A stretch of 40,232 nucleotides of DNA from an uncultured Acidobacteriota bacterium (GTDB lineage Bacteria > Acidobacteriota > Blastocatellia > RBC074): the NCBI GenBank assembly GCA_903862855.1, contig CAIOZW010000400.1, positions 1-40,232 on the forward strand, read 5' to 3'. Shown here piece by piece: positions 1 to 40,232 of this stretch. Positions within the stretch are counted from its first letter, which is position 1. Each line of letters begins with the position of its first letter. Below the pieces are notes generated by a model. It was given only the letters and a program-made list of their open reading frames with translations, had not been told where the DNA came from and did not search any database. The position numbers and the translations under genes are program-made.

Positions 1-10
1 GGGATGCAAA

Positions 11-163
11 TCATCTTAAAATCTGCTTACGCATTTTCGGCGCTTTACCGGCATATGGCTTGGTCATATAATCGCATAGTCGATTTATCCGCGGCTTTGC
101 GTCCGGCCCGGAGTACAATTTCAGATCGCCCGTTATCATCAAGACCCGATCTCGGTGAGACAC
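11..163 (-). pseudogene. Remnant of a response-regulator receiver domain (C-terminal part)
   Basis: Reading the minus strand from a GTG at 163-161 to a TGA at 13-11 gives about 50 residues. They contain a strand resembling receiver beta-4 (VLMITGDL) and then DYMTKPY, which matches the conserved Lys-Pro motif after beta-5 of CheY-like receivers. The part that should hold the phospho-acceptor Asp and the first two thirds of the domain is missing: in the same frame the coding signal fades near position 190, where the divergent peptidase gene starts. I read this as the eroded tail of a receiver or hybrid kinase gene rather than a working protein. A small real protein is possible but unlikely. Confidence 0.4.
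44..72 (+). promoter_or_regulatory. Candidate sigma70-type promoter for the M28 peptidase gene
   Basis: TTTACC at 44-49 and a perfect TATAAT at 67-72 are separated by 17 bases. The predicted start site is near 79, leaving a leader of about 130 nt before the GTG start at 211. The match is good, but it lies inside the receiver-like remnant, so it may be chance. Confidence 0.33.
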
Positions 164-210
164 GATATCGATGACGATTAGATGACAATCAATGGAGCAG
201 ACCGATTACC

Positions 211-1629
211 GTGAAGCTGACGATACCTACCCTCGCATCAAGTATTGTTCTGAGTACTCTTCTGTTGGGCGGACTGCCGGTTGGAGAGGCGAAAGAGCCC
301 GTCGCAAGCCCACCCTTAAGTATGTCAGCACAACAGCAGGTCTCGAACCGCCTCAATCCGGTCATGGAGAAGATCCTTGCCGAAATATCTGCCGGGCGGA
401 TAGAAGCGACCATGAGGAGGCTCGTCGGGTTCGGAACGCGCCACACGATGAGCACGACTGATGATCCACAACGAGGGATCGGAGCGGCCCGGCGTTGGAT
501 TCGCGAAGAGTTCGAGCGCTACAGCCGCGATTCCGGTGGAAGACTGGTCGTTACCGAGGACTCGTTCATCCAGCAGCCGACGGCGAGGGTGAAGCAGCCG
601 GTCAATATTGTCAATATCGTCGCCACACTGCCCGGTACGCAGGCGGAGTCGAAGGATCGTTATGTGGTCGTCGCGGGCCATTACGATTCGATCTGTTTTC
701 CATACGACGACACGCAGTGTGACGCTCCGGGGGCAAGCGATGATGCCTCCGGGACAGCGGCGGTGCTCGAGATGGCCCGTGTCATGTCGAAGTATCAGTT
801 CGATGCGACGATCGTCTTTCTTGCCGTTGCCGGTGAAGAGCAGGGGCTGCTTGGCTCGACTCACTGGGCGGAGGAGTCAAAACGGCAGCAGCGCCGGATC
901 GACGCGATGATTACCAACGATATTGTCGGCAATACCATTGGTGGAAATGGAGTTCGCGACAACTCTCGTCTCCGGGTCTTCTCCGAGGGGGTACCTTCAA
1001 ATGAGACTCCGGCCGACGCGCGGCAACGTCAGTCGGTGGGTGGTGAGAACGACAGTCCTTCACGCCAGCTTGCTCGATACATCAAAGATGTCGCCGAGCG
1101 TTATCTCAACAACTTCGAGGTGACCCTTGTCTTCCGTCGCGATCGGTATGGGCGTGGCGGAGATCACATCCCCTTTCTCCAGGCCGGCTATCCGGCTGTT
1201 CGTTTCACCGAACCCAATGAGGATTTCAATCGCCAGCATCAGCGGGTACGGGAGGAGAATGGGGTCAATTACGGTGATGTGATCGGCATGGTCGATTTTG
1301 ATTACATCGCTCGCGTCGCCCGGGTCAATGCTGCCACTCTCGCCAGTATTGCTCTCGCACCGGCTGCTCCGGATAGAGTCACCTTCAAATCGGCCCGCCA
1401 GCAATATGATGCGGTTCTTACCTGGAGCCCTGCGCCCGAACCCGATACGGTCGGATACCGGATCCTCTGGCGTGAAACCTATCAGCCCTTCTGGCAGCGC
1501 AGTCTCGAGGTTGGCCTGGTGACTGAGGTTGTTCTACCCGGGGTCTCAAAGGACGACTTCTTCTTTGCGGTCCAGGCGATCGACAAGGATGGCAATGCCA
1601 GTCTCCCCTCCTTTCCAAGAGCACGTTAG
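211..1629 (+). CDS. Secreted M28-family zinc aminopeptidase with C-terminal FnIII-like domain
   Basis: This 472-residue protein begins with a Sec signal peptide (hydrophobic stretch about residues 8-24, then VGEA before the mature part). The catalytic domain shows M28 zinc ligands in order: His in GHYDS, Asp in GASDDASGTA, the Glu pair in AGEEQGLLGS, Asp in TNDIVGN and His in GGDHIPF. Such enzymes remove N-terminal amino acids from peptides and act in the periplasm or outside the cell. Residues about 385-470 look like a fibronectin type III domain (LTWSPAP, GYRILWR, FAVQAIDKDGNAS), common on secreted hydrolases. The GTG start is chosen because it gives an intact signal peptide and has GGAG upstream. 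Substrate specificity cannot be told. It may serve peptide scavenging with the amidase-like gene downstream, which is inference only. Confidence 0.9.
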   Translation: MKLTIPTLASSIVLSTLLLGGLPVGEAKEPVASPPLSMSAQQQVSNRLNPVMEKILAEISAGRIEATMRRLVGFGTRHTMSTTDDPQRGIGAARRWIREEFERYSRDSGGRLVVTEDSFIQQPTARVKQPVNIVNIVATLPGTQAESKDRYVVVAGHYDSICFPYDDTQCDAPGASDDASGTAAVLEMARVMSKYQFDATIVFLAVAGEEQGLLGSTHWAEESKRQQRRIDAMITNDIVGNTIGGNGVRDNSRLRVFSEGVPSNETPADARQRQSVGGENDSPSRQLARYIKDVAERYLNNFEVTLVFRRDRYGRGGDHIPFLQAGYPAVRFTEPNEDFNRQHQRVREENGVNYGDVIGMVDFDYIARVARVNAATLASIALAPAAPDRVTFKSARQQYDAVLTWSPAPEPDTVGYRILWRETYQPFWQRSLEVGLVTEVVLPGVSKDDFFFAVQAIDKDGNASLPSFPRAR

Positions 1630-1668
1630 GTCGGGAGAGCAGCCAATTCCGGTTCTGGTAACCAAAAT

Positions 1669-2409
1669 ATGAAGAAATTTATCTGCATCTTCTCGATCCT
1701 GCTGACATTTGGTCAGGCCGCGCTGTCCCAGACGCCTCTCAAGCGCCCGGTCAAGAATCCCCCTCAGTATCCCAATATCATCGATCTCGAGGATCGCCAG
1801 AGGCCTGAGAGTCCGATCGCATCGGGAGAGAAAAAACCGGCCGACGGAAAACCGGCCGACGGAAAATCGACTGACGGAAAACTGGCTGATGGAGAGGATC
1901 CGCAGACCCTCCAGACGGCTGCACTTCTCAAGGCGGTCGAATCACTCGCCGGGGAGATGCGTGCACTGGTGCAGGAGATCCGGGCGATGAACATCCGCCA
2001 GCAGACCCAGCTCGATATCACAAGGATCTCCGGACTCGGGGCACGGATCGACACGATCAACGGTGAGTTGCGCACCATTCGCGACCGCCTTGCCACCCTT
2101 GCCGTTGACGAGCAGAACATCAGTCAGTTGATGACCCGCGAGAGTCTCCTCTCCCAGAGCTTCAATATCGGTACCCTCGATCGGGAGAGGACGATGGAGC
2201 AGCTCCGCGTTCAGCACGAGACAAGATTACGCTACGTCCAGGCCGACAAGGAGCGTCTCCAGCGAACGGAGAACGATCTCGCGGCCCAGCTTCAGTATTA
2301 CCAGAGCATTCAGGAAGAGGCTGAAAAGCGAATCCAGGCGGCCGAGAGCCTGATTCGACGCCTTGAAGAGAGTCGCGAGACCCCACCCGAACCGAAGCGG
2401 CAACCGTGA
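1669..2409 (+). CDS. Secreted coiled-coil protein of unknown function
   Basis: The 246-residue product has a clear Sec signal peptide (MKKFICIFSILLTFGQAALSQ). It continues with a Pro-rich segment and a low-complexity segment made of four five-residue units of the form K-x-x-D-G (residues about 56-75). Residues about 80-235 are rich in Glu, Gln, Leu and Arg in a heptad-like pattern, indicating a long coiled coil. I recognise no enzyme motif. It starts 39 nt after the peptidase stop on the same strand and may be cotranscribed. A periplasmic structural or scaffold role is plausible for a coiled coil of this sort, but nothing shows which. No strong ribosome-binding site is visible, so the start rests on the signal peptide. 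Confidence 0.75.
   Translation: MKKFICIFSILLTFGQAALSQTPLKRPVKNPPQYPNIIDLEDRQRPESPIASGEKKPADGKPADGKSTDGKLADGEDPQTLQTAALLKAVESLAGEMRALVQEIRAMNIRQQTQLDITRISGLGARIDTINGELRTIRDRLATLAVDEQNISQLMTRESLLSQSFNIGTLDRERTMEQLRVQHETRLRYVQADKERLQRTENDLAAQLQYYQSIQEEAEKRIQAAESLIRRLEESRETPPEPKRQP
1834..1893 (+). repeat. Four tandem 15-bp units inside the coiled-coil protein gene
   Basis: Units at 1834-1848, 1849-1863, 1864-1878 and 1879-1893 each encode five residues (K-x-x-D-G). The first two are identical and the last two have drifted. The length is a multiple of three, so changes in copy number would keep the frame. Confidence 0.9.
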
Positions 2410-2494
2410 CCTCGAGGCGAGGTCGGCGGTCGCTCAGTTTGGCGGCAGCGGCAAAATTTTTATAATATTAAATCGATTTCGAGGAGGATTCCTA

Positions 2495-3634
2495 ATGAGC
2501 AATGATGGCATCAAGCGTCGGGATTTTATCAAGCAGTCGGCGGCGGGATTGAGTGTGCCGATCCTCGCCGGTGAGACGACCGTGACACCCGTGGCGACTC
2601 AGGGGATTCGACCGCTTGTCATCTCCAGTTCGAACCGGAATCGCACCCCGACCGGGGACGTCTTCGAGGGTGGAATTGCCTGTGTGACCCGGGCGATGGA
2701 GATCATCAAGGCGGGCGGCGATACGCTCGATGCGGTAGTTGCCGGTGTCAAGATCGTCGAGGACGATCCGCGTGACGACTCGGTCGGTTATGGGGGATTG
2801 CCGAACGAGGAGTGCGATGTCGAACTCGACGCCAGCGTCATGCATGGTCCGTCGCGCCGCGCCGGTGCCGTCGCCAGTCTCCGGTACATCAAGAATCCGG
2901 CGAGCGTTGCCAAGCTGGTTCTCGAGCGGACCGATCATCTGCTTCTGGTCGGGGAGGGAGCGCTCCGGTTCGCCCTCAAACATGGGTTCAAGAAGGAGGA
3001 TCTCCTCACCGAACCTTCCCGGAAGGCCTGGCTTGCCTGGCGTGAGAGTCTCAACCCCCGGGATGGCTGGGGGCCGAGTCCACTCCGAACCGGTGGAGAG
3101 CAGGAACGAAAGACCTCGTCGGCTGGCCTTTCACGGGAGGAGATTGCCCTCAACGAATGGATTGCCGAAAAGCTTCGCCATCGCCAGACCGGGACCATCA
3201 ACTGTCTCGCCCTCAACGCTGCCGGCGATATCTCCGGGGTGACGACGACCTCGGGGCTGGCGTGGAAGATCCCCGGCAGAGTGGGAGACTCGCCGATCAT
3301 TGGCAGTGGACTCTATGTCGACAATGAAGTCGGTGCTGCCGGATCGACCGGACGTGGTGAGGAGTGCATCTATATCAATGGCTCACATACTATTGTCGAG
3401 AACATGCGGAGGGGAATGTCTCCGGCCGACGCGGCCATGGATGCCATCAAGCGAATCTCCCACCGCTACGGTGACAACAGAACCGAACTAGCCAATTTCA
3501 ACATCAACTTTTACGCAATTAACAAACGTGGAGAGCACGGTGGTGCCAGCCTCTGGAAGGGTGGTACCTATGCCATCCACGATGGCCGCGAAGCGAAGAT
3601 TGTTGACTGCGCCTGGCTCTACGAGAAGAAGTAA
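2495..3634 (+). CDS. Tat-exported N4-(beta-N-acetylglucosaminyl)-L-asparaginase family hydrolase
   Basis: This 379-residue Ntn-hydrolase of the glycosylasparaginase/isoaspartyl-peptidase family cleaves the bond between asparagine and its glycan, or a related amide. The N-terminus carries a twin-arginine signal (KRRDFIKQS) followed by a weakly hydrophobic stretch, so the folded enzyme is probably exported. Family marks are GGLPNEE and ELDASVMHG in the alpha subunit, the self-cleavage site G-T-I with Thr234 as predicted nucleophile, and [20 protein letters not shown] in the beta subunit. The frame is open upstream to 2363, but ATG 2495 is preferred: it has GAGGAGG seven bases upstream and gives the Tat signal at the N-terminus. 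It lies between secreted hydrolases and sugar genes, which fits glycoprotein scavenging. The precise substrate is not established by the sequence. Confidence 0.88.
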
Positions 3635-3693
3635 CCTCGTCCAGCCACTTGAGTCGAAGAGCCGGACTGCTCAGGGCTCTTCAAAGGATGAAA

Positions 3694-4628
<935 letters not shown>

Positions 4629-4632
<4 letters not shown>

Positions 4633-4987
4633 GGAGGCGACCAGGGCAATCGCATTTACCTTACAGCCATCATACTGGCTTCGTGTTTTCGTGTGAGATC
4701 TCTCTGACTGGAGGCTTCCTGGAGGCCTCACGCGAAGACGCAAAGGCGCGAAGGGGGGGCGGTTCGCGAACCACCTCCACAAGGTCCCCGGCACCGAGAC
4801 AGGATCGACCCTGCAGAGTCATTTGACCTCTGACCGCAGTATGTGGTCATCCGCCACCTTGAGCTGGTAAGTCTGCAATCTGCAGCGAATAATGAGGACG
4901 CCATCGAGGATGAGACGAGACTACCAGTAGCGGCTGGAAGGTGGAAAATTCTCTCAACTCGCAATGCGATTGCCCTGAGGAGGCGAC
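4629..4987. repeat. Paired direct and inverted 13-mers bounding 0.33 kb of noncoding DNA
   Basis: A 13-mer beginning CTGAGGAGG occurs at 4629-4641 (overlapping the UDP-xylose synthase stop) and again at 4975-4987 in direct orientation. Next to it, GGGCAATCGCATT at 4644-4656 is the exact reverse complement of 4963-4975. Two perfect 13-nt matches at the same pair of places are unlikely by chance. They suggest a duplication or a small decayed inserted element; no transposase is present. Confidence 0.55.
4729..4754. repeat. Imperfect CGCRAAG short repeat
   Basis: The units CACGCGAAG, ACGCAAAGG and CGCGAAGG follow each other directly. From memory, similar ACGCAAAG-type strings occur as scattered repeats in unrelated bacterial genomes. 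Their origin is not known to me, and here the run is short. Confidence 0.4.
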
Positions 4988-5196
4988 AGGTATTGTCGAA
5001 TGCTTTTCTAATTTAGGTTGCAAAGATGTTGAAGCATGGAGTATCCTGCTAAATCGAAAAGGTGGAGTATGGCGATCTCTGCCAGCGCTATTTTCCGGCA
5101 CGCTTGACCGGACTTGGCGTAAGGATTTTTGAAGCTTTATATGAAGCTATATCGGAACCAAGGTTGAGGCAGTTCCGGCCCTGAGTGGTCTTCAGA

Positions 5197-5221
5197 CTGC
5201 CATAACCCTGATCATTATAAT
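5197..5221 (+). promoter_or_regulatory. Candidate -10 element for the FecR-like gene
   Basis: A perfect TATAAT lies at 5216-5221. The best -35 is weak (TTCAGA at 5191-5196, spacer 19). A start near 5228 would leave a leader of about 200 nt before the ATG at 5428, containing a 7-bp stem at 5238-5264. Confidence 0.3.
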
Positions 5222-5427
5222 CGATCACTTGAGACATTCAGCAGCCACACAGACATTCTGCTGACGTCGATTTCAGACTGGCACTGTGAACATCAGACCG
5301 GTCCGGCAAATTCCAGGCTGATCCGATAGATCAAATGGTTTCCTGAGTTCGGTCAATACAAGTTTATGCCTGGGCAGTGAAGTTCAGGTGGCGAGTCAAA
5401 CTTTCCACGAGTAATGGAGGAACCTCA

Positions 5428-6156
5428 ATGAGTCTCAGACCAACCAGATTCCGCAGAATGCTGAGCATCGTCCTGATGCTTGCAGTCGGTGGTTTTTATT
5501 CGATGGTGACGGGATCTGCCCTTGCGCAGTCGTCAGTAAAGTCTTCCGGGAAGTCGGCTGGCGAGCTCTCGGTGAGTGGATCGGTGACGATCAATGGCAC
5601 TTCGGCGATTTCGGGAGCGACGGTCTTCAGTGAGAGCCGAATCCGCACGGCCGCCAACAGTTCAGCGGTCATCAACCTTGGGCGGTTGGGACGGCTTCAG
5701 CTCGGGCCGGAGAGCGAGATGACGGTACGCTTCAATGACGGCACCCTTGGTGGCAGCCTCTCCGCCGGACGGGCGGTGGCGAATGCCCCGGCTGGTGTTG
5801 CAGTCTCGATTTTGACCGCCGATGGTGTAGCAGCGGCGGGTGGTGGCAAGTCTGCGGCGATCGCGGTTGACGTCACCTGCGGCAACACACGGGTCATGGC
5901 GGCGCGCAGTGAAGCAACACTGACGGCAGCCGGGCGTGTTGAGACGGTCAACCCTGGCAAAGAGGTCTCTGCCGGCCAGGCCAAGGGAACCTGCACGCGG
6001 ATTGCAACCCCGACCCTCGGAACCGGTCTGAGTACTGGCGCTCTTGCCTCGCTTATCATCGCCGGAATCGGTGGTGCGGTGGGTGGCCTGATTGCTGCAA
6101 CCCAGTCGGACAACGTGGCGCCATCATCGGTCGTCGTCAGCGGTTTCCGTCCATAA
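5428..6156 (+). CDS. Secreted FecR-like domain protein with C-terminal glycine-zipper segment
   Basis: The 242-residue product has a signal peptide (hydrophobic core IVLMLAVGGFYSMV, cleavage near ALAQS). A FecR-like beta domain follows at about residues 45-125 (SGATVFSESRIRT, SSAVINLGRLGRLQLGPES). Then comes an Ala/Gly-rich middle with two or three Cys, and a C-terminal hydrophobic segment with small-residue spacing (LIIAGIGGAVGGLIAA) like a glycine zipper. The start at 5428 has GGAGG upstream; an in-frame extension to 5377 lacks one. Classic FecR proteins are transmembrane anti-sigma partners of FecI, but here there is no cytoplasmic tail and no sigma factor, so a signalling role is unlikely. 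It precedes the polysaccharide exporter gene and could be a periplasmic or outer-membrane accessory. That role is inferred from position only. Confidence 0.78.
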   Translation: MSLRPTRFRRMLSIVLMLAVGGFYSMVTGSALAQSSVKSSGKSAGELSVSGSVTINGTSAISGATVFSESRIRTAANSSAVINLGRLGRLQLGPESEMTVRFNDGTLGGSLSAGRAVANAPAGVAVSILTADGVAAAGGGKSAAIAVDVTCGNTRVMAARSEATLTAAGRVETVNPGKEVSAGQAKGTCTRIATPTLGTGLSTGALASLIIAGIGGAVGGLIAATQSDNVAPSSVVVSGFRP

Positions 6157-6174
6157 TCTGAGTCCATTCAAACA

Positions 6175-6218
6175 CCTGAGGGGACGATCGAGTTGACCTG
6201 AGGGAACTGTTGAGTTGA
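6175..6218 (+). repeat. Imperfect 22-bp tandem repeat, two copies
   Basis: Units 6175-6196 and 6197-6218 match at 18 of 22 positions. They begin CCTGAGGG and end GAGTTGA. They lie just before the hairpin at 6221-6263, downstream of the FecR-like gene. Confidence 0.8.
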
Positions 6219-6220
6219 AA

Positions 6221-6263
6221 AGATGCGCCGCATCCCGCCAGTCGGGAGAGAAGCGGCGCATCT
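6221..6263 (+). terminator. Strong hairpin between the FecR-like and exporter genes
   Basis: An 11-bp perfect stem (6221-6231 with 6253-6263, AGATGCGCCGC and its complement) encloses a second 5-bp stem (6233-6237 with 6243-6247). No run of T follows, so this may be an attenuator or RNA-stability element that lowers read-through rather than a classical intrinsic terminator. Confidence 0.6.
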
Positions 6264-6422
6264 GTTCATTTACGGGTTTGTCTTGCGTAGCTTTAGTCTT
6301 GAATCCAAAACCTGTTCAGGAATCAGGAAACGCTCCCCTCCCAGAATGCCTGCAGATGTCCACTTCCTAACTTGGAATATCCATTCCACCAGCTTCGAGT
6401 ACTTCGGGTAAGGTTGAAGTTT

Positions 6423-7376
6423 ATGAAATGTCGGAACCTGATCGCAAAGATATGTCGATGTGCAGTCCTGGTTGCGTTGATTCTCTCGGGGGGGATCAGT
6501 GGATTGGCCCAGTCGCCTCCCGTTGTCGTGGGCAGCAAGGGGCGAGGTGGTTTGCGAACGGACTACCGTATCGGGCCGGGTGATGTCATCCAGATCGATG
6601 TTGCCGGAGAGCCGGAACTGCGTCGCAAAGTCAAGGTGATGGAGCAGGGAACGATTCGGTTGCCATTCATCGACCAGGAACTGAAGATTGCCGGGATGAG
6701 CGAGGCAGAGGTGACGACTATGCTGCGCCAGTCCTACACGAGCATCCTCAAGGATCCGCAGGTGACGGTCTTTATCGAAGAGTACAACTCCAGGATGGCC
6801 TCGATTGCTGGAGCGGTCAATCAGCCGAAGCAGATCTCCCTGACGCGTGAGCTTCGTCTCTATGATCTGATCAGCCTTGCGGGAGGAATCAATGAGAAGG
6901 CCGGCAATATTGCCCAGTTGATTCATACTCAGCCGGAGGACAGCCTTGAGGTGATCGATTTGCGGGATCTGGTGCGGCGTCCGGAGCTCAACCGGGTGAT
7001 TCGTGAGGGAGATTTCATCAACATTCCGGAGGCGGGAATCTTCTATGTGACTGGTAATGTCAACAAGCCAGGTTCATTCCCACTCAAGGACTCGGTCAAA
7101 CTGACGCAGGCAATAGCCATGGCCGGAGGAGTGATGTCTGACTCGAAGAAACGGGAGATCAAGCTGGTCCGTTCGGCCGATGCCAGTCAGACGGTGACAA
7201 CGGAGGTAGTCGTCGACCTCTTCGAGATTGAAAAAGATCCAAGGAAGGATCTGGTTCTGCGACCCTACGATGTGGTAATGGTCCCCGAATCGACCCGGGC
7301 AAAGCAGACGAAGACGCTTCTCCAGGCCTTCTCGGGAGGTTTGGCGAGTGCGCTTGGCTGGGGAATCTTTCGATAG
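6423..7376 (+). CDS. Wza-type polysaccharide export protein (Poly_export plus SLBB domains)
   Basis: The 317-residue protein forms the outer-membrane/periplasmic channel through which exopolysaccharide leaves the cell. After a signal peptide ([15 protein letters not shown]) comes the polysaccharide export domain (about 45-120, starting [13 protein letters not shown]). Two SLBB repeats follow (about 125-200, and 207-290 with [15 protein letters not shown]). The C-terminal [19 protein letters not shown] could form the amphipathic helix that spans the outer membrane in Wza. No lipobox Cys is seen at the signal cleavage site, unlike E. coli Wza. ATG 6423 is chosen over the upstream ATG 6372: it is preceded by AAGG and starts the signal peptide. 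It is followed after 84 nt by the matching polysaccharide co-polymerase. Confidence 0.92.
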
Positions 7377-7460
7377 TTGGGGCAAGAGGCGGGAGGGCTT
7401 CTGTTTGGCCGTCCCAATCGAGAATTGCGGCTTGAGGCAAGAGCCGCTTGGCTGAGAATA

Positions 7461-9686
7461 ATGAGCAATAACGAAGAGAATCAGACAGCACTGGCCAACG
7501 TTACGTCGGCAGGGCGCGAGCCCAAGAAGGGGAATGCCGGCTATCCAGTCTACAGCCGCTACCCGGCCATTCAGGTCGAAAAGAATTCCGTCCGGGAATA
7601 CTGGAGAATTATCCGCAAGCATAAGTGGATGGTTCTGGCGACGCTGGTCGTGCTGGTGACGATCGTGACGATCGGGACGTTGATGAGTCGACCGGTCTAC
7701 CGTGCCGAAGCGAAGATCGAGATCGGCAAGGAGACCGAGCGAGTGCTCGCCGGGCAGCGGATCATGGAGGTGGAGACGGCCAACGTCTTCAATCCGTTCT
7801 ATCTCCAGACGCAGGTCGATATTTTGCGCAGTCGCGACATTGCGCGGCGAGTAATCCAGCGGCTCAATCTTGGCGGGCACGAGGAGTTCAAGTCAAAGGA
7901 GTTCGAGAGCCTGCCAGAGAATGAGAAGGATGTGCGGATCGTCAACACCTTCCAGGGGCGGTACGATGTCTCGGTAGGAAGGCAAAGCCGGGTCGTCTCG
8001 GTCACCTTTGATGCTTACAATCCCAAACTGGCCGCCGAAGTCGCCAATTCGGTTGCAGCAGAGTATATCACCTGGTCGATGGAGAGCCGGCTGCAAGGGC
8101 TCTCGACGACCCGCGAGTTTCTGACCAAGCGGGTCGGAGAGGCGCGTGAAGAACTGCGCAAGTCAGAGGAGTCATACTCGAGGTATCTGACCGACCGGAA
8201 GATCATCTCGCTGGATGACCGCGGCAACATAGCTCTTGCCAGAACAGAGGAGTTGAATCGTCAGTTGGCCGAGTTGGAGAATGAGCGGCGAAGCGCCGAG
8301 GCGCTCTATAACCGCAGCCGGGAGGTCTCGTCGGATGAATTGACTCCAGTCATCTCGGATCCAACCGTGCAGAGTCTGACCCGCGAGTTGGGGCGGCTCA
8401 AGCAGGAGCTGGCCAATCTCTCGGCACGCTATCAGCCAAACTACCCGGCGGTCCGTCAGGTCCAGGATCAGGTCAGCCAGCTCGAGACGCAGCTTGGTGA
8501 GGCGCGGCAGCGGATCGTCAAGAATATCGAGACACAGTACCAGGTTGCCCGGAAGAGGGAGGAGGATCTGCGGGTCGCGTTGAGCCAGTCGAAGGGGGAG
8601 ACGATCCAGCAGAACCGTGAGTCGACGGAGCTCAATCTTCTCAAGCAGAAGGTTGAGACTGACCGCAAGAATTACGAAGACCTTCTCAACCGGCTGCGGC
8701 AGGCCGAGGTCGAGAGTGATTTTCGTCCGGCCAACATGAGAATCGTCCAGAGTGCCGAAGTACCGATTACGCCGGTCAAGCCGAACAAGCTGCTCAACAT
8801 CGGGTTGAGTCTGCTGATCGGGCTGTCGCTGGGGATCGGCATGGCCTTCTTTGTCGAGTATCTGAACAACACGATCAATACTGCGGAGGACATCGAACGC
8901 TTCATTCAGTTACCGGCGCTGGGAGCCATCCCCTCGCTGCAGAGTCTGGGCCGACGACGTCTGCTCGGGTCGCGCGCGCCGAGCGAGAGTACGGCGCTGG
9001 CGACTATGCAGAGTGAACTGGTCTCGGCGCACGATTCTGTCTCTTCGTTCGCTGAATCCTACCGAGCATTGCGGACATCGCTCCTTCTCTCATCAGCAGA
9101 GCGGGCGCCACGAACGATGCTTGTCACAAGCAGCCATCCGGCGGAGGGGAAGACGACGATCGTTGCCAACACGGCGATCTCCCTTGCCCAGACCGGAGCC
9201 CGAGTGCTGGTCCTCGACGCCGATATGCGACGACCGCGCTGCCACAAGATTCTCAGTATGAAGAATGAGGTTGGACTTTCGACCTTCCTCTCACGTGAGA
9301 TCTCTATTCAGCGGGTCATTCAGTCACACGAGACTCCGAATCTTGACGTCATGACAGCCGGGCCGATTCCGCCCAATCCATCGGAGCTGCTCAGCTCGCT
9401 CAAGTGGCGGGTTCTGATTGCCGAGCTCGAGGATCATTACGATCATATCGTCATCGATTCACCTCCGGTAATTCACGTTACCGACGCCCTGATCATTTCA
9501 CCTTATGCTGACGGTGTCATCCTCGTCGTCAAAGGTGGACAGACTCCGCGGGAAGCGGTCATGCGGGCCAAGCAGGCCCTCTATGATGTCAATGCGAAGA
9601 TCTTTGGCGTAGTTCTCAATGGTGTCGATCTCCACTCCGAGAGCTACTACTACAACTACAAATACTCCTACCATCAGTCGGAATGA
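7461..9686 (+). CDS. Wzc-type polysaccharide co-polymerase with BY-kinase domain
   Basis: This 741-residue inner-membrane protein sets chain length and couples export to tyrosine autophosphorylation. It has a Wzz domain, TM1 at about 53-76, a long periplasmic coiled coil (about 200-430), a GNVR-like segment with PVKPNK before TM2 (about 443-467), and then a cytoplasmic bacterial tyrosine kinase. Kinase marks are Walker A (PAEGKTT, about 556-562), Walker A' ([11 protein letters not shown]) and Walker B (IVIDSPP). The last 15 residues hold a tyrosine cluster (seven Tyr, in [10 protein letters not shown]), the usual autophosphorylation tail. Kinase and membrane parts are fused in one chain as in Proteobacteria. 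ATG 7461 is preferred to TTG 7377, which would add 28 unconserved-looking residues, though neither has a strong ribosome-binding site. Confidence 0.93.
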
Positions 9687-9692
9687 GGGTGA

Positions 9693-10988
9693 ATGCGGCG
9701 CCTTCTCTTCATCCTCATTCTGAGTTTCTCGATTCTGGCCGGACTTTGGATCTATCGCCAATTTGTCGCAGTTGCGCTGATCACATGGGGAGATGATCAG
9801 GTGACCCGGGATGAGGCTCTGGCCTACGCTCCGGGAGATCCCGGAGTGATAGCCGCGCGGGCCAAGTACCTGACCTATCGGGCAGAGATGCCCGATCCGC
9901 AGCAGGGAGTGGCTGAGCTGCGCCGTGCGGTGAGGTTGACGCCGTACGATTACCGTTATTGGCTCGAGCTGGCACGGGCGGCCGAGAACAATGGAGAGAC
10001 TGACGCGGCGGCAAAGGCCTACGATCGTGCGCACTTACTGGCGCCACGCTATTTCGAGACGGCCTGGAGCCTGGCAAACTTCAAGCTGCGGCGAGGAGAG
10101 AGCGAAGCTGCGATCGAGGCCTTTCACGAGGCACTGCTGATCTCCGAAAACCGGCCTGGCGTGACAAATGGTCGAGCCGCGCTCAATGTCTTCGATGTCC
10201 TGACGCAATCACTTGGTCTCGATCTGCAGATATTGCAACGGGTCGCTCCGGCCGATGCGGAAGCCCAGTCCTGGCTGGCCTGGTATCTGGCGAGTCGCGG
10301 CGAGCTCGACCGGGCCATGGAGATCTTCCGACGCCTTCCGCAAGATGATGGGGTCTCCCGGCAGGAGCTGGTGAAGCAACTGCTCCACGCGGCGCAGGGA
10401 GGTGGTCGTTTTGCCGAGGCTCGTGAGGCGTGGGCGGGCCTCGCGCAGTCGCCACCTGCAGGCGGGGAACTGATCCTTAATGGCGGATTCGAAGCGACAC
10501 CGCTGACCGACCGATATCAGCCATTGCGCGACACCGGGCTTGGTTTTGACTGGGTGCTCAGGCGACACGCCGAGGTGGTCGGTCGCCGTGATGATGAGCT
10601 TGCACATACCGGTCAGCGATCGCTTCTCATCTCCTTCCCGATGGCCATGGCGACCCCCTTTGCGAACATCTCCCAGCTGGTGCTGGTCGAACCGGGACGG
10701 ACATACCGACTCTCTCTCTATTGTCGGGCAAGCAACCTGCCGTTGGAGGCAGCGTGGATCGAGATCGTCGATCCGCGACCCACGGTAGCCGAGGGTGAAC
10801 TTTTCGCGGTCCGGGTCCAACTGCCGCGGCAGACCGCTGACTGGCAATTGGTCGAGCAGACATTCAGCATTCCGTCGGGGGTGAGTGCAGTCAGAATTCT
10901 GCTCTGCAGCCCGCTCTATCGTCAGGTCGATCCGCTTCGGCGGGCGGATCTGCGGCTTGATGATCTTTCTCTGATCAGAGTCGACTGA
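9693..10988 (+). CDS. Membrane-anchored TPR protein with C-terminal beta-sandwich (carbohydrate-binding-like) domain
   Basis: The 431-residue product begins with a signal anchor (LLFILILSFSILAGLWIY). Tetratricopeptide-like helical repeats cover about residues 40-245 (for example YWLELARAAENNGETDAAAKAYDRAHLLAP and the following repeat). The C-terminal 170 residues start LILNGGFEATPL and contain GQRSLLISF, YRLSLYCRA and LDDLSLIRV, the pattern of jelly-roll CBM-like domains that bind sugars in many secreted proteins. It begins six bases after the Wzc stop and is followed by a Wzy/ligase-type gene, so it is part of the export operon. It may bind nascent polysaccharide in the periplasm and scaffold the machinery; that is inference. 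I know no named family for this combination. Confidence 0.8.
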   Translation: MRRLLFILILSFSILAGLWIYRQFVAVALITWGDDQVTRDEALAYAPGDPGVIAARAKYLTYRAEMPDPQQGVAELRRAVRLTPYDYRYWLELARAAENNGETDAAAKAYDRAHLLAPRYFETAWSLANFKLRRGESEAAIEAFHEALLISENRPGVTNGRAALNVFDVLTQSLGLDLQILQRVAPADAEAQSWLAWYLASRGELDRAMEIFRRLPQDDGVSRQELVKQLLHAAQGGGRFAEAREAWAGLAQSPPAGGELILNGGFEATPLTDRYQPLRDTGLGFDWVLRRHAEVVGRRDDELAHTGQRSLLISFPMAMATPFANISQLVLVEPGRTYRLSLYCRASNLPLEAAWIEIVDPRPTVAEGELFAVRVQLPRQTADWQLVEQTFSIPSGVSAVRILLCSPLYRQVDPLRRADLRLDDLSLIRVD

Positions 10989-11024
10989 GCTGGAGCAGCG
11001 GAGACTATTGGTGGACTCAGAATT

Positions 11025-12344
11025 ATGAAGGCCGAGAGAATTGAACAGGTACTCCTCATCCATCTGCTCGTAACGGTGATCCTCGCCGTGCTCGCCTTTG
11101 GCACGGTTGAGTCATGGTCACTGGCCATCTTTGAGATCAATGCCCTGGTGATGGCGGTAATGCTTGGTCTGCTTCAGGTGGTCGATGACGATTTTGAGTG
11201 GCGGCGGCTCCGGTTCTCACTCCCGCTCTGGGGATTGCTGCTCTGGGGAATCGTGCAGATACTCCCTTTTGGCAGCGCGGCAGCACCGGGAGGGATGCCC
11301 GAGAGCTTGCCACTCGAGCAGTTACGCCTGGCAACGATCTCAAAGGACCCGCAGGCAACTCGCGAAGCCGTCGCGAGACTGCTGGCACTGGCAATCTATT
11401 TTACGGTGGCCCTCCAGGTCTTTCGGCGTAATCCGGCACGGCGACTCGCCCTGACCGTTCTCTCGATCTTTGGCCTGGCCATCTCTCTCCTTGCGATTGC
11501 CCAGCGGTTGACGTGGAATGGGCGCCTCTACTGGATACGCCAGGTCTCGGCCTTCGTCTCGCCGTTTGGTCCATACGGGAACTACAACCACTTTGCCGGA
11601 ATGGTGGAGCTTCTCTTTCCGCTCCCTTTTGCCTGGCTGATCTTTGCCAGGTGTCGGATCGAGGAGCGGATCATCCACGCACTTGCTGTATTGGTCATGG
11701 TCTCTGCTGCAGTTCTCTCCATGTCGCGGGCAGGGATGCTTACGGTTGGACTTCAGTTGTTGCTCTTTGGAGTGGTGATAATTGTCGGTCGAAGAGGTTC
11801 CGGAGAGAGAAGGCTGCCTCTGCCGGTATTTATCGTGGTCGCGGCCGTGCTCCTCAGCCTCCTGATCGGCTACCAGCCTCTGCGAAGGCGGTTCGATACC
11901 ATTCAGCAGGGAGCAGCCGAGCATTCGGTCGTTACCCGTCTTGCCTATTGGAAGGCTTCGTGGCAGATGTTTCGTGACCATCCGCTGACTGGGGTCGGCC
12001 TCGGAGCGTTTCCAGCGGTCTATCCACTCTATGGCAGCTCTTCTTCCCGCTTCGAGAGGGTGGAACAGGTGCATAATGACTATCTTCAACTGCTGACGGA
12101 TGCCGGATTGGTTGGAGGTCTGATCGGAGCAGTCGCGCTGGTCTGGTTTCTACGGACAACCTTGCCAAGGTTTTACCTGAGGAGTGGGCGGCAAGGGCTG
12201 CCGATTGTGCTTGGGGCGTCAATTGGTGTGACCGGTCTGCTGGTGCACAGTCTGCTCGATTTCAATCTCCAGATTCCTGCCAATGCGCTGCTCTTTCTTC
12301 TCCTGGTGGCGCTTGCGGTATCCTTCGAATCGGGAGAGGAATAG
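11025..12344 (+). CDS. O-antigen ligase/polymerase family (Wzy_C) membrane protein
   Basis: The 439-residue protein has about ten or more hydrophobic segments. It carries the Wzy_C/WaaL signature region with a large periplasmic loop after residue 290 (HSVVTRLAYWKASWQMF, DHPLTGVGLGAF) ending in HNDYLQLLTDAGLVGG. Proteins of this family either polymerise lipid-linked repeat units (Wzy) or ligate polysaccharide to an acceptor (WaaL, and PglL-type protein O-glycosyltransferases). Sequence alone does not separate these roles. Because a second protein of the same family lies at 20388-21764, one may be the polymerase and the other the ligase. The ATG lies 36 nt after the preceding stop. Confidence 0.87.
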   Translation: MKAERIEQVLLIHLLVTVILAVLAFGTVESWSLAIFEINALVMAVMLGLLQVVDDDFEWRRLRFSLPLWGLLLWGIVQILPFGSAAAPGGMPESLPLEQLRLATISKDPQATREAVARLLALAIYFTVALQVFRRNPARRLALTVLSIFGLAISLLAIAQRLTWNGRLYWIRQVSAFVSPFGPYGNYNHFAGMVELLFPLPFAWLIFARCRIEERIIHALAVLVMVSAAVLSMSRAGMLTVGLQLLLFGVVIIVGRRGSGERRLPLPVFIVVAAVLLSLLIGYQPLRRRFDTIQQGAAEHSVVTRLAYWKASWQMFRDHPLTGVGLGAFPAVYPLYGSSSSRFERVEQVHNDYLQLLTDAGLVGGLIGAVALVWFLRTTLPRFYLRSGRQGLPIVLGASIGVTGLLVHSLLDFNLQIPANALLFLLLVALAVSFESGEE

Positions 12345-12424
12345 AGTCCCTTCCGAATGATTCCACTTTGAACCAGGGACTGTCGTTCCGTCTGACTTGA
12401 TCGTCTCGTGATTGGTGATAGCGT

Positions 12425-13111
12425 ATGACCCCCGATACCATAACTGAGATTAAGACAACCGATTCGCTTCGCAGGCTGAACATAGGCTGTGGAGATCGCC
12501 CGTCAGTCGGTTGGATAAATTATGACAATTCGATGAGCGTCAAGCTGGGTCGACTGCCCCTGATCCCGGTCATCCTGGCGCGGTTAGGGATGATTGCGAA
12601 GAGCCAGCTCAATTTTGCACGCATTGCGCAGGAGAGTGGAATCCGCTATGCGAACGTGACGCAGAGGATCCCGGAGGCCGATGCATCGGTCGATGTGATC
12701 TACTCTTGTCACATGCTTGAACATCTGACACGTGACGAGGCACTCCGGTTCCTCCACGAGACACGGCGTGTCCTGAAGCCTCGAGGAGTGGTGAGATTAG
12801 TTGTCCCGGATCTGAAGATACTGGTCGGTAACTATCTTGAAAATGGGAGGGGGGACGATTTTGTAGAGAGTCTCTTCATCATTCCGACCGAACCAGATGG
12901 AATACTTGCCCGGCTGAAGAGACTCCTTGTTGGAGGTCGGCTCCATCTGTGGATGTATGATGCCCGCTCGCTCCAGGAACTGATGCACAAGGCTGGATTT
13001 GCCAGTGTGGTCGCGCTTCGACCGGGAGAGACGACGATCGATGGTCTTGAGGGGATCGATCTCGCGGAGCGGGCAGAGGAGAGCCTCTATGTCGAGGCAG
13101 TCAATTCCTGA
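12425..13111 (+). CDS. SAM-dependent methyltransferase, Methyltransf_11 type
   Basis: The 228-residue protein shows the class I SAM-binding motif in LNIGCGDRPSVGWINYD. A second motif is DVIYSCHMLEHLTRDEALRFL, followed by LKPRGVVRLVVPDL, the layout of small-molecule methyltransferases in polysaccharide loci. The likely target is a sugar hydroxyl or amino group of the exopolysaccharide or its lipid intermediate. The ATG start gives the full Rossmann fold. A short 7-bp inverted repeat (12345-12351 with 12375-12381) lies in the 80-nt gap upstream. Confidence 0.85.
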   Translation: MTPDTITEIKTTDSLRRLNIGCGDRPSVGWINYDNSMSVKLGRLPLIPVILARLGMIAKSQLNFARIAQESGIRYANVTQRIPEADASVDVIYSCHMLEHLTRDEALRFLHETRRVLKPRGVVRLVVPDLKILVGNYLENGRGDDFVESLFIIPTEPDGILARLKRLLVGGRLHLWMYDARSLQELMHKAGFASVVALRPGETTIDGLEGIDLAERAEESLYVEAVNS

Positions 13112-13125
13112 CCAGGAGTAGAGGT

Positions 13126-14544
13126 ATGCCCGAGCAAATGGAGAGGTCTGTAGAGGGAGACGGTTCGCAGTGGAATGAGAGATTGCTTAAGTTGAGGGCC
13201 ATTATCAGATGGCAGCCATTCGATCAGTCGACCAGTGAAGGCCGGTCGCTGGAGCGCTACCGCCGCGCAGGTTTGACGGCGCTCACCTCTCTCAGCGCGA
13301 AGGGAATTACTGCCCTGACCATGCTCGTTTCAGTTCCTCTGACGGTCGACTACCTTGGTCTTGAGCGATATGGATTGTGGATGGCGATCAGTTCCCTGAT
13401 CGCTGTCCTGAGCTTTGCCGACCTTGGAATCGGGAATGGTCTGGTCAATCTGCTTGCCGAGGCGAATGGCAGGGATGACCGTGAAGCGGCAATCAGATAT
13501 GTGTCGAATGCATTCATCTTGCTGCTCGGGATCGCTCTGCTGATTGTCGTCATCTTCCTGCTCGTCTATCCATTCGTCCCCTGGACCGCATTTTTCAAGG
13601 TAGAATCTGATCAGGCTGCCCGGGAGCTCGGGCCATCGATCCTCCTGCTGCTCATCTGTTTTGCGGTGAGTATCCCGCTCAGCCTGGTGGAACGCATCAG
13701 AATTGGTTATCAGGAAGGATACGTCAACAGCGGCTGGCAGACGCTGGGGAGTGTCGGCGGACTGCTCCTGGTCCTGGTGGCGATCAGCTTCGAGGGTGGG
13801 CTGCCGTGGCTGGTGCTGGCCATGGCCGGGACACCAATCCTCGCGACCGCTGGCAACGCGCTTCATCATTTTTACTGGCGTCGTCCGTGGTTGAAGCCGG
13901 ATCCTGGGCATCGCGATCGCGCAACACTGGCCAGTCTCTCCAGCATCGGCAGTCAGTTTCTGATCTTCCAGATCCTGACGGCCGTCGGACTGGCAAGTGA
14001 CAATCTGATCATCGCGAGGATTCTTGGAGCTACTGAGGTTGCCGGGTATGCCGTAGTCCAGAAGCTCTATTCGCTGGCACTGCTGCCGCAGTTCATTGTT
14101 GCCCCTCTTTGGCCAGCATTTGGCGAAGCTCTGACGCGACGTGAGTATGCGTGGGCGGGACGGACGTTGCGTCGCGGAATAATTGTCAGTGTTCTACTGG
14201 CTTCAATCATCGCGATCCCCCTGTTTATCTTTGGCCGAACGATCGTCGGTTGGTGGGCTGGGGGTGGGCTGGTACCATCGGCAATCCTCCTCGGTGGGTT
14301 CACCTGTCAGATGATTCTGGGGGCATATGGTGGGGCGATGACAGCTTTTTTGAACAGCAGTGAGGCGCTCCATCGGCAGGTATTCTTCTATGGGTTTGCC
14401 TCGCTCAGCGCCATCCTGTTAAAAATTGTCATGGCGACGTCGTGGCAGGTTGCCGGTGTCGCCTGGGCGACGGTGCTGGCTTATGGTCTATTCTATGCGA
14501 TTCCGGCGTGGATACTCGCCCGACGAATCCTGCGTGGATCCTGA
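13126..14544 (+). CDS. Wzx-type polysaccharide flippase (MATE/MVF superfamily)
   Basis: The 472-residue integral membrane protein has about 12-14 predicted helices beginning at about residue 45 (AGLTALTSLSAKGITALT). FADLGIGNGLVNLLA, the typical first cytoplasmic loop of Wzx-like flippases, is present. Such proteins turn undecaprenyl-diphosphate-linked repeat units from the inner to the outer leaflet of the cytoplasmic membrane. The N-terminal 40 residues are hydrophilic and longer than usual. AGGAG and GAGG lie before the ATG, 15 nt after the methyltransferase stop, so it is in the same operon. Confidence 0.9.
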   Translation: MPEQMERSVEGDGSQWNERLLKLRAIIRWQPFDQSTSEGRSLERYRRAGLTALTSLSAKGITALTMLVSVPLTVDYLGLERYGLWMAISSLIAVLSFADLGIGNGLVNLLAEANGRDDREAAIRYVSNAFILLLGIALLIVVIFLLVYPFVPWTAFFKVESDQAARELGPSILLLLICFAVSIPLSLVERIRIGYQEGYVNSGWQTLGSVGGLLLVLVAISFEGGLPWLVLAMAGTPILATAGNALHHFYWRRPWLKPDPGHRDRATLASLSSIGSQFLIFQILTAVGLASDNLIIARILGATEVAGYAVVQKLYSLALLPQFIVAPLWPAFGEALTRREYAWAGRTLRRGIIVSVLLASIIAIPLFIFGRTIVGWWAGGGLVPSAILLGGFTCQMILGAYGGAMTAFLNSSEALHRQVFFYGFASLSAILLKIVMATSWQVAGVAWATVLAYGLFYAIPAWILARRILRGS

Positions 14545-14588
14545 GTGCAACGTGCCAGGAATTGGTGAAGAGCCAGGCAAGGGAGAAG

Positions 14589-15479
14589 ATGAAGAGAATA
14601 TTCAGGAGCATCGCCATCCGGTGCTACGTGACAATCAGGACGGCCCTCTATCGTTTGCGGAGACTGACCGGCCGCCCGGTCTCATTCAAAGTCGCCTCTT
14701 CTCTGCGAATCCTTCTCTATCCGGTCGGGCAGATTGCCGAGCTGCTCTACACTTCGCGCTTCGAGCGGCGGGACCTCGCGCTGGTCGCCCGACTGCTTCG
14801 ACCAGGGATGAAGGTCGTCGACATCGGTGCGAACATCGGACTCTACTCGATCCTTGCCGGGAAGAGGGTCGCGCCAGGTGGTCGAGTCTGGTCATTCGAA
14901 CCGTCGGTGGAGACGACGCTGAGGCTCCACCGTAATCTGCAACTGAATGGCGTAACGACGGTGACGACGGTCAGGACTGCTCTTGCAGAGAGCAGTGGCG
15001 GAGTTCTCGAGCTGGCGCGTGATCGCGGGAGAGGTGATGGAGAGAGGTTTCTCGTTGCCGGCGGGGCTATCGGTCGTCTGGGTGAAGAGCAGCCGGCAAT
15101 CGAGGATGTTGAATCGGTTCCGGTGACGACTCTCGATGAATACTTTTCAGCGGAACCGCTCGACTCATCGAAGATCGATTTTCTGAAGATCGATATCGAG
15201 GGTGGTGAGCTGCTGGTCTTCAGTGGCGCAAGGCGTCTGCTGGAAGAGAACAGGCAGCTGGTGATCATGTTTGAGAGTACACCGGAGGGCTCAGACCGTT
15301 ATGGTTACCGGCAGGAGGATCTCTTCGCGTTTCTCCGTGGGTTCGGTTTTCATATCTTCTACTGGGATCGAGAGGCCAGGGATTGGCGCAATGATGCGGA
15401 CCGATTATTGACTGCCGGAAATCTCTGGGCGACCCGTGATCGTGGACGGCTGCCCGACTGGAGTCGAGCCGAAGGGTGA
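14589..15479 (+). CDS. FkbM-family SAM methyltransferase
   Basis: The 296-residue protein has an N-terminal basic/hydrophobic stretch, then the FkbM methyltransferase domain: VVDIGANIGLYSILAGKRV (SAM motif I), WSFEPSVETTLRLHRNL, and KIDFLKIDIEGGELLVFSGA (motif with the acidic IDIEG). FkbM enzymes O-methylate sugars and polyketides; here a polysaccharide sugar is likely. The frame is open to 14442, but ATG 14589 is preferred because GGGAGAAG sits directly upstream and it begins after the flippase stop at 14544. Confidence 0.88.
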   Translation: MKRIFRSIAIRCYVTIRTALYRLRRLTGRPVSFKVASSLRILLYPVGQIAELLYTSRFERRDLALVARLLRPGMKVVDIGANIGLYSILAGKRVAPGGRVWSFEPSVETTLRLHRNLQLNGVTTVTTVRTALAESSGGVLELARDRGRGDGERFLVAGGAIGRLGEEQPAIEDVESVPVTTLDEYFSAEPLDSSKIDFLKIDIEGGELLVFSGARRLLEENRQLVIMFESTPEGSDRYGYRQEDLFAFLRGFGFHIFYWDREARDWRNDADRLLTAGNLWATRDRGRLPDWSRAEG

Positions 15480-15537
15480 GGTGGCAGTCTTGGACTCGTC
15501 GTGAGATCCAGCGCGATACCGGGAATGGAGAACCTGA

Positions 15538-16428
15538 ATGGAGTTGTGGCCAAAAATCTCAGTCATTACCCCGTCCTTCAATCAGGCTGGATTTCTCGAA
15601 CGGACGATCAGAAGCGTCCTTGACCAGAACTATCCTAACCTCGAGTACATCATTGTCGATGGAGGAAGTACGGATGGAAGCCTGGAGATTATCAGGAAGT
15701 ATGAGGAACGACTTGCCTGGTGGTGCAGTGAACCTGATGGTGGTCAGTCGGATGCACTGAACAAGGGATTTGGCCGGGCAACCGGAGATATTGTTGGCTG
15801 GCTCAACTCCGATGATCTCTATTGTCCCGGAGCGCTTGGGAAGGTTGGCAGATACCTTGATTGCCACCCGGAGGTGGATGCGGTTCACGGAAGCCTCTAC
15901 ATCATTGACGGAGAGGATCGACTTTTGGATGCATACTGGTCAGGCCCCTTTGGACTGGCCCAGGCGACATATATCTTTCACGTCGGTCTCAACTTTCATC
16001 AGCAGACACTCTTCTGGCGGCGTGAGCTGATGGAACGGGCTGGAACGATCGACCCAACCCTGAGGTTTTCGATGGACCGTGATTTTATCATTCGACTGCT
16101 GATGAATGGACGGTTTGGAGCATTGCGCGGATACCTTGGGGCATTTCGGGTTCACGATCAGGCCAAGTCTTCAACCATTCTCGAGGTGAGCGTTGCCGAG
16201 GATCGGTTGATCCATGACCGTTATCGGGACGATTTTCCACCACTGGTGTTGAACCTTGGCCTCAACCGGTGGTTGCTGCGACTCGTGCGTCTTGGCAATC
16301 TCATCTATGATGCCCCGGCGGGTTATCTTGGTTATCGATTGGGACGGGCATTGGGACTTTCAGTACCAGTAGATTGGCTGCTTCGCGAACCATATCTTGG
16401 CAGAGAGGAGTCAGGCGCAGAGCGCTGA
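15538..16428 (+). CDS. Family 2 (GT-A) glycosyltransferase
   Basis: The 296-residue enzyme begins ISVITPSFNQAGFLERTIRSVL, the nucleotide-binding start of GT2. It continues with VDGGSTDGSLEII, EPDGGQSDALNKGF and the metal-binding motif in WLNSDD. The acceptor-side region includes MDRDFIIRLL. It would add one sugar to the lipid-linked repeat unit on the cytoplasmic face. The donor cannot be read from sequence. It starts 58 nt after the FkbM gene and is followed six bases later by the amidotransferase gene. Confidence 0.92.
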   Translation: MELWPKISVITPSFNQAGFLERTIRSVLDQNYPNLEYIIVDGGSTDGSLEIIRKYEERLAWWCSEPDGGQSDALNKGFGRATGDIVGWLNSDDLYCPGALGKVGRYLDCHPEVDAVHGSLYIIDGEDRLLDAYWSGPFGLAQATYIFHVGLNFHQQTLFWRRELMERAGTIDPTLRFSMDRDFIIRLLMNGRFGALRGYLGAFRVHDQAKSSTILEVSVAEDRLIHDRYRDDFPPLVLNLGLNRWLLRLVRLGNLIYDAPAGYLGYRLGRALGLSVPVDWLLREPYLGREESGAER

Positions 16429-16434
16429 GCGGAC

Positions 16435-18387
16435 ATGTGTGGAATTGCCGGAATCATCAGCCAGTCAAGCGGAGATCGGAGTGCAGAGGTCGACCGGATG
16501 GTCGAGGTGCTGGTTCATCGAGGGCCGGACGGTGTCGGGAGTTATGGGAACGAACACATCAATTTCGGGATGCGCCGGTTGAGTATCATCGATCTGGCTG
16601 GAGGTGATCAGCCTCTCTTCAATGAGGATCGCTCGCTGGTTCTGATTGCCAATGGAGAGATCTACAATTATGTCGAGTTGCGGCGAGAGCTGATCGAACG
16701 TGGCCATCATTTTCGCACCAACAGTGACTGTGAAGTCATTGTTCATCTCTACGAGGACTATCAGCAGGGATGTCTGGAGAGGCTGCGTGGAATGTTTGCC
16801 TTCGCCCTCTGGGACGAGAAGCGGAGGACGCTCTTGCTGGCCCGTGACCGGATGGGGGAGAAGCCGCTCTATCTCTTTGAATCGGAGGGCGAGCTGGTCT
16901 TCTCTTCCGAGCTGAAGTCGATTCTCAGGAGTGGGCACATTCGTTTTCAGCTCGATCCCCAGGCGATCGACAGCTACTTCCATTATGGATATGTGCCGGA
17001 GCCACAGACACCCCTGCGGGGAGTTCGCAAACTGCCGGCAGGACATTGTCTGACTGTTCGACTGGCAGAGAGGTCGGGGGTTGATGCGCCGGGTTTGAGG
17101 ATCGAGGAGCGTCCCTACTGGCGTATCGAAGATGCTCCACCAGTGGTGGGGGCGCCGGCAGAGTTGATTGGCGCAGAGTTGGAGACGATCAGTCGAATGA
17201 TCGTCCGGGCCGATGTCCCGGTTGGTGTTGCTCTCAGCGGAGGGCTCGACTCGAGTGTCGTGGCCGCGCTTGCCAACCGGGCCTCTCCCGGAACGATCAC
17301 TGCCTTTACCGTTGGCTATGAGGGTCACGGACGGAACGATGAGCGGGGCCTGGCACGTGAATTTGCCGATCATCTGCAGATTCCTCATCATGAGATCGTC
17401 CTGCGCACCGCTGAGGTTGTCGCCGGTTTTCCCGAACTGACGGCCTGGCAGGACGACCCGATTGCCGATATTGCCGGTTCGGGCTACCTGGCGGTGATGC
17501 GTCTTGCTCGTGAGCATGGAGTTCCGGTCATTCTGCAGGGGCACGGGGGCGATGAACTCTGCTGGGGGTATCATTGGGCACGACAGGCGGTTCATCAATC
17601 GCGCCGCAAGTTTGAGCTTTTGGCACAGGGCGGTCCGGCACTGACCGACTATCTGACGATCTACCCGCCAGCGAGATATAACCGCGGAACGCTTCTCCGA
17701 TGGCTTTTCGATCTGGGAGGGATCCGCAGCTCGATCGATCACTATCATCGTGATCGATCAAGTCCGGCCGACCGGCTCGTCTTTTATGATCTCTCTCCTG
17801 ATTTCAGGGTGGCCCAGCGGGAGATGGATCGCTACTACACGAGGCCGTTTCTTGAATCGCTGGCTGCGACAGATCCTGCCGACCTCTTCAGTCTCGGGAC
17901 CTCGAGTGCGGCCAGGCATGACGAGGCTGCACTCGAGGTCGAGATCACCAGGCTCCTCTGTGCGACCTATCTGATGGAGAATGGCATCGCGCAGGGGGAT
18001 CGGCTCAGTATGGCCTCGTCGGTGGAACTGCGGCTTCCCCTGATCGATTATCGCCTGGTCGAACTGCTGATCGGGCTACGCAAGAGCCAGCCCGATGCCG
18101 GGCTTGAGCCCAAACAGTGGCTGCGTGAGGCAATGACCGGTATTCTTCCACCCTGGGTCATGGCCCGGCCAAAGCGTGGCTTTACGCCGCCAGTTCGTCA
18201 GTGGCACCAGGCTCTCTTCAATGCCTATGGTGACCAGCTCCAAAATGGATACCTGGTTCAATCCGGGATCATCTCACCAGCGGCTGGGACAGAGCTTGCC
18301 GGCGGCGATTTTCCATTTGGAGTGACCGCGCCACTCTCATTCAAGGCCCTCGTCCTCGAGTTATGGTGCAGGAATTTTCAGGCATGA
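16435..18387 (+). CDS. AsnB-type glutamine-dependent asparagine synthase/amidotransferase
   Basis: The 650-residue enzyme has an N-terminal class II glutaminase domain whose nucleophile Cys2 follows the initiator Met (MCGIAGI). Other glutaminase marks are HRGPDGVG, RRLSIIDLAGGDQP and NGEIYNY. The synthetase domain at about residue 230-600 carries the PP-loop SGGLDSSVVAAL, which binds ATP. Within polysaccharide clusters, proteins of this type are thought to amidate sugar acids or other precursors rather than to make free asparagine. That assignment here is inference from context. Spacing of six bases from the glycosyltransferase and a 4-nt overlap with the next gene indicate cotranscription and translational coupling. 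Confidence 0.9.
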   Translation: MCGIAGIISQSSGDRSAEVDRMVEVLVHRGPDGVGSYGNEHINFGMRRLSIIDLAGGDQPLFNEDRSLVLIANGEIYNYVELRRELIERGHHFRTNSDCEVIVHLYEDYQQGCLERLRGMFAFALWDEKRRTLLLARDRMGEKPLYLFESEGELVFSSELKSILRSGHIRFQLDPQAIDSYFHYGYVPEPQTPLRGVRKLPAGHCLTVRLAERSGVDAPGLRIEERPYWRIEDAPPVVGAPAELIGAELETISRMIVRADVPVGVALSGGLDSSVVAALANRASPGTITAFTVGYEGHGRNDERGLAREFADHLQIPHHEIVLRTAEVVAGFPELTAWQDDPIADIAGSGYLAVMRLAREHGVPVILQGHGGDELCWGYHWARQAVHQSRRKFELLAQGGPALTDYLTIYPPARYNRGTLLRWLFDLGGIRSSIDHYHRDRSSPADRLVFYDLSPDFRVAQREMDRYYTRPFLESLAATDPADLFSLGTSSAARHDEAALEVEITRLLCATYLMENGIAQGDRLSMASSVELRLPLIDYRLVELLIGLRKSQPDAGLEPKQWLREAMTGILPPWVMARPKRGFTPPVRQWHQALFNAYGDQLQNGYLVQSGIISPAAGTELAGGDFPFGVTAPLSFKALVLELWCRNFQA

Positions 18388-19316
18388 GAACTCCGGTTGT
18401 CTTTATTATCTTCAATCGAGCCGACACGGCGCGAAGAGTTCTTGGCGCGATTCGGCAGGCCCGGCCATCACGTCTCTTCGTGATTGCCGACGGTCCGCGT
18501 TCAAACCGGCCCGGAGAGGATGAGCGATGTCGTGAGGCCCGGTCGGTCATCTCCGAGATCGATTGGGAGTGCGAGGTGACCACCGACTTTGCCGACATCA
18601 ACCTTGGTTGTCGAAAGCGGATCTCGACCGGGCTCAACAGGGTCTTTGCGACTGTGGATGAGGCGATCATACTGGAAGATGACTGTCTTCCCGAACCCGG
18701 TTTCTTTGGTTATTGTGAAGAGCTTCTCGAGCGATACCGCGATGATCGCCGTATCATGCATATTGCGGGGACCAACTATCTGTTTGGTCGTTACCGGGAG
18801 AGGATGTCGCGCCAGAGTTACTACTTTTCACGGTACAACCACTGCTGGGGCTGGGCGACCTGGCGGAGAGCATGGGAAAGATTTGATACATCGATGAGCT
18901 GCTGGCCGGAGCTGCGTCACAGCGGTCGTCTCAAAGATATTCTGGCTGGCGATGAGTGGGCGGTTCCATACTGGGAGCGAGCCTTCCAGCAGGTCTTTGA
19001 TGAAAGGCTCGACAGTTGGTCATTTGTCTGGACCTTCTCATGCTGGATCAACAGCGGATTGACGATTCTGCCAACGGTCAATCTCATCTCAAACATCGGT
19101 TTTAATGAACAGGGTGCCCACACGCTCAATCGGCGCAGTCGCTTTGCGAATATGGTGACGGAGCCGATCAGTCTGCCGCTGACTGACCCGCCCTTTCTGA
19201 TTCGCGATCGTGAGGCGGATCGGTACACACAACGAAATAACTTCAAGGATGGGCTGCTGATCCGGCTGGCCCGGCGGATGCTGGAGTATCAGGCAAGGTG
19301 GCGACGTGGTCACTGA
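18384..19316 (+). CDS. HlpA-like glycosyltransferase (GT2 superfamily)
   Basis: The 310-residue protein opens with TPVVFIIFNRADTARRVL. It has the features of the family misnamed 'hemolytic protein HlpA': FVIADGPR, a DxD-like EDDCLPEPGFF, and NHCWGWATWRRAWE. These are GT-A glycosyltransferases found in polysaccharide loci. The ATG at 18384 overlaps the stop of the preceding gene (ATGA), which argues for coupling. The in-frame ATG at 18363 would lie deep in the upstream gene and is less likely. The sugar transferred is unknown. Confidence 0.85.
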   Translation: MRTPVVFIIFNRADTARRVLGAIRQARPSRLFVIADGPRSNRPGEDERCREARSVISEIDWECEVTTDFADINLGCRKRISTGLNRVFATVDEAIILEDDCLPEPGFFGYCEELLERYRDDRRIMHIAGTNYLFGRYRERMSRQSYYFSRYNHCWGWATWRRAWERFDTSMSCWPELRHSGRLKDILAGDEWAVPYWERAFQQVFDERLDSWSFVWTFSCWINSGLTILPTVNLISNIGFNEQGAHTLNRRSRFANMVTEPISLPLTDPPFLIRDREADRYTQRNNFKDGLLIRLARRMLEYQARWRRGH

Positions 19317-19342
19317 CCCTCGTTCGACCTGTCCGGACAGGA

Positions 19343-19366
19343 ATGTGGCCTGGCATGTGGCCTGGC
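19343..19366 (+). repeat. Perfect 12-bp tandem repeat, two copies
   Basis: ATGTGGCCTGGC occurs at 19343-19354 and 19355-19366 without a mismatch, in the 131-nt gap before the next methyltransferase gene. A 14-nt palindrome (CCTGTCCGGACAGG, 19328-19341) sits directly in front. Confidence 0.9.
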
Positions 19367-19447
19367 CTTAATGATGCCGGGAGGTAAGGAAACCTCACTC
19401 TTATTAAAGTCTTCGCAATTTTTTTCGAGCCTGGTTGATTGCAAAAT

Positions 19448-20386
19448 ATGAAAGTTGCCAGTTGTCCGCTCTGTCAGTCCGAAGAGGTCTCGCTCGTTGA
19501 TCGAGTCGATACTGATGATCTTGTCCAGCTCTACCGTGCCCGGTTCGGGGTCGCGGTGGCTGACCACTTCGACGGGATCGACCAGCTTTCTTTCTTTAAC
19601 TGCTCATCCTGCCACCTGCGTTTCTTCAGTCCGATGATTGCCGGATCGCAGAGTTTCTACCAGCAGTTGAATCGCCATCCCTGGTACTATCTCGAGGAGA
19701 AGAGCGAGTATCGAACCGTTGCGAACCTCATCCCCCGAGGGGCAAAGGTGCTTGATATCGGATGTGGCGAAGGCAAGTTTGCACGATCCCTTCCCGCTTG
19801 CGAGTATGTCGGGTTGGAGATGAATCTGACTGCATCGGCGTCGAAAGGTGACGATGCCCCGACTATTCTTGACGAGTCGATCGCCGATCACAGCAAGCGT
19901 CAGCCTGGACACTATGATTTTGTCTGTTCATTTCAGGTTCTCGAGCATGTCGTCGATCTGAACGGGTTCATCACCGACAGTCTGAAGTGTCTCCGCACCG
20001 GAGGGAGGCTGGTTGTTTCAGTTCCAGCTGCGGACTCTTTCATAGCGCAGACCATCAATGGACTCCTCAATATGCCACCGCACCACCTCACCTGGTGGCC
20101 CGATCATACCCTGAGTCACGTCGCTGTCAGATATGGTCTGGTTCTCGAGAGGCTCATTCACGAACCGCTCGAAAGACTTCACTATCGACGTTACGCCTTC
20201 AACAAAGCCTGGGGGTTGATTGGGAGACGATTCCGGTTGATCGACCGGACACCAATCTATCGACTGGGTTCACTCCTCCTGCTTCCGGTCGCGGTGATCG
20301 GGTGGCTTATGCTAATCTTCAACTCCAGTGCAACGATTCACGGCCATTCGGTGGTCGCAGTCTATCGCAACGGCAATCAGGAGTGA
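19448..20386 (+). CDS. Zinc-ribbon-containing SAM methyltransferase
   Basis: The 312-residue protein begins with two CxxC pairs (CPLC near residue 9 and CSSC near residue 55), likely binding zinc. A class I methyltransferase domain follows with VLDIGCGEGKFARSL, EYVGLEMN and YDFVCSFQVLEHVVDLNGF. A hydrophobic stretch near the C-terminus (LLLLPVAVIGWLMLIF) may attach it to the membrane. It probably modifies a sugar or lipid-linked intermediate of the polysaccharide. ATG 19448 is chosen over TTG 19439. The following gene starts one base after its stop, so the two are coupled. Confidence 0.83.
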   Translation: MKVASCPLCQSEEVSLVDRVDTDDLVQLYRARFGVAVADHFDGIDQLSFFNCSSCHLRFFSPMIAGSQSFYQQLNRHPWYYLEEKSEYRTVANLIPRGAKVLDIGCGEGKFARSLPACEYVGLEMNLTASASKGDDAPTILDESIADHSKRQPGHYDFVCSFQVLEHVVDLNGFITDSLKCLRTGGRLVVSVPAADSFIAQTINGLLNMPPHHLTWWPDHTLSHVAVRYGLVLERLIHEPLERLHYRRYAFNKAWGLIGRRFRLIDRTPIYRLGSLLLLPVAVIGWLMLIFNSSATIHGHSVVAVYRNGNQE

Positions 20387-20387
20387 G

Positions 20388-21764
20388 ATGTCACAGATCC
20401 AAGGCGCACGCGAGAACTTGTATCCAATCATGTTCGGGGCATTGCTGGTGGCAATTCTGTCGACGCTGGTACTGGCGACCGACATCCTGCTCGTAGCAAG
20501 GCTGCTCGTCATCCTCTGCAGTATCTTTGTTCTTGTCAGAAAGCCCGAACTGTCACTGGCGATCCAGGTCAATGGTATTGCCCTCTACCTCTACACGATC
20601 TACAAGCTGAATATCGAGCCGGGAACATTTGTAACCGGGGCCTTTTACGGGGTGATGGCCGGCTCATACCTGATAGGTGGGTGGATCGCCCTGCGGGCGG
20701 CTCTGCAGAACCATTCATTCAATCTGATCGACAAGCTTTTTGGACTACTCTACAGCTACTTTTTTATCAGTTACCTCTTGTGGGCGCAGGACAATCCATC
20801 TGCCTACCGCAAGGTGATCTATGCGCCAGCCCTGGTGATTGCGCCATATATCGGGGTCAGAATGATCGCCTCAACCACCAAGATCGATCGGTTTTTGACC
20901 TATCTTGGTCTGATGTCGATCATCATGATCGTCCCCTCATTCTATGAGTTATGGATCAATCCGCTCTATCAGGATTATGGTCGATTCTCGATCTACATCT
21001 TTGAGGATAAGGGAGACAATCCAATCCAGTTTGGTATTGCCTATGCTTTGCTGCTGATCATCGTCATCTTCCGGATTGCCAGGCAGCGTCGTATCGGGCT
21101 GATCGATGTGCTGATTCTCATTCCTGCCGCGTTTCTTCTCATTCGGAGTGGCGCCCGTGGTCCGGTAATCAGTCTGATCGTCACCTTCTTCATATATATC
21201 ATCTGGTTGGGTCATATCGGTCGGCGCATCAAACTGACGATCATTGCCGGCGGGCTGTTGCTGCTGGGGGTCGCCTACAGCGTAATCCCCGATGCGACGG
21301 TGCGCTTCTATCAGGTCCTCTTCGATCCGACAGTCTCACCGACGCAGAATACGAGCGCCAACTCAATTCAGGAGCGCATCCTGCTTATCGATATGGCCAT
21401 CGACGATTTTCTCGCCGAGCCGATCCTTGGTGTTGGCACCGGGAACTCTTCGGGTGGAGTGGGCTATCCCCACAATTCAATCATCGAAGTAGCGGCGGAA
21501 CTTGGTCTGGTCGGAGTCTCGATCTTCCTGCTTCTTCAGGCCGTTGTGGCCGTGACCGCCTACCAGACGATCAAACGAACCAAAGGGACGCCGGATGAAT
21601 GGATCATGACGACGGCCTTCGCCATCTACCTCTTTGCGTTTATTGAATCGCAGTTCAGTGGTTACATGGGCGGCGACATGCTCCTCTATTTGAGTATTGG
21701 TCTTGTCGGGGTTGTCTCACAGTTGTTGAATCAGCGTTCTCCGGATGCATCGACCGCCGCGTGA
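20388..21764 (+). CDS. Second Wzy/O-antigen ligase-type polytopic membrane protein
   Basis: The 458-residue protein contains about eleven hydrophobic segments. It has a ligase-like region LIRSGARGPVISLI and, after a periplasmic loop (about residues 320-370), ILGVGTGNSSGG followed by PHNSIIEVAAELGLVGV, the Wzy_C histidine motif. It likely polymerises or ligates the polysaccharide. ATG 20388 is preferred to 20328, which would overlap the methyltransferase by 60 nt; AGGAG lies just before 20388. Having two such proteins in one locus is common when polymerase and ligase are separate. Confidence 0.85.
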   Translation: MSQIQGARENLYPIMFGALLVAILSTLVLATDILLVARLLVILCSIFVLVRKPELSLAIQVNGIALYLYTIYKLNIEPGTFVTGAFYGVMAGSYLIGGWIALRAALQNHSFNLIDKLFGLLYSYFFISYLLWAQDNPSAYRKVIYAPALVIAPYIGVRMIASTTKIDRFLTYLGLMSIIMIVPSFYELWINPLYQDYGRFSIYIFEDKGDNPIQFGIAYALLLIIVIFRIARQRRIGLIDVLILIPAAFLLIRSGARGPVISLIVTFFIYIIWLGHIGRRIKLTIIAGGLLLLGVAYSVIPDATVRFYQVLFDPTVSPTQNTSANSIQERILLIDMAIDDFLAEPILGVGTGNSSGGVGYPHNSIIEVAAELGLVGVSIFLLLQAVVAVTAYQTIKRTKGTPDEWIMTTAFAIYLFAFIESQFSGYMGGDMLLYLSIGLVGVVSQLLNQRSPDASTAA

Positions 21765-21806
21765 TCAGACAGCAGAGATGGAGCGCAGGGTAGAGAGGAA
21801 GACCAG

Positions 21807-23012
21807 ATGTCACGCGATAATCGTCCCCTGATTCTCATTGATGCGACGGCCTCACTGAGTGGAGGAGCGGTCTATCTCCGCAACCTGATCACCCATCTTC
21901 TGGAGAGTAGTGAACGGTTCCGACTGCATCTTCTGCGAACCAGTGATTTTGAGATGACCTTCCCGGAGGCCGATCGATCTGCGATCACAGTTGAGGAGAT
22001 TAGCCTGCCTTACCTCGCCACCCGGTACTGGCTGCTTGGCAGCCTCTACAAGATGATCTGGCGACTCATCGTTCTCCCTTTGCTGATCTGGCGCCATCGG
22101 CCGGCGATCTTCTTTTCCAACTCCGGCTCTCTCCCACCACTCCTGCCCTCGAGCGTGCATCCCGTCGTTGCCATCCATAATTCACTTCCATTTCAACCCG
22201 AGCTCTGGCACGTCGAGGTCTCAATGCTCAGGCGATGGCGGCTCCATCTTCTGCATCGTCAGGCGAAACATCTCTTTCGTGAAGGAGTTGAGCTCATCGC
22301 CTTCAGTGAAGATCTGAGGAGCCGCCTCATCCGGCTCGGCGCACGTGGAGAGCAGTGCACGGTGATTCACCATGGGATCGAGTGGGGTGAAGCAGAACGG
22401 AGCAGTGTCCATACCGGGGACGTGCCAGTCGGTGATCCGACCAACCCTTTTTTCCTCTATGTCTCCCAGCTCCATCGCTACAAGAATGTCCTCAATCTAT
22501 TGACTGCCTTTGCCAGGTTACGCCAGGACCACCCGGCCGTCGATCTGGTCATCGTTGGTCATCTCACCGATCCCACCTATGCCGATGACATTGGCGCAAC
22601 AGTCAAGCGGCTCGATCTTGCCTCATCGGTACGGATCATCCCCGGAATTGACCGGCCGCGACTGATCCGGATCTATGGTCTGGCCCATGCGGTCGTCTAT
22701 CCCTCGATCGCCGAAAACTGCCCCTTTGCACTGCTCGAGTCGATGGCCATGGGGCTCCCAATTGCGGCATCACGAATTGGCGCCATCACGGAGACCTGCC
22801 ACGATGCGGCGATCTACTTCGATCCGGCTGATACTGACGAGATGGCCAACCAGATGGCTCGTCTGATCATCGATCACCACCTCTGCCAATCTCTTCGTCG
22901 CCGCTCCATCACCCGGGCCGCCACTTTTACCTGGGAGCAGGCGGCCGGTCGGACGATCGACCTTTTCTCCCGCATCAGCGTCTCTTCCAAATCACAGCCA
23001 GGAGATGACTGA
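21807..23012 (+). CDS. Family 4 (GT-B) glycosyltransferase
   Basis: The 401-residue protein has the two Rossmann halves of GT-B enzymes. The C-terminal half shows FLYVSQLHRYKNVLNLLTAF, VIVGHLTD, and the donor-binding region AHAVVYPSIAENCPFALLESMAMGLPIAAS with the E-x7-E motif (Glu in AENCPFALLE). This places it in glycosyltransferase group 1. It would add a nucleotide-activated sugar on the cytoplasmic side. GAGAGGAAG precedes the ATG. It is the last clear gene of the polysaccharide locus; the next gene has its own promoter. Confidence 0.92.
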   Translation: MSRDNRPLILIDATASLSGGAVYLRNLITHLLESSERFRLHLLRTSDFEMTFPEADRSAITVEEISLPYLATRYWLLGSLYKMIWRLIVLPLLIWRHRPAIFFSNSGSLPPLLPSSVHPVVAIHNSLPFQPELWHVEVSMLRRWRLHLLHRQAKHLFREGVELIAFSEDLRSRLIRLGARGEQCTVIHHGIEWGEAERSSVHTGDVPVGDPTNPFFLYVSQLHRYKNVLNLLTAFARLRQDHPAVDLVIVGHLTDPTYADDIGATVKRLDLASSVRIIPGIDRPRLIRIYGLAHAVVYPSIAENCPFALLESMAMGLPIAASRIGAITETCHDAAIYFDPADTDEMANQMARLIIDHHLCQSLRRRSITRAATFTWEQAAGRTIDLFSRISVSSKSQPGDD

Positions 23013-23050
23013 AGTGAGATAAATTGATCCCCCCATCGCGATGCAGTGCA

Positions 23051-23068
23051 AATAATTGGCAAATTATT
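23051..23068. promoter_or_regulatory. A/T-rich near-palindrome upstream of the PerR-type gene (candidate operator)
   Basis: The 18-mer AATAATTGGCAAATTATT is palindromic at all but two pairs of positions and ends two bases before the -35 hexamer of the perR-like promoter. Fur-family proteins bind A/T-rich inverted repeats of this size, so autoregulation is the natural reading. Confidence 0.5.
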
Positions 23069-23070
23069 GG

Positions 23071-23099
23071 TTGACATAATCTGAGTTTATATCTAGTCT
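23071..23099 (+). promoter_or_regulatory. Sigma70-type promoter of the PerR-type gene
   Basis: A perfect TTGACA at 23071-23076 is followed after 17 bases by TAGTCT at 23094-23099. The predicted start site falls at about 23105-23107, next to the ATG at 23108, so the transcript may be nearly leaderless. No Shine-Dalgarno sequence is visible. Confidence 0.5.
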
Positions 23100-23107
23100 A
23101 AACAGGC

Positions 23108-23524
23108 ATGTCGAGACTTGATTACAGTACAGTTTCCGCAATGGTCGATGGCTATGGGTTGAAGATGACACCGCAGAGGCGGGCAATCATCGAATTTCTG
23201 CAATCATCGGTCGATCATCCCACCGCTGAAGACATCATGAATGCCGTCAACGAGCGTTTCCCAATGACCTCGCGGCCAACCGTCTACAATACTCTCAACT
23301 GGCTCAAAGGATCCGGGTTGATCAACGAGGTCTTTGAGGGGGGAGCGGTCCGCTACGATCCAAACACCTCGCCGCACCACCATTTCGTATGCCGCCGTTG
23401 CCGGGTTGTGCAGGACATTGAGCCGGAGTTAGTTGATGCGGTGAGTTTTGGAACACGTCTCGGCGATAAAAAGGTTGAGAGTTTCCAGGTGACAATCCGC
23501 GGACTCTGTCAGAAGTGTCAGTAG
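23108..23524 (+). CDS. PerR-type Fur family peroxide-responsive repressor
   Basis: The 138-residue protein has the winged-helix Fur fold (TPQRRAIIEFL; recognition helix region RPTVYNTLNWL). The positions of the PerR regulatory metal site are all filled: His37, Asp84, His90, His92 and Asp103. The last is Asp as in PerR rather than Glu as in Fur, which favours peroxide sensing by iron-catalysed histidine oxidation. Structural zinc is bound by Cys95/Cys98 and Cys134/Cys137. It has its own promoter with an upstream palindrome, suggesting autorepression. It converges on msrA, a repair enzyme for oxidised methionine, in keeping with a peroxide-stress role. PerR against Fur rests on ligand comparison from memory of B. 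subtilis PerR. Confidence 0.87.
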   Translation: MSRLDYSTVSAMVDGYGLKMTPQRRAIIEFLQSSVDHPTAEDIMNAVNERFPMTSRPTVYNTLNWLKGSGLINEVFEGGAVRYDPNTSPHHHFVCRRCRVVQDIEPELVDAVSFGTRLGDKKVESFQVTIRGLCQKCQ

Positions 23525-23630
23525 CCTTTTTCGGCCTCCATCGAGCAGACAAGAAGCGAAAAACATTATAGCGAGGAGTGGTTCTCCCGGCCCGCGGGGG
23601 GCAGGTGTGTTCAGGATCTGCAGAGCCGCC

Positions 23631-24161
23631 TTATCTGACAAACTTCTCCCGGTATTTGGCGACCTTAGGTCGGACGACCATCAGGCAGTATGGTTGGAAC
23701 GGATTGTTCCGAAAGTAGTTCTGATGGTAATCCTCAGCGGGGAAGAAGGTGGTGAGAGGGGCGAGTTCGGTGACGATCGGCCCATTCCACGCACCAGCCT
23801 TGGCGAGGTGCTCGATGGTGGCAACGGCGATGGCACGCTGCTCTTCGCTCTCATAATAGATTGCCGAGCGGTACTGGGTCCCCTGATCGGCTCCCTGGCG
23901 ATTGAGCGTCGTTGGGTCGTGGATGACAAAGAAGATGTCGAGAAGCTGCTCGAAAGAGACGATGGTGGGATCGAAAGTGATCTGGACGACCTCGGCGTGG
24001 CCGGTCAGTTCGAGGCAGACCTGCTGGTAGGTCGGTTTGTCGACGTGTCCACCGGCATAGCCCGAGACGACACGCGTTACGCCTTCGACCTCCTGGTAGA
24101 CAGCTTCGAGGCACCAGAAGCAGCCTCCACCAAGTGTTACAGTCTCAAGAGTATTTGTCAT
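23631..24161 (-). CDS. msrA: Peptide-methionine (S)-S-oxide reductase
   Basis: The 176-residue enzyme reduces methionine S-sulfoxide in proteins using thioredoxin. The active-site motif GCFWC holds the catalytic Cys14 and a second Cys17. Other family marks are GYAGGHVDKPTYQQVC, GHAEVVQITFDP, DPTTLNRQGADQGTQYRSAIYY and FFPAEDYHQNYF. Length and start fit cytoplasmic MsrA without a fused MsrB. It follows rsmE by 54 nt on the same strand and so may be the last gene of the phoH-ybeY operon. It also converges with the PerR-type gene. Confidence 0.97.
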   Translation of the reverse strand: MTNTLETVTLGGGCFWCLEAVYQEVEGVTRVVSGYAGGHVDKPTYQQVCLELTGHAEVVQITFDPTIVSFEQLLDIFFVIHDPTTLNRQGADQGTQYRSAIYYESEEQRAIAVATIEHLAKAGAWNGPIVTELAPLTTFFPAEDYHQNYFRNNPFQPYCLMVVRPKVAKYREKFVR

Positions 24162-24215
24162 GAACCAAGTTTAGCAGCAGGATGGGGATGGATCAAAACC
24201 GAAGGGAGCGACTGA

Positions 24216-24965
24216 TCAGACCCGGGAGAGATCGCCATAGAGGTACTGGGCGATCGAGATGCCGGTGATGGCCGCGGTCTCGGTGCGCAGAATGCGGGGG
24301 CCGAGATGGACCAGCGACAGCCCGGCACTGGCGGCAATCTTCAGTTCACGCTCGCTCCAGCCGCCCTCGGGCCCGACAATGAGTGTGAGTTCACGGGATG
24401 AGTCCGGGAATGAGTCTGGGAGCGTTGGCATAGGGCCGCCGCCGTGTTCGGCGAGGAGGAGGGCCGGCTGGCCATTCAGCTCGTTACAGAGATCCGGGAA
24501 GGGCAGGGGATTGGTGATGGTCACGAGGTGTCGTCGCCGGCACTGCTTGAGAGCCTCGAGTGAGATCCTTTGCCAGCGCTGAAGCCGTTGCTCGCTCCGT
24601 TCACCGGCCTGACGAATCTCGCAGTGTGCAGTGATGAGCGGGATGATCCGGGTCACACCCAGCTCGGTCGCCTTCTGAACGACGAGATCGAACTTGTCGC
24701 CCTTGACGAGCGCCTGGGCAAGAGTCAATCGAAGCGGTGACTCGACCGGCTCATCGAGCTGGCGGCGGATGGTCAGTTGGCTTGCCGATTTGTGGCTGGC
24801 CATTACCTCGCACTCCCATTCCTGGCCAGTGCCATCGAATGCAAAGACGATCGCTCCTACCTGGAGACGCAGGACACGCGAGAGGTGGTGAGACTCCTCG
24901 ACGCCGAGTTCAATCGTCGTTTCGTTGATCTGATCGCGTGTTGCGTAAAAACGATGAGCCTGCAT
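24216..24965 (-). CDS. rsmE: 16S rRNA (uracil-1498-N3)-methyltransferase
   Basis: The 249-residue SPOUT-class enzyme methylates U1498 of 16S rRNA. It has the N-terminal PUA-like part (HRFYAT, ESHHLSRVLRLQVG), the segment LALAKGDKFD-like ALVKGDKFDLVVQKATELG, and the knot motifs GPEGGWSERE and LGPRILRTETAAITG that bind SAM. ATG 24965 is preferred to an in-frame start at 25007, which would overlap prmA and add 14 residues before the conserved MxxHRFY start. It begins 14 nt after the prmA stop. A prmA-rsmE pair is common in bacteria. Confidence 0.95.
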   Translation of the reverse strand: MQAHRFYATRDQINETTIELGVEESHHLSRVLRLQVGAIVFAFDGTGQEWECEVMASHKSASQLTIRRQLDEPVESPLRLTLAQALVKGDKFDLVVQKATELGVTRIIPLITAHCEIRQAGERSEQRLQRWQRISLEALKQCRRRHLVTITNPLPFPDLCNELNGQPALLLAEHGGGPMPTLPDSFPDSSRELTLIVGPEGGWSERELKIAASAGLSLVHLGPRILRTETAAITGISIAQYLYGDLSRV

Positions 24966-24979
24966 GCTGTTCCCGAACG

Positions 24980-25846
24980 TCAGAGCTGGCCGACGAGAGT
25001 TACCCACTCGTTATCCGGTTTTGCCTCCAGCCAGGTGAACCGGTCGAGAGCTTTTCTGACCTCTCCCTCCTGCTCGCGAAGAATTCCGGAGAGAATAAGA
25101 ATTGTGCCAGTCCGCATGACCGTCGGAAAGTCGGCCGCGAAAGGGATGATCACATCGGCAGTCAGATTGGCGACGACAACGTCGAACTCCTGACCGGCAT
25201 AGGATGAGAGGCGGTTCACCTCGATCTCCATGTCTTCAGCCAGACCATTGATCCCGGCGTTTTCATTGGCAACCTCGATCGCTTCGGGATCATTATCAAA
25301 TCCGACGATCCTTGATTGAGGCTGGAGCCGGGCGGCCGCCATGGCCAGAATACCGGTGCCGGTCCCTACGTCGAGCAATGATCCACCCTGCCAGTACTTC
25401 TCGATCATCTCCAGGCACCCCCGTGTCGTTTCGTGAGTCCCGGTGCCGAAGGCCATGCCCGGGTCGATCTCGATGATCAGTCGACTGCTTCCCGCCACCT
25501 TGTCGCGCTTCCACGATGGGCAGATGAGCAGACGCTCTCCAATCTCGAGCGGCTCGTATCCCTTCTTCCATTCGGCCAGCCAGTCCTGATCCGCGATCGT
25601 CAGGCCCTCGACCCGGCGCAGGGTAGTGGTCGGGAGACCCTGGAGGGTCAGTTCGTGAAGAATTGCCTCACGGATTGCTGTGGCATCCGGTGGCGCCACG
25701 AAATATGCCCGCAGTGTGATCTCGTCCGGATGGGCCGCATCTTCAGAGACTTCAAAACCGGTTGTCTGGTGGGCCCAGAGCTGGGTTGTCGCTGCCGATT
25801 CGGCGGCGCGTGAGATATCAACTTCGATCGAGTGCCATACTTTCAT
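24980..25846 (-). CDS. prmA: Ribosomal protein L11 methyltransferase
   Basis: The 288-residue protein trimethylates L11. The N-terminal substrate-recognition domain (about 1-100) starts WHSIEVDISRAAESA. The catalytic domain has GTGTHETTRGCLEMIE, the SAM motif LLDVGTGTGILAMAAARL, GFDNDPEAIEVANENA and VVANLTADVIIPFA. These are specific for PrmA. It sits 26 nt downstream of era in the same direction. Confidence 0.95.
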   Translation of the reverse strand: MKVWHSIEVDISRAAESAATTQLWAHQTTGFEVSEDAAHPDEITLRAYFVAPPDATAIREAILHELTLQGLPTTTLRRVEGLTIADQDWLAEWKKGYEPLEIGERLLICPSWKRDKVAGSSRLIIEIDPGMAFGTGTHETTRGCLEMIEKYWQGGSLLDVGTGTGILAMAAARLQPQSRIVGFDNDPEAIEVANENAGINGLAEDMEIEVNRLSSYAGQEFDVVVANLTADVIIPFAADFPTVMRTGTILILSGILREQEGEVRKALDRFTWLEAKPDNEWVTLVGQL

Positions 25847-25872
25847 AGGAGATTCAAATGGTCGGACTGGCG

Positions 25873-26799
25873 CTACTTTTCCTGGATCCCAAGTTCGTCG
25901 AGAAGGCGTGGATCGTTCCGCCAGTCCTCCTGAACGCGGACAAAGAGATTGAGCCGGACGTGGCGACCAAGCAGTCGCTCGATCTTCCGGCGGGAACGTG
26001 TCCCGATCTCCTTGAGCATGGCTCCGCCACGCCCGATGATGATCGGTTTCTGCGAGTCACGCTCGACGTAGATCACGCAATGGATGTTGACGTTACGCCC
26101 CTCCTCCTCCCACAGTTCAGTTCTGACTGCGGTCGCAAATGGCAGTTCCTGCTGGGTCTGCTGGAGAATCTGCTCACGAACCAGTTCGGCGACGATGTTC
26201 CGTTCGATCTCTGTCGTGAAGAGTTCTGAATCGAAGAGGGGCTCACCCTCCGGCAGATATTTGAAGATCGTTCCGACCAGCAGCTCGCGGTTATCACCGG
26301 TACGGGCCGAGAGCGGAATCACTTCCCGGAAGTCGTACTCGCGCGTGTACTGGGAAATCAGCGGCAGCAGGGCCGATTTGTCCTTGAGCAGATCGATCTT
26401 GTTGAGCAGCAGAAAGGTCGGTTTGGAAGCTTCTCGGATCATCTCGAGAGTGAAACGATCGCCGGAGCCAAAACTGGAGCTGGCATCGCACATCAGCAGG
26501 ACCAGGTCGACCTGCGCCAAGGCATCGGCGACCAGGCCCATCATTCGCCGGTTGAGCGTGTAACCCGGTTTATGAACTCCCGGCGTGTCGACAAAGACGA
26601 TCTGTCCCTCGTCGGTAGTGATGATCCCCTGAACGTGTGTCCGGGTTGTCTGGGGTTTGGCGGAGACTGCGGCAATATGCTCGCCAATCAGGGAGTTGAG
26701 CAGGGTCGACTTCCCGGCATTGGGCCGCCCGACAAGGGCGACAAAACCTGCCCGGCGCGGCTGGCGCTCCGGGTCTTGCTGTTGATTGCTATCATTCAT
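25873..26799 (-). CDS. era: GTPase Era
   Basis: The 308-residue GTPase binds the 3' end of 16S rRNA and acts in 30S subunit maturation. The GTPase domain shows G1 GRPNAGKST, G2 around TTRTHVQG, G3 DTPGVHKP, G4 NKIDLL and G5 SART. The C-terminal KH domain includes VIYVERDSQKPIIIGRGGAMLKEIG, which contacts RNA. The ATG overlaps the stop of the CorC-like gene by four nt, indicating translational coupling. Confidence 0.97.
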   Translation of the reverse strand: MNDSNQQQDPERQPRRAGFVALVGRPNAGKSTLLNSLIGEHIAAVSAKPQTTRTHVQGIITTDEGQIVFVDTPGVHKPGYTLNRRMMGLVADALAQVDLVLLMCDASSSFGSGDRFTLEMIREASKPTFLLLNKIDLLKDKSALLPLISQYTREYDFREVIPLSARTGDNRELLVGTIFKYLPEGEPLFDSELFTTEIERNIVAELVREQILQQTQQELPFATAVRTELWEEEGRNVNIHCVIYVERDSQKPIIIGRGGAMLKEIGTRSRRKIERLLGRHVRLNLFVRVQEDWRNDPRLLDELGIQEK

Positions 26800-28121
26800 T
26801 CCGGATGGTTTCCATTCTCCCGTGACGGTTCAATCGTCTCGGTCTCGGGCGTGGGCAGGGCTTCGACCCGGACCCGTGAGATACGGCGGTCGTCGGCCTC
26901 AAGAATCTCGAAGCGCAACCCTTCGATCTCAAGTCGTTCACCAACACTGGGCAGATGGCCAAGGCGATTCAGTACCAGCCCGGCGACGGTCGTAAAGTCG
27001 TCAGCTGCCAGTTCGACATTGAATTGGCGCTCCAGCTTGCCAACTTCGAGATCGCCTCTGACAGTATAGCTCGTCTCATTCTCCTGGACGATCTGAACCT
27101 CCGTCGCGATCGGTTCCGGTTCGTCCTCATCTTCGATCTCACCAACGATCTCTTCGATCAGATCCTCAAGTGTGACCAGACCGGCCAGTCCACCATATTC
27201 GTCAATGACGAGAGCCATCTGCGCCTTCGCCTTCTGCATCTCCATCATAAGCTGGTCGATCGGCTTCGATTCGGGGACCTCATAGAGCTGTCGTCGGGCA
27301 AACTGGCTCACTGGACGTCCAACCTCATTCTCAGCCCAGCAGCGCAGCAGGTCACGGACATAGATGAGACCTTCGATGTGGTCGATCTGTCCGTTGTAGA
27401 CCGGGAGTCGCGAATACTTGGATTCGATCATCAGATCACGTACCTGCTCGATCGGCGTCTCTGCCTCGACCGCGACGATCTTTGGTCGCGGAGTCATCAC
27501 CTCGATCACCGTGCGGTCATTGAAACGAATGATCGACTGAATAAACTGCCCGTCCTTCTCATCGATGATTCCCTCATCTGCACCGACATGCAGAAAGGCC
27601 TGCAGCTCACTCTCGTCTTCGATCTGCTGCTCTTCCTCGCTACTCTCGGCCGCCGTCTCTCCATTTCGACGGAGCAGTCGCACCCGGTCGTGCATCGGTT
27701 TGGCGATCACTCCAATCATCGAGATCAGGACTCGCAGCGGAGTACGCAGTCTGAGAAGTGTCCGCCCCGGATCGTTCTGTGTCACCAGCAGGGGCAGTAT
27801 CAGCCGGAAGAAGAGGATGATTACGATCATCGAGGCGAGTGAAACGAGGATATATCGCTGTGGAGCAAGGCGCAGAGAGATCGCGGTGGTCAGAATGGCG
27901 ATCGAGGCGATTGACAGGTGGAGCGCAAGGGTCAGCGTAAAACTGATCTGGTGGTATTGATCCTCCAGCTGCTGCCAGAACTGGGCGTGCGGGGTATCCT
28001 CCGCTTCAGTCGCCAGCCGTCGCAGCGAGAGATCACTCATCTCGTCGAGCGCACTCTTGGCGGTTGAGGTGATGACCAGCACCAGTATCGCGATGCTGGT
28101 CAGAACTAAATCGGCTTCCAT
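26796..28121 (-). CDS. HlyC/CorC family CNNM-like transporter with CBS domains
   Basis: The 441-residue protein has an N-terminal membrane domain (about 1-130, three to four helices, DUF21/CNNM type). A CBS pair follows at about 205-330 (VMTPRPKIVAVEAETP, YSRLPVYNGQIDHIEGLIYVRDLL, QMALVIDEYGGLAGLVTLEDLIEEIVGEI). The C-terminal CorC/HlyC domain contains YTVRGDLEVGKLER. Relatives take part in Mg2+ or Co2+ transport or resistance. The old 'hemolysin' name is misleading. It sits between ybeY and era, a common arrangement. Its ATG overlaps the ybeY stop by one base. Confidence 0.9.
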   Translation of the reverse strand: MEADLVLTSIAILVLVITSTAKSALDEMSDLSLRRLATEAEDTPHAQFWQQLEDQYHQISFTLTLALHLSIASIAILTTAISLRLAPQRYILVSLASMIVIILFFRLILPLLVTQNDPGRTLLRLRTPLRVLISMIGVIAKPMHDRVRLLRRNGETAAESSEEEQQIEDESELQAFLHVGADEGIIDEKDGQFIQSIIRFNDRTVIEVMTPRPKIVAVEAETPIEQVRDLMIESKYSRLPVYNGQIDHIEGLIYVRDLLRCWAENEVGRPVSQFARRQLYEVPESKPIDQLMMEMQKAKAQMALVIDEYGGLAGLVTLEDLIEEIVGEIEDEDEPEPIATEVQIVQENETSYTVRGDLEVGKLERQFNVELAADDFTTVAGLVLNRLGHLPSVGERLEIEGLRFEILEADDRRISRVRVEALPTPETETIEPSRENGNHPE

Positions 28122-28696
28122 TATCTCCTCGGTTGTCGCGGCTGGGCAGTAGAGGAACCGCTGCTCTCCACCAGTAACTGGCGGCGGAGTCGCTTCTCGA
28201 GCCGGTTCATCTGACCCTGGTCGGTTTCGTGATCGTATCCAGCCAGATGGAGTGTTCCGTGGATCACCAGTTGTTCGATCTCCCGTTCAAAGGATATTTC
28301 ATACTTTATCGCATAGCGTGCCGCTGTCTCGACAGAGATTACCAGATCTCCAAGATTTCGGCCTGCTTCGGCGGGATCAGATGATGGATCCTCATCAGTC
28401 TCGGATTCGTGATAGGCAAAAGAGAGGACATCGGTTGGCTGGTCGATCCCTCTCCACGCGAGGTTGAGCCGTTGCATCTCAGGATCGCGAATAATGATGA
28501 TACTGAGCGTCGACTCCGTCTCGCCAATGGCGTCGAGAACGGCCCGGGCGAGGAGCGCCAGACCACGACGGTCGATTCTGTGAAGCCTCTGCCGGTTGAT
28601 CACCTCGATTGCCTCGACCTCGCGAAGCACACTGGGTGAATCGATCTTTTTGCTCCGCCGGTTGTTGCTAGAGACTGATCTTTCTGTTGTGCTCAT
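28121..28696 (-). CDS. ybeY: Endoribonuclease YbeY
   Basis: The 191-residue metalloprotein is needed for 16S rRNA 3'-end maturation and 70S quality control. The diagnostic zinc-binding motif [12 protein letters not shown] is present near the C-terminus, preceded by [19 protein letters not shown] and LGDLVIS. The chain is longer than the usual 150-165 residues, with extra residues at both ends. The ATG used lies 29 nt inside the phoH 3' end, so translation is probably coupled. A shorter start cannot be excluded. Confidence 0.95.
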
Positions 28697-29630
28697 CGTA
28701 TGCCTTGATGATCATCTGCACGAGCTGGTGGCGGACCACATCGCGTTCATCAAACTGAACGAAGGCGATGCCCTCGATGCCGCTGACGACACGCTGCGCT
28801 TCGACCAGGCCGGATTTGCGACCGGATGGGAGATCGATCTGCGTCACATCACCGGTTATCACAGCCTTCGATCCAAACCCGATCCGCGTCAGGAACATCT
28901 TCATCTGCTCGGAGGTGGTGTTCTGAGCCTCGTCGAGAATAACGAATGAGTCGGCGAGTGTACGGCCGCGCATGAAGGCGAGCGGAGCAACTTCGATCAC
29001 CCGCTTCTCGAGAAATCGGGTCGCCTTCTCGGCGTCGAGAAGATCGAAGAGTGAGTCGTAGAGGGGGCGCAGGTACGGATCGACCTTCTCCTGAAGATCG
29101 CCGGGCAGGAACCCGAGTTTCTCGCCGGCCTCGACCGCTGGCCGGGCTAGGACGATTCGATTGACTCGCTTGGCAAGCAGGAACTGAATGCCCATGGCGA
29201 CCGCGAGAAATGTCTTTCCGGTCCCCGCCGGCCCGATTCCGAAGACGATGTCGTGGTCTTCGATCGCCTCGAGATAGCGACGCTGATTGGGCCCTTTGGC
29301 CGTTACCTGCTTGCGGCCGCTCGGGTTGATCCGTTTCTGGCCAGTCAGGAGTTCGCGGAGGGAAGAGGCCCGGTCATCGGCAATCTGGCGAAAAGCCTCG
29401 CGCATCTCGCTGCTGCTTGGTGTCCGCCCCTCGGTGAAGAGTTGCGTGTAGTCCTTGAGGATGCGCTCGACAATGACCACATCGGCCTCATCCCCCTCGA
29501 CAATCAGTTCCGCTCCACGCCCACCGACGCGGACGCTCAACAGCGACTCGAGATATTTGATGTTCTGGTCGTAGGGACCGAAAAGTGCTTCGAGCCCTTT
29601 CTCAGGTATTGTAATCTTCAGACTTCGCAG
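28668..29630 (-). CDS. phoH: PhoH-family ATPase, apparently with a CTG start codon
   Basis: The P-loop ATPase domain shows [15 protein letters not shown] (Walker A), [36 protein letters not shown] (Walker B) and [11 protein letters not shown]. The N-terminal conserved part of PhoH ([20 protein letters not shown] and the following strand) reads in frame upstream of TTG 29540, so a start there would cut into the domain. Between that region and the in-frame stop at 29649-29651 there is no ATG, GTG or TTG. CTG at 29630-29628 has AGGA eight bases upstream and gives a 320-residue protein, the usual length. It overlaps ybeY and leads the rRNA-maturation operon. PhoH is thought to act in RNA metabolism with YbeY. 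Confidence 0.88.
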
Positions 29631-29677
29631 TTCGACGTTCCTGTCCGGTTACGAAAAATTGGAATCAGATTCAAGCC

Positions 29678-29708
29678 ATTATCCTAACAGAACGGGCCTG
29701 TCTTGCAA
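29678..29708 (-). promoter_or_regulatory. Weak promoter candidate for the phoH operon
   Basis: On the minus strand GATAAT (29683-29678) lies about 50 bases before the CTG start. A possible TTGCAA -35 is at 29708-29703 with a long 19-base spacer. Only the -10 is a good match. Confidence 0.28.
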
Positions 29709-29728
29709 AACCCGCCATCTGCGATCAG

Positions 29729-29769
29729 TCTCCAGGCAGACCTCTTTCAGCGGTCTGCTCACCTGGAGA
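29729..29769 (-). terminator. Hairpin between the SnoaL-like gene and phoH
   Basis: TCTCCAGG (29729-29736) and CAGACC (29737-29742) pair with GGTCTG (29752-29757) and CCTGGAGA (29762-29769), making 14 pairs with a 4-nt bulge. It lies just downstream of the SnoaL-like stop on the minus strand and probably separates the two transcripts. No U-tract follows. Confidence 0.55.
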
Positions 29770-29790
29770 GGACTCTCCCGGCAGGGACGA

Positions 29791-30273
29791 CTACTGAGCG
29801 GCTGACGTATGGTCGTGGATGATCTTCCAGCCATCCTTGAACCGGCGCAGCACCAGCGTATAGATGCCGGTTGCCTTTCGCCCGTCACGAAAAGTGAGGT
29901 GGTATTCCCCGCGGGCGAAGGCGGACTCCGGGCCGAGGAGCGTGATGTCGAGGTTGGCAAAGGCCAGCTCACCCATCTCCTTACCGTCAGCCTGATAGGT
30001 CTTCCGGTAGCGTTCCAGCGTCGCCTCCCAGCCGTTCAAACGCCGCGCGCCGGAGAAGAAGGTCAGCTCCTCCGAGTGCCAGTAACTCTTCATGAACTCT
30101 TCCAGCTTTCCGGCGTTCCAGGCCTTGACCTGCTCGTCAAGCACCCGGCGAACCGGTACTCTCTCCTGAGCCGCATCTCCCCTCGACCTGTCAGACTGGA
30201 TGGGAGTGGTGGCGATGGTGGGCGCGCCTGGAACATAAATCATAATGGCCAGTAAGATGATGGTCGCTCTCAT
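29791..30273 (-). CDS. Secreted SnoaL-like/DUF4440 (NTF2 fold) protein
   Basis: The 160-residue product has a signal peptide (MRATIILLAIMIYVPGAPTIA). One NTF2-like domain follows: LDEQVKAWNAGKLEEFMKSYW, LTFFSGARRLNGWEATLERY, FARGEYHLTFRDGRKATGIYTLVLRRFKDGWKIIHDHTS. The last segment is typical of DUF4440/SnoaL-like proteins. These folds serve as small-ligand binding or isomerase scaffolds; no catalytic function can be given. ATG 30273 is used because it begins the signal peptide. The upstream ATG at 30327 lies in the loop of a large hairpin and would add a charged extension before the signal. Confidence 0.8.
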   Translation of the reverse strand: MRATIILLAIMIYVPGAPTIATTPIQSDRSRGDAAQERVPVRRVLDEQVKAWNAGKLEEFMKSYWHSEELTFFSGARRLNGWEATLERYRKTYQADGKEMGELAFANLDITLLGPESAFARGEYHLTFRDGRKATGIYTLVLRRFKDGWKIIHDHTSAAQ

Positions 30274-30303
30274 ACCTTTTTCAATCGTCTCCTTGTTGGT
30301 CTT

Positions 30304-30351
30304 CACGATCCTTGATTCCTCGACCATGTTGCCGGGTCGAGGAGGATCGTG
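30304..30351. promoter_or_regulatory. Large inverted repeat in the divergent region
   Basis: CACGATCC (30304-30311) and TCCTCGACC (30317-30325) pair with GGTCGAGGA (30335-30343) and GGATCGTG (30344-30351). That gives 17 pairs with a 5-nt bulge and a 9-nt loop. It lies upstream of the SnoaL-like gene on the minus strand and about 130 bp upstream of the PBP1A gene. It may be a leader hairpin, a two-way terminator or a protein-binding site. Confidence 0.6.
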
Positions 30352-30417
30352 GTTCTGACCTGAACCGCCCGCTGAATGGACCGATCGGTGATTGCGCAGG
30401 CCTGGAACAGATTCACG

Positions 30418-30463
30418 AAAATGGTATCATCCACGCGTGCTTGCTGGACTTTTCCACCATTTT
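30418..30463. promoter_or_regulatory. AAAATGGT inverted repeat spanning the PBP1A promoter
   Basis: AAAATGGT at 30418-30425 and its exact complement at 30456-30463 are 30 bases apart. The second arm lies between the presumed -35 and -10 elements. A related palindrome lies before purC (34512-34528). This could be an operator pair. Confidence 0.4.
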
Positions 30464-30475
30464 CGCTGTTATAAT
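30446..30475 (+). promoter_or_regulatory. Promoter candidate directly at the PBP1A start
   Basis: A perfect TATAAT at 30470-30475 follows TGGACT (30446-30451) with an 18-base spacer. The predicted transcription start coincides with the ATG at 30482, and no ribosome-binding site precedes that ATG. A leaderless transcript is therefore suggested. Confidence 0.42.
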
Positions 30476-30481
30476 CGTCCC

Positions 30482-33115
30482 ATGAATGCGCAGAAGCAAG
30501 GAATTTCTGATCCCAAGAGGCGGGACTGGTTGCTACCGGTCTGGATTGGCCGACATCAAGAGCGGCTGCCCCGCTTTGTCATCCGCCTTGGAGGATTCAT
30601 CCAGAGCAACAGTCTGGGGGCGCTGCTCCTCCTGACCGTATTTGCGGGAGGCCTGTCCGGACTCGTTCTCGTCTCGCTCTCTTCGCTGACCAGTTTTGCC
30701 CGCGAGGTCGATGCCCTTGCCGATTATCGCCCGCCTCAGATTACCAAGGTCTATGCGAGCAATGGCAAAGTGATCGGGGAGCTTGCTCTTGAACGCCGCA
30801 TTCCCATCGAGTATGAACAGATCCCGGAGCGGTTGAAACAGGCGATCCTCGCCATCGAGGATACGCGTTTCTATGACCATCTCGGTATCGACCCTGTCCG
30901 CATGGCCGGATCACTGCTTCAGAACGTCATTCGTCAGCGCCGGGCGCAGGGCGCGTCGACACTCACCCAGCAGCTTGCGCGAACCCTCTTTCTCAATCGC
31001 GAAAAGACCTACATCAGAAAGATCAAGGAGATAATGTTCGCGCTCCAGATCGAGCGGGTCTACACCAAAGAGCAGATTCTGACGATGTACTGCAACCAGC
31101 ACTTCCTGGGCGGGGGGGCGTATGGTTTCGAGGCTGCTGCCAACTACTATTTCCGCAAGCCGCTCAAGGATCTTGCCCTCCACCAGTATGCACTTCTTGC
31201 TGCGCTCCCAAAGGCACCACAGCAGTACTCACCACTGCTCCGCCCCAAGGCGGCGCTGGAGCGGCGCAACCTGGTGCTCCAGGCGATGGTCGAATCGGGA
31301 TTCATCACGGCGACGGAGGCAGGCGCAGCCCGTGCCCTGCCACTTGATCTCGATCCGGACGACCAGCGCGGCAAGAATGATCGTTCACCCCACGCCTATT
31401 TCATTGAAGAGGTTCGTCAGGAACTCCAGCGGTTGCTCGTAGAGCGGCTTGCCCAGGACGCCATGGATGCCTACCGGGCCGGCCTGAGCGTCTATACGTC
31501 ACTCGACGAGGATGCCCAGATTGCCGCAGTCAATGCCGTCCGGAGAGGTGCACAGCAGTATCAGCGTCGTCACGGCTGGAGATTCAAGCTCGAGAATATC
31601 GGTGCGAAGGACACGGCGGCTCTGGACAAGTATGTCCATCCAACCTGGACGCGGACGGCACCCGGAATCGACGAGGTTCTGACCGGACTGGTCAGAGAGG
31701 TCAATGATCGCGGAACCAGGGTCTCTTTCGGAGCCTATTCGGCAACCATTACGGCAGCCCAGACCCAGATCGTCGGTCGTCCGCCTTCAACGATCTTCAA
31801 GCGCGGAGATCTCGCTCCATTCAAGGTCAAGTCGATCGATGTAGCGAAGAAGCAGCTCGAGGTGATTTTTGAGCCACAGCCGGATGTCCAGGCCGCTCTG
31901 GTTCTGATCGATGCGAAGACCGGTCAGATCAAGGCTCTCGTTGGTGGTTACGATTTTGCAATGACCAAATTCAACCACGCCACCCAGGCCAATCGTCAGA
32001 CAGGTTCGGTCTTCAAACCCTTTATCTATGCGGCCGCGATTGAGCAGGGACTGAGTATTGACGACTATGTCGATGATGTCCCCTTCCAGCGTGGAGAGTG
32101 GATTCCCCGCAACTACGACGACAGTTTCATGGGGCCGATCACCATTCGTCAGGCACTTGCTCTTTCGCGCAACATCCCGGCAGTACGGATCCTCGACGAG
32201 ATCGGGGTCAGCAATGCCGCCAGTCTGGTGACCCGTCTCAAGCTGCCCAATCCGATGGCACCATTTCTCCCCTCGGCGCTCGGCGCCACGGAGGAGCCGC
32301 TGCTGAGCCTCGCCGCCGCCTATGCCTCATTCGCCAATCGCGGAGTCTGGTCCGAGCCGACGCGGATCGTCCGCGTCGTCGATCGTGACGGTAATATTCT
32401 CGATGCCGGGACGAACCAGCAGGAGCAGGTCATCACTCCTTACGTTGCCGGGCAGATGGTCGAACTGATGAAAGGTTCGGTTCAGTATGGGACCTCGACG
32501 GCGGCCGGATCGTTGGGACACGAGGTCGCCGGAAAGACGGGAACAGTCAACGATTTTACCGACGCCTGGTTTATCGGCTATACACCATCGGTCGTCTGTG
32601 GAGTCTGGATCGGATACAGCGACCAGAAGAAGTCGCTTGGACAGGGAGAGTCAGGAGCCTCGGCAGCGCTCCCATTCTGGCTCGATTTCATGCGTGAGTA
32701 TCTGAAGGACAAGCCAAAGGAGCGCTTCGCTCCTCCGCCGGAACTGACTGAGGAGATGATCTCTGTCCGTTCAATGCGCGCCAGAATTCACGCCAACGAA
32801 CGGGCGCGGCTGGGTGTTCTGACTGGAGACATTCTGCCCGAATCGACCGACCTTGAACTCGATCCTCTTGGAGCTGAACCGGATGGTACGCCCGCCACAT
32901 CTGCTCCGCCCAAAACCTCATCACCGGCCCCATCGGCTGCTCCAGCTCCGCCGGCATCCCCGGTTCGACCACCGGTCTCTACCGGCCCTCCGCCGGTCTA
33001 CCGTGAGCCACGAGAGATGCGCCCTGAGCCGCAGCGTATCCCCCGCCCGACTCCTGCTCCACGGATCGAGGAGCCTGTCAGAAAAGGGCGCAAGGGCAAG
33101 GTCGAGGATCCCTGA
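30482..33115 (+). CDS. Class A penicillin-binding protein 1A (bifunctional peptidoglycan synthase)
   Basis: This 877-residue enzyme polymerises and cross-links peptidoglycan at the inner membrane. It has a short cytoplasmic tail, one TM helix (about 44-67) and a GT51 glycosyltransferase domain with catalytic Glu126 in EDTRFYDHLG plus GASTLTQQLARTLFL, IERVYTKEQILTMYCN and GGGAYGFEAAANYYF. An OB-like insert at about 390-470 is followed by the transpeptidase with Ser509-x-x-Lys512 (SVFK), Ser562-Arg-Asn564 and Lys685-Thr-Gly687. The last 100 residues are rich in Pro, Ala and Ser and end in a basic stretch. The upstream in-frame codons from 30392 are less likely because a perfect -10 lies between them and ATG 30482. 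Confidence 0.94.
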   Translation: MNAQKQGISDPKRRDWLLPVWIGRHQERLPRFVIRLGGFIQSNSLGALLLLTVFAGGLSGLVLVSLSSLTSFAREVDALADYRPPQITKVYASNGKVIGELALERRIPIEYEQIPERLKQAILAIEDTRFYDHLGIDPVRMAGSLLQNVIRQRRAQGASTLTQQLARTLFLNREKTYIRKIKEIMFALQIERVYTKEQILTMYCNQHFLGGGAYGFEAAANYYFRKPLKDLALHQYALLAALPKAPQQYSPLLRPKAALERRNLVLQAMVESGFITATEAGAARALPLDLDPDDQRGKNDRSPHAYFIEEVRQELQRLLVERLAQDAMDAYRAGLSVYTSLDEDAQIAAVNAVRRGAQQYQRRHGWRFKLENIGAKDTAALDKYVHPTWTRTAPGIDEVLTGLVREVNDRGTRVSFGAYSATITAAQTQIVGRPPSTIFKRGDLAPFKVKSIDVAKKQLEVIFEPQPDVQAALVLIDAKTGQIKALVGGYDFAMTKFNHATQANRQTGSVFKPFIYAAAIEQGLSIDDYVDDVPFQRGEWIPRNYDDSFMGPITIRQALALSRNIPAVRILDEIGVSNAASLVTRLKLPNPMAPFLPSALGATEEPLLSLAAAYASFANRGVWSEPTRIVRVVDRDGNILDAGTNQQEQVITPYVAGQMVELMKGSVQYGTSTAAGSLGHEVAGKTGTVNDFTDAWFIGYTPSVVCGVWIGYSDQKKSLGQGESGASAALPFWLDFMREYLKDKPKERFAPPPELTEEMISVRSMRARIHANERARLGVLTGDILPESTDLELDPLGAEPDGTPATSAPPKTSSPAPSAAPAPPASPVRPPVSTGPPPVYREPREMRPEPQRIPRPTPAPRIEEPVRKGRKGKVEDP

Positions 33116-33118
33116 TCA

Positions 33119-33150
33119 GCCTGATGGGCTGGGCTGATGGCCTGATGGGC
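33119..33150. repeat. 11-bp direct repeats between convergent genes
   Basis: GCCTGATGGGC occurs at 33119-33129 and 33140-33150, with a related GGGCTGATGG between them. This is in the 45-nt gap between the PBP1A stop and the convergent response regulator stop. It may form small hairpins acting as a terminator for both. Confidence 0.6.
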
Positions 33151-33160
33151 CGAAACGGGG

Positions 33161-33934
33161 CTACTCTTCAGGCTCATCATTGAACTTGTAACCGATGCCC
33201 CAGACTGTCATTACCAGCTTGGGATCGTCAGGATTCTCTTCGATCTTTGCCCGCAAACGGTTGATATGCGAGTCGATCGTCCGGTCATACCCGGCGTACG
33301 TATAGTCCCAGATATTCTCGAGCAGAAACTTGCGTGAGTAGACCCTCCCGGGGTGGGAGGCAAAGAGCGAGAGAAGCTCGAACTCCTTCGGGGTCAGATC
33401 GACTGCCCGGCCGGAGATTGTCACTTCGCGCCGCGCCGGATCGATGCGCAGATTTCCCCGCACGATCGGCATCTGATCCGACTCCGTCTTGTCACTGCCT
33501 CTTGCCCTGGTTCTGCGCAGCACGCTCTTCAAGCGGGCCTCTAGTTCGCGCAGGCTGAACGGCTTGGTCATATAGTCGTCTGCGCCCATCTCAAGACCAA
33601 GCACCTTGTCGACCACATCGTCCTTCGCGGTCAGCATGATGATTGGCAGCGTCGGATATCTCTCCCTCACCTGCCGGCAGACGGTCAACCCATCCACCTT
33701 CGGCAGCATCAGGTCGAGAATCATGACCGTCGGCTGATCGCTCAGGGCGAGACGAACTCCGACCTCACCGTCGTTGGCCGTTGTGACCTCATATCCGACG
33801 TGGCGGAAGTAGTCGCTGATCATACGCTGGATATTTGGGTCGTCTTCGACCACCAGCAGTCGTTCCTTGCCACCGGGAAGACTCCCGCCTGTCCGTGAGG
33901 TAGATTCCGGCGTGTTTGCGGATGGTTTGTTCAT
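33161..33934 (-). CDS. OmpR/PhoB-type response regulator without adjacent kinase
   Basis: The 257-residue regulator has an N-terminal extension of about 24 residues rich in Ser, Thr and Gly. The receiver domain has the acidic pair Asp31/Asp32, phospho-acceptor Asp74 in LDLMLPKVDG, Thr102 and Lys124 in MTKPF. A winged-helix DNA-binding domain occupies about 155-255 (TPKEFELLSLFASHPGRVYSRKFLLENIWDY, RTIDSHINRLRAKIEENP). ATG 33934 has GAGGGG five bases upstream and is preferred to the frame's first ATG at 34015. No histidine kinase is found in the window, so its partner lies elsewhere. The convergent PBP1A gene hints at an envelope role but proves nothing. Confidence 0.92.
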   Translation of the reverse strand: MNKPSANTPESTSRTGGSLPGGKERLLVVEDDPNIQRMISDYFRHVGYEVTTANDGEVGVRLALSDQPTVMILDLMLPKVDGLTVCRQVRERYPTLPIIMLTAKDDVVDKVLGLEMGADDYMTKPFSLRELEARLKSVLRRTRARGSDKTESDQMPIVRGNLRIDPARREVTISGRAVDLTPKEFELLSLFASHPGRVYSRKFLLENIWDYTYAGYDRTIDSHINRLRAKIEENPDDPKLVMTVWGIGYKFNDEPEE

Positions 33935-34022
33935 CGATCGCCCCTCTTTCAGCTGTTGTTCTTTCTGACCACTATTCAGACCCATCGGGCCCAGGCCGTC
34001 GAATATCATTGGCAATTGAACT

Positions 34023-34059
34023 GACCGGTCTGGTCGATTGCCGATCAGCCAGATCGGTC
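34023..34059. repeat. Inverted repeat upstream of the response regulator gene
   Basis: GACCGGTCTGG (34023-34033) pairs with CCAGATCGGTC (34049-34059) at 11 positions, one being a G-T pair, around a 15-base loop. It lies about 90 bases upstream of the regulator start and could be a leader hairpin or binding site. Confidence 0.45.
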
Positions 34060-34230
34060 ACCAAGATGGCACTGTGACGGCACCAATAAGCCACCAGGAG
34101 GGATCAGAATCAATATCGATCCTTGAACCCATTGTGCGAGAATGGCCGACTCCCGGGTGCCCGACACTCTGTCTGTATTAAAATCTCTTTATATTCTTCC
34201 GACTCACGCAATGATACGTTGCGTCTAACC

Positions 34231-34283
34231 CACGTGCAAGCCCACTTGCAGGCCCTATGGCGCACCCCATTGCGCACCCCATC
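34231..34283. repeat. Two adjacent 12-bp tandem duplications
   Basis: 34231-34242 and 34243-34254 match at 10 of 12 bases (CACGTGCAAGCC type). 34260-34271 and 34272-34283 match at 11 of 12 (GCGCACCCCATT type). Confidence 0.8.
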
Positions 34284-34511
34284 GCACACTTAGTCGAGCT
34301 GCTCCTTGACAACCAGGGCTTCGACCCGAATAATGCCATATTTTCTTCGGCGCTGGCCATTGTTTAATCGCCATCATCTTCGACGGAGGGGGTTAAGATC
34401 AAGATCAAGATTGACCTCGACTGAAGGATCTGGCATTCTCCGCCGTGGTGGCGCTGTCCCTCAACTCCATCATCCGTGGTTCAACGTCGTTTTATAGACT
34501 GAAGTTGTTCG

Positions 34512-34528
34512 CCATTTTGTCAAAATGG
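34512..34528. promoter_or_regulatory. Perfect 17-nt palindrome upstream of purC (candidate operator)
   Basis: CCATTTTG-T-CAAAATGG is symmetric at all eight pairs. A further CCATTTT half-site lies at 34537-34543. The same heptamer arms occur at the PBP1A promoter. The palindrome ends 43 bases before the purC ATG. Confidence 0.5.
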
Positions 34529-34544
34529 TGATTTCTCCATTTTA

Positions 34545-34570
34545 CCTGGCATCTTCACCTGGCGTCTTCA
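34545..34570 (+). repeat. 13-bp tandem repeat occupying the purC ribosome-binding region
   Basis: CCTGGCATCTTCA (34545-34557) is followed by CCTGGCGTCTTCA (34558-34570), differing at one base and ending one base before the ATG. No Shine-Dalgarno sequence is present where one is expected, so purC may be translated by another route. Confidence 0.85.
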
Positions 34571-34571
34571 C

Positions 34572-35510
34572 ATGGCTAAGCTGACTGAACTTAACTTCCT
34601 GAGACAGGGCAAGGTTCGTGACATCTACGAGATCGATGCCGAGCACCTGCTGATCGTCGCGACAGACCGCATCTCGGCCTTCGACTGCATTCTTCCCAAC
34701 GATATTCCGCGCAAGGGAGAGGTGCTGACCCGGATCTCCGACTTCTGGTTTGAAAAGATGGCAGATATCGTCTCCAACCATCTCGTGAGTACGAGCATCG
34801 ACCGACTTCCATCTGCAATTCTTGGACGCCTCTCCACCGACTCGCGCCGCTACCTCACAGGCCGTTCTATGATCGTTCGTCGTGCCGAGGTGATCCCCTT
34901 CGAATGTGTCGTCCGCGGGTACCTTGCCGGCTCAGGCTGGAAGGAGTACCAGCAGACAGGCGAAGTATGCGGGCATGCCCTTCCGGCCGGGCTGACCGAA
35001 TCGGCGCGCCTCCCCCGGCCCATCTTCACGCCGGCAACCAAGGCTGAGACCGGCCATGACATCAACGTCTCCGTCGCGACCATGGCCGGGAGCCTCGGTG
35101 AGGATCTGACCCGCGAGCTTGAACGAATCAGCCTCGCAATCTACGAGAAAGCCTCAACCTACTCCGCCTCCCGCGGGATCATCATTGCCGATACCAAGTT
35201 CGAATTCGGCCTTCGTGACGGTGCCATTACGCTCATCGATGAGGTGCTAACCCCCGACTCATCACGTTTCTGGCCAGCTGACCGCTATCTTCCCGGTCGT
35301 TCGCAGCCATCTTTCGACAAGCAGTTTGTCCGTGACTATCTGGAGACCCTCGACTGGGACAAACTGCCACCCGCCCCGTCCCTTCCTCACCATATCGTTA
35401 CGGCGACCAGTGACCGGTATATCGAGGCATTCCAACTGCTTACCGGCCGTGAACTCCCCGGCCTCGATGGTCAGGGTGACGGACTGCCAGCCAGCGGAGG
35501 TGCCAGATGA
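34572..35510 (+). CDS. purC: Phosphoribosylaminoimidazole-succinocarboxamide synthase (SAICAR synthetase)
   Basis: The 312-residue enzyme joins aspartate to CAIR with ATP in purine synthesis. Typical segments are LRQGKVRDIYEIDAEHLLIVATDRISAFD, VIPFECVVRGYLAGSGWKEY, ATKAETGHDINVS and IIIADTKFEFGL. The length is that of the longer PurC type rather than the about 240-residue type. There is no ribosome-binding site; a tandem repeat sits in its place. Its stop overlaps the start of a Fis-type HTH gene by four bases. Confidence 0.96.
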   Translation: MAKLTELNFLRQGKVRDIYEIDAEHLLIVATDRISAFDCILPNDIPRKGEVLTRISDFWFEKMADIVSNHLVSTSIDRLPSAILGRLSTDSRRYLTGRSMIVRRAEVIPFECVVRGYLAGSGWKEYQQTGEVCGHALPAGLTESARLPRPIFTPATKAETGHDINVSVATMAGSLGEDLTRELERISLAIYEKASTYSASRGIIIADTKFEFGLRDGAITLIDEVLTPDSSRFWPADRYLPGRSQPSFDKQFVRDYLETLDWDKLPPAPSLPHHIVTATSDRYIEAFQLLTGRELPGLDGQGDGLPASGGAR

Positions 35511-35743
35511 AGGCCGATCTCGATCGTCTCATCGACCAGATGATCTCCAGCGGCATCCTCTTTGACGAGGCACTCCGCGAGTTTGAGAAGCAGTTTATCC
35601 TGCGGGTCCTTGCGCACCATAACCATAATCTCTCCAGAGCAGCGGCTGAACTTGGTATTCACCGCAATACCCTTGCCCGGAGAATCGCCCTCTACGAGGC
35701 TGATCCCTCAAACGCCCGGACTTCACCTCCCAGCCGTCGCTGA
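35507..35743 (+). CDS. Small stand-alone Fis-type helix-turn-helix protein
   Basis: The 78-residue protein ends with the HTH found in Fis and at the C-terminus of NtrC-family activators: FEKQFILRVLAHHNHNLSRAAAELGIHRNTLARRI (about 26-60). The first 25 residues (DLDRLIDQMISSGILFDEAL) form a helix like the dimerisation segment of Fis. No AAA+ or receiver domain is attached. The ATG overlaps the purC stop (ATGA), so it is translated with the purine enzyme. Fis-like proteins bend DNA or regulate stable-RNA genes; coupling to purine synthesis could link it to growth rate, which is speculation. Confidence 0.85.
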   Translation: MKADLDRLIDQMISSGILFDEALREFEKQFILRVLAHHNHNLSRAAAELGIHRNTLARRIALYEADPSNARTSPPSRR

Positions 35744-35797
35744 TGCCCGAATTTGAGGCTCGAGGCGCCTTTCGACACTTTTTTCTGCAATTTGCGA

Positions 35798-35827
35798 TTG
35801 ACACCCCCCCTGGCCAGTTTTTATACT
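35798..35827 (+). promoter_or_regulatory. Sigma70-type promoter of groESL
   Basis: A perfect TTGACA at 35798-35803 is followed after 18 bases by TATACT at 35822-35827. The predicted start at about 35833-35835 falls within the CIRCE element, as in other HrcA-controlled promoters. Confidence 0.8.
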
Positions 35828-35853
35828 TGGCACTCTCGCAGTCTGAGTGCTAA
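35827..35853. promoter_or_regulatory. CIRCE operator (HrcA binding site)
   Basis: TTGGCACTC, nine bases, then GAGTGCTAA matches the CIRCE consensus TTAGCACTC-N9-GAGTGCTAA with a single change in the left arm. HrcA repressor binds this element and releases it on heat shock. It overlaps the promoter -10 and start site. hrcA is not in the window. Confidence 0.93.
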
Positions 35854-36209
35854 TAGTGCTCAGGTTGACTCTGGTCGACCAATGGAGTCTGAGCATGATA
35901 CGCTCAGCTTTATGGCGCGGTGCGTCATCGCGATGAGTCAAGAGGCTCTTGCGATTGCTGTCCAGTGGCTCACGGCGAGAGCGACCGGCAATCCGTGGTC
36001 AGGAAGGTCTGGAGTCATGAAATTATGGACGCCTGAGCCTGGGAAGACCATACGATGCCGGGTCACCTCTGTTGCGACCAGATGTGAGATCAGTCCGGGA
36101 GCTCGATTGTCTCGTGACTGATGCGCAATTGCGCAAACAAGTTCTGTTAGTGCACGTTTGTGTGCAAGTTTGATTGAATCATATAGAGAAACTGAAAGGA
36201 GCAAGATAA
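35854..36209 (+). other. Unusually long groES leader with several hairpins
   Basis: About 356 bases separate CIRCE from the groES ATG. The region has a stem at 35889-35907 (CTGAGC/GCTCAG), a perfect palindrome TCATCGCGATGA at 35925-35936, a perfect palindrome TGCGCAATTGCGCA at 36122-36135 and a stem at 36151-36166 (TGCAC/GTGCA). One plus-strand frame (35883-36121, 79 residues) is open from an ATG but has no ribosome-binding site or recognisable domain. A regulatory leader RNA or an uncharacterised small protein are both possible. Confidence 0.5.
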
Positions 36210-36524
36210 ATGGCAACATCGATTCGTCCCCTGAACGACCGGATCATCGTCAAGCGGTTGGAGGACCAGGAGCAGATGCGTGGAGGACTCTACATTCCGG
36301 ATACGGCGAAGGAGAAGCCGCAGGAGGGTGAGGTTCTGGCAGTTGGAAACGGCAAGCTGCTCGAGAACGGTACGCGGATCGCGATCGACCTCAAGGTTGG
36401 TGATCGGGTTCTTTTTGGCAAGTATGCCGGAACCGAGGTCAAGCTCGACGGTGAAGAGCTGCTCATTCTTCGCGAGGATGATGTTCTGGGAGTTGTTCAG
36501 TCTGCCGCCAAGGGCAAGAAGTAG
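36210..36524 (+). CDS. groES: Co-chaperonin GroES
   Basis: The 104-residue protein forms the heptameric lid of the GroEL chamber. Sequence marks are [14 protein letters not shown] at the N-terminus, the mobile loop [14 protein letters not shown], and [34 protein letters not shown] at the C-terminal half. It is a few residues longer than E. coli GroES because of a Lys-rich tail (AAKGKK). AAAGGAG precedes the ATG by eight bases. It is transcribed with groEL from the CIRCE-controlled promoter. In the 69-nt gap to groEL, CTTCCGGAAAATG at 36533-36545 recurs with one change at 36550-36562. Confidence 0.98.
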
Positions 36525-36563
36525 AACAGATGCTTCCGGAAAATGTGATCTTCCGGCAAATGA

Positions 36564-38219
<1,656 letters not shown>

Positions 38220-38237
38220 ACCGGAAGAGGCAATAAT

Positions 38238-38288
38238 GGAGACGGGGAGACGGGTTGATGAATGTCCTGTCTCCCCGTCTCCGTTTTT
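38238..38288 (+). terminator. Intrinsic terminator of groESL
   Basis: GGAGACGGGGAGAC (38238-38251) pairs perfectly with 38269-38282. The stem extends by three more pairs (one G-U) towards an 11-base loop and is followed by GTTTTT. Confidence 0.95.
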
Positions 38289-38889
38289 CACCGTTTTGAT
38301 GAGAAGTCACGAGGGAGGTTCGCTGATCGCCCGGCAGAGGTGAGAAGGGAAACCTTTCTACCGAATGGATGCACTCGACCAGCAACCAGATCGCCCGGAG
38401 AGACGATTGTCGGTGAAGTCATAAAAAACTGACATAATCTTGACGGTAAGTTAACTTGAACTTTTTCATCGGGTGGAATAATCTTTCTACCTGCTTCAGC
38501 AATAAGGTTACAATCTTTCTCAACAATGGCACACGGACAGCACGCTGAGTGCGGAAGTTATCAGATATACACGCCAGGATCCGGTGCCGGCGCCCGAAAG
38601 AAGGCGCAGCGGTCATGGGATGATTAGGTCGAGGACAACCCGTTTTGATGGCGGGCTGGGGAGACTATCGATTCGAAGTGGCCGTCGACAGTACCAACTG
38701 AGATGAAATCCAAGCAAGAATCAGGAAAGAGCCACGGCAGAGCCACGGAGTAGATAGTGACAGGAGACAGGGCATGGCCTTCGGATCAGTGAGACGAGGG
38801 CAGGGAGGAACCGGTCTGACTGCGGATCATTGCAGACGGAGAAGAATTCCGGATCAGGTTCTATTAATAACTTCAAGAGAGGCAGAATT
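38289..38889. other. Intergenic region upstream of the TonB-dependent receptor
   Basis: About 600 bases hold no supported gene. TTGAAC at 38456-38461 with TAATCT at 38479-38484 (17-base spacer) is a modest promoter candidate for the receptor gene and would give a leader of about 400 nt. An 11-bp near-tandem repeat (GAGCCACGG type) lies at 38729-38750. I recognise no riboswitch. Confidence 0.45.
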
Positions 38890-40232
38890 ATGTCTAAAAT
38901 AAGTTTCAAACGATTGGCCTCGGTGGCGGCAATGCTTCTTCTTTTAGCGGTTGCCGGCAGGATGCAGGCTATGGCACAGGCACAGGGAAGCACCGGGCAG
39001 ATCATCGGAATAGTCCGTGATGCCAATGGTGCGGCAGTTGCCGGGGCAACGGTCAAGGCGAACAATACCCAGACCGGACTTGAGCTTGGTTCGACGACCA
39101 ACACCGACGGGCTCTATCGACTGGTGCTTGTCCCATCGGGAGTCTATGTGGTGACCGTTCAGGCGACGGGCTTCACCAAAGCCGAAGTAGCAAATGTGAC
39201 GGTCAAGGTTGGTCAGATTGCCGACATCAACGTGACCCTCGGGGTTGGCGGGGTGGCGGAGACGATCACCGTGACTGCTGATGCGATCCAGACGACCGTC
39301 TCCCAGCCGGATGCTCTGATCAACGAGGCCTCGATCGCCAATCTGCCGATCAATGGTCGTCGTTTCCAGGACTTCGTGACATTGACGCCGACGGCGCAGG
39401 TCGATCCGCAGCGCGGACAGATCTCCCTCTCCGGACAGCGCGGAATCAATTCGAACATCAACATCGATGGCATGGACTACAATCAGCCATTCTTTGGCGG
39501 TATCCGTGGTGGTGAGCGTTCGAACACGGCCTTCACCATTCCACAGGAGTCGGTGAAAGAGTTCCAGGTGGTTGCGGCCGGTTATTCGGCAGAGTTTGGA
39601 CGATCGACCGGTGGAGTGGTGACGGCGGTGACGAAGTCGGGTACCAATGAGTTACGTGGTAGCGCCTTCTTCCTTCTCCGTCCACAGGATCTCTCCCGTA
39701 AGAACAGCTACTACCAGGCGCTCGAGCGAAATCTTGGCAGCAACGTCAATGTGGCGCCGACGCAGAGACAGTATGGTGGTTCAATCGGTGGTCCGATCAA
39801 GAAGGACAAGGCCTTCTTCTTCGGCTCCTTCGAGCAGCAGCAGTTCACCAACCCGCGCGTCGTCTTCTTCAACCTTCTCCAGAATGTGACGGCAACCGAT
39901 GCGACGAAGGAGGCTTTCGACTTCTACAAGAGTCTCCAGGTTCCGTTCGATCAGACCAACGACGCTTTGGCCTACCTGGGCCGCTTCGATTACAACTTCA
40001 GCGAGTCGAACCGACTCAACATCCGTTTCAATCAGAGCTGGAACAATGCCAATAACGCCAACGCAACGGGCAACCAGCTCTTCCCGAACACGGTCAGTGC
40101 GCTCAGCAACAATGGTACCGAAAAGGATCGGACTTCGACGCTCGTCGGGCAGTTGACGACCTTCTTCCGCCCCAATCTGGTCAACGAACTGCGCGCGCAG
40201 TATTCACGCGAGGTGCGGCCCCGTCTGGCCAA
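38890..40232 (+). CDS. Oar-like TonB-dependent receptor with carboxypeptidase-regulatory-like domain (truncated by window end)
   Basis: The frame is open from ATG 38890, preceded by GAGAGG, to the window end, giving 447 residues of what is normally about 1000. A signal peptide ([20 protein letters not shown]) is followed by a carboxypeptidase-regulatory-like beta-sandwich at about 35-115 ([44 protein letters not shown]). Then comes a plug-like domain ([64 protein letters not shown]). The start of the outer-membrane barrel follows ([24 protein letters not shown]). Such receptors import large ligands through the outer membrane with TonB energy, and related Oar proteins are abundant in Acidobacteriota. 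The ligand is unknown. Confidence 0.93.

Follow-up and report, generated by a model that had tools for sequence, protein, structure and literature searches.

Double control of groESL by the repressors HrcA and HspR has been worked out in Helicobacter pylori and Campylobacter jejuni, and there is a hint of it in Mycobacterium tuberculosis; all statements on described systems, here and below, refer to excerpts of the cited papers. The operator of HspR, named HAIR, has the consensus CTTGAGT-N7-ACTCAAG (PMC7464140, PMC6102357). HspR of H. pylori protects 70–80 bp around one HAIR (PMC6102357). HspR and HrcA bind cooperatively in C. jejuni and independently of each other in H. pylori (PMC7464140). 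An approximately 9-fold increase of groES in a double hspR hrcA mutant of M. tuberculosis is cited in PMC5335608. Among the matches listed for the open-licence literature, no title on HspR control in Acidobacteria was found.

We analyzed the groESL locus in the window, i.e., the whole stretch of DNA under study (40,232 nucleotides), which belongs to a 4.6 Mb draft genome consisting of 517 contigs. Comparison with related genomes indicates that groESL of this family is probably repressed twice: by HrcA at CIRCE and by HspR at an operator inside the leader. The features of the locus are as follows:

35798–35827, forward strand: sigma-70-like promoter of groESL, TTGACA-N18-TATACT, 11 of 12 consensus letters
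35827–35853, forward strand: CIRCE, the HrcA operator, adjoining the -10 box and overlapping the expected start site
35854–36209, forward strand: expected transcribed leader, 356 nt after CIRCE, from an inferred start site
35882–36121, forward strand: reading frame of 79 residues, judged non-coding by coding score, Pfam and homologue search
35888–35908, forward strand: HAIR-like dyad TCTGAGC-N7-GCTCAGC with the core TGAG-N9-CTCA, predicted HspR operator
35909–36193, forward strand: remainder of the leader, mostly sequence without detected relatives
36122–36135, forward strand: 14-nt perfect palindrome TGCGCAATTGCGCA, the only exact copy in the assembly
36194–36201, forward strand: Shine–Dalgarno sequence GAAAGGAG, invariant in all nine loci of the window family
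36210–36524, forward strand: groES with ATG at 36210 (Pfam Cpn10, 117 bits)
36594–38219, forward strand: groEL (Pfam Cpn60_TCP1, 276 bits)

The gene order was a purC-like gene (recognized by eye), a Fis-like HTH gene, the promoter, CIRCE, the leader, groES, and groEL. The CIRCE of the window, TTGGCACTC-N9-GAGTGCTAA, had one mismatch to the consensus TTAGCACTC-N9-GAGTGCTAA and was the sole CIRCE of the assembly within 3 mismatches. TTGACA and TATA aligned across all nine loci of the window family, and their CIRCE elements had 0–4 mismatches. The original prediction of a clear promoter and CIRCE with groES more than 350 nt further on was confirmed by the leader length of 356 nt. A second promoter near groES, which had been named as an argument against it, did not appear: a simple scan for the sigma-70 type revealed none between CIRCE and groES. 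Perfect palindromes, which had been expected to be two, were present but numbered three at a length of at least 10 nt: 35872–35881 (10 nt), 35925–35936 (12 nt), and 36122–36135 (14 nt). The motif AGTCTGAG...GCTCAG occurred twice at a distance of 44–46 nt, across the end of CIRCE (35840–35866) and at the HAIR-like dyad (35886–35910). The small Fis-like HTH gene (35507–35743) was located directly upstream of the groESL promoter; such a gene was also found at most 700 nt before groES in three of the eight other family loci (L005, L009, L010).

A groES match was obtained in 56 genomes, and the 30 best loci were compared. Nine of them belonged to the window family and represented six genera; two of its 11 genomes (G005, G010) yielded no groES. 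CIRCE with at most 4 mismatches was found in 21 of the 30 loci, comprising all nine of the window family and twelve of other families. Its position relative to groES was −383 in the window, −222 in the other locus of the same genus, and −150 to −163 in the remaining seven family loci, which corresponds to post-CIRCE leaders of 123–356 nt; the leader of the window exceeds those of the seven loci outside its genus by about 220–233 nt. In the twelve loci of other families, CIRCE was located at −75 to −109. A set of 80 named groES loci, with starts chosen by a script and with the family loci L007 and L020 included again, contained 66 loci having CIRCE with at most 3 mismatches, 64 of them at 66–125 nt before the start, in agreement with the earlier expectation of about 100 bases between CIRCE and the first codon. 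The two exceptions were a member of the window family (159 nt) and a locus with an uncertain start (224 nt). Thus, long leaders are characteristic of the window family (Acidobacteriota, probably Blastocatellia), with the window as the most extreme case. Unconserved length or structure in relatives, named earlier as a refuting observation, applied to the leader as a whole but not to one dyad.

This dyad, TGAG-N9-CTCA, was located 28–35 nt behind CIRCE in seven of the nine family leaders and four of the six genera. Genera g1, g2, g3, and g5 had it in each of their leaders (seven in total); it was absent from the single leaders of g4 (L011, genome G004) and g6 (L020, genome G007), though both of these genomes carry hspR; L011 had only a HAIR-like site of 10/14 elsewhere in the leader. 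The distance from the dyad to groES varied from 69 to 302 nt, while that to CIRCE was constant within the range given above. Among 3000 shuffled sets of nine leaders, in which any 4-nt inverted repeat with a spacer of 3–12 at similar positions of the first 90 nt was allowed, at most two genera shared such a repeat. Because shuffling ignores kinship, alignment columns were compared between genera: over 17 pairs, the eight core letters were 100% identical, the loop 34%, and the flanks 29%. With an invariant core against a near-random loop and flanks, descent alone is not a sufficient explanation.

The seven dyads matched the HAIR consensus at 13, 13, 13, 12, 11, 10, and 8 of 14 letters, the sister species having 11, the window 8, and the other five leaders 10–13. 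Among 108 groES upstream regions, four scored at least 12/14, all from the window family; outside it, the sole best score above 10 belonged to L023 (11), a locus without CIRCE. The exact pattern TTGAGY-N7-ACTCAA occurred at 33 places in the 11 family genomes versus 32 with the reversed control; this pattern thus gave no sign of a larger HAIR regulon. Inspection by eye of the reading frames at nine of these loci revealed no recognizable heat-shock gene behind the sites. A recurring subset, TTGAGTCxCCxCCACTCAA, apparently lay in coding sequence and may be an ABC-type motif.

Both repressors are represented in the family. The hrcA gene of the window genome (G000:C62:5135-5812; PF01628, 217 bits) has counterparts in all 11 family genomes. 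A MerR-family scan detected a gene similar to hspR in each of the nine family genomes that yielded groES. Two NCBIfam HspR models led in all nine proteins, unrelated MerR models reaching about 45–50 bits; scores for NF047375 were 95.4–99.1 bits, all under the curated cut-off of 105. In the window genome, hspR directly followed dnaJ. The order dnaK, small gene, dnaJ, hspR was assigned by position and motif in eight genomes; in the ninth, only a short stretch of contig precedes dnaJ. For the window genome, dnaK, hsp20, and hspR were confirmed by Pfam, as was hsp20 of a second genome. The location of hsp20 between dnaK and dnaJ was observed at L224 (2166-6310), with homologous loci L226-L232; no grpE gene was noticed in this operon.

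All eight visible dnaK promoters carried CTTGACA-N7-ACTCAA(C/G) over the -35 box and spacer, with GTTGACA in one of them. These sites match HAIR at 11–12 of 14 letters and have the same right arm, ACTCAA(C/G), as the groES dyads; part of their left arm is dictated by the -35 box. A HAIR-like site is thus located at the promoter of the hspR-containing operon in 8/8 cases, a placement consistent with putative autoregulation.

The dyad is expected to be transcribed. A hairpin close to the 5′ end of the message, acting as a stabilizer or a protein-binding stem, was considered instead of a DNA operator. As RNA, the window dyad was predicted to form a hairpin with a pair probability of 0.99 (outer helix 0.76), and it lies in the 100-nt piece of the leader with the strongest fold (35854–35953, z −2.97). 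Two of the departures of the window from HAIR are symmetric (T-A to C-G), and pairs changed on both sides numbered three among the seven dyads, a value reached by 42 of 500 shuffles. However, the four core pairs never varied, the three variable pairs were unpaired in 9 of 21 cells, and shuffles reached the covariation score (77/500) and the percentage paired (103/500). Covarying stems in relatives, which had been suggested as a check, are represented by a conserved dyad, but its variable pairs are without clear covariation. Variable stem positions that lack clear pairing fit letters read by a protein in DNA better than an RNA stem. Furthermore, the dyad resembles a known operator in its letters, and these recur in the untranscribed -35/-10 region of the dnaK promoters. 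The lack of clear covariation in these seven sequences, a small sample, together with the recurrence of the right arm at dnaK, favors a DNA operator, and we consider the hairpin an unlikely alternative to HspR binding.

Folding of the leader as a whole bears on another explanation, an RNA thermometer that covers the ribosome site of groES when it is cold; ROSE and fourU are known types of such elements. The post-CIRCE leader of the window folded below shuffled sequences (z −3.6 with 60 shuffles and −3.1 with 150 shuffles), and predicted pairing of the Shine–Dalgarno AAGGAG, 0.58 at 45 °C, was down to 0.37 at 65 °C. When the folded sequence was extended to cover CIRCE and the beginning of groES, z was −2.4; 47 stretches of 356 nt drawn at random from the window all failed to reach this value. 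The excess was mainly located in the best-folding piece named above; 35912–36180 alone gave z −2.2, and the opposite strand of the leader −2.4. Against a thermometer, pairing of AAGGAG was nearly constant between 20 °C (0.64) and 45 °C, and shuffled upstream sequence gave 0.52 ± 0.17 for the window. Across the nine family leaders, predicted Shine–Dalgarno pairing at 37 °C ranged from 0.17 to 0.87, without common melting or a pairing shared by relatives. The fold was not conserved either, z being below −2 only in the window and L011 (−2.8). An Rfam scan of the leader gave no family at threshold; relaxed limits gave one chance hit. A thermometer, as suggested in the original prediction, is very improbable on these computed values. 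The more general suggestion of a second heat-shock layer holds in that an extra layer is probable, but the evidence favors a DNA operator of HspR/HAIR-like type and not a post-transcriptional RNA element.

The leader had also been proposed to hide a small gene in a 79-residue frame at 35883–36121. The frame exists, with its start at 35882, and an ATG frame of 79 codons has a chance of only about 0.03 in a leader generated by a first-order Markov model. Nevertheless, it scored −0.08 bits per codon, lower than any of 155 genuine coding stretches of equal length, and a Pfam search of the frame gave no match. For the 122-codon frame containing it, a search of the 11 family genomes gave no credible homologue; the best foreign match (E 0.011) had internal stops. 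No ribosome site was seen by eye ahead of the 79-codon frame. Coding score, Pfam, homologues, and ribosome site being all negative, we regard a hidden gene as extremely improbable.

The operator predicted for the window itself requires caution. Its dyad is the weakest in the family: the core and spacing are kept, and the outer letters are lost. The best chance HAIR site in shuffled upstream DNA averages 8.4/14, so the 8/14 of the window is no better, and 369 places in the window score at least 8/14. Unremarkable by score, the window dyad rests on its position and symmetric core. It could be a decaying HAIR, with the extra leader of the window a product of neutral local growth. This explanation is compatible with double repression at the family level and denies it for the window species only. 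The groES leader of the sister species (L005, 1420-1450) holds a 13-nt tandem array of 2.4 copies, a possible route of leader growth. Except for one 30-nt match, taken as chance (E 8e-4), the leader had no match in 58 relatives, and no second copy of 35912–36170 was found in its own genome. Folding of the extension alone is only moderate (z −2.2), and from 35934 onward the z values of 100-nt pieces lay between −1.3 and +1.3. On the other hand, the core, spacing, and symmetry of the dyad are intact in the window. We consider neutral growth with a decaying operator a serious possibility, although we lean slightly against it. An origin of the extension from a mobile insert was rejected: no second genome copy was found beyond 30-bit scraps at E of at least 1. 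A search of the leader against plasmids and phages gave no match.

For double repression, we infer the start site, binding, repression, cooperation, and release by heat from the computed elements: CIRCE, hrcA, the hspR-like gene, and conserved HAIR-like dyads at two operons. HrcA, bound to CIRCE, would occlude the start site. The MerR-type protein HspR, encoded at the end of dnaK-hsp20-dnaJ-hspR, would bind the HAIR-like operator in the leader, centered roughly 58–65 bp behind the expected start site. Bound HspR might obstruct polymerase on its way out of the promoter or extend back over CIRCE, and heat or misfolded protein would release both repressors. The HAIR-like dyad lies about 51–58 bp behind the center of CIRCE, so the protection span and cooperativity of HspR described elsewhere could allow it to reach CIRCE or block elongation. 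An operator placed behind the start site would also account for the long leaders of the family.

Loci outside the window family showed other arrangements. Nine of the 30 groES loci had no CIRCE, and all nine genomes were without an hrcA match, while 19 of the 21 genomes with CIRCE had one; in G031 and G040, CIRCE was present without an hrcA match. The nine CIRCE-less loci belonged to families f5 (L012, L013, L023) and f7 (L014-L019). The three groESL promoters of f5 carried CTTGACA-N7-ACTCA over the -35 box, HAIR-like at 10–11 of 14 letters, where shuffled DNA gave 10–11 at best. The six promoters of f7 carried CTTGACA-N7-ACGCAGA over the -35 box, which is weakly HAIR-like. The motifs suggest that groESL of f5 and f7 may have switched to HspR-type control. 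A tentative extension, which we hold possible but doubtful, is that HspR in the window family acts as a downstream barrier trapping or stopping polymerase that has passed HrcA, and that the class shows three wirings of groESL: control by HrcA only, control by both repressors, and, in genomes lacking hrcA, a HAIR-like site within the core promoter. Double control in the window family, if confirmed, would give a testable series within one class, with rewiring of a universal heat-shock operon open to direct comparison.

The groESL promoters of the window family share the layout of promoter and CIRCE with the CIRCE/HrcA promoters of other Acidobacteriota and further phyla, but in the latter CIRCE lies much closer to the start codon (64/66 loci, at the distances given above). 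The consensus reported for bifidobacteria, TTGAGysw-N6-CTCAA, has nine bases from TTGAG to CTCAA with Y first, as in the dyad of the family, and HAIR at the dnaK promoter is common to the bifidobacterial-type system and the window family; however, in the excerpt of PMC9004370, bifidobacterial groES and groEL have CIRCE without HAIR, while groESL of the window family has both. For groESL1 of M. tuberculosis, a role of both repressors is implied (PMC5335608), as we propose here. HspR alone at its own operon, with a site overlapping the -35/-10 region, is described for cbpA-hspR of H. pylori (PMC6032397), and the site at dnaK-hsp20-dnaJ-hspR in the window family resembles it. The closest likeness at groESL is to H. 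pylori and C. jejuni, where CIRCE at the core promoter is likewise combined with a HAIR-type operator (PMC6032397, PMC6102357, PMC7464140). These organisms belong to a different phylum, and in the excerpts their HspR sites at groES are upstream of the core promoter, that of H. pylori being centered 72 bp upstream of the start site (PMC6032397), whereas the site of the window family lies downstream of CIRCE. If confirmed, groESL of these uncultured Acidobacteriota would represent an independent case of double control, in which the HspR site has shifted to a position downstream of the start site.
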